Source of the DNA: Vagococcus jeotgali
GTDB lineage: Bacteria > Bacillota > Bacilli > Lactobacillales > Vagococcaceae
NCBI RefSeq assembly: GCF_035918315.1
Contig: NZ_CP142146.1
Span: forward strand, 1,798,001-1,862,000
Reading direction: 5' to 3'
Length of the DNA: 64,000 nucleotides
Shown here in pieces: positions 1 to 64,000 of the stretch. The notes below the pieces were generated by a model. The model made no database searches. It was given only the letters and a program-made list of their open reading frames with translations, and had not been told where the DNA came from. A program made the position numbers and the translations under genes. How positions within the stretch are numbered: position 1 is the stretch's first letter; each line of letters opens with the position of its first letter.

Positions 1-129
1 ATCCACTTTTTCTTGGTCGAATGTTTTCATTTCTTTTAAGGCAACTTGTGCGTTAGCAACTAATTGGTCAATCTTGTCAGTAATCGTCTCTTCTACTACT
101 ACGTCAACTTTTTTATCTTTTGTTTTCAA
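1..129 (-). CDS. adhE: Bifunctional acetaldehyde-CoA/alcohol dehydrogenase, N-terminal fragment
   Basis: Only the first 43 codons are inside the window; the rest lies beyond the left edge. The reading begins at a TTG (127-129) placed seven bases after a strong GGAGGG ribosome binding site. The visible residues include IDQLVANAQVALKEM and FDQEKVD, which is the usual N-terminal helix of AdhE, the cytosolic enzyme that reduces acetyl-CoA to acetaldehyde and then ethanol while regenerating NAD+ in fermentation. Position next to yajC-tgt-queA, as I recall for Enterococcus, supports the call. A good promoter and Rex-like and cre-like sites lie upstream, which fits redox and carbon control. The catalytic domains cannot be seen. 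Confidence 0.85.
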   Translation of the reverse strand, partial: MKTKDKKVDVVVEETITDKIDQLVANAQVALKEMKTFDQEKVD

Positions 130-150
130 AATAATACCCTCCAGAAAAAT

Positions 151-168
151 TCGTTATTTACTTCACAA
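151..168 (-). promoter_or_regulatory. Rex-like redox operator near the adhE transcription start
   Basis: On the minus strand this reads TTGTGA-N6-TAACGA. The first half-site matches the Rex consensus TTGTGA-N6-TCACAA fully, the second in four of six bases. It sits just downstream of the adhE -10 box, where a bound repressor would block transcription. Rex control of adhE is known in Gram-positive bacteria; binding here is inferred. Confidence 0.4.
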
Positions 169-172
169 ACAA

Positions 173-201
173 AATATACAACATATCGATCCTTTTGTAA
201 A
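173..201 (-). promoter_or_regulatory. Promoter of adhE
   Basis: The -35 box is TTTACA (196-201) and the -10 box TATATT (173-178) on the minus strand, 17 bp apart. This is a near-consensus sigma-A promoter pointing into adhE. Confidence 0.75.
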
Positions 202-247
202 CATCTTTTTGTGATTTTTTCCACTTTAACAAAATGAATACGTTTTC

Positions 248-259
248 CGAAGCGCTTCG
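248..259. promoter_or_regulatory. cre-like palindrome upstream of adhE
   Basis: CGAAGCGCTTCG is a perfect 12-bp palindrome with the AAGCGCTT core of CcpA sites, about 46 bp upstream of the adhE -35 box. The outer bases (CG...CG) differ from the cre consensus (TGA...TCA), so CcpA binding is a suggestion only. Confidence 0.35.
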
Positions 260-358
260 TTGTTTAAATAAGGTTTGTTTTAGAAATAAACATATTGAAA
301 TAACCTTATAAAAAGAAAGATATCCCTATGATTGATAAAAAAATCACATGGGTTTTAT

Positions 359-390
359 AAAAAAAGAAGAAAGCTTATTTGCTTTCTTCT
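359..390 (-). terminator. Terminator of the queA-tgt-yajC operon
   Basis: A perfect 10-bp stem (365-374 with 381-390) and a 6-nt loop, followed on the minus strand by seven T residues. The stem overlaps the end of the yajC reading frame. Confidence 0.85.
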
Positions 391-758
391 GATTCTACTT
401 GCTCTTCAATAACTTCAGTCGTGTCTTCTTCCACTACTGTGTCATCTGCAACATCTGTTGTCACTGTTTCTGTCACAACTTCTGCTACTGGGGTATCACT
501 TGGTTTTACATTTTTAATAGCACCGCGTTCGAATTCTAAATAAACACCTTCACAATCAATTGTGACTGTTCCTTTATCTGTATCGATTTCATGGACAATA
601 CCGTATAATCCACCAATCGTGATGATTTCGCTTCCTGGTTTTACACTATCTAATAATTGTTGGCGTTGGTTTTGTTGTTTCTTTTGAGTACGATTCATAA
701 AAAACATCATCCCACCTAAAACTAATAGTAGTGGTAAAAAATTTGCTAATCCTCCCAT
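375..758 (-). CDS. yajC: Preprotein translocase subunit YajC
   Basis: This 127-residue protein has one N-terminal membrane segment (about residues 4-22), the basic stretch NRTQKKQQNQRQQ just after it, and the YajC core with SEIITIGGLYGIVHEID. YajC is an accessory membrane subunit of the Sec translocon that associates with SecDF. The tail after residue 85 is very acidic (Glu, Asp, Thr, Val), which is common in Lactobacillales homologues and varies in length. A GAGGTG ribosome binding site precedes the ATG. It is the last gene of the queA-tgt-yajC operon and ends in a strong hairpin terminator. Confidence 0.93.
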   Translation of the reverse strand: MGGLANFLPLLLVLGGMMFFMNRTQKKQQNQRQQLLDSVKPGSEIITIGGLYGIVHEIDTDKGTVTIDCEGVYLEFERGAIKNVKPSDTPVAEVVTETVTTDVADDTVVEEDTTEVIEEQVESEESK

Positions 759-836
759 GCTTACACCTCACTTTTCTTATTCACAGATAACTGTAACAAA
801 TTTTTAACCAATTAACTATACTTATTTTAACAAAAT

Positions 837-3033
<2,197 letters not shown>

Positions 3034-3180
3034 CTTGAACACCTATTTCCTTTCAAAAAAGCTTTCTGTAGTATTCTATCATCTTTATCTCAAAATAAAA
3101 ATAGTCCCAAGTATTAACTCATATATTTCCAATAAAAAGATATATCCATCAAGACAGTAGAAGATAAAAAGATAGTTATT

Positions 3181-3189
3181 TGGTATAAT
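3181..3189 (+). promoter_or_regulatory. Extended -10 promoter of the membrane protein gene at 3224
   Basis: TGGTATAAT combines the TGn extension with a consensus TATAAT (3184-3189). No clear -35 box is present, as is typical for extended -10 promoters. Confidence 0.6.
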
Positions 3190-3223
3190 AAAAAAAACTT
3201 GTTAAAGGAGATATGAACTTAAT

Positions 3224-3871
3224 ATGTTTAAATCTAGTATTTACGAAGCTCTCACCTTCTTCATCTTTTTAGTATTTTGGTATATTTTAGTCAAAACTAG
3301 TCGTAACGCTAAGCTAAAACGAATCGACTCAAATAGAAAAGCCATTCATACTTTGATAAAAAAGGCATACCCTTTGATTTTTACAACAACAAAAAATATT
3401 ATTCTATTAGTTTTTTTCATTTGCGCTCTTTTTATTTTTGACTTAAAAGATGTGAAAATAGCTTCATATTTTCCCGTATCACTAACTGCTTTGTCTCTAC
3501 TTTTAACGACATCTAATATTTCTAATAGTTTATTTACTAATGATGAGATTGATCCTAATAACAATATTAGAGAAATTTATTTGGGGCGAGTGCTGTTTAC
3601 GGCAATGATTTGGTTATCAATTAATATTTACTCATTTTGTATTCCCTTACTGGATTTAACTTTTTTACCAGAGCATTTCCAAAAATTAATTGTCATTATT
3701 TTTCTAGAAATTTTCTGTTTAGGGATCCTACTTATTTTCGATTTATTAGTTTCCACTATTAATATTTATTCCAAGAATTCACTTAAAGAAAAACCTACTC
3801 ACAAAAAGCATGATGCCTATATCAAGCGCCAACAAGTAAAAAAATGGCATTCAAGCTCTAGACGCAAATAA
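3224..3871 (+). CDS. Uncharacterised multi-pass membrane protein
   Basis: I do not recognise this 215-residue protein. Hydrophobic segments near residues 7-23, 55-73, 80-95, 125-147 and 153-178 suggest four or five membrane helices. The C-terminal tail from about residue 185 is strongly basic (many Lys, Arg, His) and probably cytoplasmic. It has its own extended -10 promoter and shares a bidirectional terminator with the convergent gene. The ribosome binding site AAAGGAG is about 13 bases from the ATG, longer than ideal. A second ATG lies closer to that site but opens another frame. Function unknown. Confidence 0.7.
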   Translation: MFKSSIYEALTFFIFLVFWYILVKTSRNAKLKRIDSNRKAIHTLIKKAYPLIFTTTKNIILLVFFICALFIFDLKDVKIASYFPVSLTALSLLLTTSNISNSLFTNDEIDPNNNIREIYLGRVLFTAMIWLSINIYSFCIPLLDLTFLPEHFQKLIVIIFLEIFCLGILLIFDLLVSTINIYSKNSLKEKPTHKKHDAYIKRQQVKKWHSSSRRK

Positions 3872-3900
3872 AAAAAGAAAGCTGTCTAGCTTTCTTTTTT
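3871..3900. terminator. Bidirectional terminator between two convergent genes
   Basis: A 13-bp perfect stem (3871-3883 with 3888-3900) with a GTCT loop, A-run on one side and T-run on the other. It serves both the plus gene ending at 3871 and the minus gene ending at 3907. Confidence 0.85.
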
Positions 3901-3906
3901 CATTTA

Positions 3907-4344
3907 TTATTTATTATCTTGATGTGCTTCGTGTTTTTTCTCTAAATGGTTGTCGATTTTTTCTTTAGTAAACTGTGTTGCACCTACTACTTCTTCGACA
4001 TTCCCTTTTGTTTTTAAGATTTTGTCGCCACTATGTTTGCCTTCAACTTCATCTAATTTACCTTTAACCATCATACTTGTTCCAGTACCAATCACATCAT
4101 CAATGATTTGAGATGTTTGTTTTGTAATATCATTAGCAACGGCACGAGAAGCACCAATCACTTGATCCATCTTACCTTCTCTTGCTAAGTCATCATTATG
4201 CAAGACATGTCCTGCGAATTCTTCTGCATGACCTTTAATAGATTGTTTGTTCCATTGAGGTTCTTGCATTTTTTTCCATACAGCATAGGCATAACCTGCT
4301 GCTACTCCCACTGCGATTCCTAAAATTACGTTTGATTTTTTCAT
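3907..4344 (-). CDS. CsbD-like stress-response protein with membrane anchor
   Basis: A 145-residue protein starting at the ATG at 4344, preceded by AAAGGG; an upstream in-frame ATG at 4371 has no ribosome binding site. Residues 4-22 form one hydrophobic helix (VILGIAVGVAAGYAYAVW). The C-terminal half repeats the Gly-Lys pattern of CsbD proteins: GKMDQVIGA, then VKGKLDEVEGKHSGDK, then TKGNVEEVVGATQ. CsbD-like proteins are induced by general stress in Firmicutes, but their biochemical role is not known. The single-gene unit ends at the shared terminator. Confidence 0.6.
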   Translation of the reverse strand: MKKSNVILGIAVGVAAGYAYAVWKKMQEPQWNKQSIKGHAEEFAGHVLHNDDLAREGKMDQVIGASRAVANDITKQTSQIIDDVIGTGTSMMVKGKLDEVEGKHSGDKILKTKGNVEEVVGATQFTKEKIDNHLEKKHEAHQDNK

Positions 4345-4453
4345 ATTTGTCAAACCCTTTCTTAATCTCATGATACATCTAGTATACCTTAAAACATAAG
4401 AAAGTTCTAATAATAACCCTTCGTTTCTTAAGTCATTTAATAATTATTTAATT

Positions 4454-5464
4454 TTATTCCTTCCAGTCGTATCCTAAATGTTCATAAGCTAGATAAGTCG
4501 CTACTCTTCCTCTTGACGTTCGCTTGATAAAACCTTTTTGAATAAGATATGGCTCATACATATCCTCAACAGTTTCCCGCTCCTCACTAATGTTAACTGC
4601 AATCGTTGTCAACCCTACCGGACCACCGTCATATAATTCAATCATAGCTTTTAATAGTTTTTGATCCACATAATCTAATCCCTTATGATCCACTTGTAAC
4701 ATCTTTAGAGCCTCATCAGCAATTTCATCCGTCACAAGCCCCTCACTCTTTACTTGAGCAAAATCTCTCACCCGCTTTAATAAACGATTAGCAATTCTAG
4801 GGGTTCCTCTTGATCTTAAAGCAATTTCATATGCACCACTTTCCTCAATAGTCACATCAAATATATCAGCAGAACGCAGGACAATTTCTTTTAAATCCTC
4901 TGTTTCATAATATTCCATGTGGCACACAATACCAAAACGATCCCTTAAAGGTGCTGATAACATGCCTGCTCTTGTAGTGGCCCCAACTAAAGTAAAGGGA
5001 GGTAATTCAAAATGAACAGGATGAGAAGTTGGCCCTTGACCTATCATAATATCCACATAAAAATCCTCCATAGCAGAGTATAATAATTCTTCTGCTACAC
5101 GAGGTAATCTATGAATTTCATCAATAAACAACACATCTCCTGGTTCTAATTCGTTTAATATTGCTACTAAATCTCCAGGTTTCTCAATGGCTGGACCACT
5201 AGTCGTCTTAATTTGAACATCCATTTCATTAGCAATAACCATGGCCATAGTCGTTTTCCCTAACCCTGGTGGTCCGTATAATAATACGTGATCTAGAGCC
5301 TCTTGTCTTTGCTTAGCTGCTTTGATATAAATATGAAGCTCTTCTTTGACTTTTGTTTGCCCTATGTATTGGGATAAGGTGCTTGGTCGTAAACTTTTCT
5401 CTGCCACATCTTCCATCTCATGCTCGTGGCTTTCATAAGAGACAATACGTTGTTCTTCTTCCAC
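4454..5464 (-). CDS. ruvB: Holliday junction branch migration ATPase RuvB
   Basis: RuvB is the hexameric AAA+ motor that, with RuvA, drives branch migration of Holliday junctions. The 336-residue protein shows Walker [10 protein letters not shown] (64-72), Walker B with DEIH (115-118), the sensor region GATTRAG, and the C-terminal winged helix ending in [12 protein letters not shown]. It follows ruvA by 14 bp in a two-gene operon. ruvC is not present, as expected for Firmicutes, which use RecU. Confidence 0.97.
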
Positions 5465-5478
5465 GTAAGTTTACCTCC

Positions 5479-6096
5479 TTATTTTTTCATTAATAATTTT
5501 AAACCAATACGCAAATACTCATCTGTTGTTTTATCATGATGACTTTCAAGCTCTCCCTTAATTCGTTTAATATCTCTTTCAGAATAACCTAAAGCTTTTA
5601 GTGCCTCAAGGGATTCATCTAGATAAGGAGAAGTACTTGTGGCAAATAGTTTTTCTTGTGAGCCTGCCACTGGTGTTTTAACTAAATCAATGGCCACATC
5701 ATCTAATTTACCTTGTAAGTCTAAAATTAATTGTTGAGCTGTTTTCTTCCCGACACCTGGAAATTTAGTTAAATACGTAGCATCTTGTGACTCAATAGCA
5801 TTGACTAAACCTACATGATCATCTAAAGCCATAATAGCTAGACCACTTTTTGGCCCTATCCCTGATACACTAATCACTTTTAGAAACAATTGTTTTTCCT
5901 CTAAAGATGAAAAGCCATATAAGGTGTGGGCATCATCTCGAATTACTTGATGCATATAGATTTTAATTTCCTGATTTAACTTGCTAGAGTAGCGAAAGGG
6001 ATTCGCTACAGCAATCTGATAACCAATATTATTAACATCTAACACAATGTAATATGGGCTGATAAATGTCACTGCCCCTGTCATATATTCAAACAT
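5479..6096 (-). CDS. ruvA: Holliday junction DNA-binding protein RuvA
   Basis: RuvA binds four-way junctions as a tetramer and recruits RuvB. The start at ATG 6096 (205 residues, [12 protein letters not shown]) follows a well-spaced GGAG; the longer frame to 6141 lacks a site. The protein has the N-terminal OB fold, two helix-hairpin-helix motifs ([13 protein letters not shown] and [13 protein letters not shown]) and the C-terminal RuvB-contact domain ([19 protein letters not shown]). First gene of ruvAB, separated from the upstream msrB group by a terminator at 6167-6206. Confidence 0.96.
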
Positions 6097-6166
6097 AATA
6101 ATCTCCTTTTCCCGTACGCATGTTCCCATAAATTGTACCACAATAGACTTTTCAGGTATAGCTAAT

Positions 6167-6206
6167 AAAAAGATGAAGCTGACTTTTAGTACAGCTCCAT
6201 CTTTTT
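6167..6206 (-). terminator. Terminator after msrB
   Basis: A 15-bp stem with one mismatch (6167-6181 with 6192-6206), ending in TTTTT on the minus strand. It separates the ymdB-to-msrB operon from ruvAB. Confidence 0.8.
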
Positions 6207-6208
6207 AT

Positions 6209-6637
6209 TTAAGATTTAAACAAAGTTAAATACTCTTTATAGCCTTGACTCTCAAGCTCTGATACTGGGATAAACTTTAAAGCTGCACCGTTAATACAGT
6301 AACGTAAACCACCTGCTTCTACTGGGCCATCAGGAAACACATGACCTAGATGAGAGTTGGCCTGCTCACTTCTTACTTCCGTTCTAACACGAGTCAAACT
6401 AGTATCTTCTAGTTCTTTTAAAGTAACAATTGGTTTTGTAAATGAAGGCCACCCACAACCTGCATCATATTTATCTAGGGAAGAAAATAGAGGTTCCCCA
6501 CTGACAATATCCACATAAATCCCCTCATCAAATAAAGCATCGTATTCACTTGTAAAAGGATACTCTGTTCCATTTTCTTGAGTTACTTGATATTGAATCG
6601 GTGTTAATCGTTTTCTTAAGTCATCTTGATTTGTCAT
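6209..6637 (-). CDS. msrB: Peptide-methionine (R)-S-oxide reductase
   Basis: MsrB repairs the R form of methionine sulfoxide in proteins. The 142-residue protein has GCGWPSF (60-66) and the catalytic Cys114 in [11 protein letters not shown]. The two CxxC pairs that bind zinc in many MsrB proteins are absent, as in other Firmicute forms. It is the last gene of a repair operon, four bases after maf, and precedes a strong terminator. Confidence 0.95.
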
Positions 6638-6641
6638 CTTC

Positions 6642-7193
6642 TCACCTACCTAACTCAGTAAATAATTGATTTAAATAACCAATCGGTAAACCAACAACTG
6701 AAAAATAATCACCAGAAATTGATTTTACAAATAAGCTCCCTTGATCTTGAATCCCGTAAGCACCTGCTTTATCACTAGCCTCACCAGATTTAATATATTG
6801 CTTAATATGTCCATCTTCTAATTCATAGAACACAACATCTACTATCTCTGTGTGCTCATATACGTTTTCTGGTGTGATGACACACACTGCTGTCATCACT
6901 TGATGTGTTTTACCACTTAAAGAAGATAACATGGCATAGGCATCTTGATCATCAATTGGTTTACCTAAAATGGTATCACCAAGTACAACTGTTGTGCCAC
7001 ACCCAATAATCACCTCATCAGGATATAATTCTTTGATTTTTTCAGCCTTATTTTTAGCCATTCGCTCAACGTAGTATTTTGGTGTTTCATTAATATCTAC
7101 CGTTTCATCTATGTTAGCTGGAGCAATAGTGAAATGACCTGTCACTTTTGATAATAATTCTTTTCGTCTTGGTGATTGTGAAGCTAAAATCAT
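6642..7193 (-). CDS. maf: Maf family nucleotide pyrophosphatase
   Basis: Maf proteins hydrolyse non-canonical or modified nucleoside triphosphates (dTTP/UTP type) to monophosphates. The N-terminal motif [13 protein letters not shown], the [22 protein letters not shown] segment and the C-terminal GAYGIQDQG and VVGLPIG signatures are all present in 183 residues. It lies 12 bp after mutL and 4 bp before msrB, consistent with one transcript of repair and housecleaning genes. Note Cys-Gly-Thr in the middle segment where many Maf proteins have Ala-Asp-Thr; this replaces a conserved acidic residue, so activity is not certain. Confidence 0.9.
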
Positions 7194-7205
7194 CTTATCA
7201 TCTCC

Positions 7206-9137
7206 TTAATGTGGATCTTGAATTCGTTTGAATAATTTTTCCATATCTTGATTATTAAAATGGATTAAAACAGGCCTACCATGAGGACAGTTAAAGGGAT
7301 TATCACATAATTTAAGCTCCTCTAACAAGGATCTTGCTTGGATATCATTTAAATGATGATTAGCTTTAATCGATTGTTTACAACTCATCATAATCGCTGT
7401 GTCTTCTCTAAACTTGGCTACATCTACTCTACCTTCCTCTAAGAAAATAGCTATCATTTCATGAATAGCGGCCTCTTCTTGGTTTGGCTCATACCAAGTC
7501 GGGTGTGAGCGTACGATAAAGCTTTGCTTACCAAAGTCTTCAAGTTCAATTCCCACCTCTTCAAAAACAGCTATGTTTTCTTTAATACGAAAGTATTCAT
7601 CTTTTGGAAATTCTAGCACAATTGGTACAAGTAATTGCTGTAAATCATCAGTCACCTCACCTATCTTTTTCCTGAAATATTCGTATTTAATTCGTTCTTG
7701 GGCTGCATGTTGATCAATAATATAGAGACCCTCCCTACTTTGAGCAAATAAATAAGTGCCATGCATCTGTCCAAAGTATTCTAAATCCGGAAACTCATGA
7801 CTAGGTATATCCTCTTCAATAGGTTCTAATTGATCAGCTTCAATAACTGGGACATCTTTGAGTGAATGAACAGTTTGGTCTATCTCACTTGCTAAACGTA
7901 TGTCTTCATGTACAGTAAAAGGTTTTAGTGAATCAGAATCTTCTTGTGGTTTCTCAACAAAAGAAGGTGATACTTGTTCTTCATTTTTGAGATAAAAATC
8001 ACCTGTTTTAGAATCATAAGCTAAGTTAGTCTCTTTTATTTTTGGCGTCAATTTTTCTTTGGTAGAATGAAAAGATAAACTTGTCTGCTCTAAAGTACTC
8101 TCTGACTCTACTTCTCTTCTAAAAGGTTTAGTGTCGTTAACTCGAGGTATCAAAACTTCCTCACCTAAAGCTCTGGAGATACTTCGCTTAATCAACTCCA
8201 CTAATTCTTTTTCCTTGCTTAGCCTCACCTCTTGTTTTGTCGGATGAACATTCACATCTACTAAAAGTGGATCCATTTCAATAGATAAGACAGCAATAGG
8301 AAACCTGCCAACCATTAGCTTAGAGCCGTAACCTTCAACAATACTTTTATTAAGAGCAAAATTTTTAATGTAGCGGCCATTAATCATAATAGAAATATAA
8401 TTACGGCTAGCTCTTGTGACTTCTGGTAATGACACATACCCCACTAACTTAAAGTCTAAATCATCTCCTGTAACTTGCATCATTTTCTTAGCAGTCGCTA
8501 CACCATAAACACCCGCAATAGCTTGTTTTAAATCACCATTCCCTAGTGTTTTTAGCAACTGATTACCATCATGAACTAATCTAAAGGCAATACTCGGATG
8601 ACTCATTGCCAATCGATTGACCACATCAATCACATTTGATGTTTCAGTTTGTAGAGTCTTCACATACTTCAGTCTAGCTGGTGTATTGAAAAAGAGCTGG
8701 CTCACTGTCAAATTAGTTCCTTTTCTTAAAGAATGAGGCTTTTGTTCCTTAAGCTCACCTCCTGATAAAAAGACAAATGACCCTTCTTCTCCTGTCGACG
8801 TTTCTAGTGTCACTTCAGACACAGAGGCAATACTCGGTAAAGCCTCTCCCCGAAAACCTAAAGAACGAATTCTAAATAAATCTTCTCTATTATGAATCTT
8901 ACTTGTAGCATGACGCTTAAAAGCATTAAGAACATCATCACTTTCAATACCATCTCCGTTATCAATAACTTGAATAGTTTTAAGACCTGCTTCTTCAATA
9001 AATATATCAATCTGTGTGCTATTTGCGTCAATAGCATTTTCTATTAATTCTTTAACAACTGAAGCAGGTCGCTCCACTACCTCTCCAGCGGCAATCTGAT
9101 TGGCTAATATTTGAGAAAGCTCTTCAATTTTTGCCAT
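7206..9137 (-). CDS. mutL: DNA mismatch repair protein MutL
   Basis: MutL couples MutS mismatch recognition to strand removal. The N-terminal GHKL ATPase carries Glu30 and Asn34 in ELIENAIDAN, GDGI, and GFRGEAL. A low-complexity linker (about 335-450) leads to the C-terminal dimerisation and endonuclease domain with DQHAAQERIKYE (from Asp475) and the zinc motif CPHGRP (from Cys617). This is the endonuclease-active type expected in bacteria without MutH. It follows mutS by 16 bp. Confidence 0.97.
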   Translation of the reverse strand: MAKIEELSQILANQIAAGEVVERPASVVKELIENAIDANSTQIDIFIEEAGLKTIQVIDNGDGIESDDVLNAFKRHATSKIHNREDLFRIRSLGFRGEALPSIASVSEVTLETSTGEEGSFVFLSGGELKEQKPHSLRKGTNLTVSQLFFNTPARLKYVKTLQTETSNVIDVVNRLAMSHPSIAFRLVHDGNQLLKTLGNGDLKQAIAGVYGVATAKKMMQVTGDDLDFKLVGYVSLPEVTRASRNYISIMINGRYIKNFALNKSIVEGYGSKLMVGRFPIAVLSIEMDPLLVDVNVHPTKQEVRLSKEKELVELIKRSISRALGEEVLIPRVNDTKPFRREVESESTLEQTSLSFHSTKEKLTPKIKETNLAYDSKTGDFYLKNEEQVSPSFVEKPQEDSDSLKPFTVHEDIRLASEIDQTVHSLKDVPVIEADQLEPIEEDIPSHEFPDLEYFGQMHGTYLFAQSREGLYIIDQHAAQERIKYEYFRKKIGEVTDDLQQLLVPIVLEFPKDEYFRIKENIAVFEEVGIELEDFGKQSFIVRSHPTWYEPNQEEAAIHEMIAIFLEEGRVDVAKFREDTAIMMSCKQSIKANHHLNDIQARSLLEELKLCDNPFNCPHGRPVLIHFNNQDMEKLFKRIQDPH

Positions 9138-9153
9138 TTGATTATTCCCTTCT

Positions 9154-11751
9154 TTATACTTTCTTTTGTAATTCAGATAAAATATTTAATGCCTTCAGAG
9201 GTGTGATATCTAATAAATTTAATTGTTTTAATTCATCAATAACAGCCTCTTGTGCTTCATCTACTTCTGAAAACAAGCTTAACTGAGCTTCTTCCACTAA
9301 ACCACTTGCTACAGGTATAGCCTTATTCTCCTTAGCACGACTTAACTCTATGGTTTGAGACTCAAATGCCTCTAATAAATCACTAGCACGAACCAACAAC
9401 TTATCTGGTAATCCAGCAAGTTTAGCTACATGAACACCGTAACTTTTATCTGCCGGTCCTGATAACATTTTATGTAAAAAGACTAACTCACCATTTTTTT
9501 CAATAGCACCTACATGGGCATTTTTAAGAGCGGGTAACTCCTCTTCTAGACTCGTGATTTCATGATAGTGAGTCGAAAATAATGTTTTCGCTTTGACGTG
9601 TTCATGAATGTACTCAATTATCGCTTGAGCCAGTGCCATTCCGTCATAAGTCGCTGTCCCACGACCTAACTCATCAAATAAAATTAAGCTTCTAGATGTA
9701 GCATGTTTCAAAGCTTGATTGGCTTCCATCATCTCTACCATAAACGTACTTTGACCTGAAATCAAATCATCTGATGCCCCAATTCTAGTAAAAATCTGAT
9801 CGAAGATTGGCAACACTGCTGAGCTGGCAGGTACAAAACAACCAATTTGTGCCATGATGACAGTTAAGGCAAGTTGTCTCATATAGGTACTTTTGCCTGA
9901 CATATTAGGTCCGGTTATAAGTAAAATCATCGTTTCTTGGTCTAACTTAATATCATTTGGCACATAAGCTTGATGCCCTAAAAACTTTTCAACAACAGGG
10001 TGTCTACCATCAATAATGTCAATAGTTGACTCTGTGGCAGATAAACTAGGTTTAACGTATCGATACGTCTCACTAACTTCTGCAAAACTTTGTAACACAT
10101 CGATAGTCGCTACAGACTGTGCTAGTGTTTGTAAGGCACTAATACTTAATTTAACTTCCTCACGAATAGTTAAGAATAATTGATATTCTAATTCTTGTGA
10201 CTTTTCCTCAGCTTCTAAAATTAACGTTTCCATCTCTTTTAACTCAGGTGTGATATATCTCTCTGCGTTTGCTAAGGTTTGCTTACGTTCATATCTTCCA
10301 GTTGGAACGTCTTGAACGTTACTTTTTGTCACTTCAATAAAGTAACCAAATACTCGGTTAAATTTTATTTTTAACGTTTTAATTCCTGTTTCAACACGCT
10401 CCCTAGCTTCCATTTCAGCTAACCATTTTTTCCCATTTTTCATAGCATCACGGTAAGTATCTAACTCTTGATTAAATCCATCCTTAATCACATTACCTTC
10501 TGTAACTGATAAAGGTGCATCCTCATTTATGGCTTGATGAATCACACCCACTAAGTCATCCATTGGTGTCACCATTTTTAATAAATTATCCCATTCACCT
10601 TGATTAATACCAATTAAAAGCTCTCGAATAACCGGTATCTGTTCTAAAGATTTTTTAAGTTGTAACAAATCACGACCATTGACACTGCCAAAAGCTACTC
10701 GTCCTGCTAAACGCTCTAAATCATACACATGTTTTAAGTGCTCCTTTAAATCCATGCGCTCAAAATAAGCTGAAATAAAACTTTCAACCATTGCTTGACG
10801 TTGCTCAATAGTTGTCACACTAATCAGCGGTCTATCGATCCATTGTTTCAATAACCTAGCACCCATAGCTGTTTTTGTCTCATCCAGTAACCAAATCAAT
10901 GTCCCTTTTTTATCTTTTCCACGAATGGATTGGGTTAGTTCTAAATTATATTTTGAATAATAATCCATTTTCAAAAAATGACTCGGTTCATAAGTTTTAG
11001 CTTGTTGTAAATGACTTAACTGGCGTTTTTGAGTTTCTCCTAGATAAGATAGTAATAGCTGAACAGCAGATTGACTTAGTTCATCTTCTACTTTTTCGGA
11101 TAAATAACTTAATTCTGCCTGATGCGTTACCTTACTTTGTCTAGATATCAAAATGTTACGGGCCTCAAAATAGTTTGTCAACTCTTCAGGGATAGCATCA
11201 TCTACTACAATTTCTTTCGTTTCTAAACTACTACATTCATTTTTGATAGCTTCATCGTTATCTAAAGTCGTCGTTTTGATCTCTCCTGTACTTAAATCAG
11301 CATAAGCAAAACCATATTTGCTATTTGTATCATCATAAACTAGAGCTGTTAAAAAATTATTAACTTTGGCTTCTAGCTCACCATAACCTAGCATAGTACC
11401 TGGTGTAACGAGTTGAACAACTTCTCGCTTCACCATGCCTTTTGTTTCTTTAGGATCTTCTACTTGCTCACAAATAGCTACTTTATAACCCATCTCAACT
11501 AATGTTTCCACATAACCTTGAGCCGAATGATGAGGAATACCGCACATGGGAATAGGATCATCAGCATTTCTATTCCGGCTAGTCAATGTGATTTCAAGTA
11601 ATTGAGAGACTTCTTGGGCATCTTCATAAAACATTTCATAAAAATCACCTAGACGATAAAACAAAAAAGCATCTGGATATTGTGCTTTAATACCTAAGTA
11701 TTGCTCCATCATAGGGGTATGCTTTGTTTTCTTTTCCACCTTATTTTTCAC
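9154..11751 (-). CDS. mutS: DNA mismatch repair protein MutS
   Basis: MutS finds base mismatches and small loops. The mismatch-reading Phe37 and Glu39 lie in GDFYEMF. The C-terminal ABC-type ATPase has Walker [12 protein letters not shown] and Walker [13 protein letters not shown], and a helix-turn-helix end domain follows. At 865 residues it is full length. Its start overlaps the end of ymcA by 11 bases, so translation is probably coupled. Confidence 0.97.
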
Positions 11752-12139
11752 CTTCTTCTTTTTGATTTAATTTTTTTTCTAGTGAGTCATTGACTTTTTT
11801 TTGCAAGCGATTAGTCACGTGTTGCAATAAGTCATTAGCTTCAACTAAACTTTCACGATAAGCAATCACTAAGGGGTGATTATCAAATTGTTGTTGTTTC
11901 TCATCAGCTAGTCGTTTCGCTTCTTTGTAAGCATTTGGTTTATCATAATGATCAAACCTGACCATCTCTTTTTGCTGTGCTTTGATGTCATCGACCAGTC
12001 GTTGTAAACCATCATGCTCACCTATTTGACGCTCTAATTTACGATACTCTTTTATCGTATCATGATGAGCTAATTTTTCTAATAACCTATAAAACACTTG
12101 ATCTAAAACAGGCTCATACTCATATTTTTTATCAACCAT
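11741..12139 (-). CDS. ymcA: YlbF/YmcA family regulator (RicA-like)
   Basis: A 132-residue helical protein of the YlbF/YmcA family: [23 protein letters not shown] and the C-terminal [14 protein letters not shown] match the family pattern. In Bacillus subtilis, YmcA, YlbF and YaaT form a complex that acts with RNase Y on mRNA maturation and cell-fate control, and ymcA lies close to ymdB and mutS, as here. I base the YmcA rather than YlbF assignment on that gene order. The tail is rich in Lys and Glu. Confidence 0.75.
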
Positions 12140-12155
12140 CTAAGAACACCTCCGA

Positions 12156-12956
12156 CTAATCTCTAAATGGATGATCAGCATTTATCACGCCTGCTTCAAT
12201 CTTTTTAGCATGGCCTGTCTTGTCATCAGTATCAATCACACAATAAGAAATAATCTCTCGTCCTTCACTCACCACTTCAAAGCGGTGTGGTAGAGCTGTT
12301 CTGAATTTATCAATCACAGCTGACTTTTCCATACCTAATATGCCGTCATAAGGACCAGTCATACCAACATCTGTTAAATAAGCAGTCCCCTTAGGTAAAA
12401 TTCTAGCATCATTGGTTTGAACGTGAGTATGTGTCCCCACAACAGCTGATACACGACCATCTAAAAACCAAGCTAGTGCCTGCTTTTCACTTGTCGCCTC
12501 ACCATGAAAATCAATAAAAATATGTGGTGTTCTTTGTGATGCCTCTTCTACTAATCTATCAATCACTTCAAAAGGATCATCAACAGCTACCATAAATACT
12601 CTAGCTTGCAAATTAATGACTGCCAGTTCAATTGCATTAACTTTAACATAGACAATCCCCTGCCCAGGTGTTGTTTTTTCTGGGAAATTAGCAGGACGAA
12701 CTAGCTTTTTAGCATCTGATATAAACTCAAAAATCTCACGGTTATCCCAAGCATGGTTTCCTAAAGTAACAACATCTGCTCCGTCTTGAAGAATTTTTTT
12801 ATATATTTTTTCTGTGATACCACGGCCACCTGCCGCATTTTCACCATTAACAATCGTCACCTGTGGACGATATTTTTTCTTTAATTTTGGTAAGTAAGTA
12901 CTAATGGCATCTCTTCCCATTGAACCTACTACATCTCCTACAAATAATAAACGCAT
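12156..12956 (-). CDS. ymdB: YmdB-type metallophosphoesterase
   Basis: A 266-residue dinuclear-metal phosphoesterase. Metal ligands are visible in FVGDVVGS (Asp), VNGENAAGG, GNHAWD, and FHGEAT with GTHTHVQT. B. subtilis YmdB hydrolyses cyclic nucleotides and affects biofilm and motility decisions; the substrate here is unproven. It heads the operon ymdB-ymcA-mutS-mutL-maf-msrB, 16 bp upstream of ymcA. RNase Y (rny), its usual neighbour, is not in the window. Confidence 0.92.
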   Translation of the reverse strand: MRLLFVGDVVGSMGRDAISTYLPKLKKKYRPQVTIVNGENAAGGRGITEKIYKKILQDGADVVTLGNHAWDNREIFEFISDAKKLVRPANFPEKTTPGQGIVYVKVNAIELAVINLQARVFMVAVDDPFEVIDRLVEEASQRTPHIFIDFHGEATSEKQALAWFLDGRVSAVVGTHTHVQTNDARILPKGTAYLTDVGMTGPYDGILGMEKSAVIDKFRTALPHRFEVVSEGREIISYCVIDTDDKTGHAKKIEAGVINADHPFRD

Positions 12957-13060
12957 CTGTCTGCCTCATTTCTAAATTAACTTCTACCTCTCATTTTAAC
13001 AATTTTACAAGGTAAAGAAAAGAAGACAAGAAACATCTCTCTGTTATTCTCATTGGTTTA

Positions 13061-13069
13061 TGTTAAAAT
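13061..13069 (+). promoter_or_regulatory. Extended -10 promoter of the SDR gene
   Basis: TGTTAAAAT provides a TGn extension and a TAAAAT box (13064-13069), about 38 bp before the start codon. No convincing -35 box is seen. Confidence 0.45.
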
Positions 13070-13106
13070 GAGAAAAAGTCTCATGTAAAAGGAGAAATGA
13101 CACTTT

Positions 13107-13736
13107 ATGACTCAAACTATTGTTATTTTTGGTGGTAGTGGCTTTATTGGAAGAAAAGTCTGTCAAAAAGCTCTTGAGCACTCCTATCATGTCATTAGTA
13201 TCTCTAGAGGAGGTCAACCAAAGACCCATAAAGAGTGGATGGATCATCCTAATATGACTTGGAAATCCTATGATGTGTTAGAGGATACCTCTTGGCAAAA
13301 AGACTTGCTTGATGTAGATTATTGTCTGAACTTAATTGGTATTTTTTTTGAATCAGCCTCTCAAACTTATGATGATATGATTGTTAACACCAATCACTTG
13401 ATTAGTCAGTGGGCAAAAGAGAAACAAATCCCTTATCTCTTTCTATCTGCTAAATTAGGACCAATTGGGTATATTAAAGCAAAGAAACAAGCTGAACAAG
13501 AAGCTTTAACAAGAGGTAGTGATATCACTATTATCCGCTCAGGTTTAGTGGTAGATGATAATTGGGGGCTAAAAAAACGACAAGGACAGATCATACAATT
13601 TGGGTATCAATTCCCTTTATTTAAATGCTTACTAAGTCAAGTTTACCCTGTTCCAGTAGACAAACTAGCAAACATGATAATTAGTTGCTTGAAAACAGCC
13701 AAAGGAGATAGTCGTTTAATCGATTTAACAAAATAA
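13107..13736 (+). CDS. NAD(P)-binding Rossmann-fold protein (extended SDR/NmrA-like)
   Basis: The N-terminus VIFGGSGFIGRKV is a clear dinucleotide-binding GxxGxxG motif. The fold continues with LNLIGIFFESASQTYDD and a YIKAKKQAEQEAL segment, which supplies the Lys of the YxxxK motif used by atypical SDR proteins. At 209 residues it is short, so it may bind cofactor without a classical reductase activity. Homologues in other bacteria are annotated as NAD(P)H-binding or complex I NDUFA9-like proteins. It lies 33 bp upstream of coaB and may be cotranscribed with it; the substrate is unknown. Confidence 0.75.
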   Translation: MTQTIVIFGGSGFIGRKVCQKALEHSYHVISISRGGQPKTHKEWMDHPNMTWKSYDVLEDTSWQKDLLDVDYCLNLIGIFFESASQTYDDMIVNTNHLISQWAKEKQIPYLFLSAKLGPIGYIKAKKQAEQEALTRGSDITIIRSGLVVDDNWGLKKRQGQIIQFGYQFPLFKCLLSQVYPVPVDKLANMIISCLKTAKGDSRLIDLTK

Positions 13737-13769
13737 AAGAATTCATAATTATCAGATGGAGGTTTTATC

Positions 13770-14540
13770 ATGAACATTTTAATTACAGCAGGAGGAACCG
13801 TTGAAGCGATTGATTCAGTGAGATACTTAGCTAATCACGCCACTGGAAGATTAGGTAAACAAATTGCTGAAAAAATGAGTCCCGAATGTGACACTGTTTT
13901 TTACATTCATGGACCAAATGCCGTATTACCAGAGCTATCAAATATATTGTTTTTCCCTATTTCTTCTGTTAGAGATTTAGAGTATACTATGAAGCGATTA
14001 TTAACTCATGAATCAATTACAGCAGTTATTCATAGTATGGCAGTGAGTGATTATGAGCTTGATTACACTATCTCAGAAGTCGATTTAGCTAAAAAACTAG
14101 CTAAAACAATCCACCATACACCTGATCTAAATGAAGCAACGCTCACTAATCTCATCGCAAAAGAGCTGACTCAATACAATACTAGTCAAACGACAGCTGA
14201 GAAAAAAATTAGATCAACTAGTGAGCAACTCATTGTTGTCTTAGGCAAGGCACCAAAAATTATTCATCAAATTAAACATTGGCAACCAGATACGTTATTA
14301 ATAGGCTTCAAATTATTAGTGGATGTCCCTGAGAGTGAGCTTGTGGAAAATGCTAGGGAAAGTATTGAAAAAAATCAAGCTGACTTCATTGTTGCTAATG
14401 ATTTGACTAATATCAATGATAATCAACATGAAGCAGTTCTAGTAAGCCGCAAAGGAATCGAAAAAAACTTTTTTACAAAAGAAGATATTGCTAATGGATT
14501 GATGGAAGTCATCTTAGAGAGGAAGAAAAAACATGCCTAG
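13770..14540 (+). CDS. coaB: Phosphopantothenate-cysteine ligase
   Basis: CoaB joins 4'-phosphopantothenate to cysteine in coenzyme A synthesis. This is the single-domain form seen in lactic acid bacteria, separate from CoaC. The N-terminus ILITAGGTVEAIDSVRYLANHATGRLG is the nucleotide-binding and dimer signature; AVSDYEL and LIGFKLLVD are other conserved blocks. A GGAGG site precedes the ATG. It overlaps coaC by 8 bases. Confidence 0.93.
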   Translation: MNILITAGGTVEAIDSVRYLANHATGRLGKQIAEKMSPECDTVFYIHGPNAVLPELSNILFFPISSVRDLEYTMKRLLTHESITAVIHSMAVSDYELDYTISEVDLAKKLAKTIHHTPDLNEATLTNLIAKELTQYNTSQTTAEKKIRSTSEQLIVVLGKAPKIIHQIKHWQPDTLLIGFKLLVDVPESELVENARESIEKNQADFIVANDLTNINDNQHEAVLVSRKGIEKNFFTKEDIANGLMEVILERKKKHA

Positions 14541-15069
14541 AGTCTTACTTGGAGTGTCTGCCAGTATTTCTGCTTACAAAGCAGCTGATTTAATCAGTCA
14601 ACTTAAAAAACAACAAATTGATGTGGAAGTTATCATGACAAAAAACAGCACCAAAATTATTCCACCTCTAACACTGCAAGTTTTATCTAAAGAGACAGTT
14701 CACCTTGATGTGATGACTGAGCAAAACCCACTCGAAATAAATCATATCGATTTAGTAAAACGAGCTGATTTATTTTTAATCGCGCCAGCTACAGCTAATA
14801 TTATTGGTAAAATCGCTAATGGGATTTGTGATGATATGCTATCTACAACAGCCATGGCTGTTCATGATATCCCTAAACTTATTGCCCCAGCGATGAATAC
14901 CTATATGTATTCAAACCCTGCTATGGTTGATAATTTAACAACACTTGAAAAGTATGATTATACTATCATCGAGCCTAAAGAAAGTTTACTTGCTTGTGGA
15001 GATTATGGAAAAGGGGCTTTAGCTGATATTAATGTCATCATTGATGCTATCAATAAACAATTATTTTAA
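14533..15069 (+). CDS. coaC: Phosphopantothenoylcysteine decarboxylase
   Basis: CoaC is the FMN enzyme that decarboxylates phosphopantothenoylcysteine to 4'-phosphopantetheine. It has the flavoprotein N-terminus LLGVSASISAYKAADL, the PATANIIGKIANGICDDMLSTT segment, APAMNTYMY (the PXMNXXMW-type motif) and the active-site Cys in LACGDYGKGAL. The 178-residue length fits a stand-alone CoaC. Overlap with coaB implies coupled translation. Confidence 0.94.
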   Translation: MPRVLLGVSASISAYKAADLISQLKKQQIDVEVIMTKNSTKIIPPLTLQVLSKETVHLDVMTEQNPLEINHIDLVKRADLFLIAPATANIIGKIANGICDDMLSTTAMAVHDIPKLIAPAMNTYMYSNPAMVDNLTTLEKYDYTIIEPKESLLACGDYGKGALADINVIIDAINKQLF

Positions 15070-15087
15070 AATCAAAGGAGTTACATT

Positions 15088-15714
15088 TTGAAAACAAGAC
15101 GTCTAACTTTAACGGCTATCTTTCTAGCCTTCATCATTATTTTTTCATTTACACCACTAGGGTTTTTAAATCTTGGCATTATCAAAGCTACACTAGTTCA
15201 TATTCCAGTTATTGTAGGGGCTATTATTCTTGGTCCTAGAATTGGGGCTTTTTTAGGATTAGTCTTTGGACTACTTAGTATGACAGTTAACACAATCACA
15301 CCTTCCATCCTATCCTTTGCCTTTTCACCGTTTATTCCGGTTATTGGAACAACACAAGGAAGTTTATGGGCTGTGGTCATTGCCTTAATACCACGTGTTC
15401 TTGTAGGCATTATCCCTTATTATGTTTACAAGTGGCTATATAAACCTGATGGCACCTTATCTCAGAAATGGTCACTTTTCATTTCCGGTGTAGCAGGGTC
15501 ATTAGTTAATACTTTACTAGTTATGAATTTAATATACTTTTTATTCCAATCAGCCTACGCACAAGTGACCGGTATCTCAGTAGGCGGTGGTCTTTATAAT
15601 GCTGTTCTTAGTGTTATCTTTATTAACGGAGTACCTGAAGCCCTTGTTGCAGGTATTGTTGTAGCTGCTATGACAGGGCCACTTTTAAAGATGTATAATA
15701 AAAATCAGCCCTAA
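15088..15714 (+). CDS. panT: ECF transporter substrate-binding subunit, probably for pantothenate
   Basis: A 208-residue integral membrane protein with about six hydrophobic helices and the S-component hallmark near helix 3 (LGPRIGAFLGLVFGLLSM). It begins at a TTG seven bases after GGAG, 18 bp downstream of coaC. S-components bind a vitamin and use the shared ECF energy-coupling module (EcfA1A2T), which is not in this window. The coaBC context fits pantothenate uptake, the role predicted for PanT in Streptococcus and relatives. The substrate is inferred from gene order alone. Confidence 0.75.
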   Translation: MKTRRLTLTAIFLAFIIIFSFTPLGFLNLGIIKATLVHIPVIVGAIILGPRIGAFLGLVFGLLSMTVNTITPSILSFAFSPFIPVIGTTQGSLWAVVIALIPRVLVGIIPYYVYKWLYKPDGTLSQKWSLFISGVAGSLVNTLLVMNLIYFLFQSAYAQVTGISVGGGLYNAVLSVIFINGVPEALVAGIVVAAMTGPLLKMYNKNQP

Positions 15715-15768
15715 GACCCATAGGCATAAATGACTAACATGCTATACTAATTACAACAACGACACTAG

Positions 15769-15805
15769 GTGAGTGACATCAGTCCAGGTGCTCTCATCAC
15801 TTTTT
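15769..15805 (+). terminator. Likely terminator after the coaBC-panT operon
   Basis: GTGA-G-TGA (15769-15776) pairs with TCATCAC (15794-15800) with one bulge, followed by TTTTT (15801-15805). An extended -10-like box (TGCTATACT, 15740-15748) lies just upstream, so a short independent transcript is also possible. Confidence 0.45.
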
Positions 15806-15817
15806 CTCCATATTATA

Positions 15818-15863
15818 AAAAACCACTAGGGTCATGAGTAATTACTTGACCCTGGTGGTTTTT
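15818..15863. terminator. Bidirectional terminator between panT and the cell-wall hydrolase gene
   Basis: A 17-bp stem with one wobble pair (15818-15834 with 15847-15863), a 12-nt loop, and A/T runs on both sides. It separates the convergent genes. Confidence 0.88.
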
Positions 15864-15871
15864 AACTATGT

Positions 15872-18094
15872 CTAGTCTAATGAGAATAAATAAATTTTAG
15901 TAAATGGTGTTCCAGAATAAATATGAGAAATATTATTTACTGGATATGTTGAATGCCAGATTTTATTATCTTTTCCATTAGCTCCCCAGAAGATACCAAT
16001 ATGTGGATCTGGACCTGGAAGGTTATAGTTTGGTTCAAAGTATAAAATATCACCACGTTTTGCCTGTCCACTTGATAATAATTGATTAATTGAATTAAAC
16101 ACTTGATAATCAGTATTAGCAGTTAGTGCATTACGCCAATTATAAGCATTACCAATACCACCCCATTGATTTGAAGCTGATGTGATTTTATTTAAGTTAG
16201 CACCACCATCTTGATAAGCATAGGCTACAAAACCTGTACAATTCATACCAGGACCAAAGCCAGTTGGTGCTCCGTTTGGACTCATGACATAGCCTCTATT
16301 ATATGGGTTACCATTTAAGCTACGATAAGGTGTTCCTAAGTAAAAACGGTCATTTTCATGACTTTTTAACCTTGATACTAAACGATTGCGATCTGTTCCT
16401 AAAAAATCTCCTACTGTACGTTTAAAGCTTACAGCATTTGAATTTAAGTAACCTAACCATGTACCGTTGTTGTTATATATTGAATAATATCTATCTCCAT
16501 TAAAGTGATTATAATACCCTTTTGCACGAACACGTTGATTGATAAACTGATTCGTATTGTTTTTCTTTTTCCAACTAAAATTCTGCCACATATCATAATT
16601 ACGTTTGCTAATAGTTACAGCATCATTTGAAGATAGCCAGATACCTTGTTTTCCATCTCCTATTTGAGCAGCACTTGAATTTAAATACCCCTTCCAAGTC
16701 CCCTTGTTATTATATAAAGAATAGTACTTCGAGCCATTGAAATGATTATAGTACCCTCTGATTTGTAGTGTTTCATGATAGATACCATTGGTTTTAGATT
16801 TTTGTTTCCAGCTAAAGTTTTGCCACATATCATAGTTTTTCTTTGTAATAGTTGCATAACGATTATCTGAGATAAATGCTCCTTGAGCTCCGTTACCCGT
16901 TTTCGTTGCATTGGCGTTGACATAACCTTGCCAACTACCTTTGTTATCATATAAAGAATAATAAGTTGAACCATTAAAATGTTTGTACTTACCTGTTACT
17001 TTATATGTTTTATTGTATAACTTGCTTGATGACTGCTTCTTCACCCAATTAAAATTTTGCCACATATCATAATTATTACTTGATACAGTAACATATTTGT
17101 TTTCCTTAATCCAAGGGCCTTGAGCACCACTAGCTTTAGTTACACCATTAGCATTGATATAGCCCATCCACTTCCCTTTATTATCATATAAAGAGTAATA
17201 AGTTGACCCATTCATATGCTCAAAACGCTCTCTTACTTGATATAAATTATTCAAAATATTGCTTGAGTTGTTTTTTTCTACCCATTTAAAATTTTCCCAT
17301 ACTTGGTAATTTTTCTTTGTGATAGTCACATATTCATCCATCTTAATGGGAAATCCTTCTTTACCAGGGGCAATTTTAGTACTTTTAGCGTTCACATAAC
17401 CTTGCCAACTACCTTTATCATCATAAAGACTATAGTAGACTTGACCGTCAATATGTTGATAATAACCTTTTGCTAAATAAGTTTTATTTTTGATTTTATC
17501 TGTCGTTGTTCTAACTTTCCAATCAAAATTTTGATAAACTTTATCTGTAGAATTCTTAATTGTGACGTATTTACCAAAACTCATGTAAATCCCTTGGGCT
17601 CCATCTGCTTTTTTTACTGCTGTGCTTAAGACGTAACCCTCTAATTTATTTTTACCGTTGTATAAAGCATAATAAGTTTCTCCGTTTTCCTCAACTGCTT
17701 CAGAAACTAAAAAGGTGTGATTAACTAACTGACTTGTTTTACCAATCACTACCCCGCCTACTTTATCAAATATATCATCATGCTCTGACGTCACACTGAC
17801 ATAAAAAGATTCAATTTCTCGTGTCACTGTAACCTCTTGTTCCTTTGTCGGTTCCTCTTCTAAGGAAGTACTACTTTCAACTGTTGAATCTGTTGTTGTA
17901 TCACTAGACTCTTGGGTCATACTTTCTACTACTGATTCTGTGGTACTTGTACTTTCTTGAATGATACTTTCACTGCTTGTTTGTTCGACTATATCTACAC
18001 TAGATGAGCTTTTAGTTTCTTCACTTGCTCCAACAGCGCTAGGAAAACAAAGGGATAACAACAGTAACCCCGTTAACCAACTTTTTTTCTTCAT
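15872..18094 (-). CDS. Secreted GW-repeat cell-wall hydrolase with NlpC/P60-like catalytic domain
   Basis: A 740-residue exported protein. Residues 1-23 are a signal peptide with cleavage near GASEE. A Ser/Thr/Glu-rich spacer (about 24-85) follows. Then come six SH3-like GW repeats of roughly 79 residues, recognisable by YYSLYDNKGSWQGYVN and NYDMWQNFSW blocks. Such repeats bind wall teichoic or lipoteichoic acid and hold proteins on the surface without covalent linkage. The last ~150 residues resemble an NlpC/P60 or CHAP peptidase with Cys619 (NCTGFVAYAY), His698 (PHIGIFWG) and His714, and RGDILYFEP. The likely role is peptidoglycan peptide cleavage in wall remodelling; the bond cut is not known. 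Confidence 0.85.
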   Translation of the reverse strand: MKKKSWLTGLLLLSLCFPSAVGASEETKSSSSVDIVEQTSSESIIQESTSTTESVVESMTQESSDTTTDSTVESSTSLEEEPTKEQEVTVTREIESFYVSVTSEHDDIFDKVGGVVIGKTSQLVNHTFLVSEAVEENGETYYALYNGKNKLEGYVLSTAVKKADGAQGIYMSFGKYVTIKNSTDKVYQNFDWKVRTTTDKIKNKTYLAKGYYQHIDGQVYYSLYDDKGSWQGYVNAKSTKIAPGKEGFPIKMDEYVTITKKNYQVWENFKWVEKNNSSNILNNLYQVRERFEHMNGSTYYSLYDNKGKWMGYINANGVTKASGAQGPWIKENKYVTVSSNNYDMWQNFNWVKKQSSSKLYNKTYKVTGKYKHFNGSTYYSLYDNKGSWQGYVNANATKTGNGAQGAFISDNRYATITKKNYDMWQNFSWKQKSKTNGIYHETLQIRGYYNHFNGSKYYSLYNNKGTWKGYLNSSAAQIGDGKQGIWLSSNDAVTISKRNYDMWQNFSWKKKNNTNQFINQRVRAKGYYNHFNGDRYYSIYNNNGTWLGYLNSNAVSFKRTVGDFLGTDRNRLVSRLKSHENDRFYLGTPYRSLNGNPYNRGYVMSPNGAPTGFGPGMNCTGFVAYAYQDGGANLNKITSASNQWGGIGNAYNWRNALTANTDYQVFNSINQLLSSGQAKRGDILYFEPNYNLPGPDPHIGIFWGANGKDNKIWHSTYPVNNISHIYSGTPFTKIYLFSLD

Positions 18095-18127
18095 ATTTTA
18101 CCACTCTCCATTAGTAATGATAGTCTC

Positions 18128-18156
18128 ATTATAGTATAAAAAACTTTAGTAAACTA
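18128..18156 (-). promoter_or_regulatory. Promoter of the GW-repeat hydrolase
   Basis: On the minus strand TAGTTT (18151-18156) and a consensus TATAAT (18128-18133) are 17 bp apart, about 34 bp before the start codon. Confidence 0.6.
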
Positions 18157-18205
18157 GATACTATCCCATTTATTTATAAAAAATGTTTAGTTATTATAAA
18201 ATAAA

Positions 18206-18240
18206 AAGTTAGTTGATATTGGCTAACTTCTTATTTTTTT
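18206..18240 (+). terminator. Orphan terminator-like hairpin
   Basis: AAGTTAG (18206-18212) pairs with CTAACTT (18223-18229), and a T-rich run follows at 18230-18240 on the plus strand. No plus-strand gene lies upstream, so it may end read-through, an antisense transcript, or a small RNA. Confidence 0.4.
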
Positions 18241-18300
18241 GCCCGATACATTGTGTTACACTTTAAAAAAACAAATTTAGAAAAATGGAGCTTTATTATA

Positions 18301-19219
18301 ATGATGAAACGCTTATGGCTAGTCCTTGCTACTTGTTTACTATTTTTAAATCTCATTTGGATCTATCACACATATCAATATGATGCTTACACACAAGCTG
18401 TAGGTGAAATTACCACAATACAAGTTCTTAGTCAGACAGATACAAAAGATGAACATCATAACACTGATTAGCTAACTACTCAGAAACTAGAGGTCCTTTT
18501 GAAGCAAAGTAAGTATCAGCATAAAACAATAACCATAAGCAATACTTATAGCCAATCTCTTATTGAAGATCAACAGTATAAAACTGGAGACATTTTTTTT
18601 CTATCTATTCCCAATCAAGATATAAACCAAGCCTCAATTATCGATTCAAAAAGAGATACAACATTAGCCTTACTTTAATACTAGCCAATGGTTGGTATAA
18701 GAAAACACGGATTGCAATCTTATCTACATATTGTTCTACTTTAATTACCTTTTTAATTGGTCTTGGTGTTATAACCATTACTAAACATGGAGGACTTCAT
18801 TATGAACAGATGGAGTTAATTACAAGACCTCAGCATATGCTATTTTTAACCAGTCTACTTGTAGGCTTATTGGAGCAACTATGGATATTGCCATAACACT
18901 TAGCTCTTCACTAGGAGAAATCATCTCTTATGAACCAGAAAAAACCAAAGCTCAACTCTATCAATCTGGCTTAAAAGTAGGAAGTGACATTGTTGGTCCT
19001 ATGGTTAATATCATGTTCTTCTCTTATTTAAGTAGTTCTATTCCTATGGCACTTATTTTTTTAAGAAATGATATGTCATTTAATTTTACCTTTCCTGTTT
19101 CCTTATCATTAGAAGTAACAAGGGCCTTAGTAGGTAGTATTGGCATTGTTTTAAGCATTCCTATCACAAGTCATCTGGCGAGCTATTTCTTCACAAAAGA
19201 GGTGTCTTATGAGCGTTAA
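18301..19219 (+). pseudogene. YibE/F-family membrane protein, first of a pair (broken)
   Basis: The gene starts at the ATG at 18301 after GGAG. It reads as a YibE/F protein: one membrane helix, then an extracytoplasmic beta domain ending GDIFFLSI. An in-frame TAG at 18469-18471 interrupts it. The frame goes on to a TAA at 18676, where a deletion joins it to a membrane segment in another frame (from 18681, NGWYKKTRIAILS). A further shift near 18870 brings in the conserved GATMDIAITLSSSLGEI block, which runs to 19219. By comparison with the family I infer that roughly 60 residues of the first membrane region are missing. It cannot make a functional protein. Confidence 0.8.
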
Positions 19220-19958
19220 TTTAGTCTTGTTTATTATATTAGTTGGACTTTTATGGTATTTTCAAAATCGAAAAGGCCTGATTACTTTAGTAACTTTAGG
19301 AGTAAATCTTGCCTTATTATTTTTTATGCTAGTCTTCATTAATCTAGGTTTTTCTCCTATTTTACTTACCTATGTAGTTGCGTTGTTAATTAGTGCTAAT
19401 AATTTATTCAATATTAACAGTATCACTTTAGCTAGTAAAACCGCCTTTATAAGTAGCTCACTAGTCATCACTTTAATGCTTTATCCTATTTACTACATCA
19501 TCTCAATTTCCCATAGTCAAGGGTTACCTATGGAAGGGCTTATGGAGATGGATATATATTCTTTAAAGATCGGTCTTTCTTTTACTGAGCTAAGCGCATC
19601 TGTCTTACTTATAGTCATGATAGGAGCTGTTAATGACATGACTATTTCTATCACTGCTGCAATGGTTGAAATAAAAACATAACTGCCACATATTAGCTTA
19701 AAAGAATGGTGACATTCAGGCTTTATTGTGGGTCAAGATGTTTTAGGCTCGACTATTAATACTTTACTATTTGCTACAGTCGGTAGCCAACTAGCTCTTT
19801 TTATTTGGCTTTTCGATTTAAATTCCCCTCTAGAACAAATTTTAAATAACAAATTATTAGTTCAAGAAATCATCGCTATTATTTTAAGTGCCATTAGCAT
19901 TGTTACCTCTGTTCCCTTAACTATCTGGGTCTTCCTTAAAAGCAAGAAAGAGGCCTAA
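19209..19958 (+). pseudogene. YibE/F-family membrane protein, second of a pair (nonsense-mutated)
   Basis: This frame overlaps the end of the previous pseudogene by 11 bases, the arrangement of an intact YibE-YibF pair. It encodes a hydrophobic protein with the family block IGAVNDMTISITAAMVEI. Two in-frame stops, TAA at 19680-19682 and TGA at 19710-19712, split it. The sequence after them (HSGFIVGQDVLGSTINTLLFA) stays in the same frame and is well conserved, so the lesions are substitutions and look recent. YibE/F proteins are predicted multi-pass transporters of unknown substrate. Confidence 0.8.
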
Positions 19959-19984
19959 AGAAGGACTTCTTTAAACCTCTTTTT
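19947..19984. terminator. Bidirectional terminator at the end of the YibE/F pair
   Basis: AAAGAGG and TAAAGAA pair with TTCTTTA and CCTCTTT across a 2x2 internal loop, with T residues following on the plus strand. It separates the pair from the convergent hydrolase gene. Confidence 0.75.
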
Positions 19985-20570
19985 GTAACCAGTTCTTTGT
20001 TGCTTCTACCTCTTCAAGACTTAAATTATGACCAATAGTTTCAAATATTTCAACACTTGCTTGTCTATTTCTTAATATATCAATCACATGCTGACTCTCC
20101 TCTAAAGGCACGATAGGGTCATTTATTCCAAAACTGATAAATGCCTTCGTCTTAGATAAGGTGACTTCTTTAATCTGACTAAGTGGGTACATGGGGTGAA
20201 ATAAAATAGCTTGGCGGTACACACTAGCTTCATTTAATAATAAATGAAGACCAATATTGGCACCATTAGAATAGCCCACTAATACCACTTCATTTAAAGA
20301 AAAATGATACTCACTGGAAGCTTGTTTAATAAACTGATTAAGTAACATACCTTTTTCATATAAATCTACCTCATCATAAACTCCCTCTCTAAGTCTTCTA
20401 AAATAACGAGCCATTCCTTGCTCATTAACTTCACCTTTAATACCTAAAAGAGAGGCTTTGCTATTTAACTTATTTCCTACGTCAATCAATGACTCTTCTG
20501 AGCCACCTGTACCATGAAGTAACACAAAAACCGGTTGACTCTTCTCACCTTGTATAAAAATATGTTTCAT
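19971..20570 (-). CDS. Alpha/beta hydrolase, MhqD-like carboxylesterase
   Basis: A 199-residue alpha/beta hydrolase with the oxyanion motif LLHGTGG (17-23), nucleophile Ser in GYSNGA, catalytic Asp in FGINDPIVP and His in TIGHNL. It belongs to the phospholipase/carboxylesterase group that includes B. subtilis MhqD. It is the last gene of a three-gene operon (14 bp after the flavin reductase) that also contains an MhqO-like dioxygenase, which matches the quinone and catechol resistance operon mhqNOD. The exact substrate is not evident. Confidence 0.8.
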   Translation of the reverse strand: MKHIFIQGEKSQPVFVLLHGTGGSEESLIDVGNKLNSKASLLGIKGEVNEQGMARYFRRLREGVYDEVDLYEKGMLLNQFIKQASSEYHFSLNEVVLVGYSNGANIGLHLLLNEASVYRQAILFHPMYPLSQIKEVTLSKTKAFISFGINDPIVPLEESQHVIDILRNRQASVEIFETIGHNLSLEEVEATKNWLQKEV

Positions 20571-20584
20571 AATCCCCCTCTTTT

Positions 20585-21190
20585 CTATGGTCTCTCTAAA
20601 TCAAATAACTTCCCTAAAGTAGCATAAGTTGATCCTGCTAAACGACTAATAGGATCTAGTCCAAGAGGGTCAATTTTACCCTCTTCAAAAATAGCTTCTT
20701 CAATATAATATTGCTCTAATTTCAATAAAAATAAATCATTACTAACTTGATCTTGTTCTTTAATTTCAATATGGTCATATAAACTCGTTTCAAATCTAAT
20801 CTTAGCCTCATTAATCCCTGGTGTATTAATAATCTTTGATGGCACCACTGAAAAATTAGTCACGCTTAGCTCACTTTTATCTTCTGAAAATTCCACAGCT
20901 GTTTCATTGGCATCATTGACGATAGATGTATCAATGATATGAATCACTGCTTCTTTTTGATTTAATAAATGTTTGGCTGTGTCTTTCATTTTCCCTTGCC
21001 TTCTTGAAACTGACAAGGATACAATTGGTGGGGTAGCTGAGACAATATTAAAATAACTAATCGGTGCTAAATTAATGACCCGCTCTTTTGATAATGTGCT
21101 CACTAATGCAACAGGACGAGGAATAATACTTCCTATTAACAATTTATAACGTTCCCTATCACTTAGTTGGTTTGGATTAATACTTAACAT
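20585..21190 (-). CDS. Flavin reductase-like FMN-binding split-barrel protein
   Basis: The 201-residue protein has the flavin reductase-like signature GSIIPRPVALVST followed by NLAPISYFNIVSATPPIVSLSV, the FMN-binding split beta-barrel. Members reduce or bind FMN and often partner with monooxygenases or act on flavin and quinone substrates. It sits 12 bp after the ring-cleaving dioxygenase frame and 14 bp before the hydrolase, where B. subtilis has the nitroreductase MhqN. This suggests a related reductive detoxification role, by context only. Confidence 0.8.
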   Translation of the reverse strand: MLSINPNQLSDRERYKLLIGSIIPRPVALVSTLSKERVINLAPISYFNIVSATPPIVSLSVSRRQGKMKDTAKHLLNQKEAVIHIIDTSIVNDANETAVEFSEDKSELSVTNFSVVPSKIINTPGINEAKIRFETSLYDHIEIKEQDQVSNDLFLLKLEQYYIEEAIFEEGKIDPLGLDPISRLAGSTYATLGKLFDLERP

Positions 21191-21202
21191 TTACTCTCCT
21201 CC

Positions 21203-22148
21203 TTATTCTGTCACAAATGGTTTCACACTCTTCTCAATATATTCTCGCTTATTTTCAATAAATGGAGCTAATGATAGAGTTTTTCCTAACTCGTCATACT
21301 CCTCATCTATCATAAAACCAGGAGCATCTGTTGCAAGTTCTATTAATATATGACCAATCCTTACATATAAAGATTCAAAGTAAAAACGATCTACATAACC
21401 TGAATTTGGTAGTCCAAGTTTATCAAAGATATCCTTCCAAGCATAAAGCCCAGCCTGCTCACTTAGGCGAAAAGCTACATGATGTACTTCTCCGTACCCT
21501 TGCCTAGCATCAGGAGACTTGTCATCATGAACTAAAATGACTTGAGCACCACTGCCCTTTTCCCCAACTTCAAATAAGTGACGATTTCCATCAGAGTTTA
21601 TTTCTTTAAAACCAAAAATACCTTCCAAAACATCTTTAAACTCAGTAAAATAACTAACTGATATTTCCGTTGGTCCTAAGCCGTAAATAGCAAATTCTTC
21701 AGGCACAGGACCACCAATCCATGCTGTTCCTGGTAACATACCGCTATTATACCTATCAGAAATCAATTGATAGCGCTGATTATCTGCATCTTGAAACTTT
21801 AATATCTTTTTACCAAATTCTTCACTTATCTCATCATGAAATACACCCATATCTTTTATAATATTCAAGTGCTTCATCACTAGGTACCCTAAAGCTTGTT
21901 CTAGTAATAGCATTTGTTCCTGGTATACCTTGTGGGCTATTTGGAAAATCAAAAAACGTCATCGTTGTTCCTGGTGTACCGATATCATCAGCATAGTACG
22001 TGTGATAGGTCTGAATATCATCTTGATTGACTGTTTTTTTGACTAACTTCATTCCTAACACCTTAGTAAAAAACTCATAATTTTTCTGAACATCACTTGT
22101 CATAGCTGTCATGTGATGAATCCCTAATAATTCGTGATTAGCTTGCAT
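21203..22148 (-). pseudogene. VOC-family ring-cleaving dioxygenase, MhqO-like (frameshifted)
   Basis: Two overlapping frames together give one glyoxalase/VOC-fold dioxygenase of about 314 residues. The first part (from ATG 22148) holds GIHHMTAMTSD with a metal-ligand His; the second holds EVHHVAFRL and ILIELATDAPG with the other ligands. They are joined by one extra A in an A4 run (TTTT at 21854-21857). Removing it restores ALEYYKDMGVFHDE. As written, translation stops after 104 residues. It may be a true mutation or a sequencing error. The intact family cleaves hydroquinone or catechol-type rings using Fe(II). Confidence 0.8.
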
Positions 22149-22191
22149 TATTCATTCCTCTTTTCTCTTTTTTCCTAGTTGAAGGCTCACT

Positions 22192-22220
22192 CTTACTTTA
22201 AATCACTTCCTAAAAGTAAG
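22192..22220. promoter_or_regulatory. Dyad operator candidate in front of the mhq-like operon
   Basis: CTTACTTT (22192-22199) and AAAGTAAG (22213-22220) form a perfect 8-bp inverted repeat with a 13-bp spacer. On the minus strand it spans a possible promoter (TTGCTT-17 bp-TAAAGT). Shorter overlapping dyads (ACTTTTAGGAAGT) recall HxlR-family sites that control quinone-response genes. The regulator is not in the window. Confidence 0.35.
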
Positions 22221-22323
22221 CAACTTTTTTGTTTTATAATATCAATTATAGGTCTTATGGCTGATGTGCCTTTGAAAAAGTTCTTATACAATAACATTAT
22301 ATAAATAGAAAAGGGGTACCAAG

Positions 22324-23493
22324 ATGTCAAAAAAGAAAAAGATTGTTATTGGTAGTATTATTGGAGTCATTATTGTTGTTGTGATTTTATTTAGTATGGG
22401 AATTGGAAAAAATAATAAACAAGATACTCTGCCAGAAAATAATATTGAATTTTTCACAGTAGCTGATGTGGATCAAGTTTTTATTAATGGTATGGTGACA
22501 CCTGTTAAATCTAAAGAATTCATTCAAGACAATTCTCTGGGTAAATTAGGTAAACTACAAGTAAAAAACGGAGAAAATGTCGAAGAGGGAACTCTTTTGT
22601 ACCAATACACAGATGAAGCCACTAGTACTCAAATTAGCGAGTTGAACTTTCAAATAGAATCAACTCAAGCAGAAAAAGAAAAAACTAGAAAGCAAATGCT
22701 ATTAGAAATAGATGAATTAAACAAAGCAAGTGAGCAAGTTGAAGAAGGACAAGATACAGGGGCACCATCTAGAGAGTCCATTGAACTAAAGTATGATTTA
22801 GGTAGTTTTGATATTAAAATCGGACAATTACAAACACAAGTCAACGAACTTAACGAAAAACAAGTTAATCAAGTCACTGCTCCTTTTAGTGGCCAAGTGA
22901 TTATTCCTCAAGAGCAAAATAGAGATAGTGCTATCATGACTTTAACTTCTAATGATTTTTATGTAGAAGGTGACGTCAATGAAAAAGATTTGATTAAAGT
23001 AAAAGAAAAGCAACCAGCTGAAGTGAAAATGATTGCTAGTAATGAAGTGTATCAAGGTGAAGTTATCTATGTTTCAAACACACCTATTCAAGAAACACCT
23101 GCTGCAGGAGCTGGAGGTAGTAGTGAAGGTGGTTTATCAAAATATATTGTCAAATTATCTTTAAAAGACACAAAAAATGTTAAACAAGGATTCCACGTCC
23201 AAGCTTCTATTAAATTAGATAAACAAAAAATAGAGGTTCCTAAATCAGCAGTTAAAGAAGATAAAGATAAAAAACAATCCTATGTGTTAGTGGATGATTT
23301 TGGTACAGTCCTTAGAAAAAATATCACCACAACAGACAAAGGTGCTACTAAAGATCATGTTGTAGTAACTAGTGGACTTGAGAGTTTAGATAAAGTGATT
23401 GTTAAAAGTGATCGTGAGCTTAAAAATGGTGAAATGCTAAATGCTGAAGGGAATACTAATGAATCTGGTACACAAATGAGTGAGGGGGAATAA
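22324..23493 (+). CDS. Membrane-fusion (MacA/HlyD-type) subunit of an ABC exporter
   Basis: The 389-residue protein has an N-terminal membrane helix (residues 5-25), a lipoyl/barrel-sandwich region split by a coiled-coil hairpin (about 95-175; LNFQIESTQAEKEKTRKQ), then beta domains with APFSGQVIIPQE and a Ser/Gly-rich insert. This is the architecture of MacA-like adaptor proteins in Gram-positive three-part ABC exporters. The ATPase follows after 3 bp and the permease after that. The cargo (peptide, antibiotic or lipid) cannot be told from sequence. The C-terminus is Glu-rich and extracellular. Confidence 0.88.
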   Translation: MSKKKKIVIGSIIGVIIVVVILFSMGIGKNNKQDTLPENNIEFFTVADVDQVFINGMVTPVKSKEFIQDNSLGKLGKLQVKNGENVEEGTLLYQYTDEATSTQISELNFQIESTQAEKEKTRKQMLLEIDELNKASEQVEEGQDTGAPSRESIELKYDLGSFDIKIGQLQTQVNELNEKQVNQVTAPFSGQVIIPQEQNRDSAIMTLTSNDFYVEGDVNEKDLIKVKEKQPAEVKMIASNEVYQGEVIYVSNTPIQETPAAGAGGSSEGGLSKYIVKLSLKDTKNVKQGFHVQASIKLDKQKIEVPKSAVKEDKDKKQSYVLVDDFGTVLRKNITTTDKGATKDHVVVTSGLESLDKVIVKSDRELKNGEMLNAEGNTNESGTQMSEGE

Positions 23494-23496
23494 CTT

Positions 23497-24213
23497 ATGA
23501 CTGATAATATCAAACAAGACACTCCCTTAGTTAACATTGTGGAGATGGATAAATATTACCCTGTAGGAAAAGAGCAGCTCCATGTATTGAAAAAGTTAAA
23601 TTTAACTATTGAACAAGGTGAATTTCTAATGATTATGGGAAAGTCAGGTAGCGGAAAAACAACTTTAATGAATATTATCGGCTTTTTAGATCAATCATCT
23701 GACGGGGCTTATCTATTTAATAATCAAGATGTATCGACTTTAAGTGAAAATCAAAAATCTGATTTACGAAACAAATATGTCGGCTTTATTTTTCAACAGT
23801 TCTTCTTAATCCAATCACTAAATGTTAGACAAAACGTAGAGCTACCTATGATTTATGAAGGTAAGCGCCGGGAATCTGAGCGTAAAGTAATAGCTGAAGA
23901 GTACCTGAAACTAGTGGGTTTAGAAGGAAAAGAAAACTCTAAAACAACCGAATTATCAGGCGGACAACAACAACGTGTTGCCATTGCCAGAGCGTTAGTG
24001 AATGATCCTCTACTAATTATGGCAGATGAGCCAACTGGTGCTCTAGATAGTCAGACTAGCCGTGATATTATGGGGATTTTATCTGATTTAAACAAACAAG
24101 GAAAAACCATTGTAATGGTCACTCACGATCCTGATATGAGAAAATATGCGACTAGAGTGATTTATATGAAAGATGGCATTTTCTTAAATGAGGAGGAGTA
24201 TTTAAATGGTTAA
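23497..24213 (+). CDS. MacB-type ABC transporter ATP-binding protein
   Basis: A 238-residue ABC ATPase of the LolD/MacB (MacB-FtsE) group with Walker [10 protein letters not shown] (48-56), signature LSGGQQQR (153-160), Walker [14 protein letters not shown] and a switch His in VTHDP. It is cotranscribed with the adaptor upstream and overlaps the permease start by 8 bases. Confidence 0.93.
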
Positions 24214-25429
24214 AAATTTATTGCTAAGTACTTTTCTAAGTCTGAGAGCTCATAAACTTAGAGTTTTTCTAACTATGGTTGGTATTATAATTGGGATTGC
24301 AGCTGTTGTGACAGTCTCAGCCATTGGTGAGGGGATGAAGCAAAGTAGTATGAAAGTGTTGGAGTCTACTGATGCTTCTACCGCTCGCTTAATCTATAAT
24401 GTAGATATGGATGATGAAACAAGTGCTAATGAAGTCTCTCTAGAAACCTTTGCTTTTAGTCGATCTGATTTAAAAACTCTAAGAAAACTAGATGGTGTAG
24501 ATAATATTTCTGCAGATTATGGTTACGGATTTGCCTCTAGCGAGAGTATTACAGCTACTATTTCATATTTTAGTGCTATTGGTAGTGGACAAATCAAGCC
24601 ATATACGTCTCCTGATAAAACCATAGCTTTTGGTTCTGATTTTTCTGAAGATGATATGGATCGAAATAATATTATTTTAAGCTATGACACCATGCAAACT
24701 GCTCTTAATGTCAAAAAACCAGAAGATATTATTGGACGGGCTATTGATGTTGATGGGGAAAAATTTCAAGTCATTGGTGTTAAGAAAAAAATTGGGGGCA
24801 GTGATATGATTACAGATGATTCTGTTTTTTCCAACACAGTCCCTAAAAAAGCTTATAATGAGTTAGCCAAAAACAAACCTATTAATGCCATTAATTTAAA
24901 GGTAGCACCTTCAGCTGATCGTACGGCTGTCATTACAGCTGCCAATGATTTATTAAAAGAATACCATCCAGATTTGGTTGGAAAGTTTGAAGAAGATAGA
25001 ACAAACGAACAGATGCGCCAGCAAATAGAGCAAATGCTACAAGCTGTTATCTCTGGTTTAATTTTGATTACAGCTATTTCTCTGCTTGTTGGTGGAATTG
25101 GCGTGATGAATATTATGTATGTCTCTGTTTCAGAACGTAAACGAGAAATTGGAATTAGGCGAGCAATTGGGGCAAAGCCTGCTAATATTTTAATTCAATT
25201 TTTACTAGAAGCTGCCTTTATTACTTTAATTGGTGGTATTATCGGAATACTTCTTGGTTGGGGATTTGCTAGTCTATTAACCAGTCTAGTACCTGGCGTC
25301 CAAGCTGTAGTTAGTCCTAAAATGGCAATGATTTCAGCTAGTATTTCAGCTGGTATTGGTCTATTCTTTGGTGTCATTCCAGCAATCAATGCTGCTAAGA
25401 TGGATCCTATCAAAGCCATTTATCAATAA
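24206..25429 (+). CDS. MacB-type ABC transporter permease (FtsX fold)
   Basis: The 407-residue permease has an N-terminal membrane helix with LRVFLTMVGIIIGIAAVV, a large extracytoplasmic MacB periplasmic-core domain (about 45-270), then three helices with the FtsX signature GGIGVMNIMYVSVSERKREIG. Together with the adaptor and ATPase it forms a mechanotransmission-type exporter. A strong bidirectional terminator follows. Confidence 0.92.
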   Translation: MVKNLLLSTFLSLRAHKLRVFLTMVGIIIGIAAVVTVSAIGEGMKQSSMKVLESTDASTARLIYNVDMDDETSANEVSLETFAFSRSDLKTLRKLDGVDNISADYGYGFASSESITATISYFSAIGSGQIKPYTSPDKTIAFGSDFSEDDMDRNNIILSYDTMQTALNVKKPEDIIGRAIDVDGEKFQVIGVKKKIGGSDMITDDSVFSNTVPKKAYNELAKNKPINAINLKVAPSADRTAVITAANDLLKEYHPDLVGKFEEDRTNEQMRQQIEQMLQAVISGLILITAISLLVGGIGVMNIMYVSVSERKREIGIRRAIGAKPANILIQFLLEAAFITLIGGIIGILLGWGFASLLTSLVPGVQAVVSPKMAMISASISAGIGLFFGVIPAINAAKMDPIKAIYQ

Positions 25430-25477
25430 AAATTATTAATTCACAGTATAATCTAAATACTCTAGTGTATTAAAAAA

Positions 25478-25516
25478 AATAAGCCTACCAAGAAATAATT
25501 TCTTGGTAGGCTTATT
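25478..25516. terminator. Bidirectional terminator after the MacAB operon
   Basis: A perfect 18-bp stem (25478-25495 with 25499-25516) with a tight TAA loop, between the convergent permease and 3D-domain genes. Confidence 0.9.
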
Positions 25517-25520
25517 ATAT

Positions 25521-26615
25521 TTATAGAACTGTGACACTTACCATACGACGACCCCAGTTATTACATTCTTCTACTGTATTAAAATGAACATCAACAATAT
25601 TACCTTTAATTGCTCCACCCGTATCAGCCGCAATAGCAAAACCATAGCCTGATACCTCAACTAATGAATTCAAAGGGATAACACTTGGATCTACAGCAAT
25701 AACACGAGAATTCTCTCTTAAATCAATTCCTGTTGCTGTTAAATGCGATGCTCCAGCTTCACTGTAAGAGTAAGCTGTTGATTCCATCGTCATAGTCGTA
25801 CCACCATTTGATGATTCTGGACTTGGACCATTATCACTTGGTTTTGACTCTTCACTTGACTCACTTGTTTCTGAGCTTACTTCTGAAGATGACGCACTAC
25901 TTGATGATTCTGATACTTCTTCACTTGAGTGGCTTGTTTCTTTTTCTTCTTTAGTTGCTTTAGTCGTTTCTTTAATAGCTTCTTTTTCTTTCCTAACTTC
26001 TTTGACGATACGTTCATTAGCTAATTTATTAAGCAGAGCTTCATTTGAAGATAATTCAACTTTTAAATCAGATACTTGATTTTCTAATATCATTGTTTCT
26101 TCTTCAACAGCTGCTTGTTTCATAGCTAAATTTTCTCTATCTTTTATTAGCTCAGATTTTAATTTTTCTAAATGCTCTTGATCTTGTGATAATGAATCCA
26201 CTTTAGATTTTTCAGCACCCTGTAAAACAGTAATCGCATAAGCACGATTAATAAAATCAGAAATACTATTAGAATTCATTAAAGCATCAATCACACTCAT
26301 ACTACTTCCATTAGATTGAATGTTTTGCATACGTGAACCAATTGACTCTTTCCGACGTTTAATACTAACTTGAGTATCTTTGATTTCTTGCTCTGTTGAT
26401 TCAATTGAACTTTCTGTTTTTGATACTTCTGTTTTTAAATTTTCTACATCACGATACTTAGCATTAACATCATCTAATGCTTTATCTATTTTTGTACTAA
26501 TCTCAACACTTTCCTTCTTGACATCACTTTCGCTTGCTGCTGCAAGTAATGACACTGGAGAACTAAATAATACCATTAAACTCATGATTGCAATGGTTAT
26601 CCTTTTTGATTTCAA
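25521..26615 (-). CDS. Secreted coiled-coil protein with C-terminal 3D domain
   Basis: An exported wall protein: signal peptide (KRITIAIMSLMVLFSSPVSLLAAA), a PcsB-like coiled coil with heptad-rich helices (about 30-215), a Ser/Glu-rich spacer, and a C-terminal 3D domain. The three Asp residues lie in AVDPSVIPLNS, AADTGG and IVDVHF. Similar 3D domains occur in lytic transglycosylase-like and resuscitation-factor proteins. I choose the TTG at 26615, ten bases after AAAGGTG. The upstream ATG at 26666 overlaps a TATAAT box, so the longer frame is probably not translated. Likely a peptidoglycan-modifying protein. Confidence 0.75.
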   Translation of the reverse strand: MKSKRITIAIMSLMVLFSSPVSLLAAASESDVKKESVEISTKIDKALDDVNAKYRDVENLKTEVSKTESSIESTEQEIKDTQVSIKRRKESIGSRMQNIQSNGSSMSVIDALMNSNSISDFINRAYAITVLQGAEKSKVDSLSQDQEHLEKLKSELIKDRENLAMKQAAVEEETMILENQVSDLKVELSSNEALLNKLANERIVKEVRKEKEAIKETTKATKEEKETSHSSEEVSESSSSASSSEVSSETSESSEESKPSDNGPSPESSNGGTTMTMESTAYSYSEAGASHLTATGIDLRENSRVIAVDPSVIPLNSLVEVSGYGFAIAADTGGAIKGNIVDVHFNTVEECNNWGRRMVSVTVL

Positions 26616-26765
26616 CAATCGACAACACCTTTCATTCTTACTGTCTCGTCCATATTCTTTTTTCATTATACAAGATAGCTCATTGGATATTATGACATTC
26701 TCTTTACAAATTGTTACATTTTAAGATATGCTATACATAATCATGTAACAGTTAGGAGAGATTTA

Positions 26766-27248
26766 ATGTCAAAAACAATCTACTTTGCAAGCCCTTTATT
26801 CTCAAATATGGAGCGAACTTATAATGAACTTTTTGTTGAAAAAATAAGAGAATCATACCCTGAAATTAACGTATACCTACCACAGGAACAATTAGTTATC
26901 AATGATAAACACAGCTTTGCAGACTCAAAAATGATTGCAACATTTGATACAAATGCTTTGTTACAAAGTCATCTCATGATTGCAATATTAGACGGAGCAA
27001 CCATTGATGTCGGGGTTGCCTCAGAAATTGGTGTCGCTTATCAAGCTGGTATTCCAATTGTTGGGTTATTTACAGATAGTAGACAAGATGGAGCAACAAA
27101 TAAATCAAAGTTAAAAGCTTTGTCTGAAGTAGCAGAATCTCAGTTTCCATATGTTAACTTATATACAGTTGGCTTAATTAAACTAAATGGTATTATCGTA
27201 ACGAATGAAGATGACGTCATTGATGCTATTACTGAATATATTAAATAA
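26766..27248 (+). CDS. Nucleoside 2-deoxyribosyltransferase
   Basis: The 160-residue protein starts TIYFASPLFSNMERTYNELF, the nucleotide-sugar-binding N-terminus of the family, and has DGATIDVGVASEIGVAYQAG, with the catalytic Glu in the SEIG stretch. These enzymes exchange the base on deoxyribonucleosides and help purine and pyrimidine salvage in lactobacilli and relatives. AGGAG lies before the ATG. It forms a single-gene unit with a terminator at 27250-27293. Confidence 0.9.
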   Translation: MSKTIYFASPLFSNMERTYNELFVEKIRESYPEINVYLPQEQLVINDKHSFADSKMIATFDTNALLQSHLMIAILDGATIDVGVASEIGVAYQAGIPIVGLFTDSRQDGATNKSKLKALSEVAESQFPYVNLYTVGLIKLNGIIVTNEDDVIDAITEYIK

Positions 27249-27249
27249 T

Positions 27250-27293
27250 AAAAAAACACTACTAAAGCAGTAGAAAAACTGCTTTAGTAGTGT
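27250..27293. terminator. Bidirectional terminator
   Basis: A perfect 16-bp stem (27256-27271 with 27278-27293) preceded by an A-run, which becomes a T-run for the minus-strand gene ending at 27333. It also ends the deoxyribosyltransferase gene. Confidence 0.85.
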
Positions 27294-27332
27294 CTAATTT
27301 GTTTTATGACAATATATATGGGCATGTTTCAA

Positions 27333-27818
27333 CTATCTAGATGACATGTAATCTTTCTGGCAAATGGATTCTAAAGCAACTAAAATTCCTAAAGAGATTA
27401 CTTCACTAGACTTTTCAAAGACTGTTAATTCTAAGGCATCACCAAATGAAATCCATCTGTTTCTAACTTTTGCTACTTTCCTATACCCAGAATTTATGTC
27501 AAAATCTAGTGTACGCCAATCACCATAGATATCTAGCATAGAGTCCATAATCTGATAAGCTTCATCCAAAGAGTTATGAGTTTGTTTAACTGTAAACAAA
27601 CATTTCTCTTCAGTCCACACACCTACTTTTATTTGACCATCTTGAAACTCACTGTTAACATGTAAGACTTCATTATTCAAATAGTCTAAAATAGTATAAG
27701 ACTCTTTTTCACCCTCTCCTATACGTTTAATAGTATACTGGATGTCACCTTTTCGATTTGTAACAGGTATGTTATGTTCTGTAGTAAATTCTTTCCTTAA
27801 TATAAATAATTGACGCAC
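27333..27818 (-). CDS. LURP-one/YxjI-like protein
   Basis: A small protein of 161 residues, starting at a GTG at 27818 five bases after AGAGGTG; an upstream in-frame start at 27842 has no site. The pattern of short beta strands (FILRKEFTTEHNIPVTNRKG, then YTIKRIGEGEKESYTILD, then ISFGDALELTV) fits the tubby-like LURP-one-related fold of B. subtilis YxjI. No catalytic residues stand out. Function unknown; possibly membrane-phospholipid binding by analogy with the tubby fold. Confidence 0.55.
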   Translation of the reverse strand: MRQLFILRKEFTTEHNIPVTNRKGDIQYTIKRIGEGEKESYTILDYLNNEVLHVNSEFQDGQIKVGVWTEEKCLFTVKQTHNSLDEAYQIMDSMLDIYGDWRTLDFDINSGYRKVAKVRNRWISFGDALELTVFEKSSEVISLGILVALESICQKDYMSSR

Positions 27819-27899
27819 GTTCTCACCTCTTTTCACATACAATTTTTCATAGCTTTCTAACCTAATTGTAACATAAAGGCCATAACACTTTCATCTTTA

Positions 27900-28580
27900 T
27901 CATATTATTTGGGATATTTCATTCAAAAAACGAACTTTTTTTGATGCGAAATCTTCTGGTAGTTCTTTACCATCTTCAATCCAAATAGAATCTATCCCTA
28001 CTCGTCTTGCTCCTTCAATATCAGATGTCAAACTATCCCCTATCATAATAACTGTTGATTTATCAGTAATTCTTTCCTGATTAAAAATATAATCAAAAAA
28101 TCTAACATCTGGTTTTTCAAACCCAACTTCTTCAGATATAAATAACTCGTCAAAAAAATGATCCATTTGTGCATTTTTCAAACGAATTCTTTGTGTACTA
28201 CCTATACCATTTGTCCCTGCAAATACAGTATACCCTTTTCCTTTGATATCTTCCAATAATTCAATGGCTCCATCCATTAAATCATTATTTTCTTCTAAAT
28301 AGTGGCGAAAATCTTGGTCAACCTTGGCTCCATTAACGACTATATGATGTTCTAAAAAGAAACGGTAAAAACGTTGCTCTAATAAATACTCCTTACTAAT
28401 TTTCCCTTCTTCAAGTTGATGCCACAACTCTCCGTTGATTTTCTTATACTGCTCAAAGGTCTCCTCATTAAAAACCACACCCTGTTTAGCAAATACTTTT
28501 TGTAGTGCTTTATATTCTGACTTACTAAAATCTAGTAAGGTATTATCAATATCAAAAATAACGTACTTATATTTAGACAT
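27900..28580 (-). CDS. YjjG-family HAD pyrimidine-nucleotide phosphatase
   Basis: A 226-residue HAD hydrolase with motif I DIDNTLLDF (nucleophile Asp9 and Asp11), a helical cap, motif II FAGTNG, motif III Lys in FEKPDVRFF, and motif IV IGDSLTSDIEGA. The length and the TNG motif fit the YjjG/YfnB group, which dephosphorylates non-canonical pyrimidine nucleotides. It stands alone on the minus strand, with folT further upstream ending in its own terminator. Confidence 0.85.
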   Translation of the reverse strand: MSKYKYVIFDIDNTLLDFSKSEYKALQKVFAKQGVVFNEETFEQYKKINGELWHQLEEGKISKEYLLEQRFYRFFLEHHIVVNGAKVDQDFRHYLEENNDLMDGAIELLEDIKGKGYTVFAGTNGIGSTQRIRLKNAQMDHFFDELFISEEVGFEKPDVRFFDYIFNQERITDKSTVIMIGDSLTSDIEGARRVGIDSIWIEDGKELPEDFASKKVRFLNEISQII

Positions 28581-28624
28581 GTGACGGCTCCTTTTTTAAA
28601 TAATTTGATTACTTGTTTTATATC

Positions 28625-28655
28625 AAAAAAAAGAGACCTTGTCTATCAAGGCCCC
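28625..28655 (-). terminator. Terminator after folT
   Basis: CCTTG (28637-28641) and CAAGG (28647-28651) form the stem core. On the minus strand it is followed by eight T residues (28625-28632). Confidence 0.75.
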
Positions 28656-28670
28656 TTATAAAATGTCTTT

Positions 28671-29195
28671 TTAAGAATTAAAACGCAATAATTGTTGTTT
28701 AATAACATTGACATTGACAATCCAATACGTACCAATAATATGAACTACAAGTAATATGAGTGAACTTACTATTCTACTTGGAATACTGGCAACAATCCCT
28801 GGACCATACATTAAGTACAACCAAAATGTGTTTAAACCTAAATTAACAAAAATCGTCACTATACAGTTGACAATGATAATCCTTGTTAAGGTTATTTCCT
28901 TTTTATAGTAAAAAACACCGTATAAAAAGGCTGTTAAAAAAGCAGACACACTAAATCCTGGGAAAAATCCAGCAGATACTGGAAATAAAGTAATCCCAAT
29001 AAAATCTGCTAAGGCATTAGCAACACCAGCAATAACCGGTGAAAACATCATAGCCATAAGTACAACAGCAATAAAAGCAAAACCAATTCGAACAGTAGGT
29101 AATTGTATGGAGACAAATCTAGTCAAAATAATTTGTAACCCCATTAATACCCCCATTAAAGCAACCGATTTTGCGGTAAATCTATTCTTTTCCAT
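28671..29195 (-). CDS. folT: ECF transporter folate-binding subunit FolT
   Basis: A 174-residue integral membrane S-component with about six helices. The N-terminal MGVLMGLQIILTRF and the helix-6 region NLGLNTFWLYLMYG match FolT. It binds folate or reduced folates and needs the shared ECF module, encoded elsewhere. The strongest functional evidence is the tetrahydrofolate riboswitch in its leader (29229-29329), preceded by a good promoter. AAAGGAGATG lies just before the start codon. Confidence 0.92.
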   Translation of the reverse strand: MEKNRFTAKSVALMGVLMGLQIILTRFVSIQLPTVRIGFAFIAVVLMAMMFSPVIAGVANALADFIGITLFPVSAGFFPGFSVSAFLTAFLYGVFYYKKEITLTRIIIVNCIVTIFVNLGLNTFWLYLMYGPGIVASIPSRIVSSLILLVVHIIGTYWIVNVNVIKQQLLRFNS

Positions 29196-29228
29196 TCTAG
29201 CATCTCCTTTAGAGCTGCTACACGTATG

Positions 29229-29329
29229 CAGCGAATGCGGTCATATAATCGCAAATACAAAAAATGTATCTTTCGTTTACTAAGCAACATCCCATCTTAG
29301 TAACACTTAACGCTATATGTCCTACTCTG
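29229..29329 (-). promoter_or_regulatory. Tetrahydrofolate (THF) riboswitch
   Basis: Read on the minus strand the leader has the conserved THF aptamer blocks in order: GAGTAG, GCGTTAAGTG, ATGGGATGTTG in a hairpin loop, ACGAA, and GCATTCGCTG. Pairings fit: P1 CAG (29327-29329) with CTG (29229-29231); P2 CATATA (29314-29319) with TATATG (29242-29247); P3 TTACTAAG (29296-29303) with CTTAGTAA (29277-29284); and an ATACA/TGTAT hairpin between. The 3' arm GCTGC can pair instead with GCAGC just upstream of the ribosome binding site, suggesting control of translation. Recognised from memory of the consensus. Confidence 0.88.
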
Positions 29330-29347
29330 TTTATTTTTTCAATATTG

Positions 29348-29376
29348 ACTATAACATATATTGATAAAAAAAACAA
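29348..29376 (-). promoter_or_regulatory. Promoter of folT
   Basis: TTGTTT (29371-29376) and TATAGT (29348-29353) are 17 bp apart on the minus strand, with a TG extension before the -10 box. The start point would fall about 12 bases before the THF aptamer. Confidence 0.75.
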
Positions 29377-29427
29377 GTTCACAGACTCTTTTGTCACTAT
29401 GACGAAAATAAATAGTCACCTTTCACA

Positions 29428-29456
29428 TTGTAAGCGCATTACATGTTGGTTATACT
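29428..29456 (+). promoter_or_regulatory. Promoter of the sugar ABC ATPase gene, overlapping a cre-like dyad
   Basis: TTGTAA (29428-29433) and TATACT (29451-29456) are 17 bp apart. The dyad TGTAAGCGCATTACA covers the -35 region. It resembles a CcpA cre site but is one base off the consensus spacing, so catabolite control is only suggested. Confidence 0.65.
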
Positions 29457-29492
29457 TTATGTATTCAATCAAGCGAAAGAAGGTACTATATA

Positions 29493-30599
29493 ATGGTAGA
29501 AATAGCCTTAAAACATATTTATAAAAAATACGAAGGTAACCCAAATTATTCGGTTACAGACTTTAACTTAAATGTAGAAGATCGTGAATTCATCGTATTC
29601 GTTGGACCATCTGGTTGTGGTAAATCAACAACACTACGTATGATCGCAGGTCTTGAAGATATTTCAGAAGGTGAATTATGGATTGGGGATCGTCTTGTTA
29701 ATGATGTTGCACCAAAAGACCGTGATATCGCTATGGTATTCCAGAACTATGCTTTATATCCTCATATGACAGTTTACGATAATATGGCTTTTGGTCTAAA
29801 ACTTCGTAAATATGACAAAGAAGAAATTAGACGACGTGTAGAAAATGCTGGTGAGATTTTAGGTTTAACTGATTACTTACTACGTAAACCTGCTGCCCTA
29901 TCTGGAGGACAACGTCAGCGTGTGGCCCTAGGTCGTGCTATTGTTCGTGATGCTAAAGTCTTCTTAATGGATGAGCCTTTATCAAACTTAGATGCAAAAC
30001 TTCGTGTAGCAATGCGTGCTGAAATCGCTAAATTACACCGTCGTTTAGAAACAACAACTATCTATGTAACCCATGACCAAACAGAAGCCATGACTATGGC
30101 TGATAGAATTGTCATTATGAAAGATGGTTTCATTCAGCAAATTGGAACTCCTAAAGAAGTTTATGACACACCAGACAATGTCTTTGTAGCTGGTTTTATC
30201 GGATCACCTGCTATGAATTTATTTAATGTCACATTAGATGAAAATGGGTATATTAGTGATGGCACTGAACTACGCATACAAATTCCTGAAGGTAAATTTA
30301 AAGTCTTACGTGAAAAAGGTTATGTCGGTAAACCACTAATCTTTGGTATTCGTCCAGAAGACATTCATACAGAACCAATTGCTAAAGAAGCGGCACCTCA
30401 CAGTGTTGTCAGCTCTGAAGTTGTGGTATCTGAATTATTAGGTGCTGAAACAATGCTTTATACTAGAACAGGCGACACTGAATTCATCTCCAAAGTAGAT
30501 GCTAGATCAGCTTACTCACCTGGTGAAGTCATTGAACTTGCCTTCAATTTAAATAAGAGTCACTTCTTTGATACAGAAACAGAACAAGTGATTCGCTAA
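29493..30599 (+). CDS. msmK: Stand-alone sugar ABC transporter ATPase (MsmK/UgpC type)
   Basis: A 368-residue CUT1-family ATPase with Walker A GPSGCGKST (38-46), Q-loop Gln84, signature LSGGQRQR (136-143), Walker B VFLMDEP (156-162), and a C-terminal OB/TOBE regulatory domain (about 240-365). In Gram-positive bacteria such single ATPases energise several carbohydrate importers. No permease or binding protein is adjacent, which supports the shared-ATPase role. Confidence in the family is very high; which sugars it serves is unknown. Confidence 0.93.
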   Translation: MVEIALKHIYKKYEGNPNYSVTDFNLNVEDREFIVFVGPSGCGKSTTLRMIAGLEDISEGELWIGDRLVNDVAPKDRDIAMVFQNYALYPHMTVYDNMAFGLKLRKYDKEEIRRRVENAGEILGLTDYLLRKPAALSGGQRQRVALGRAIVRDAKVFLMDEPLSNLDAKLRVAMRAEIAKLHRRLETTTIYVTHDQTEAMTMADRIVIMKDGFIQQIGTPKEVYDTPDNVFVAGFIGSPAMNLFNVTLDENGYISDGTELRIQIPEGKFKVLREKGYVGKPLIFGIRPEDIHTEPIAKEAAPHSVVSSEVVVSELLGAETMLYTRTGDTEFISKVDARSAYSPGEVIELAFNLNKSHFFDTETEQVIR

Positions 30600-30635
30600 A
30601 ATCATTCCCTATTTTCACTTTTATTAGTGAAGTTA

Positions 30636-30681
30636 AAAAGCCCTGTTAATTTCTTCCGCTTAGGAAATTAACAGGGCTTTT
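30636..30681. terminator. Bidirectional terminator after msmK
   Basis: A perfect 18-bp stem (30636-30653 with 30664-30681) with a 10-nt loop, between the convergent msmK and niaX-like genes. Confidence 0.9.
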
Positions 30682-30688
30682 ATATATT

Positions 30689-31252
30689 TTATTTAGTAGC
30701 TTCTAAAAATGTTGGGAACTTAAATCTATTCCCTATTTTTCTAGCAATAATTAAAGATAAAGAAAAATCAATTAAACTATGAATAAAGCCACCAAATCCA
30801 ACTAAGACAATCACCGTCTGAAAAAAGGCTGGTGTGTATACAGCCTCTCCTGAATTATCCATCATGAAAAAAATTGTCACAACTAAAACTTCACAAGCTG
30901 CATGTAAAACCCCTAACACAACATTAAATACCCATATTCTTTTATTTGATTGAATACTTTGGGGACTCATTTCCAAATAAAGAGCTCCAAAATAAGCAAA
31001 AACAACATGGGTAAAAGCTCTCATCACAATAATAAAAGGAGCAGTCAAAAAAAATCCAAAAGCTGTCCCTAATGCGACCATCACAGCAACTTTAGGTGAG
31101 ATAAACATAGCTAACATCACTGGAATATGACTACCTAAAGTGTAAGAAGCTGGACCAATAACAATTCTAACTGGCATCATGATAGGAATTAAAATCCCTA
31201 ATGCAATTAAAAATGATGCATAAACCATGGGTTGTGCAGAACTTCTTCTCAT
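30689..31252 (-). CDS. ECF transporter S-component, NiaX-like (niacin)
   Basis: A 187-residue integral membrane protein with five or six helices. The N-terminal half (ALGILIPIMMPVRIVIGP, then ASYTLGSHIPVMLAMFISP) matches the predicted niacin-binding S-component NiaX of lactic acid bacteria as I remember it. GGAG precedes the ATG by seven bases. It follows rsmA by 37 bp and may share its transcript. The ECF energy module is elsewhere. Niacin as substrate is inferred from family resemblance, with no riboswitch or pathway gene nearby to confirm it. Confidence 0.65.
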   Translation of the reverse strand: MRRSSAQPMVYASFLIALGILIPIMMPVRIVIGPASYTLGSHIPVMLAMFISPKVAVMVALGTAFGFFLTAPFIIVMRAFTHVVFAYFGALYLEMSPQSIQSNKRIWVFNVVLGVLHAACEVLVVTIFFMMDNSGEAVYTPAFFQTVIVLVGFGGFIHSLIDFSLSLIIARKIGNRFKFPTFLEATK

Positions 31253-31289
31253 TATTTTTCTCCATCATATGTCTTATAATCAAGCATAC

Positions 31290-32732
<1,443 letters not shown>

Positions 32733-32740
<8 letters not shown>

Positions 32741-33509
32741 TAGTTTCAATCCTAAATAATTGATGTGCATTTTCAGTTGTCTGTCTTGCTACCCCTTGAT
32801 AAGGTAGTTGTCTGATGTCAGAAATTTTATCGACTACATAGTGCGTATAGCCAGGCTCATTACGCTTACCACGATAAGGTACTGGCGCAAGATAAGGCGC
32901 ATCTGTTTCTACTAGCATCTTATCAAGAGGTACAATGCTAGCTGCTTCTTGAACTTCTAAGGCTTTTTTAAACGTCACCACTCCACTGAATGAAATGTGC
33001 ATACCTAAATCTAAAAAGCGTTTTGCCCATTCACCATCGCCACTAAAACTATGCATAATCCCACCAATATCAGAGATATTTTCAGATTTTAATATCTTAT
33101 ACGTATCTTCCATCGCATCTCTTGTATGAATACTAATTGGTAAATTCATCTCACGAGCAATCGCTATTTGGCGTCTAAATATTTTTTCTTGAGTAGATTT
33201 ATCATCTTTCATCCAGTAATAATCTAATCCAGTCTCACCTAAAGCAACGATTTTGTCACGGGTTAATTGTTCTTGTAATCTGGTCTCAATTTCCTTATTG
33301 TAACTACCAGCCTCAGTTGGATGCCAGCCAATAATACTATAAATAAAATCGTACTCTTGACTTAGGCTCAGTGATTTATAAATAGTTGGCGTATCAAAAC
33401 CAACGACTGCCATCTCATTTACACCAAGACGTTTAGCTGTTTCAATAACTTCTGGGATGTCATCATTAAATTGTTCAGCATTAAGATGTGTGTGTGTATC
33501 AAAAATCAT
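32733..33509 (-). CDS. tatD: TatD-family metal-dependent hydrolase/DNase
   Basis: A 258-residue TIM-barrel amidohydrolase-like enzyme with metal ligands in DTHTHLN (Asp4, His6, His8 region), GETGLDYYW (Glu), SIHTRDA (His), MHSFSG (His) and ETDAPYLAP (Asp). TatD/YcfH proteins show 3'-5' exonuclease activity in vitro. It lies downstream of metG after a terminator and upstream of rnmV, with which it overlaps. Confidence 0.94.
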
Positions 33510-33538
33510 TTATCTCGTCCTTTCTATCTATTGGGATA

Positions 33539-33565
33539 GAAAAAAAGCTGACCAAAAAAGTCAGC
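33539..33565 (-). terminator. Terminator after metG
   Basis: GCTGAC (33547-33552) and GTCAGC (33560-33565) form a 6-bp stem, followed on the minus strand by a run of seven T residues. It lies between metG and tatD and may allow partial read-through. Confidence 0.7.
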
Positions 33566-33602
33566 CTCTTTTATTTTTTATCATGTTTTACTTCATTATA
33601 AA

Positions 33603-35642
<2,040 letters not shown>

Positions 35643-35724
35643 CTAGCCTCTGTAGCGTATAATCCCGTCCATTATAGCATACTTTATAATGAAGGTTTAG
35701 TCTTAAAGGTAAATTCATTATTCA

Positions 35725-36363
35725 TTAAGATTTACTTGTATTAGCTTGTCTTAAAGACATACAAGCTAAGTAAATCGGGACTAAAGATTTATAAGTTTCT
35801 AACATATATTCTCTAGCTTCATCTTGACTTAATTTAACTAATTTTTCCCTAGTTAAAACTCTACCTATTTGAAATTCTCCTTTTTTCACCGTTTTAAACC
35901 GAGTTAAATCTTTAACCAGTTGCTCCTTTTCTAAACTATGATAATTATTTTTAGTGTGATCTGTATTTATCATCATCTCACTAGGCAACTGAGTAAACCA
36001 TGCTAAGTTCTCTAGCATCAACTCAGCCATATCCACTTCAAACTCTGGATTATCAATAAATGATAACCACATGAGCGCATACTCTGGGGTGATACCTAAC
36101 TGAAAATGTGGGTATTTTTTATAGCCACGTTTATCTCCCCCCATGGCACTCCATGTAAAATCAGGAGCATTCGCTGTTCTTCTTCTATGTTGGGCGATAT
36201 GTATAGGTAAGACTTCCCCGACTTCAGAAGACAACTCGTCTACAAAATAAGTGTCTAATTCATTAAAAATCGGTTGAATCACCTCTCTAATCCCAACCAT
36301 TCTTGCCTCTAATCCTTCAATGTTAAACACATCAAATGACTTATCATCAAACATTTTCATCAA
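35725..36363 (-). CDS. DUF1054 (YktB) family protein
   Basis: This 212-residue protein matches B. subtilis YktB: FDDKSFDVFNIEGLEARM at the N-terminus, HIAQHRRRT, and GGDKRGYKKYPHFQLGI in the middle. The family has a known fold but no assigned biochemical function. The ATG at 36363 is seven bases after AAAGGTG. It is a single gene divergent from the TetR regulator. Confidence 0.85.
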   Translation of the reverse strand: MMKMFDDKSFDVFNIEGLEARMVGIREVIQPIFNELDTYFVDELSSEVGEVLPIHIAQHRRRTANAPDFTWSAMGGDKRGYKKYPHFQLGITPEYALMWLSFIDNPEFEVDMAELMLENLAWFTQLPSEMMINTDHTKNNYHSLEKEQLVKDLTRFKTVKKGEFQIGRVLTREKLVKLSQDEAREYMLETYKSLVPIYLACMSLRQANTSKS

Positions 36364-36552
36364 TACACACCTTTTCCAAATTTATTTTTCCCTCATAAAA
36401 ACTCTATATTTTATTCATATTCTAAGTCTATACTCTAACTCAGTTAATGATTTATTTACATGATTCATTATACGTGATTAATTTGTGATTATTAAAGAAA
36501 AATGCTAATATAATGACGAATAATGACAAGTTTTTTAGAAAGAAGGGGTATT

Positions 36553-37152
36553 ATGCCTAAGGAAACATTCCTAAATCTTCCCTTAGATAAGCTAACTAGG
36601 ATAGACAATATCCTTTTAGATATTTTTTTTAATCAACCAGTTAGTCAAGTGAGCGTCTCACAAATTGTGGAGCAGATGAATATGTCTCGTGGTGCTTTTT
36701 ATAAATATTTCGAAGACTTAGAAGATGCTTATGAATATACCGTTAGAAAACACGCCCTGGTTGTTCATCAAGATATTTTATTTCATATTAGACAGCATCA
36801 AGAAAATTTCTTTTTAGGCATTGAACAATATTTAGTTTGGTGTACTTCTCTAGATGTGAGTCATCCCTATTACAAGGGACTGAAACTTTTAACTCACTCA
36901 GGCGAACAACAAACAATAAAAAGAAGACCTTTATCTACCTCATCTAAAGAATTAATAGAATGGATAACTCTCCTTGAAAAAAATCAGTTTGCTATTCAAG
37001 ATACTGATGAAGCCGTCAGCCTACTCTATTTTATTATGGAGCTTGTGATGACTTCTATTTCCGATTATATTGTAAACGATTGGTATCAAGAGGAGCTAAT
37101 TAAGGATTATCGTTACAAAACAAAATGGTTGCTAAATGGACTAAAATCATAG
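36553..37152 (+). CDS. TetR-family regulator, probably of the hrtBA-like operon
   Basis: A 199-residue TetR protein starting at ATG 36553 (AAGGGG four bases upstream); a longer frame from 36523 has no site. The helix-turn-helix is VSVSQIVEQMNMSRGAFYKYF (about residues 30-50). The C-terminal ligand domain is diverged as usual. It precedes an HrtBA-like heme exporter, the arrangement of heme-sensing TetR proteins HrtR (Lactococcus) and FhtR (Enterococcus). A palindromic operator (37229-37245) lies in front of hrtB. Heme as ligand is an inference from context. Confidence 0.75.
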   Translation: MPKETFLNLPLDKLTRIDNILLDIFFNQPVSQVSVSQIVEQMNMSRGAFYKYFEDLEDAYEYTVRKHALVVHQDILFHIRQHQENFFLGIEQYLVWCTSLDVSHPYYKGLKLLTHSGEQQTIKRRPLSTSSKELIEWITLLEKNQFAIQDTDEAVSLLYFIMELVMTSISDYIVNDWYQEELIKDYRYKTKWLLNGLKS

Positions 37153-37164
37153 ATAATGGTTTTA

Positions 37165-37194
37165 TTAATTTAATTCATCTAGGAATTAAATTAA
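37165..37194. repeat. Perfect 12-bp inverted repeat between tetR and hrtB
   Basis: TTAATTTAATTC (37165-37176) and its complement (37183-37194) flank a 6-bp spacer. It lies just before the hrtB promoter region. With no T-run after it, it is a weak terminator candidate and might be a second operator. Confidence 0.6.
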
Positions 37195-37218
37195 ATGCCC
37201 TAAGTAACTCGTTTTTTT

Positions 37219-37245
37219 TATAAATAAAAGTGACAAATTGTCACT
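37219..37245 (+). promoter_or_regulatory. hrtB -10 box and overlapping TetR-type operator
   Basis: A TATAAA box (37219-37224) is followed by AGTGACAAATTGTCACT (37229-37245), a perfect 7-bp palindrome with a 3-bp spacer. The operator would cover the transcription start. Its TGACA-N5-TGTCA layout resembles the HrtR operator of Lactococcus. Transcription of hrtBA is therefore expected to be repressed until the regulator binds its inducer. Confidence 0.65.
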
Positions 37246-37269
37246 AATTACAGAAAGAAGGTTTGTATC

Positions 37270-38334
37270 ATGTTTCTAGCATTAAAAGAAATGACATATT
37301 CAAAGCTACGTTATACCTTGATTATCGGGATTATGTTTTTAATCAGTCTAGTTGTTTTTTTACTATCAGGTCTAGCAAATGGTTTATCTACTGAATTTAG
37401 ACAAGTGATAGATCAGTGGGATGCCAAAGAAATTGTTTTATCTGAAGAATCAAATAAAGTCCTGGCTGCCTCTCAGTTAAGTATGGAAGATTTAGAATTT
37501 GTCAGCTCAAATGACAAATCACCATTAGGTATTTATAGTAGCGCTATTGGAGATAGTAGTGATAAAACAAATATCACCTTTTTTGGTACAACTACTGATG
37601 CTTTTTTCTTACCAGAGATGACTCACGGTGAACCATTTAAAAAGGAAAATGAAGTTGTTATTTCACAAAACTTAGCTGATAAAGGTTATGACATTGGAGA
37701 TACTATTACATTAGGTAGTGAAGAGACACCAGTAAAAGTCGTAGGTATTTTTCCTGAAACATCATATGTTGTCACACCTGTGATGTATGGTTCTGTTAAG
37801 GTCGTAGCTGAACTTAAATTTGGTAAACAAATGGTAGCTCAAAATGAGAACTTTCCAATCAATGCTATTTTAACCAACAGTACTACAAATCTAGATAGTG
37901 ACCATTTAGTAGGATTATCAACTCAAGAATTAATTGAAAATTTACCTGGATACTCTGAACAAAGTCTAACGCTAAACGCCATGATTTACTTCTTATTTGT
38001 CATTGCTGCTGCTGTTATTGCGATCTTTATGTATGTCATCACCCTACAAAAAACAGCCATATTTGGTGTCATGAAAGTTCAAGGTATTAACACTTGGTTT
38101 ATCTCTAAATCAATTATTGCTCAATCATTTTTAGTTGGTGTATTTGGTGTCGTACTTGCCGCTGTTGTCACTTATGGGTTAAGCTTTGTCTTTCCTGCTG
38201 CTATGCCTTTTGCAATTGATATCAAACAATGGCTAATTTATGGTGTTATTTTAATAATCGTTTCAATCATTGGTGGTTTATTCTCAACTATTACTGTAAA
38301 CAAAGTCGATCCAATAAATGCAATCGGAGGGTAA
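37270..38334 (+). CDS. hrtB: HrtB-like heme-efflux ABC permease
   Basis: A 354-residue FtsX-fold permease: one N-terminal helix (LRYTLIIGIMFLISLVVFLL), an extracellular domain (about 45-235), then three helices. The N-terminal FLALKEMTYSKLRYTLI and SGLANGLS blocks and the size match HrtB, which extracts heme from the membrane for export. The paired ATPase and TetR gene strengthen the call. Other small FtsX exporters look similar, so heme as substrate needs testing. Confidence 0.75.
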   Translation: MFLALKEMTYSKLRYTLIIGIMFLISLVVFLLSGLANGLSTEFRQVIDQWDAKEIVLSEESNKVLAASQLSMEDLEFVSSNDKSPLGIYSSAIGDSSDKTNITFFGTTTDAFFLPEMTHGEPFKKENEVVISQNLADKGYDIGDTITLGSEETPVKVVGIFPETSYVVTPVMYGSVKVVAELKFGKQMVAQNENFPINAILTNSTTNLDSDHLVGLSTQELIENLPGYSEQSLTLNAMIYFLFVIAAAVIAIFMYVITLQKTAIFGVMKVQGINTWFISKSIIAQSFLVGVFGVVLAAVVTYGLSFVFPAAMPFAIDIKQWLIYGVILIIVSIIGGLFSTITVNKVDPINAIGG

Positions 38335-38338
38335 AATA

Positions 38339-39022
38339 ATGAAACCTATTTTAACAATGGAACATATTACAAAAAAATTCGGTAAAGGTCATAACGAAGT
38401 CACAGCACTTCATGATTTAAATTTTACCGTCAATGCAGGAGAATTCGTCAGTATCATCGGCCCTTCTGGTTCTGGTAAAAGTACGTTTTTAACTATTGCT
38501 GGAGGACTTCAAACACCTACTTCTGGTAGCATGACGATTAATAATAAAGAGTTTACTTCTCTAAAAGAAAAAAACCGTGCCCAGCTTAGATTCGATGAGA
38601 TTGGTTTTATTTTACAAAGTTCTAACTTGATCCCGTTTCTAACTATTGAAGATCAATTTACGTTGGTTGGAAAAATAAAAAAAGAAAAAACAGATACAAC
38701 GCGTTTAGATGATTTACTTAACTCACTTGACATTGATCACCTAAGAAAAAACTACCCAAGTGACTTATCAGGAGGAGAACGTCAACGTGTTGCTATTGGA
38801 CGTGCTTTATATAACAATCCAAGCTTAATCTTAGCAGATGAGCCCACAGCTAGCTTAGATACGGAACATGCTTATAATGTGGTGAAATTACTTGTTAAAG
38901 AAGCCCATGAAAAAAATAAAGCAACGATTATGGTAACTCATGATCAGCGTATGATTAAATGGAGTGATAAGGTCTTTAAAATGGAAGATGGAACTCTTAG
39001 TGAAGTGTTAGATTTTAAATAA
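38339..39022 (+). CDS. hrtA: HrtA-like heme-efflux ABC ATPase
   Basis: A 227-residue ABC ATPase starting at ATG 38339, seven bases after GGAGGG. It has Walker A GPSGSGKST (41-49), the Q-loop region IGFILQSSNLIPFLTIEDQF typical of HrtA, signature LSGGERQR, and LILADEPTASLD. With HrtB it would use ATP to expel excess heme. Its terminator was split by an IS256-family insertion, which could allow read-through or altered mRNA stability. Confidence 0.78.
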   Translation: MKPILTMEHITKKFGKGHNEVTALHDLNFTVNAGEFVSIIGPSGSGKSTFLTIAGGLQTPTSGSMTINNKEFTSLKEKNRAQLRFDEIGFILQSSNLIPFLTIEDQFTLVGKIKKEKTDTTRLDDLLNSLDIDHLRKNYPSDLSGGERQRVAIGRALYNNPSLILADEPTASLDTEHAYNVVKLLVKEAHEKNKATIMVTHDQRMIKWSDKVFKMEDGTLSEVLDFK

Positions 39023-39029
39023 TAAAAAC

Positions 39030-39058
39030 AAGGCTATGCTAAATTTGGCATAGCCTTA
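39030..39058 (+). terminator. hrtA terminator stem, separated from its T-run by an IS insertion
   Basis: AAGGCTATGC (39030-39039) pairs with GCATAGCCTT (39048-39057). The T-run that should follow (ATTTTTTTA) is now at 40588-40596, beyond the insertion sequence. Joining the flanks at the target duplication rebuilds a complete bidirectional terminator between hrtA and the HD-domain gene. Confidence 0.8.
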
Positions 39059-39071
39059 GAGAGTGTAATAT

Positions 39072-39130
39072 AAACCGTGTAAGTAACCTACCATCCTAGG
39101 TAGTGGGTTGCTTCGCGGTTTTTCTTTTTT
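39072..39130 (+). terminator. Left-end terminator of the insertion sequence
   Basis: AAACCGTG (39072-39079) pairs with CGCGGTTT (39114-39121), and inner AACC/GGTT and TACC/GGTA stems extend it, with a T-rich run after. Placed ahead of the transposase gene, it would block transcription entering from hrtA, a known self-limiting device of insertion sequences. Confidence 0.75.
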
Positions 39131-39157
39131 TACAATAGATTAAAGGAGTGGTAAGTC

Positions 39158-40399
39158 ATGACAAAAAAGAAAAAAGATCAAAAATCAGCGAAGTTAGCTC
39201 AATCAATTATTGATGCCTATCAACCAGAATCGGTTGAAGACATGCAAGAAGCCCTAAAAGATATTTTTGGACCGATGTTTGAAGCAATGCTTCGTGGAGA
39301 ATTAGATAATCATTTAGGTTATGAGAATCAGTCAAGACAAGAAAAAGAAACTCAAAACAGACGGAATGGATATGGAAATAAAAAATTAAAAACAAGTTTT
39401 GGTGAATTAGACATTCAGGTTCCTAGAGATAGAGACGCTTCTTTTGAGCCAGAAATCATTCCTAAAAGAAGCAGAGACGTTTCAAGTATTGAAGGAAAAG
39501 TTCTTTCTATGTATGCCAAAGGCATGAGTCAACGAGATATTGCCTCGACAATTGAAGATATTTATGGTTTTACTATTTCTCATGATATGGTATCGGATAT
39601 CACAGATCAAATATTACCAGAACTTGAGGAATGGCAAATCAGACCTCTGGCCAAATGCTATGCCTTCTTGTTTGTCGATTGTATGTATGTCACTCTAAGA
39701 GAAAATCATGAAGTGAAAGAATGTGCGGTGTATACAATTCTTGGTTATGATTTAAAAGGAAATAAAGAAATTCTAGGTCTTTGGCTAAATCAAACAGAAT
39801 CGAAAAATAGATGGATGCAGATTTTTGATGAGATTAAAGAGCGTGGCGTTGAAGATATTTTGTTTATTTCAATGGATGGTGTATCAGGGCTTGAGAATGG
39901 AGCCAAAGCTATTTTCACAGGTGTTGTCGTTCAACGTTGTCTGGTCCATTTAGTTAGAAATGCCCTTCGTTATGTGCCAAGTAAAAGTTATAAAGAGGTT
40001 TGTAAGGATATGAAGTCTTTTTACAGTGCCTCCTCTTTAAAAGCGGCTCAAACAGCTTTTGATACCTTTCAAACAAAGTGGGCAGTCTATCCTGGAGCTA
40101 TTGATGTTTGGAAAAGAAATTTCCACCATGTCGAACAATTATTTGATTACGGCTCAGCTATTCGAAAAATAATGTACACGACAAATGCTGTAGAAAGTGT
40201 TCACTCTAGTTTCCGCAAGGTAACTAAAAAAGGAGCTTTCCCTAATGAGAATGCCCTTCTTAAGCTATTATATCTTCGAGTGAAAGAACTTCAAAGTAAA
40301 TGGGAAGGTGGGCATGTTCATAATTGAGCTATGGTGCTTAACCAATTAACGGTCAACGACTCTTTTTCAAAACGTGTCGAAAAATATAATCGTTACTAA
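39158..40399 (+). pseudogene. IS256-family transposase, nonsense-mutated near the C-terminus
   Basis: A mutator-type DDE transposase with catalytic Asp174 (LFVDCMYV), Asp240 (ISMDGVSG) and Glu346 (TTNAVESVHSS), and PRDRDASFEPEIIPKR. An in-frame TGA at 40325-40327 ends it after 389 residues. The same frame continues with AMVLNQLTVNDSFSKRVEKY to a TAA at 40397-40399, the normal IS256 C-terminus, in which the stop position should be Trp. The catalytic core is complete, so the truncated protein could keep some activity, but I class it as broken. Confidence 0.82.
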
Positions 40400-40421
40400 T
40401 CAAAATAAGTGAGACATATAA

Positions 40422-40529
40422 AATTTGACAACGAGTCTCTCGTCCTGCGATTTTTTATCGGGACAAGAGGTTTATTAAAAATACCCTCTTATTCCTAGAG
40501 ATTATCACAGGACGACTCATTGTCAAATT
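40422..40529. repeat. Long imperfect palindrome inside the insertion sequence
   Basis: The left arm (40422-40451) and right arm (40504-40529) are complementary, including AATTTGACAA, GAGT and CGTCCTG blocks, apart from a 4-base insertion and a few changes. An inner AAGAGG/CCTCTT stem lies in the middle. It would fold into a stable hairpin of about 108 nt in RNA or single-stranded DNA. Confidence 0.7.
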
Positions 40530-40593
40530 GAGTTTCTATTTTTATTTTTAAGGAATTTACACACTTAACTTGACAAACCCTAGCCTTATTTTT

Positions 40594-41247
40594 TTATCCC
40601 CACTCCGCTTCAAATTTTTCAACAAAATTCCTCGTAAAATCAGTTTTTTCAACAGCTAATTCTTTAGCTGACTCAGTTTGCATCATCTCACCTAGCTTGA
40701 ATAGTTTTTCATAAAAATGATTAATAACCGTTTAATTAATTCGACACTCCTTTTTAGTCATGTCCTCTCTTGGCAAGATATCATCATCATACATAATATG
40801 CCCCGCACCTCCACCGTAATAAAATGTTCTAGCAATTCCTATAGCACCAATGGCATCTAGTCTATCTGCATCTTGTACAATCTTCGCTTCTAAACTTAAA
40901 GTATCACATTTACCTAACTGCCCACTGAAAGATATTTTAGATATGCATTCTAAAATATGGGTTATATCAATACTGGAAACCTTAATAGCATATAAAAAGT
41001 CAATCAATTCTCTTTCTGCTTCTTCAGGATTATCCACTAATTTATCATCTAAGACATCATGCAATATAGCAGCTGATAAAATAGTAAATTCAGAACCCTC
41101 TTCTTTTTTCTGAATATCCTTAGCATACCTAACGATTCGGTTAATATGAGACATATCATGTCCTGTTTTATCAGATATTAACTTAGTTGACGTGTAATCA
41201 TAGATACTTACTAATTGTTTTTCTTGTAAACTTGTCATCATCTTCAT
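40594..41247 (-). pseudogene. HD-domain phosphohydrolase (nonsense-mutated)
   Basis: The full frame is 217 residues, normal for this family. The active-site signature includes GHDMSHINRIVRYA, LHDVLDD (His-Asp pair) and QDADRLDAIGAIGIARTF. An in-frame TAA at 40732-40734 cuts it at residue 171, after KKECRIN. The downstream part continues in the same frame (INHFYEKLFKLGEMM to EAEWG) to a stop at 40594-40596. All metal-binding residues are before the stop, so a shortened product might fold. IS256-family elements flank it on both sides, one close to its stop and one about 48 bp upstream of its start. Confidence 0.82.
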
Positions 41248-41294
41248 CTCTTATACTATCATAAATAAACTAAACAAAAATAGATAGAAAAAAA

Positions 41295-42547
41295 GAAAGT
41301 CCATTCTGTAAAATTAAAGTTACCACACAGAAATTTTAGAGGAGGACTTTCTCATGAATAATTTTACTACAGAAATTATGGAAACACTAATCAATAAAGG
41401 TGATTTAGATGATTTGTTTCGCCATCATTTAGAGCTAGCTATTAATTCATTATTAAAAGCTGAACTGACAGCATTTCTTGACTATGAAAAATATGATAGA
41501 TCTGGATTTAATTCAGGTAATTCCCGAAATGGGAATTATTCACGTTCATTTCAAACGGAGTATGGAGAACTAAATTTAGTAATCCCTAGAGATAGGAATG
41601 GTGAGTTTTCTCAACAAACATTACCTGCTTATAAAAGAACCAATGACTCTTTAGAAACGACTATTATTCAGCTATTTCAAAAAGGAATAACGATGTCTGA
41701 AATCTCTGATTTAATTGAAAAGATGTATGGTCATTATTACACGCCACAAACTATTTCAAACATAAGTAAAATTGTATCTGAAGATGTTTTAGCTTTTAAA
41801 GAAAGAACTTTAGAGGCTAAATACTCAGTTGTTTTTATGGATGCTACTCATATTCCAGTAAAAAGGAAAACTGTAGCAAAAGAAGCTATTTACATAGTAA
41901 TTGGTATCCGGTTAGATGGAACCAAAGAAGTTCTAGGATTTACTATTGCTCCAACTGAATCTGCCTACATTTGGAAAGAGATACTTCAAGACCTAAAAGA
42001 CCGTGGTTTAGAAGAGGTTTTATTAGTTGTAACTGATGGTTTAAGCAGTATTCACGATAGCATCCATAGTGTCTATCCAAATGCTCAATTTCAACAATGT
42101 TGTGTTCATGTCTCTAGAAATATTGCTCATAAAGTTCGCGTTAAGGATAGAAAAGAAATCTGTGATGATTTTAAAACTGTCTATCAAGCTCTTTCAAAAG
42201 AGGAAGCAATTGAACAAGTAACTTTTATGACAGAAAAATGGAAAAAGCAGTATCCACGAGTTGTGAAGTTACTCATGAATCCTGCTATATTAACTTTCTA
42301 TAACTTCCCGCCATCAATCAGAAGAACTATCTACTCAACTAACTTGATTGAGGGATTCAATAAACAGTTAAAAAAATATACAAAGAGAAAAGAACAATTT
42401 CCTAATGAAGAATCTCTGGAGAGATTCCTTGTTTCTCAGTTCAATGAATATAACCAAAAGTTTTTAGATAGAGTGCATAAAGGATTTAAGGAAATTCAAG
42501 ATACATTAGAATCAATGTTTTAACTTAAAATAATGGAATGGATTTTC
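41295..42547 (+). mobile_element. Second IS256-family insertion sequence
   Basis: The ends share a 12-bp inverted repeat with one mismatch: GAAAGTCCATTC at the left and GAAAATCCATTC at the right on the opposite strand. One intact transposase fills it. I could not find a target duplication, so the exact ends may be off by a few bases or the copy may be rearranged. It differs strongly from the element at 39059, so they are not copies of one another. Confidence 0.75.
41354..42523 (+). CDS. IS256-family transposase (intact)
   Basis: A 389-residue mutator-type transposase with catalytic Asp163 (FMDATHIPVK), Asp228 (VVTDGLSS) and Glu333 (STNLIEGFN), and IPRDRNGEFSQQTLP. The GGAGG site is well placed before the ATG. 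It shares the overall plan of the transposase at 39158 but little sequence. The protein looks complete, so this element may be able to move. Confidence 0.92.
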   Translation: MNNFTTEIMETLINKGDLDDLFRHHLELAINSLLKAELTAFLDYEKYDRSGFNSGNSRNGNYSRSFQTEYGELNLVIPRDRNGEFSQQTLPAYKRTNDSLETTIIQLFQKGITMSEISDLIEKMYGHYYTPQTISNISKIVSEDVLAFKERTLEAKYSVVFMDATHIPVKRKTVAKEAIYIVIGIRLDGTKEVLGFTIAPTESAYIWKEILQDLKDRGLEEVLLVVTDGLSSIHDSIHSVYPNAQFQQCCVHVSRNIAHKVRVKDRKEICDDFKTVYQALSKEEAIEQVTFMTEKWKKQYPRVVKLLMNPAILTFYNFPPSIRRTIYSTNLIEGFNKQLKKYTKRKEQFPNEESLERFLVSQFNEYNQKFLDRVHKGFKEIQDTLESMF

Positions 42548-42637
42548 CATTTACACATAATTCTTGACGCAACCTGATTACCTACTATTATTGACTGTAA
42601 TTAGTTAAACTATAATTAGAAAAAGGGGGCTATTTAT

Positions 42638-43231
42638 ATGACAATGATTTATTTAGTAAGACATGGACAAACACTATTTAATTTACAACACAAAATACAG
42701 GGATTTTGTGATTCTCCTCTAACTAATTTAGGAGTGGAAGAAGCTAAAATAGCTGGTCGTTATTTTAAAGAGGCTAATATACCACTTGACGAGGCTTTCG
42801 TTTCAACTTCTGAAAGAGCCATTGATACTCTCCAACTGATAACTGACTTACCTTTTAAAACTCACAAAAATTTAAGAGAATGGAACTTTGGTACTTATGA
42901 GGGAGAAGGCGAGCATTTAAATCCGCCTCTACCTTATGGCGACTTCTTTGTTCAATTTGGTGGTGAATCACAAACTGACCTCACTAAAAGAATTAATCAG
43001 GCTGTTACTGATATTGCTAAGCATTCTAATAAACAACACATTTTAATTGTATCTCACGGGGCTAGTATTGCTAACTTTTATAGAGAATGGGAAGAATTCA
43101 GCCCTGTTAAGCGACATGGTAGTATTAAAAATTGCTCTATTATGGCATATGAATATCTAGATGATACCTTTATTTCAAAAGAGATTATTAATCATGATTT
43201 TTCTAATATTAGTCTAGATGAAAACAACTAA
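42638..43231 (+). CDS. Histidine phosphatase (phosphoglycerate mutase-like)
   Basis: The 197-residue protein has the RHG catalytic motif LVRHGQTLFN (His8), a second pocket His in VSHGASIANF, and Glu in LREWNFGTYEGE. This branch 2-histidine family includes cofactor-dependent phosphoglycerate mutases and broad phosphatases; the shorter length and EGEGE region favour a phosphatase. A TATAAT box at 42611-42616 and AGGGGG precede the ATG. The substrate is unknown. Confidence 0.85.
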   Translation: MTMIYLVRHGQTLFNLQHKIQGFCDSPLTNLGVEEAKIAGRYFKEANIPLDEAFVSTSERAIDTLQLITDLPFKTHKNLREWNFGTYEGEGEHLNPPLPYGDFFVQFGGESQTDLTKRINQAVTDIAKHSNKQHILIVSHGASIANFYREWEEFSPVKRHGSIKNCSIMAYEYLDDTFISKEIINHDFSNISLDENN

Positions 43232-43247
43232 TTCATACATAAAAAAT

Positions 43248-43285
43248 AAGACACACCTCGTTTCCACAACTAGGCGTGTCTTTTT
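43248..43285. terminator. Bidirectional terminator
   Basis: AAGACACACCT (43248-43258) pairs with AGGCGTGTCTT (43272-43282) with one mismatch and is followed by a T-run. It lies between convergent genes. Confidence 0.8.
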
Positions 43286-43291
43286 GATCTA

Positions 43292-44344
43292 TTATTTTCC
43301 AAGTTCTACTTCCATTTTCACTGGATGATGATCTGAATATCTAAAATTCTGATTTAATACAGATACCTCTTTAACATTGACATTATCAGATACAATAAAC
43401 CCGTCAATCACATAAACTTGCGAGGTATTATAATCTCCAGTATATTCATGATTCAACACACGAACCGTTGGATACTCATCATCAAAGGCAAAAGTAAAAT
43501 GTGCTGGAATATCAGTTTTCTCTAGATTCCCAGGGTGCCAACCTTCTTGTTTTGTGTCAGGAAACACGTGACTTCCCTCAAATACTTGGTTAAAATCTCC
43601 TCCAGCAATCACATAATTGCCTTTTTTATACTCTTGTTCTAAATACTTCTTTAGTAATTTACTTTGCTCAACCTTACCATCCCCATTGTCATATGCTTCA
43701 AGATGTAAGTTATAGATAACTAATTCCTTATCTGTCCCTTCAACCTCATACCTTGTCTCTAGTAATGCTCGTTTTAGATTCGCCATACTAATTGGCCACT
43801 TAAAAGGATTTGGTAAAGCAATTCGACTGGCTGAGGTCATTTCAAAGTCTGTCATCGTCATAATACCACTTTCAACTCGCCCAATTGGTGGCAACGGAAA
43901 CGGCACGTAAGGAACATTAAAATTATAAGCAAATACACTATCCATACCCAATTTTTCTGTCAGATAATCCTCTTGATTTATATATTTTGATCTCTTAGAA
44001 TCATGATCAACTTCTTGTAATAGATAAACATCTGCAGGGTTATCTTGTAAAACATCTGTAATCCCTTCTAAATTTTCCTCCACCAATTGCTTTGTTGCCG
44101 GTTCTATTTTTTTACCACCGTCCATAAAAAAATCTTCAGAATCAGACAGACCAGCATAACCTATATTAAAGCTTAGCAATGACATCAAATCATCTTGACT
44201 AATCTTTTTATGACCACTAATCGGGGTTAATTGTTCCACCTCTTTTGGTTTGTACTCATTGATAGATAAAAATAAAACAAATACTAAGAGTAGTATCAGT
44301 ACTACTGCAACAATACTCCCAATGATTTTACTTAATTTTTTCAT
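43292..44344 (-). CDS. Membrane-anchored endonuclease/exonuclease/phosphatase family protein
   Basis: A 350-residue protein with one N-terminal membrane anchor (residues 7-29) and an extracellular EEP (DNase I-like) domain. Conserved motifs are LLSFNIGYAG, LLQEVDHDS (Glu), YNLHLEAYDNG (His), AGGDFNQVFEG (Asp, Asn) and SDHHPVKMEV (Asp-His pair). The family includes sphingomyelinases, inositol phosphatases and nucleases; the outward-facing domain suggests action on extracellular substrates. Which one cannot be told. Confidence 0.83.
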   Translation of the reverse strand: MKKLSKIIGSIVAVVLILLLVFVLFLSINEYKPKEVEQLTPISGHKKISQDDLMSLLSFNIGYAGLSDSEDFFMDGGKKIEPATKQLVEENLEGITDVLQDNPADVYLLQEVDHDSKRSKYINQEDYLTEKLGMDSVFAYNFNVPYVPFPLPPIGRVESGIMTMTDFEMTSASRIALPNPFKWPISMANLKRALLETRYEVEGTDKELVIYNLHLEAYDNGDGKVEQSKLLKKYLEQEYKKGNYVIAGGDFNQVFEGSHVFPDTKQEGWHPGNLEKTDIPAHFTFAFDDEYPTVRVLNHEYTGDYNTSQVYVIDGFIVSDNVNVKEVSVLNQNFRYSDHHPVKMEVELGK

Positions 44345-44460
44345 GCGTTTTCCTCACTCATCTATATTCTTTGCTACAGTTTACTAAATCTAATCTAAAA
44401 AAACGACTCATATTTATGCTATAATCAACCAAATAAAAACAAGTTTTAGGAGGTTGTTAT

Positions 44461-44998
44461 ATGTCTGAGAACATCGATATTAGAATCATTACCAAAAAAA
44501 AATGAAGCAGATATTAATATTAAAAATGAACCATTTACTTCATTTGGTCGCATGATTCCTGATTACATGGGAGAAAAATGAGGTTACACGACTGAGTTAT
44601 TTGATGAAACCTTTGACATGACATTTCCAAATAAAAATTATGATTTTGATGAACTAAGTCAAAATAGCTTTTTCATTGGTGCTTATATCAACAATGAATG
44701 TGTCGGTCTGGCTATTGTGCAGCGTGCTTTTTTCAAATACTTATATCTCTATGACTTGAAAGTAGCTAAGGCATGTAGAGGTCTTGGAATTGCACAATTA
44801 TTAATCGAAAAAGCTCAAGAAATAGCAAGACAAGAAGGTTATATTGGTCTCTACACTCAAGCTCAAGATAATAACCTAGGAGCTTGCCTATTTTATCTAA
44901 GTGCTGGCTTTCATATTGGTGGATTAGATACTAAAGTCTATCAAGGAACGCCTCAAGAAAATAAAAAAGATATCTATTTCTATTTAGATAATCTTTAA
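44461..44998 (+). pseudogene. GNAT acetyltransferase (frameshift plus nonsense)
   Basis: The ATG at 44461 follows AGGAGG. A run of nine A residues (44494-44502) throws the frame out; one A fewer gives NEADINIKNEPF, which leads on to MGEK. An in-frame TGA at 44579-44581 then sits where Trp is expected (EK-stop-GYTTELF). The frame after it is a complete GNAT domain with the acetyl-CoA motif CRGLGIAQLLIEKA and YLSAGFHIGG. Two independent lesions make a sequencing artefact alone unlikely. The original would have acetylated an amine, possibly an antibiotic, but this is unknown. Confidence 0.8.
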
Positions 44999-45024
44999 TA
45001 CGACAATACTTACTAATAGCAGTA

Positions 45025-45052
45025 AAGAGGATGACTAAACCGTCATCCTCTT
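45025..45052. terminator. Bidirectional terminator
   Basis: A perfect 11-bp stem (45025-45035 with 45042-45052) and 6-nt loop between the GNAT pseudogene and the convergent PAP2 gene. Confidence 0.82.
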
Positions 45053-45070
45053 CTTTTCTCTATTCAAATA

Positions 45071-45892
45071 TTAATCTATTGGTGATTCTTTTTTTAAGAG
45101 CCATTGACGGAATAATATAAAAAATAAAAATGAGAATCCAAACCCGACAGTTACATCAGATAAAAAATGCGCACCTTGTAACATACGACTACTCATGACA
45201 ATGACTGCATATAATAATGCAATCAAGAATACTGTTTTTTCTTTATGACGCCATTTTGGTAGAGCTGCTGCTAGTAAACTAACTGTAAGCGTTGTTCCTG
45301 CCCACTGTGAATGTCCAGATGGAAATGATTTGATTTCTTCCATAGAAGACACAACAGGTAAGTATTTATCACCATTAATAACATACCATCTTGTAAACAG
45401 ATTATAATCTCCTTGCATAGCTCTAAATCTCACACGTCCGACAATTGGTTTAATAGATTCTACCACAATCATCGAGCATAAAGCAGTAAGTAATATTGTC
45501 GCCCCCACACGTCTATATAATCTGACTGAATCTGTTGGTATCTTTCTGACATAAATAAATGTAACAACCACTGCTACTACAAAATAAATAGCACCAAATA
45601 AACCTAAGTAGCTATAGCACATTAATAAACCAAAAGCTGTAAATAATAGATAAAGAATAATGAACCAAATTAGTTTCAACTTACTTTCCTGCTTAACATC
45701 GACAGTCCACAACATTAAGGACACAGATATCATTAAAATAGTCCCATAAACTGCCGGTGCTAAATGCTCAAAAGCATATGAATACGCGTTTCCTTCAATA
45801 AAAACCACTTTAGCAATTCCTAAATCAAAAAATGTTCCAATAATAAGTAACAATAATAGCACTAACCCCAAAATATTATATGTTTTTTTCAT
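45071..45892 (-). CDS. PAP2-family membrane phosphatase
   Basis: A 273-residue polytopic membrane protein with about seven hydrophobic segments. The three PAP2 phosphatase motifs are present: KPIVGRVRFR, PSGHSQWAG (catalytic His) and SRMLQGAHFLSDVTVG (nucleophile His). Such enzymes dephosphorylate lipid phosphates, for example undecaprenyl pyrophosphate recycling in wall synthesis. Substrate and bacitracin-type resistance role are not shown by sequence. Confidence 0.88.
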   Translation of the reverse strand: MKKTYNILGLVLLLLLIIGTFFDLGIAKVVFIEGNAYSYAFEHLAPAVYGTILMISVSLMLWTVDVKQESKLKLIWFIILYLLFTAFGLLMCYSYLGLFGAIYFVVAVVVTFIYVRKIPTDSVRLYRRVGATILLTALCSMIVVESIKPIVGRVRFRAMQGDYNLFTRWYVINGDKYLPVVSSMEEIKSFPSGHSQWAGTTLTVSLLAAALPKWRHKEKTVFLIALLYAVIVMSSRMLQGAHFLSDVTVGFGFSFLFFILFRQWLLKKESPID

Positions 45893-46330
45893 ACACGATA
45901 CTCCTTTTTATTTTAATTATGATCACTGGATATGACTTAACTGACTATTTATAACTCATGTAACCTATGTCACCCTCTCTACTTAGAAAATAAACAACCT
46001 GAGTTTCAATATATTTTGAGAACTCAGGTATACCAACTAAATATCACTATCTAATATATTGCAATAATAGTTAGTAGAATATCTAAAAATTAAATTTTAC
46101 ACATCATACCTTTTGATTTTTTGGGAAAATACATTTAAACGAGGATAAATTATTTATAAGTTATTACTTCTTAACTTAATAATATCAATCAAAAAGAGCA
46201 TCCCTTATAGAATATGGCTAACTATTACAATAGTCATATCTTATAAAGAGACGAAAAAGATAAGTTTTCTTGTTTATTTACTACTGGGAAAGGTAGTAAA
46301 TAATCCTTACATTCTTCATCATGTGATTCT
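45893..46330. other. 438-bp non-coding gap with two hairpins
   Basis: No convincing gene is present. ACCTGAGTT (45997-46005) and AACTCAGGT (46021-46029) form a 9-bp inverted repeat upstream of the PAP2 gene. TTATTTACTAC (46274-46284) and its complement (46293-46303) form an 11-bp stem after the GH3 gene, with no T-run, so it is at best a weak terminator. The rest is AT-rich sequence with promoter-like boxes too poor to call. Confidence 0.5.
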
Positions 46331-48679
46331 TTATTTTTTAGTTGGTTTATTAATAATCTCTAAATATTTTTTTACCATCTTGTCATTGATTTTACCACCA
46401 GTAAACCTCTCGATTTGTCTAAATGGCATATTTAGAATAAAATACATATTATTTGACCAAATTGGATTGTTTACTTTCATAAACCCATCACGAACTAAAG
46501 CTACAGCACCATACGTTCCCTTACCTAGCCAGTGCTTATGACGAGCTTGGGAGATAGTATCGTTCATTCCTAATAAATCAGCTTCATTCCATAGAACTTC
46601 TGACGGGATAAAACCAAGTAGTCGGTAAAATTCCTCATCAGGTACATGACTTACCTCACCTGAAAAATAAGTCGGGTAAACAAATTGAGCATATTCTCTT
46701 GATTCTACTCCAGCAACATCAACACTAATGGTTTCTTTAATGTCTTTTGATGATGCTCCAATATGAATATGATATTCACCTTTTTCAACTTCCCATTTTT
46801 TAGCATCAATGCTATAAAATGATAGATCAATATCTACTAAATCAAAACGAACTGTTTTAGTTTGGCCAACAGGTACATAAACTTTAGTAAAATTCTTCAA
46901 TTCTTTTTTAGCTCTAAAATTAACATGATCTACTTTTTCAATATAGAGTTGAACCACTTCTTCGCCAGCGTATTGACCTGTATTTGTGATATCAACAAAA
47001 ATACTATTATCTTTTAATACAATATTACTGTATTCAAATGTTGTATAAGATAACCCATAACCAAACGGGAATAATACTGGTTTATCTACTGTTTCAAAAT
47101 AACGATAACCTACAAAAATAGATTCTCTATGTTCAGCTGTTCTCTCCATACCTGGATAGTATTTGGCCGTTGGTAAATCACTATATTTAAATGGATATGT
47201 TTCTGTCAATTTACCACTTGGGTTAGCTTGTCCTGTTAATGTATTAACAATCGCCTCTGCCATTCCTTGACCACCTAAATAAGTATGAATCACACCTTTG
47301 ACTTGATTAATAAACGGCATCTCAATAACGCCACCACCTGATAAAATGACAATGACATTTTTATTCATCGCTGTAACTACATTGATTAAATCTAGTTGAT
47401 TTTGATGTAGACTTAAATTTTTACGGTCAATTCCTTCTGCTTCAATCGACTCATCTAATCCAACAAATAATAAAACAGTATCAACTTGCTCAGCTAAAGT
47501 TGCGGCCTGCTCTAGATAACGCTGGCTATGTTTACCCATACGATGGAATCCTTTAGCAAATCCCTGAATATTTAATCCCGACTGGCTCAAAATATCTAAT
47601 GGACTTGATAATTTAGTTGGGTTAATTAGTGAACTTCCCGCACCTTGGTATCTTGGTTTTTTAGCAAAGTCACCAATCACACCAATTGATTCTGTATTAT
47701 TCAGTGGTAGACAGTCATCTTCATTTTTCAGAAGTACAAAAGATTGCTCAGCAAACTCTATCGCTTTTTGATGATGAGCATCTATATCAATAGGGATATA
47801 ATTTTCAGTATCATAACTTGTCTCAAAGATTAATTCTAATAGCTGGTCCAATGCCTCATCAAGTATTGCTTCTTCAATTTCTCCCTTGATAATCGCATCA
47901 ATAATCTCTTGATCGGTAATACCATTTGTTGAAGGCATCTCTAATTGGTTATGGGCTTTCAAACCTTTAACCCGGTCATTATTCCCCCCCCAATCTGTGA
48001 CAACAACCCCATCAAAACCCCATTCATCAAATAAAATATCATTGACTAAATACTGATTTTCATTGGCAAATTCACCGTTTACTTTATTATATGAAGTCAT
48101 CATCGTTTTAGGTTTTGCTTCTTTAACGACCATTTCGAAAGCTTTTAAATAAATTTCTCTAAGGGCTCTGTCATCTACTATCTCATCAATCGTCATTCGC
48201 ATATGTTCTTGACTGTTCACTGCAAAATGTTTTGGTGAAGCAGCAACACCTTGAGATTGAATTCCTTTAACCATTTCTGTCGCTAAAATTCCCGTTACAT
48301 AAGGATCTTCTGAATAATATTCAAAATTACGCCCACATAAAGGGTTACGTTTAATATTCATACCAGGGCCAAGGATCACACTAACCTCTTCACTAGCAGC
48401 TTCCTTGCCTAATAAGCGCCCCATTTGATTGACTAAATGTTTATTCCAACTATTAGCTAAAGTTGCTGCTGGTGGAAAACAAGTAGCAGGTATGCTTTTA
48501 TGTAGGCCTAAATGATCGGCTTTTCCTGCTTGTTTTCTAAGTCCGTGCGGTCCATCTGTTAACATAATTGAAGGAATATTTAACCTTTCAATCGCCGTTG
48601 TATTCCAAAAATTAGCTCCACTCATCATGGATGCTTTTTCTTCTAAAGTCATTTGATTAATCAAATCTTGATGTTTCAT
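46331..48679 (-). CDS. Glycoside hydrolase family 3 beta-glycosidase (cytoplasmic)
   Basis: A 782-residue GH3 enzyme in the standard domain order: GH3 N-terminal TIM barrel (about 1-300; GPGMNIKRNPLCGRNFEYY, KHF at 150-152, nucleophile Asp229 in VVTDWGG), the C-terminal alpha/beta sandwich (GRNFEYY partner region near 310-540), and a fibronectin III-like domain (about 560-660). A 100-residue tail of unknown role follows. No signal peptide is seen, so it likely hydrolyses imported beta-glucosides or similar oligosaccharides. It lies 66 bp downstream of a membrane-anchored GH3, with which it is probably cotranscribed. Confidence 0.92.
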   Translation of the reverse strand: MKHQDLINQMTLEEKASMMSGANFWNTTAIERLNIPSIMLTDGPHGLRKQAGKADHLGLHKSIPATCFPPAATLANSWNKHLVNQMGRLLGKEAASEEVSVILGPGMNIKRNPLCGRNFEYYSEDPYVTGILATEMVKGIQSQGVAASPKHFAVNSQEHMRMTIDEIVDDRALREIYLKAFEMVVKEAKPKTMMTSYNKVNGEFANENQYLVNDILFDEWGFDGVVVTDWGGNNDRVKGLKAHNQLEMPSTNGITDQEIIDAIIKGEIEEAILDEALDQLLELIFETSYDTENYIPIDIDAHHQKAIEFAEQSFVLLKNEDDCLPLNNTESIGVIGDFAKKPRYQGAGSSLINPTKLSSPLDILSQSGLNIQGFAKGFHRMGKHSQRYLEQAATLAEQVDTVLLFVGLDESIEAEGIDRKNLSLHQNQLDLINVVTAMNKNVIVILSGGGVIEMPFINQVKGVIHTYLGGQGMAEAIVNTLTGQANPSGKLTETYPFKYSDLPTAKYYPGMERTAEHRESIFVGYRYFETVDKPVLFPFGYGLSYTTFEYSNIVLKDNSIFVDITNTGQYAGEEVVQLYIEKVDHVNFRAKKELKNFTKVYVPVGQTKTVRFDLVDIDLSFYSIDAKKWEVEKGEYHIHIGASSKDIKETISVDVAGVESREYAQFVYPTYFSGEVSHVPDEEFYRLLGFIPSEVLWNEADLLGMNDTISQARHKHWLGKGTYGAVALVRDGFMKVNNPIWSNNMYFILNMPFRQIERFTGGKINDKMVKKYLEIINKPTKK

Positions 48680-48745
48680 AATATCCTCCTAATGATAATA
48701 AAAGAGTCCCCATAAAGGTACTCTTTTATCCGTTAATTTCACCTA

Positions 48746-51511
48746 TTACTCGACAGCATTTGTTTGAAGTAGAGCATACATCACGTTTTTACCACTTGTT
48801 TGAAGTCCTGTGGCAATTCCTGCAGGATCTTCCTTGTACGCTTTCTTCAGACGTTTTTTATTTGTTGATTTAGACATAATATCTAGCATCACATCATTCC
48901 CTGAAGTCACTGCTTTATCAGCATGCATGAAACCAAAGACAGCATCACTTGATACCATACCATTGAATCCCCACTCGTCGCGTAATAAATCATTTAGCAG
49001 TGTTGGATTAGCTCCAGCCCACTGACCATTAATATAACTAAAACTAGACATAACTCCGTGAGTACCACCGTCTTTAACGGTCATTTCAAAAGGACGTAAA
49101 TGAAGCTCTCGCATAGATTGCTCATTAGCCCAAACATAAAGACCGCTCCTAGCATGTGTTTCCTGATCGTTCATAGCAAAATGCTTCATAAATACCATCA
49201 CACCTTGATCTTGACTTCCTTTTGTGACAGCTGTTGCCATTTTTCCAGATAATAATGGATCTTCTGAATAATACTCAAAGTTTCTTCCACCTTGAGGAGT
49301 TCTGTGAATATTCATAGCAGGGGCATACCAGCCATGTACTCCCATAGCTTTAGCTTCTTCACCTACTGCTTCACCAATATCATAGGCAAGTTGTGTGTTC
49401 CATGTCGAAGCAAGGACAACTTCTGTTGGATATGATGCTGCTGTAACTGATTTAAAGAAGAAATTAATTCCAGCAGGGCCATCGAGTAAAACAGAACCTG
49501 GTACACCTAAGCGAGAAATTTCGTTTGTTTTATAAGCCCCTTGTGTGTAATAATCCATTAATTCATCAACAGTAAACTGACTCATAAACTCATCCCATTT
49601 CGGATCATCATATTCCAGTCCCTTTAAATCCTCTAGTTTAATCCCTTTATCTTGTCCAACTTCTGGCATGTCAATATCTGTCGGTGTAATAGGACGATTA
49701 GCTTCTTCCACAGCAAAATCTGGCGCTGACATATCGATTTCTTCATCTGTTGGATAAGTCCCTTCCCAATCACTACGAGACAAATAGGTTAAGCCATTGT
49801 CACTATTTGTAAATAGGTTCTTAATCTCTTCTCCAGTGGCACTATCTTCTTTTATCACAACACGTTTTGGATTGTTATACTCTTTTGTTTCCACAATCTC
49901 ATGCACATTTTTACCTAATTTAATTTGATATTTCCCTTCATCTAAAACAAAAGCTTCTTCATCATGCATATCATAAGAGGCCATATCATTTGTTTTATAC
50001 GACAAAGTCACCACTTCTGATTCACCTGGTGCTAATTCCTTCGTTTTGGCAAAATCAGCTAATTCAATCGCTGATTTTTCAATACCACCTTTAGTGTAAG
50101 GTGCTGAGAAGTACAACTGTACGACATCTTTACCAGCCATATCTCCTGTATTTGTCACTTTCACATCCATTGAAATATCTGTTTCATTAAATGCTTCTTT
50201 TTCAATTTCCCATTTAAAATCAGTGTAACTTAACCCATAACCTAGTGGAAACTGAACGGTTTCTTGATACCCTTTTTCATCCCCATCAAAATAGGTTTCA
50301 TAAAAACGATACCCGATATAGATACCTTCTTGATAATTGACAAAGTGTTTATCTAAATTATCATAAGCATAACTACCAAAGTTTTCTGTTGCTGGAGCAC
50401 TAGTTAAATCATAAGCGTAAGTATCAACTAAACGACCTGATGGGTTAATATTTCCAGCTAATACATTCCCTAAAGAACGGGCTCCGTATGGTCCAGGTGT
50501 TCCTACCCAAACAATTGATTTCACTTGTGGTACTTCTTCTAGATAACCAAGTTCTAGGGCATTACCTGCATTAATGACCACTGTAATATTGTCAAAATCT
50601 TTAGCGACTGTGCTGATTAAATCTTTCATATTATCAGTTAGCTCTAATTCTTCTTTTGACATATCACTACTTTCAACACCACTACTTGCAATCACAATCA
50701 TCGCTTCATCTGAATAGTCTTTAGCTTCTTTCACAATATCTGGTGTCAAATACTCAATACCAGGTTCATCTGAGTCACTTTTACTTGTCATTGATTTTAC
50801 AACTTGAACAAGGCCAGTTCCACCACCATCTGATGCCTTTTCTACTTCTGGTAATTCTTGGTAGGCATCATATAAATGAGTGTTGTACTCAATACCTGCT
50901 TCTTTTAATCCTTGATATAAATCAATAGCACGAGACGTGTCTGAACCACCAGATCCACCACCACCATATCTAAAATTAAATGATGAGGTTCCAAACACAT
51001 TAATTTTTTTATCCTTTAATGGCAATTGTTTGTCGTCATTTTTTAGTAAAATAATCCCCTCATTAGCAATATCTTCAGATACCTTCTCACCATGTTTGCG
51101 AGCTTTATCATTTTCTGGTGTATCTGTCACAATATCTATCCCCTTAGCTGACACAGTATCTGATATGTCACGCACAGTTGGACCTACCTTAACTGCTAAA
51201 GTGCCAATACCTATAATCACTAGCCCCCAAACAGTTGCTCTAATTGGTCTATTTTTAACTTTACGATAAATACGTCGCTTAGCTTTGGCTTCTTTTTTCT
51301 CGGCACCTTTTGGCATAGCTTTAATCGCTACTTTTTGTGCTTGTTTTTTCTCTTTGCGTTTTTCTTTTAGTGCATCCTTTGCTGTCTTTTGCTCTATCTC
51401 TGGAAGCTGACTAATCTCCTCTTTCTCTTTCTTATAAGCTGCCTTATCTTGCTTTACTTCTTTAACGATTCTCTCTTTTCTTATCTTTCTTTTCTCAAAC
51501 CAATTTGACAT
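48746..51511 (-). CDS. Membrane-anchored GH3 glycosidase with permuted domain order
   Basis: A 921-residue protein beginning with a very basic, coiled cytoplasmic segment (1-90) and one membrane helix (about 92-109), so the enzyme faces outward. The order is then reversed relative to typical GH3: the alpha/beta sandwich comes first (ANEGIILLKNDDKQLPL near residue 150), followed by the fibronectin III-like domain, then the catalytic TIM barrel (LDGPAGINFFFK, GRNFEYYSEDP, KHFAMNDQE). The nucleophile is Asp856 in VSSDAVFGF, close to the C-terminus. Permuted GH3 enzymes are known (for example in Ruminococcus albus). The substrate is unknown. A cre-like site lies in its promoter region. Confidence 0.9.
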   Translation of the reverse strand: MSNWFEKRKIRKERIVKEVKQDKAAYKKEKEEISQLPEIEQKTAKDALKEKRKEKKQAQKVAIKAMPKGAEKKEAKAKRRIYRKVKNRPIRATVWGLVIIGIGTLAVKVGPTVRDISDTVSAKGIDIVTDTPENDKARKHGEKVSEDIANEGIILLKNDDKQLPLKDKKINVFGTSSFNFRYGGGGSGGSDTSRAIDLYQGLKEAGIEYNTHLYDAYQELPEVEKASDGGGTGLVQVVKSMTSKSDSDEPGIEYLTPDIVKEAKDYSDEAMIVIASSGVESSDMSKEELELTDNMKDLISTVAKDFDNITVVINAGNALELGYLEEVPQVKSIVWVGTPGPYGARSLGNVLAGNINPSGRLVDTYAYDLTSAPATENFGSYAYDNLDKHFVNYQEGIYIGYRFYETYFDGDEKGYQETVQFPLGYGLSYTDFKWEIEKEAFNETDISMDVKVTNTGDMAGKDVVQLYFSAPYTKGGIEKSAIELADFAKTKELAPGESEVVTLSYKTNDMASYDMHDEEAFVLDEGKYQIKLGKNVHEIVETKEYNNPKRVVIKEDSATGEEIKNLFTNSDNGLTYLSRSDWEGTYPTDEEIDMSAPDFAVEEANRPITPTDIDMPEVGQDKGIKLEDLKGLEYDDPKWDEFMSQFTVDELMDYYTQGAYKTNEISRLGVPGSVLLDGPAGINFFFKSVTAASYPTEVVLASTWNTQLAYDIGEAVGEEAKAMGVHGWYAPAMNIHRTPQGGRNFEYYSEDPLLSGKMATAVTKGSQDQGVMVFMKHFAMNDQETHARSGLYVWANEQSMRELHLRPFEMTVKDGGTHGVMSSFSYINGQWAGANPTLLNDLLRDEWGFNGMVSSDAVFGFMHADKAVTSGNDVMLDIMSKSTNKKRLKKAYKEDPAGIATGLQTSGKNVMYALLQTNAVE

Positions 51512-51545
51512 TTACTTTCCCTCCTAAGTTCTCCATCTTATTATG

Positions 51546-51559
51546 ATATAGCGCTTTCA
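51546..51559 (-). promoter_or_regulatory. cre-like CcpA site before the GH3 operon
   Basis: On the minus strand TGAAAGCGCTATAT matches 11 of 14 positions of the ideal cre palindrome; the first half is perfect. It lies about 35-48 bp before the start codon of the anchored GH3 gene, overlapping a weak promoter (CATAAT box). Carbon catabolite repression of this glycosidase operon is plausible. Confidence 0.5.
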
Positions 51560-51590
51560 AAAAAACGATAACATTCTTGTTGATAAAATA

Positions 51591-51638
51591 AAAAATATTG
51601 CTTATTTCTTAACTAAAAAAACTAAGAAAAAGCAATAT
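51591..51638 (-). terminator. Terminator after the AraC/GH39 regulator
   Basis: A 17/16-base imperfect stem (51595-51611 with 51623-51638) followed on the minus strand by a T-rich run. It separates the regulator from the GH3 operon. Confidence 0.75.
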
Positions 51639-51645
51639 AACGTCT

Positions 51646-53892
51646 TTATTTTATTTTTTTCAAATCAATATACACCATCCCTAAGATAGGAATTTGAATA
51701 TTTAAATTTAAAATATCATTAGTACTAATGACTTCTACTTGTCTTTTAGGTCTAGATAATCCATTAATATAATCGATATCTTCTTGGGACAAGTTTACGT
51801 CGTTCATCCAGGTTATTGATTGTGCATGTTCCATTTTAGTATAAGGAGATAATTCTTTAACTGTTTTTTTATACTTACCAGTTAAAGATAGCAATTTAAT
51901 CTCTAGTAGCATGAAAGGTTGTTGTTTAATCATTTCGGTGGAAATAGTTTCCAGATTAGTAATTTTCTTTTCTGGGTAAATAGCCAGTAATCTATAATCT
52001 TCCCCTTGCCTTGTTAAAATAAAAAATTCTGTTTGGTATATTACTTCCTCATAAAGACTTGTCTTAAATTGATAAGCATACCACATATCATGATACACAC
52101 CCACCTCAGACATTAAAGCTAACTTTTGAGATAATTCTTTAGGAAAATAAGTATATAACGACGTCCCGTCAATACTTGTTGGTTGTAAAAAATGCGTCGA
52201 TAAATTATCTAATTTGATATTAAAAAACCACAACGTCTGATTAGCAGTAATCAAAGAAATTAGCGGCCGGTAATGCTCATCTTCTTCTAAATGAATAAAA
52301 TGATTCAAAGCCAGCTGTTGGAATAAAATATTTTTATTTTCTGCTATTTTTTCAAGATGCTCCATATGATGTAATCTTTTGAGAATATCAGCTAAATCGT
52401 AAGTTCTAACACGGGAGCGATCATCAATCACCATAACAGGTTGTTCAATTTCTTGATGGGTCACTGGTAATTCTGGCAAATGGATAATCACTTGGTACAT
52501 ATGACTCGTATCTTGAATCAACCTAACTAGAGGTAAACATAATTCTCCGCCATTGACATTTTCATAAAAACAGCGATATTCAATATACCATTGACTCGTA
52601 TCCATAAAACGTTGGCTAATTTGTTGGTTTAATGTATCAAATAAACGTATCCAAGCGATTTCTGGTAAGTCAAACATTTCTTGAAAATCATCAAAATCCT
52701 CAATCCCAATTTGAATGTACGGATACAATCCATTTGAGATCACTAAATTTAGTTCTGTATACAAGTGATAAAGTTGAATATCCCAACTATCTTTTCTATA
52801 AACAGCTTGTATTTTCCTAAGAGGATGAGTAATAGCAACATATTTCATACCTAAATCTTGCCTAATATTTGGCAACATATTTGATTTTGACATAATATCT
52901 AATTTGGCTATTCCTTCTAAGTAAAAATGCTCTGTATGCATTGATAATCCTGTATCAATCACTTCTGAAATCACTTCATAAGAATTACCTACTACATGGT
53001 TCACCGTATCTGCCTGAGTATATTTACTTATTAGTTGGTAAACTTCTTGCTCACTTAACTCAAAAGATAACTCCTCGTTTGAGTTATCTGTGTGAACAAT
53101 CCTATATTGTGCTGGAGTGACTTCATATTTTTCTTTAAAAGCATCTCTAAAAGCCCTTGTGCTAGGAAAACCGCTTTTTATAGCAATATCATCTAAGGAA
53201 TATGTTTGATGATATAATAATTCTAAACTATGAGTCAGTCTGACTTGTTTAATAAATTGCCCAACTGATAGACCAACTTCTTCTTTAAATATATGAGCCA
53301 AGTAAAATTTACTTATAAAAAAACGATCAGATAAATCATCTAAAGTTATTTTTTTTTCAAAATTCTTTAAAATATAATCTACTAATTCTGTGATTTTATC
53401 ACTTAGTTGAATGTGGGTTGTATCTTGAGTCCCTTTTATTTGAGGTAAATAGCGGTACAAATAACCTAGTAATTGATGGTGATACCCTAATAAAACCTCT
53501 TTAAAACCTTCTTCTTTTTTTATATACTCACTCATTGCTTGAGATAAGCAACTGGATATTTTTTCATATGCTTCTGTCATATAAACTAAAGATAAGGGAT
53601 GATTTAACTTGAATTGACCTTCTGCCCACAGGTGAGATGTCATTACCATGTTATCTGTCATATTAGGAACACTAACGATATCATTTTTATTAATGATATA
53701 AATATCTCCTTCACGAATACTAATCAATTTACCATTATGTAATAGTGACAAATTCCCAGATAAAACAAATAAAAACGATAATTTGCTGACTATCGTCATG
53801 CTTTCCACACCAATATGCCTGATATGAATCTCTAGTGGAATACTTTTATTTTCCAATACTATCCTTCCTTTATCATTTTCTATTCTAATCAT
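51646..53892 (-). CDS. AraC-family regulator with GH39-like sensor domain
   Basis: A 748-residue fusion. The N-terminal ~150 residues form a cupin-like AraC arm. The two helix-turn-helix motifs lie at about 165-265 (LDDLSDRFFISKFYLAHIFK and LDDIAIKSGFPSTRAFRDAFK). The remaining ~450 residues resemble a GH39 xylosidase-type TIM barrel (WYIEYRCFYEN, GLYPYIQIGIED), probably acting as a sugar-sensing domain. Such regulators control adjacent glycosidase genes; here the GH3 pair is directly downstream. Whether the GH39-like part is catalytic is unclear; I did not find a convincing pair of catalytic Glu residues. Confidence 0.82.
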   Translation of the reverse strand: MIRIENDKGRIVLENKSIPLEIHIRHIGVESMTIVSKLSFLFVLSGNLSLLHNGKLISIREGDIYIINKNDIVSVPNMTDNMVMTSHLWAEGQFKLNHPLSLVYMTEAYEKISSCLSQAMSEYIKKEEGFKEVLLGYHHQLLGYLYRYLPQIKGTQDTTHIQLSDKITELVDYILKNFEKKITLDDLSDRFFISKFYLAHIFKEEVGLSVGQFIKQVRLTHSLELLYHQTYSLDDIAIKSGFPSTRAFRDAFKEKYEVTPAQYRIVHTDNSNEELSFELSEQEVYQLISKYTQADTVNHVVGNSYEVISEVIDTGLSMHTEHFYLEGIAKLDIMSKSNMLPNIRQDLGMKYVAITHPLRKIQAVYRKDSWDIQLYHLYTELNLVISNGLYPYIQIGIEDFDDFQEMFDLPEIAWIRLFDTLNQQISQRFMDTSQWYIEYRCFYENVNGGELCLPLVRLIQDTSHMYQVIIHLPELPVTHQEIEQPVMVIDDRSRVRTYDLADILKRLHHMEHLEKIAENKNILFQQLALNHFIHLEEDEHYRPLISLITANQTLWFFNIKLDNLSTHFLQPTSIDGTSLYTYFPKELSQKLALMSEVGVYHDMWYAYQFKTSLYEEVIYQTEFFILTRQGEDYRLLAIYPEKKITNLETISTEMIKQQPFMLLEIKLLSLTGKYKKTVKELSPYTKMEHAQSITWMNDVNLSQEDIDYINGLSRPKRQVEVISTNDILNLNIQIPILGMVYIDLKKIK

Positions 53893-53963
53893 ACCACGAA
53901 TGTAAATATAGCGTATATAAAATCGCTACCTCCCTAAACCAACTTACTAGATGATAAGATAAT

Positions 53964-54014
53964 AAAAAACAGTCATCAAAGGAACACGTTCAATTCCTTA
54001 ATGACTGCTTTTTT
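53964..54014 (-). terminator. Terminator after the WxL-like gene
   Basis: An imperfect stem of about 19 bp (about 53966-53984 with 53994-54012), containing CAGTCAT/ATGACTG and GGAA/TTCC blocks, followed by T residues on the minus strand. Confidence 0.78.
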
Positions 54015-54027
54015 ATTTACTTTTGTA

Positions 54028-57000
54028 CTACGGACCTGTCACCATGGAGAATTTAATCACTCCTTTATAACTGGATTCCTTCGTACTTTGTTTATTAATT
54101 TCTAAGAATAATCCTTCTTTATTCTCTTTTGTTACTAATGGTAATTCGTAATAATTTTTATTAGTATGGTTTAGTAAGACATTACCTTCTTTATCAATTA
54201 TGATTTTTTCATTACCGATTCTAAAGTACATATTAGAATAAAGTCTTGCTTTTGATTCTGTAGAAAATAACCCGTCACTACTTGCTTGAAGGGACCAATC
54301 AACACTTGAGAAACCACTTGTTAAGACAATTGGCTTTTCGGCATGCTTCACTGGGTACTCTTCTTTTAAGTGTTGTGCATTATTTTCACCAAAGGAAATC
54401 GTTTTTGGTATCGACAAGTCTTCTAAAGGCTCGTAGTAATATGTCACAGTAAAATTATCACTTGGTATGACATTATCTGTCACCTTATCACCTATGACAT
54501 CATTTAAAATCGTCGTTTTACTACTTTCAAGTTGATAACTATCAAAGGTTTTCTCAGCTACTTCTCCACTAATAACGTTGCCTACTTCTACTTCTTTTCT
54601 TAAAGATTTAGCTTCTTTGTCTTCTTTTAAGTTTTCAAGAACCGGAATATTTGTTTCTTTTCCATCTCGGTCTAACCTATAATAATTCACTGTCATCCAG
54701 ACTTTATTGATTTTGTCATAAATGAAAGTTACGGTGTTATCAGTATAGAGAATTTTTTCTTTAGACAAGTCACTTGGCTCTGACTTACTGAAGGTGTAAC
54801 CTTTAATCTCTGGTGCTTTCGTTACTGGATAAGGTTTAGTGATAACACTTGAGACTTTTCTATCTAATCCACTAACTTCAATATCTTGATTTTTGTCATC
54901 TAGATACTTGTAGTTGATATTAGCTAGTAAGTTAATATCTGTCTTAGCTACAGTTGATACTGGTTTTAATTTATCAACAGATAAAGTTGCTGTCTGACTA
55001 TAATCTAAATACTTACCATTATCTCTATCTTTTAATATTTTCTCATCTACTTCTTTCGACACATCAAAGTCTAGAGAATAAACAAAACGATAGTGGTGAT
55101 TATATAAAGTAGCATTAGTCAGTGATTTAGATTTTACCTTATCTTTATCAAAAGTAAATAATTCAGTTTCATCTGTTCCAGCTTCATTATAAACTTTCCA
55201 ACTACCTGGTTTAAAGACATCATTATTTTTTTGCTCTGATAATGTCCACGTCATATCTTGATTTCGGTTATCAGTTGATTCAAAAGAAATATGTTGAACA
55301 AATTCATTGATCAGCTTGTCACGATTATCTTTAGTAATGTTTTTCACTGTTTGATTAACAGGCTGAGAATCGGGTATACCTACTTTAGGAATGGAACTTT
55401 GAGAATAATTCAATTGGATAGTATCATCCATATCACGTGGAATAACTGTGAAATCAAAGGTCTCTAAAGCATTATACGTTAATGTCGTCTCCACACCTTC
55501 TCCGCTACTTCCAGCTGTTGTATTTGTCCCAATTAAAGTTAAATTATCACCTTCCTCTAAATACTTGATAGTCGTCTGAGGACTTGTTCCCCTATGGTAA
55601 GAATAAATATTTTCAACTTGCTCACTAGGTAGAGCAACACGTTTATATTGATTTAACCCTGTTACTGTCCAGTAACCTGACACCTTAATCAGTTGATTGG
55701 CATCATTTAAAAACTCATAACTCACGGCCGTTTCAATAGGTTTTCCTTTTTTAGATTTCACACCTATGCTCATAAATCCTGTTTCATATCCAATAAAATT
55801 GCTAGTTAAATCCGTTACCTCTTCGTTTGATGTCATCGTTACTCTAACATGAACATTAGTTCCATCAGCATAGCCCACGTTTCGGTAAATCAAACTCCTA
55901 GATACCTTAGCTTCACCGCTAGAAAATCGATAGCGGCCACCTTCATGAGTTAACCCTTTCACATCACTTACACTGGTGTCTTGCATTTTCATCATCATAA
56001 ATGTATTTGTTTTAGGAATAATATTGGTTGTAGCATCTAGCCATTTGGAAAAGGTTCCCATTATTTTCAAACCATCTTCTTTTTCTTTCAAAGTTAAGGC
56101 TAGTGCCCCTTCATTGTAATCACGATTATGATCACCTATCGCAATACTATCCCCCCAAGTCACTTCTGTAGGGATTTTGACCATTCCTTTGTAAGTATTA
56201 CCTTTTGCTACAGCTGTTACATTAACCATAGTATTTCCATTACCTACTCGGTTTGTTAAGATACTGTTATCTTTTGCAATACCATCAATAGTGAATGACT
56301 CAGCAGTTACTCTTTCATCACCTTCAACAATATCAATTTGAGAAATTTTATTTTCTACATCTTTTTGAGTGATGGACTCACCCAATGACACACTTATTTT
56401 TTCCGTCACAGGGTCAAGAAGCGTTTGAGAAACAAAAACATTGTCTAAACCATACACACTGCCATAAGATCCAGCTTGCACTTTGAACCACAAGGTGACA
56501 TCATTTTTTTCAAAAGCCAATTTTTGTTTATCATTAGCCTGAACTTCCATTAAAAAATTACCACTGGCTGAATCAAACGTAACATTAGGACTATTTAACA
56601 TGGCGGTGAATGCCTGTTCTTGACCAGCTGATCCATTATTTTCCCCACTACCAGCATACATATTAATATGAAAATCTCCTGGATTAATGGCTCTAACCCC
56701 ACTGCTTTCAATCGCTCCTGGACCTAAAGTTACTGTCCCACCAATAAATATTTTCCGACTAAAATCTAACTGAGATTTGTCTATGTTCTGGATTAAAGAG
56801 ACACTATTATTTCTAGTTGAAACGACAATACCTGTAGGCTCTGTATATCTCCAATATAGATAGCTATACAGCGCTTTTCCTTTATAAGTCCCTGAACCAC
56901 CTGTTCCAAGTTCTTTTAACTCCCAATTGTATGAATCTCCTAAATTCCAATCTGTTGGTACATTTTTTCGTCCAGCACCACTCACATCCTTTTCCATAAA

Positions 57001-57111
57001 GAACGGATTTTTCACAATATTTCCATAAGCATTAGTTGCCTCAGCAGCATCGACTGAAACACCTACACCTATTATTAATAAAGAAACCAAACCAAATGTG
57101 TAACTTTTCAT
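54028..57111 (-). CDS. Secreted surface protein with MucBP-like repeats and WxL-type C-terminus
   Basis: A 1027-residue exported protein with a signal peptide (residues 1-22, cleaved near VDAAEA). The N-terminal part is a possible lectin-like or carbohydrate-binding domain (NIVKNPFF, NVPTDWNLGD). MucBP-like beta domains lie near 715-795 (INYKYLDDKNQDI) and 800-895 (VNYYRLDRDGK). The last ~95 residues carry WxL features: Trp939-Ser-Leu and the terminal YKGVIKFSMVTGP. WxL domains attach to peptidoglycan without covalent linkage. No LPXTG motif is present. The next gene upstream encodes an LPXTG protein, a common partner in WxL loci. Adhesion to mucin or polysaccharide is the likely role. Confidence 0.72.
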   Translation of the reverse strand: MKSYTFGLVSLLIIGVGVSVDAAEATNAYGNIVKNPFFMEKDVSGAGRKNVPTDWNLGDSYNWELKELGTGGSGTYKGKALYSYLYWRYTEPTGIVVSTRNNSVSLIQNIDKSQLDFSRKIFIGGTVTLGPGAIESSGVRAINPGDFHINMYAGSGENNGSAGQEQAFTAMLNSPNVTFDSASGNFLMEVQANDKQKLAFEKNDVTLWFKVQAGSYGSVYGLDNVFVSQTLLDPVTEKISVSLGESITQKDVENKISQIDIVEGDERVTAESFTIDGIAKDNSILTNRVGNGNTMVNVTAVAKGNTYKGMVKIPTEVTWGDSIAIGDHNRDYNEGALALTLKEKEDGLKIMGTFSKWLDATTNIIPKTNTFMMMKMQDTSVSDVKGLTHEGGRYRFSSGEAKVSRSLIYRNVGYADGTNVHVRVTMTSNEEVTDLTSNFIGYETGFMSIGVKSKKGKPIETAVSYEFLNDANQLIKVSGYWTVTGLNQYKRVALPSEQVENIYSYHRGTSPQTTIKYLEEGDNLTLIGTNTTAGSSGEGVETTLTYNALETFDFTVIPRDMDDTIQLNYSQSSIPKVGIPDSQPVNQTVKNITKDNRDKLINEFVQHISFESTDNRNQDMTWTLSEQKNNDVFKPGSWKVYNEAGTDETELFTFDKDKVKSKSLTNATLYNHHYRFVYSLDFDVSKEVDEKILKDRDNGKYLDYSQTATLSVDKLKPVSTVAKTDINLLANINYKYLDDKNQDIEVSGLDRKVSSVITKPYPVTKAPEIKGYTFSKSEPSDLSKEKILYTDNTVTFIYDKINKVWMTVNYYRLDRDGKETNIPVLENLKEDKEAKSLRKEVEVGNVISGEVAEKTFDSYQLESSKTTILNDVIGDKVTDNVIPSDNFTVTYYYEPLEDLSIPKTISFGENNAQHLKEEYPVKHAEKPIVLTSGFSSVDWSLQASSDGLFSTESKARLYSNMYFRIGNEKIIIDKEGNVLLNHTNKNYYELPLVTKENKEGLFLEINKQSTKESSYKGVIKFSMVTGP

Positions 57112-57325
57112 TCTCTTTCCTAATATAACTATACCCTTGTTTAAACATGTTCAAACGACTTCTATATCATCTGATTATATAGTATGTTTTATACAAAAAA
57201 AATAAACCGTTGTAAAAACAATGTTTAAATAACACTGAAACCTACCTAGTCTATATTGAATTATCTTTTTCTAAATTCAATTTTTACTTATCTATATGAA
57301 AAAATTAATACAAGCATAACAAGAC

Positions 57326-57370
57326 AAAAAAGTACTGAATCAAATGTTTAATTCGATCCAGTACTTTTTT
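57326..57370 (-). terminator. Terminator after the LPXTG gene
   Basis: A 20-base imperfect stem (57326-57345 with 57351-57370), including AAAAAAGTACTG/CAGTACTTTTTT and GAT/ATC blocks, with a T-run on the minus strand. Confidence 0.82.
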
Positions 57371-57382
57371 GAGTATCATGTC

Positions 57383-59026
57383 TTAATTTTCTTTACCTTT
57401 TTTATTCTTCATATAAATAGCAACAATCACACCAACAATAATTACCCCACCAATAACCAGGCTAGTATTCTTTACTGCTTCACCTGTTTGAGGTAATTTT
57501 TTTCCATCGGGTTTTTTATTATTTTGATTTGTACCTCCTGGTTTTTTATTATTTTGATTTGTACCTCCTGGTTTTTTATTATGTTGATTAGTTCCACCAG
57601 GCTTGTTACTACCTTTTCCTTTGCCCGATTCTTTGACCGTCACATAAGTCGGTTTAGACTGAAATTCAGGACGTTTCACATTCACTGCCACAGCTTCAAT
57701 TTCCTCTCCAGGAGCCAGAGCATCTGTCAAATTCAACTCCCACTGACCATCTGAATTAACTTCTGCTATACCCATATCAACAAATTTTTTCTCAGCTTTC
57801 ACTGAGTTAGGTTTCGTTTCAAAAACTGATTTTTTTAGTACAATTTTTGTATGAACTTGAGCTGTACCTCTTAGTACTTTATCACCAGCATAGGGTTGGA
57901 TAATACTTGGCGCTTTTGGTACCTCTATGTCACTTGGTTCACTACTTGTTGTGCTGGAATCTGTACTTGAATCACTACTTGTTGTGCCTCCTGTATTCCC
58001 ACTTGAATCTGTTGTTGTACTCCCCGTATTAACATCACTACTTGTTGTGCTGGAACCTGTATCAGGTCCTGGGTTTGGTTTTTCTGGTAGTGTTGGATTT
58101 TCACTCTGCTCTGGCATCTTTGGACGATTTGAGGCTTCAGCCTCAGTAATCGTAAATATTAAATCATCCCTCTTAATGTCAGCTAATTCAAACTCTACAT
58201 CAACTTTAACTTTTTCACCTGATTTATTTTTTCCATCAACTTGATAAGTAAAGTCTTTATTATTTAAATCCTTTACTTTAGCTATAAGGTGTTTTTTAGC
58301 ATCATGATTAATCGAAACAAATTCTGTGTTATCTTTGATAACATCAAAGAAACCATAATCTTTTGTTGATTTTTTCGTTGTCATGTCAAAATGTTCATAT
58401 CTACCTGTTTTACCATCAAACATGACATAGTTCATCAAATCATTATTATATTCAGTTAAATTATCTTCTCCGTCTGCACTAACTACTTTACTTGCTTTCC
58501 AAACGTCTTTAGATAAAATAAAGGCACCTTTTGGTTTGTCAGCAATAGTCGAACTACCAGCAGGAATATCTGTCACAGGAGTGGTAAAGTCTAATTTCTC
58601 TTCTGTGTAGGGCTTACTAACAACAAAAACATCACCTTGTTTACCATCTTCTTGTTTGCCTGTCGTTCGAAAAGTATAGACTGTCTTATCTAGTTCCACA
58701 ATGTCTGTGAGCTGTTGTTGACCATCAAAAACACGGTCATTTTTCACAGTATTTTCAGTCAAGAAAAACGTGCCTTCTTCTTTACTTTTTTTACCTTCTA
58801 ACTCAAAAAATTCATAATGATTAGTTTTTAGGTCATACTTAGCTCGCACCATTAAATTTTCGTTTTGTTTTATAACAGTTTTCCCTTTAGCATCAACAAC
58901 TGATACAACTTCCCAATTTGACTTACTCAACACGTCAGGGTCGATATCTTCTTTAGCATAACTTGTCAGTGATAGAGCGCAAATACCTAACAATAATGTT
59001 GTTGATATAACAATACTCTTTTTCAT
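57383..59026 (-). CDS. LPXTG-anchored surface protein with two DUF4822-like domains
   Basis: A 547-residue wall-anchored protein; the ATG at 59026 follows AAGGAGGAG, while the upstream TTG at 59047 has none. It has a signal peptide (1-24), two tandem DUF4822-like domains (about 35-150 and 165-285; SNWEVVSVVDAKGK and DVWKASKVVSADGE start them), a Ser/Thr/Gly-rich linker, an Ig-like domain near 365-465, three GGTNQNNKKP repeats, and a sorting signal: LPQTG (511-515), a hydrophobic helix and a basic tail. Sortase A would link it to the wall. Function unknown. DUF4822 proteins are typical of Enterococcus and relatives. Confidence 0.82.
   Translation of the reverse strand: MKKSIVISTTLLLGICALSLTSYAKEDIDPDVLSKSNWEVVSVVDAKGKTVIKQNENLMVRAKYDLKTNHYEFFELEGKKSKEEGTFFLTENTVKNDRVFDGQQQLTDIVELDKTVYTFRTTGKQEDGKQGDVFVVSKPYTEEKLDFTTPVTDIPAGSSTIADKPKGAFILSKDVWKASKVVSADGEDNLTEYNNDLMNYVMFDGKTGRYEHFDMTTKKSTKDYGFFDVIKDNTEFVSINHDAKKHLIAKVKDLNNKDFTYQVDGKNKSGEKVKVDVEFELADIKRDDLIFTITEAEASNRPKMPEQSENPTLPEKPNPGPDTGSSTTSSDVNTGSTTTDSSGNTGGTTSSDSSTDSSTTSSEPSDIEVPKAPSIIQPYAGDKVLRGTAQVHTKIVLKKSVFETKPNSVKAEKKFVDMGIAEVNSDGQWELNLTDALAPGEEIEAVAVNVKRPEFQSKPTYVTVKESGKGKGSNKPGGTNQHNKKPGGTNQNNKKPGGTNQNNKKPDGKKLPQTGEAVKNTSLVIGGVIIVGVIVAIYMKNKKGKEN
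57511..57600 (-). repeat. Three 30-bp tandem repeats in the LPXTG gene
   Basis: Units at 57511-57540 and 57541-57570 are identical; the third (57571-57600) differs in a few bases. Each encodes GGTNQ(N/H)NKKP near the wall anchor. The identical units could change number by slippage, altering stalk length. Confidence 0.9.
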
Positions 59027-59043
59027 TTGTATCTCCTCCTTTT

Positions 59044-59598
59044 TCAACTATCTTCCTCTTCAATACATTGAACTGAAAAGGGTACCTGTTTATCATAAAT
59101 TAGTGGTTGATTAAAACTTATTTCTTTTTGGGTTAGCCTATTCCAATAATCAATAACAGCACCTATACAAATACATATTGGTACAAGTTCCTCATCTTTT
59201 ACTTTAATTTGATACATATCGCCTTGATAGGTAGTACGTTTTGTCATCTTCATCACACGACCGTGAAAACTATGAATACTGTACCCTTGACGTTTAAAAT
59301 TAGCAGTTGCTAACCATTTTAGATTTCTAATGGCATAAAAACCTCGCCTAAGTGATACGACATGCTTTAAAGTACCCACTTTTTGGTCACCAATATATAA
59401 GTCAAACGTTGCTGGAGTTGCATAATCTACTTGAATCGCACTAGCTAGAACATCACCACTTAGATTATAAACTTTCACCGCATCACCCACACATCCCCAT
59501 TTACCGATTAATACAAAGGTTGCCCTTTGTTGATCGTCAGTTATAACAGCTCGAACGTTAGCAGATAATACATGTTCATTTATGTAATAAATCCCCAT
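59044..59598 (-). CDS. LURP-like hypothetical protein
   Basis: A 184-residue protein from ATG 59598, seven bases after GGGTG. I do not recognise it with confidence. Its repeated beta strands (FVLIGKWGCVGDAVKVYN, FDLYIGDQKVGTLKHV, YQIKVKDEELVPICICI) suggest a tubby-like LURP-one-related fold, similar in type but not in sequence to the protein at 27333. It lies 17 bp before the LPXTG gene and is probably cotranscribed, so it may be part of the surface locus. No signal peptide is present. Confidence 0.5.
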   Translation of the reverse strand: MGIYYINEHVLSANVRAVITDDQQRATFVLIGKWGCVGDAVKVYNLSGDVLASAIQVDYATPATFDLYIGDQKVGTLKHVVSLRRGFYAIRNLKWLATANFKRQGYSIHSFHGRVMKMTKRTTYQGDMYQIKVKDEELVPICICIGAVIDYWNRLTQKEISFNQPLIYDKQVPFSVQCIEEEDS

Positions 59599-59625
59599 CA
59601 ATCATCACCCTTTTTTAAAACAATA

Positions 59626-60495
59626 CTAAAGGTTCTCCTCAACCGCTCTTAAAATTGCTTTGCCGACACCATTTTCTACATTGGTTACTGTTTCATACTT
59701 AGCAATTTCCTTAACACCAGGCTCGGCATTTCCCATAGCAAAGCTCACACCAGCAATTTCTAACATAGAAACGTCATTATAATTATCTCCAATAGCTAAC
59801 ACATCTGAAAGATCAATCCTTTTTTCCTCAGCAATCCTAGCAACTGCATTACCTTTTTTAGCTTCAACATGATTGATTTCTAAATTATTTGGAAATGATG
59901 AGGTGATATATAAATCATCCAGTTTAGCTAGTTTTTCTGCTACAGGATTAAGTAAAGATGGACCTTGATCACTAAATGTAATGACCTTTAACATCTCAAT
60001 GTCATCATCAGCCATTAACTCTTGATAATCTTTTACATACTCTACAGGTAGCATATCAATATGAGTTGATGCCATAGCGATTGCCATTTTAAACGTTAAA
60101 TGTGGAATATTTTCAGCTAGCATTGTCGCAAAATTTTCTATTCTTTGTGGTTGACTATTTGAGAAGACACCTTGTGACGTCATCAGCTCAAAATACAAGT
60201 TATTCTCTTCTAAAATAGTCATCACTTCTTGGACTGTATGTTTATCTATAGCAGCTGTATGTACAACGTTATCATCAGCATCAAAGACTTGTGCTCCGTT
60301 TCCTGTAATCATACCACAATGAATACCTGCTTCATTTAAAACAGGTCTAGCCTCAGAATGAGATCTTCCTGTTGCCACCATAAATTCTATACCTTTATTT
60401 TGTGCTTTTTTAACGACTTCTTTATTAAATTCTGAAATGCTGAGATGAGATGATAACAAGGTGCCATCCATATCAGATGCAATCAATTTAATCAT
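59626..60495 (-). CDS. Cof-type HAD sugar/nucleotide phosphatase
   Basis: A 289-residue HAD IIB hydrolase with motif I DMDGTLLSS (Asp8, Asp10), motif II ATGRS, a Lys in motif III (KGNAVARIAE) and motif IV GDNYNDVSMLE. Cof-type enzymes dephosphorylate sugar phosphates, flavin or pyridoxal phosphates. GGAGGAG precedes the ATG. The substrate is unknown. Confidence 0.9.
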   Translation of the reverse strand: MIKLIASDMDGTLLSSHLSISEFNKEVVKKAQNKGIEFMVATGRSHSEARPVLNEAGIHCGMITGNGAQVFDADDNVVHTAAIDKHTVQEVMTILEENNLYFELMTSQGVFSNSQPQRIENFATMLAENIPHLTFKMAIAMASTHIDMLPVEYVKDYQELMADDDIEMLKVITFSDQGPSLLNPVAEKLAKLDDLYITSSFPNNLEINHVEAKKGNAVARIAEEKRIDLSDVLAIGDNYNDVSMLEIAGVSFAMGNAEPGVKEIAKYETVTNVENGVGKAILRAVEENL

Positions 60496-60607
60496 ACAAC
60501 TCCTCCTCCAATTGTTTTATCTATGTATTTAGTGTACCATTTTTCAAAAGAGATTGATATTTAAAAACAAATTCACATATGATAAAGTAAAATTTGAGGT
60601 GATTTTA

Positions 60608-61300
60608 TTGTTTGATATGATAAATAAAAATTGGCAAGAACCATTACAAGAAGAAATAAAGAAACCCTACATTGAAAGTTTAACTAATTTTTTGATAACT
60701 GAATATGCTACTAAGACAATTTACCCAAAACAAACTGATATTTTTAACGCTCTAAATGAGACACCGTATGAAGATGTTAAAGTTGTTATTTTAGGACAGG
60801 ACCCTTATCACGGACCACATCAAGCTCATGGTTTAAGTTTTTCTGTACTACCAGGTACAAAAATACCACCATCTTTAGTAAATATTTTCAAAGAAATGCA
60901 GAGAGATTTAGATATTGATATGCCATCAACAGGTTGTCTCATCCCTTGGGCTAAGCAAGGTGTCCTTCTATTAAATACTGTGTTAACTGTTGAAGCAGGT
61001 AAGGCTCATTCTCATAAAAATCAAGGTTGGGAAACATTTACCGATAGTATTATCAGGAAAGTAAATCAAAAAGAAGACCCTGTCGTGTTTATTTTATGGG
61101 GAAAACCGGCTCAGCAAAAAAAACAGATGATTGATCAAGGAAAACACCTAGTTATTGAAGGACCCCATCCAAGCCCCTTATCAGCCTATCGTGGTTTTTT
61201 TGACTCAAAACCTTTTTCAAGAACAAATGACTATTTAACAAGTAAGGGGCTAACTCCAATTAATTGGAATCTACCACAAACTCAGATGAGCCTGATGTAG
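60608..61300 (+). CDS. ung: Uracil-DNA glycosylase
   Basis: Ung removes uracil from DNA as the first step of base-excision repair. I place the start at the TTG at 60608, six bases after GAGGTG, giving 230 residues (family length); the frame to 60554 lacks a site. The water-activating loop GQDPYHGPHQAHGLSF and the Leu/His loop EGPHPSPLSAYRGF are both complete. It is followed by pta. Confidence 0.95.
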   Translation: MFDMINKNWQEPLQEEIKKPYIESLTNFLITEYATKTIYPKQTDIFNALNETPYEDVKVVILGQDPYHGPHQAHGLSFSVLPGTKIPPSLVNIFKEMQRDLDIDMPSTGCLIPWAKQGVLLLNTVLTVEAGKAHSHKNQGWETFTDSIIRKVNQKEDPVVFILWGKPAQQKKQMIDQGKHLVIEGPHPSPLSAYRGFFDSKPFSRTNDYLTSKGLTPINWNLPQTQMSLM

Positions 61301-61381
61301 TCTAAGTTTGTCTACTAGTCACGTGAGTATAACTCATGGTATGATAGTATATGTAAAAAACAAGATATTGGAGGAGTTTTT

Positions 61382-62365
61382 GTGGAATTATTTGAACAAT
61401 TAAAAGAAAATATTAGCGGAAAAAATATTCGTATGGTGTTTCCTGAACCAATGGATTCCCGTGTTTTAGGAGCAGCTGTTAGGTTGAAATCTGATGATTT
61501 AATGGAGCCTATCTTAATCGGTAACAAAGCTGATATTCAAGAATTAGCAACAAGTCGTGGATTGAACATTGATAGTTTAACTATCATCGATCCTGAAAAT
61601 TATGCTGACTTTGATAAAATGGTTACTTCATTTATCGAACGCCGTAAAGGTAAGGCTACTGAGGACCAAGCACGTACTGTTCTTAAAGATGAGAACTATT
61701 TTGGAACAATGTTAGTGTATATGGACTTAGCAGATGGCTTAGTGAGTGGTGCGATTCATTCAACTGGTGATACCATTCGTCCAGCTCTACAAATTGTTAA
61801 AACAAAACCTGGTGTTAGCCGTACAAGCGGTGCTTTCTTAATGATTGGTAACCGTGATTCAGAAAAATATATTTTCTCTGATTGTGCTATTAACATTAAT
61901 CCAGATGCTCAAGCTTTAGCTGAAATCGCTGTGGAAAGTGCTAAAACAGCAGAATTATTCGGCATTGATCCAAAAGTAGCAATGTTGAGTTTTTCAACAA
62001 AAGGCTCAGCTAAATCTGATGAAGTAACTAAAGTCATGGAAGCAACTCGTATTGCAAAAGAGTTAGCACCTGAATTTGATATTGAAGGAGAACTACAATT
62101 TGACGCAGCTTATGTGCCTGCTGTTGCAACACAAAAAGCACCTGAGTCTTCGGTTGCTGGTCAAGCTAACGTATTTGTCTTCCCTGAAATTCAATCAGGT
62201 AATATTGGGTATAAAATTGCTCAACGTTTAGGTGGCTTCCAAGCTATTGGACCAATCTTACAAGGATTAAATAAACCTATTTCAGACTTATCTCGTGGAT
62301 GTAATGAAGAAGATGTTTACAAACTATCTATCATCACAGCTGCACAATCTTTAATGGAAAAATAA
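61382..62365 (+). CDS. pta: Phosphate acetyltransferase
   Basis: Pta converts acetyl-CoA and phosphate to acetyl phosphate and CoA in overflow metabolism. The 327-residue protein starts at GTG after GGAGGAG and has conserved blocks VFPEPMDSRVLGAA, DGLVSGAIHSTGDTIRPALQ, FSTKGSAKSDEV and GPILQGLNKPISDLSRG. Length and order are typical of the short Pta form. Together with AdhE at the left edge, it links acetyl-CoA to acetate and ethanol formation. Confidence 0.96.
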   Translation: MELFEQLKENISGKNIRMVFPEPMDSRVLGAAVRLKSDDLMEPILIGNKADIQELATSRGLNIDSLTIIDPENYADFDKMVTSFIERRKGKATEDQARTVLKDENYFGTMLVYMDLADGLVSGAIHSTGDTIRPALQIVKTKPGVSRTSGAFLMIGNRDSEKYIFSDCAININPDAQALAEIAVESAKTAELFGIDPKVAMLSFSTKGSAKSDEVTKVMEATRIAKELAPEFDIEGELQFDAAYVPAVATQKAPESSVAGQANVFVFPEIQSGNIGYKIAQRLGGFQAIGPILQGLNKPISDLSRGCNEEDVYKLSIITAAQSLMEK

Positions 62366-62369
62366 AATG

Positions 62370-62406
62370 AAAAGAAGCTGATTTTAAAAAATTGGCTTCT
62401 TTTTTT
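62370..62406 (+). terminator. Terminator after pta
   Basis: AAAAGAAGC (62370-62378) pairs with GCTTCTTTT (62395-62403) and is followed by T residues. Confidence 0.82.
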
Positions 62407-62424
62407 CGATATGTCACTACTGTT

Positions 62425-62449
62425 GTATTCTATAAGAATACGTTATACT
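62425..62449 (+). promoter_or_regulatory. Promoter region of tsaE with a small dyad
   Basis: A TATACT box (62444-62449) lies 33 bp before the tsaE start. GTATTC (62425-62430) and GAATAC (62436-62441) form a 6-bp inverted repeat in the spacer. The best -35 box (TTGTAT) has only a 15-bp spacing, so the promoter is uncertain. Confidence 0.45.
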
Positions 62450-62481
62450 ACATAATAATAAAACACAGAAAGGAGCATACC

Positions 62482-62955
62482 ATGATACATTTATCAAATG
62501 AAGCAGATACAATAAATGTTGGAAAAAAAATCGCACAACTTGCTTCTCCAGGAGATATTTTCATTTTAACTGGAGACTTAGGTGCTGGTAAAACAACCTT
62601 TTCAAAAGGTTTTGCTGAGGGTTTAGGTATTTCACAAATGATTAAAAGTCCGACATACACCTTGATTAAAGAATACGATACAGCTACAATCCCCTTGTAT
62701 CACATGGATGTTTATCGTTTAGGTGAAGGGGCTAGTGATTTAGGATTAGATGAATACTTAGATGGTGACGGGGTTTGTTTAATTGAGTGGGGACAATACA
62801 TAAAAGAGGATATCGATTGGCCTTTTATTGAACTGACTTTTGATAAAACAACAGATGATACCCGGATATTAAGCATCACTCATTCTCAGGCGCCAGTCTT
62901 ACATAAACAAATTCAACAGACCCTACATGACAATAAAGGAGAAAAAAATGAGTGA
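62482..62955 (+). CDS. tsaE: tRNA threonylcarbamoyladenosine synthesis ATPase TsaE
   Basis: TsaE is a small ATPase needed with TsaB and TsaD to make the t6A modification on ANN-decoding tRNAs. The start at ATG 62482 follows AAAGGAG, giving 157 residues; the frame extends further upstream through the pta terminator, which is not coding. Walker A GDLGAGKTTFSKG, the SPTYTLIKEY block and LIEWGQ are present. The stop is TGA. It overlaps the acetyltransferase start by 8 bases. Confidence 0.95.
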   Translation: MIHLSNEADTINVGKKIAQLASPGDIFILTGDLGAGKTTFSKGFAEGLGISQMIKSPTYTLIKEYDTATIPLYHMDVYRLGEGASDLGLDEYLDGDGVCLIEWGQYIKEDIDWPFIELTFDKTTDDTRILSITHSQAPVLHKQIQQTLHDNKGEKNE

Positions 62956-63466
62956 ATTAGATATTTCTATCCGTCAAGCTATCCCAACAGATGCTAAGCA
63001 GTTAATGGAAGTTATGAGTTTATTAAATCAAGAAACACCTTATTTAGTTGTTAGCCCTCATGCTCTAAACATGCCTGTCTCTTCCATGGAAAAAGAAGTT
63101 GATTATATTTATCAACAAGACAATCAGCTCATTTTACTAGCACTTAACCACGAAGAGATTATTGGTATTGCTACCTTAGTTAGTCAAGAAGACAAAAGCT
63201 TTGAGCATATTGGCGAAGTAGGCATTACAATTAAAAAGGATTATTGGGGAATTGGTCTTGGTACGATTATGCTTGAAGAGATTATTGAATTAGCTAAAAC
63301 ATCAACTACCACAAAGAGACTAGAAATTAATGTTCAAAAGAGAAATACACGTGCCTTTTCGTTATACGAAAAAGTAGGCTTTTCCATTGATGGCATTAAA
63401 GAAAAAGGAATTCTCTCAGAAGACAATGAATTAATTGATGTTATTATGATGAGTTATTTAATCTAA
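62948..63466 (+). CDS. GNAT-family N-acetyltransferase
   Basis: A 172-residue GNAT protein starting at ATG 62948 (AAAGGAG upstream, inside the end of tsaE). The acetyl-CoA-binding region is VGITIKKDYWGIGLGTIMLEEI, with the C-terminal RNTRAFSLYEKVGFSIDG block. Many bacteria place rimI, an acetyltransferase, beside tsaE, but this protein is nearer the generic RimJ/RimL-like group and the substrate is not known. Confidence 0.85.
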   Translation: MSELDISIRQAIPTDAKQLMEVMSLLNQETPYLVVSPHALNMPVSSMEKEVDYIYQQDNQLILLALNHEEIIGIATLVSQEDKSFEHIGEVGITIKKDYWGIGLGTIMLEEIIELAKTSTTTKRLEINVQKRNTRAFSLYEKVGFSIDGIKEKGILSEDNELIDVIMMSYLI

Positions 63467-63502
63467 AAAAATAGGTTGCCAGTGGTAGGCAACCTATTTT
63501 TT
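63465..63502. terminator. Bidirectional terminator
   Basis: A perfect 15-bp stem (63466-63480 with 63488-63502) and 7-nt loop with A and T runs, between the GNAT gene and the convergent exonuclease gene. Confidence 0.9.
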
Positions 63503-64000
63503 AGATATGTCTCACTAATTTCTTTAAAGAAGCAACACCAAATGTTTGCTCTTGGGCAAGTAAAATCTCAGAACAAGCTTTACTATCATCAAGAGCATGA
63601 TGGTGATGTTCTAGATTAATCCCTAAGTAATGGCAAACTGTATTTAACTTATGATTTTTTAAATTTGGATATAGTTTTCTACTTGTTTTAACTGTACATA
63701 GCGACATAAAGTAAGCAGGTTCCAAATCGTAGTAATCTAAACATGATGCTAAAACGCGGTTATCAAAACTAGCATTATGAGCGACAATTAATCTATTTGC
63801 TTGAAAGTACTTCTTAATGTCTTGCCAAACCTCATCAAAAGTTGGAGCATCTCTTACATCTTCCTCATAAAGCCCATGTATTTGACTATTGTGGTAAGAC
63901 ATAGATGTAGTTGGTTTAATTAATGAGTAATATTGACCCGCAAACTGACTGTCTTTCACCATCACAAGAGCAAGGGAGCAAGCGCTATGACTTGCCCCAC
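63501..64000 (-). CDS. DnaQ-like 3'-5' exonuclease, C-terminal part
   Basis: The frame is open through the right edge (GASHSACSLALVMVKDSQ is readable before the first possible start), so the N-terminus lies outside the window. About 165 residues are visible. Exo II (AHNASFDNRVL) and Exo III (HHALDDSKACSEI) of the DEDDh family are present; Exo I (DxE) is missing because of the edge. The small size and lack of other domains so far point to a stand-alone epsilon-like exonuclease, not PolC. Confidence 0.85.
   Translation of the reverse strand, partial: GASHSACSLALVMVKDSQFAGQYYSLIKPTTSMSYHNSQIHGLYEEDVRDAPTFDEVWQDIKKYFQANRLIVAHNASFDNRVLASCLDYYDLEPAYFMSLCTVKTSRKLYPNLKNHKLNTVCHYLGINLEHHHHALDDSKACSEILLAQEQTFGVASLKKLVRHI

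Follow-up and report, generated by a model that had tools for sequence, protein, structure and literature searches.

A THF-I riboswitch at folT of Vagococcus jeotgali that probably controls translation of a folate importer

Introduction

Both the tetrahydrofolate (THF) riboswitch class and its association with folT have been published before (PMC9881143). In THF-I riboswitches, according to PMC11477058, U7, U35 and U42 constitute the pterin tetrad, A8, A34 and G44 form a base triple disrupted in the ligand-free state, and the ligand stabilises the pseudoknot and, through it, helix P1. THF-II riboswitches (the folE motif) are described in PMC6800512 as having another architecture and as lying upstream of folE in Gram-negative bacteria, and their ligand is proposed there to block the ribosome binding site (RBS).

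Here we describe the folT leader found in a 64 kb stretch of Vagococcus jeotgali DNA, hereafter the window. With the folT-associated THF-I riboswitches of Gram-positive bacteria (Rfam RF01831), it shares a full covariance match, a FolT protein encoded downstream, a potential L3-J2/1 pseudoknot, the contact residues and P1 as the switching helix. It departs from the usual THF-I by a P1 cut to three pairs and by a platform that we read as sequestor and antisequestor, which amounts to no difference in kind. RBS blocking upon ligand binding is proposed here as it is for THF-II; unlike that class, the window gives no family other than RF01831 at or above the gathering score (cmscan). Four terminator-type THF riboswitches of the same order (L085, L087, L093 and L133) belong to the same aptamer family, but carry a hairpin and U run before a dihydropteroate synthase (DHPS)-like gene where the present locus has a sequestor and folT.

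The folT leader is an ordinary further member of a known riboswitch class and no new kind. Among the titles listed by literature searches on THF riboswitches and folate transporters, and on Vagococcus riboswitches or folate biosynthesis, none dealt with this locus. It is a well-placed member of its class, with a readable expression platform and in a seemingly folate-import-dependent organism, and offers a clean case for a short P1 competing with a sequestor; the general picture of THF riboswitches is unchanged. We consider it very probable that this THF-I riboswitch shuts off folT translation when reduced folate is abundant.

Loci compared

Within the order Lactobacillales, the THF aptamer was found in 191 of 295 genomes. 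The 133 loci analysed comprise the 29 matches of the family, 24 additional best-scoring ones and 80 hand-picked from the matches listed, which cover other families; the sample is non-random and family labels were transferred by hand from the scan of the order. A FolT homologue is encoded downstream in 127 of these 133 loci (phmmer) and TIGR04518 recognised two more (L121 and L125). The remaining four precede a DHPS gene according to TIGR01496 (L085 and L133) or a DHPS-like gene by eye (L087 and L093).

The aptamer

The first-pass annotation had placed a THF riboswitch at 29229-29329 and proposed a covariance-model scan as its check. The scan returned RF01831 on the minus strand at 29331-29227 with 82.7 bits against a gathering score of 36 (E 1.3e-17), in a full-length alignment spanning positions 1-99 of the 99 of the model; the element first annotated is the same one, its ends set at the three inner pairs of P1. 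The genome scan showed no second THF riboswitch in the 2.02 Mb single-contig genome, this copy being the only one found.

29227 to 29331, minus strand: THF-I riboswitch aptamer RF01831, full length (cmscan)
29327 to 29329, minus strand: P1 5' arm, CAG (cmscan alignment)
29229 to 29231, minus strand: P1 3' arm, CUG, the switching strand, common to the antisequestor (cmscan alignment)
29288 to 29292, minus strand: L3 pseudoknot strand, GGAUG, with five possible pairs to CAUUC
29233 to 29237, minus strand: J2/1 pseudoknot strand, CAUUC, able by sequence to pair with GGAUG

In the cmscan alignment, the conserved blocks and helices P1 to P4 are all present and P1 closes a P2/P3/P4 three-way junction. 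The blocks had been correctly recognised at first, while the description of four gapless helices was overstated: P1 retains three standard pairs (CAG/CUG) out of five consensus pairs, and one pair of P2 is non-standard. We count P1 as three pairs because cmscan marks both of its outer pairs as non-standard. The P4 loop carries an insertion. Larger inserts of about 60-100 nt are seen in the P4 arm of the aptamers L021, L026, L027 and L028, from four genomes out of the six in a neighbouring genus (g7); by eye, their P1, L3 and platform look kept.

Regarding the pseudoknot, GGAUG and CAUUC could form five standard pairs out of five. Both strands were located in 127 of the 133 loci (the pattern missed L026, L027, L028, L084, L109 and L118) and five standard pairs are possible in 120 of these 127, counts that are partly built in since the search patterns fixed some letters. 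One position shows G-C, G-U and A-U pairs among the loci. U7, A8, A34, U35, U42 and G44 all fit L124, a locus which we take to resemble the crystallised THF riboswitch RNA, at one of the five constant offsets tried. The window aptamer has the same six letters in the same blocks as L124 (residues as given in PMC11477058).

A chance resemblance within an AT-rich leader has a negligible probability. It could draw only on the folding energy of the whole leader, which is not significantly more stable than shuffles (z -1.47, 19/200) and was dropped as uninformative; it is ruled out by an E-value of 1.3e-17 over the full model, and the same element sits at folT in relatives. By family, the segment 29227-29331 is a true THF-I riboswitch, which would be expected to bind reduced folate.

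The folT gene and its transcription signals

Thirty-one nucleotides separate the end of the aptamer from the ATG of the downstream gene, which had been named folT from the outset. Its product scores 114.2 bits against TIGR04518 (cut-off 60) and its closest PDB sequence is 4z7f, 'Folate ECF transporter' (E 3.8e-35), both of which uphold that name; by TIGR04518, the aptamer lies upstream of a folate transport gene, as members of the class do.

28671 to 29195, minus strand: folT, folate-family ECF transporter S component, 174 aa (TIGR04518 and PDB match)
29204 to 29209, minus strand: Shine-Dalgarno (SD) AAGGAG, 8 nt upstream of the ATG (sequence)
29348 to 29376, minus strand: putative promoter, with a -35-like TTGTTT at 29371-29376 and an extended -10 TG-T-TATAGT, TATAGT at 29348-29353 (sequence)
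28631 to 28657, minus strand: putative intrinsic terminator after folT, an 11-pair stem with a T run behind it

The promoter had been described as near-consensus. This holds for the -10 (five of six positions), with TGTTATAGT lying 17-25 nt upstream of the aptamer, and not for the -35, which is weak (three of six); the spacer from TTGTTT to TATAGT is 17 nt and the putative promoter is absent from the list given by a consensus promoter scan. Among the family loci, 20 of 29 have a match to TGNTATANT at most 60 nt upstream of the aptamer. Transcription would be expected to start near 29341.

Elsewhere on the same strand, at 30689-31252, a 187-aa hydrophobic protein encoded next to rsmA looks like an ECF S component by eye; it had no match in Pfam (E<=10), NCBIfam (E<=0.001) or PDB (E<=1).

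Two mutually exclusive hairpins

Between the aptamer and folT, folding predicts two hairpins that cannot coexist:

29217 to 29232, minus strand: antisequestor hairpin GCUGCA-UACG-UGUAGC, 6 pairs (folding; swap and shuffle tests)
29198 to 29220, minus strand: sequestor hairpin UAGCA-G-CUCU / GGAG-A-UGCUA (folding; swap and shuffle tests)

The sequestor would have nine pairs, one G.A mismatch and an AAA loop, and would cover the SD. The antisequestor would use the P1 3' arm and hence exclude both P1 and the sequestor. This second pairing of the P1 3' arm, just upstream of the RBS, had been anticipated, and the arrangement is that of a translational switch, in which the helix covering the SD excludes a second one built on the P1 3' arm.

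Comparative evidence argues for both pairings. The arms of the sequestor match better within than between loci (native mean -9.72 vs swapped -8.12 kcal/mol; 92 distinct pairs; 0/2000 swaps reach native), as do the P1 3' arm and the sequestor 5' arm (-8.72 vs -6.80; 69 distinct pairs; 0/2000 reach native), in tests that ignore shared ancestry among loci and in which the CTC box of each locus was chosen by best duplex. Moreover, when the P1 3' arm is paired to the 5' arm of the sequestor, the longest helix has a mean of 6.04 pairs vs 3.90 in shuffles, and at least six pairs are reached in 48 of 69 cases vs 6.8% of shuffles. With the register fixed, 368 of the 545 cells (68%) for the six sequestor pairs that lie outside CUC/GAG hold a standard pair; the share falls to 26-50% when the register is slid by 1 or 2, and two-sided changes occur in 78 cells vs 12-42 in the slid registers, counts which likewise ignore shared ancestry. 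At the third pair, for instance, 56 rows have C-G and 10 have G-C; at the first, G.A or A.A mismatches prevail across loci. A two-sided change occurs at every one of the six pairs, a tally that says nothing alone because sliding the register by +1 or +2 gives six of six as well.

A CTC box is reachable from the SD in 115 of the 127 folT loci. The other 12 (L024, L041, L051, L084, L089, L097, L099, L100, L101, L103, L104 and L131) were dropped from the pairing tests, and for L026, L027 and L028 the aptamer end was shifted manually to where the P1 3' arm is visible. The better match of the arms within than between loci supports the translational control postulated in the first-pass annotation, with no clear ON state emerging from folding alone.

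Control by transcription termination rather than translation appears very improbable at this locus, even if the THF aptamers of four folP-like loci in the order, and that of L024, a folT locus of the same genus, are followed by terminator-like platforms. No terminator-like site falls between the aptamer and the folT start, the two detected on this strand being located within folT and downstream of it; the sequestor stem has no U run behind it. A terminator-type riboswitch at folT was rejected on these grounds, no hairpin with a U run being present between the aptamer and the ATG.

Folding energetics

Energies were computed with ViennaRNA, which leaves out the pseudoknot and the order of folding. 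The sequestor form is predicted at -38.5 kcal/mol and the antisequestor form at -38.1 kcal/mol with part of the SD still paired; an antisequestor form with a free SD comes to -35.9 kcal/mol, i.e., freeing the SD would cost 2.2, and the form combining P1 and sequestor to -35.7 kcal/mol. The computed ligand-free ensemble already favours the sequestor (0.71). When P1 is held in silico, the antisequestor drops to 0.00 from 0.25 and the sequestor reaches 0.95, up from 0.71, with a small change in the mean unpaired SD, from 0.42 when free to 0.37 with P1 held. The minimum-energy fold varies with the segment taken, showing the antisequestor for 29180-29340 and the sequestor for 29150-29340. These predicted energies fit, and do not prove, a near-balanced switch whose ON state would be set by the order of folding.

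Proposed mechanism

What the analysis shows is the aptamer family, the gene identity, two exclusive pairings with comparative support and the lack of a match to three models of de novo folate genes. Without ligand, the P1 3' arm would be free and the antisequestor GCUGCA/UGUAGC would form; being transcribed ahead of the SD, this hairpin would remove the strand that could otherwise hide it. With THF bound, the L3-J2/1 pseudoknot would stabilise P1, and P1 would claim the CUG strand. UAGCAGCUCU would then be set free to pair with GGAGAUGCUA, which would lower importer translation. In this scheme we infer ligand binding, the direction of switching, its kinetics and the dependence of growth on FolT. 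Confidence in it is somewhat tempered because slid registers equal the sequestor register on one measure and because the antisequestor form partly pairs the SD.

Folate supply in the host and its family

The folate-synthesis models searched were those of folP, folK and folE. None of them had a match in the V. jeotgali genome, controls being detected in 13/14 cases for folP, 11/14 for folK and 11/14 for folE, the latter by TIGR00063 as the sole folE model. Dihydrofolate reductase (DHFR) and folC are both present (model search), and the ECF ATPase scores 407.2 bits, above the cut-off of 315, with its neighbour below it at 283.2 bits. As there is no folE, folP or folK match and DHFR and folC are kept, the host should therefore need imported folate. 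Apparently unable to make folate, it would depend on uptake, and its supply is thus probably under the control of this switch.

Among the 29 genomes of the family, 28 have the aptamer and 14 have folP, the same 14 having folK. All 15 genomes without a folP match, two of which are less than 90% complete (82 and 89), have both the aptamer and a FolT above cut-off. G011 is the sole family genome without a THF riboswitch and without a FolT above cut-off; folP and folK are present in it.

These data bear on the idea that the aptamer persists as a constitutive leader, having lost its switching or responding to another reduced pterin. The short P1 and the small ON/OFF difference predicted by folding would be compatible with it, as would a folate pool that, with no folP, folK or folE model match, presumably differs from that of a prototroph. 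Nevertheless, the six residues singled out in the review literature (U7, A8, A34, U35, U42 and G44) are retained, the pseudoknot is judged able to form, and the aptamer persists in 15/15 of the family genomes lacking a folP match. We thus regard a non-switching leader as unlikely and favour ligand-dependent control of folT translation.

Variants elsewhere in the order

The THF aptamers of L085, L087, L093 and L133 all come from one other family of the order, lie upstream of DHPS-like genes and are followed by a terminator-like hairpin and U run in place of the sequestor, so that a terminator-like platform is present at 4/4 of the folP-like loci seen. It is conceivable, though we would rather bet against it, that the output mode follows the target gene, with an SD sequestor at folT and a terminator at folP, that compensatory change keeps the three-strand exchange, and that the importer is the target left in lineages devoid of folate synthesis. 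L024, the one locus examined for terminators among the 12 folT loci without a reachable CTC box, is an exception to the association of folT with a sequestor: in contrast to its relatives, this locus, from genome G012 of the same genus, combines a divergent P1 (GGTTG/CTACC) with a terminator-like hairpin and T run, and was possibly acquired separately. Finally, genome G016 harbors two THF riboswitch-folT loci (L010 and L029), both with sequestor-like leaders by eye.
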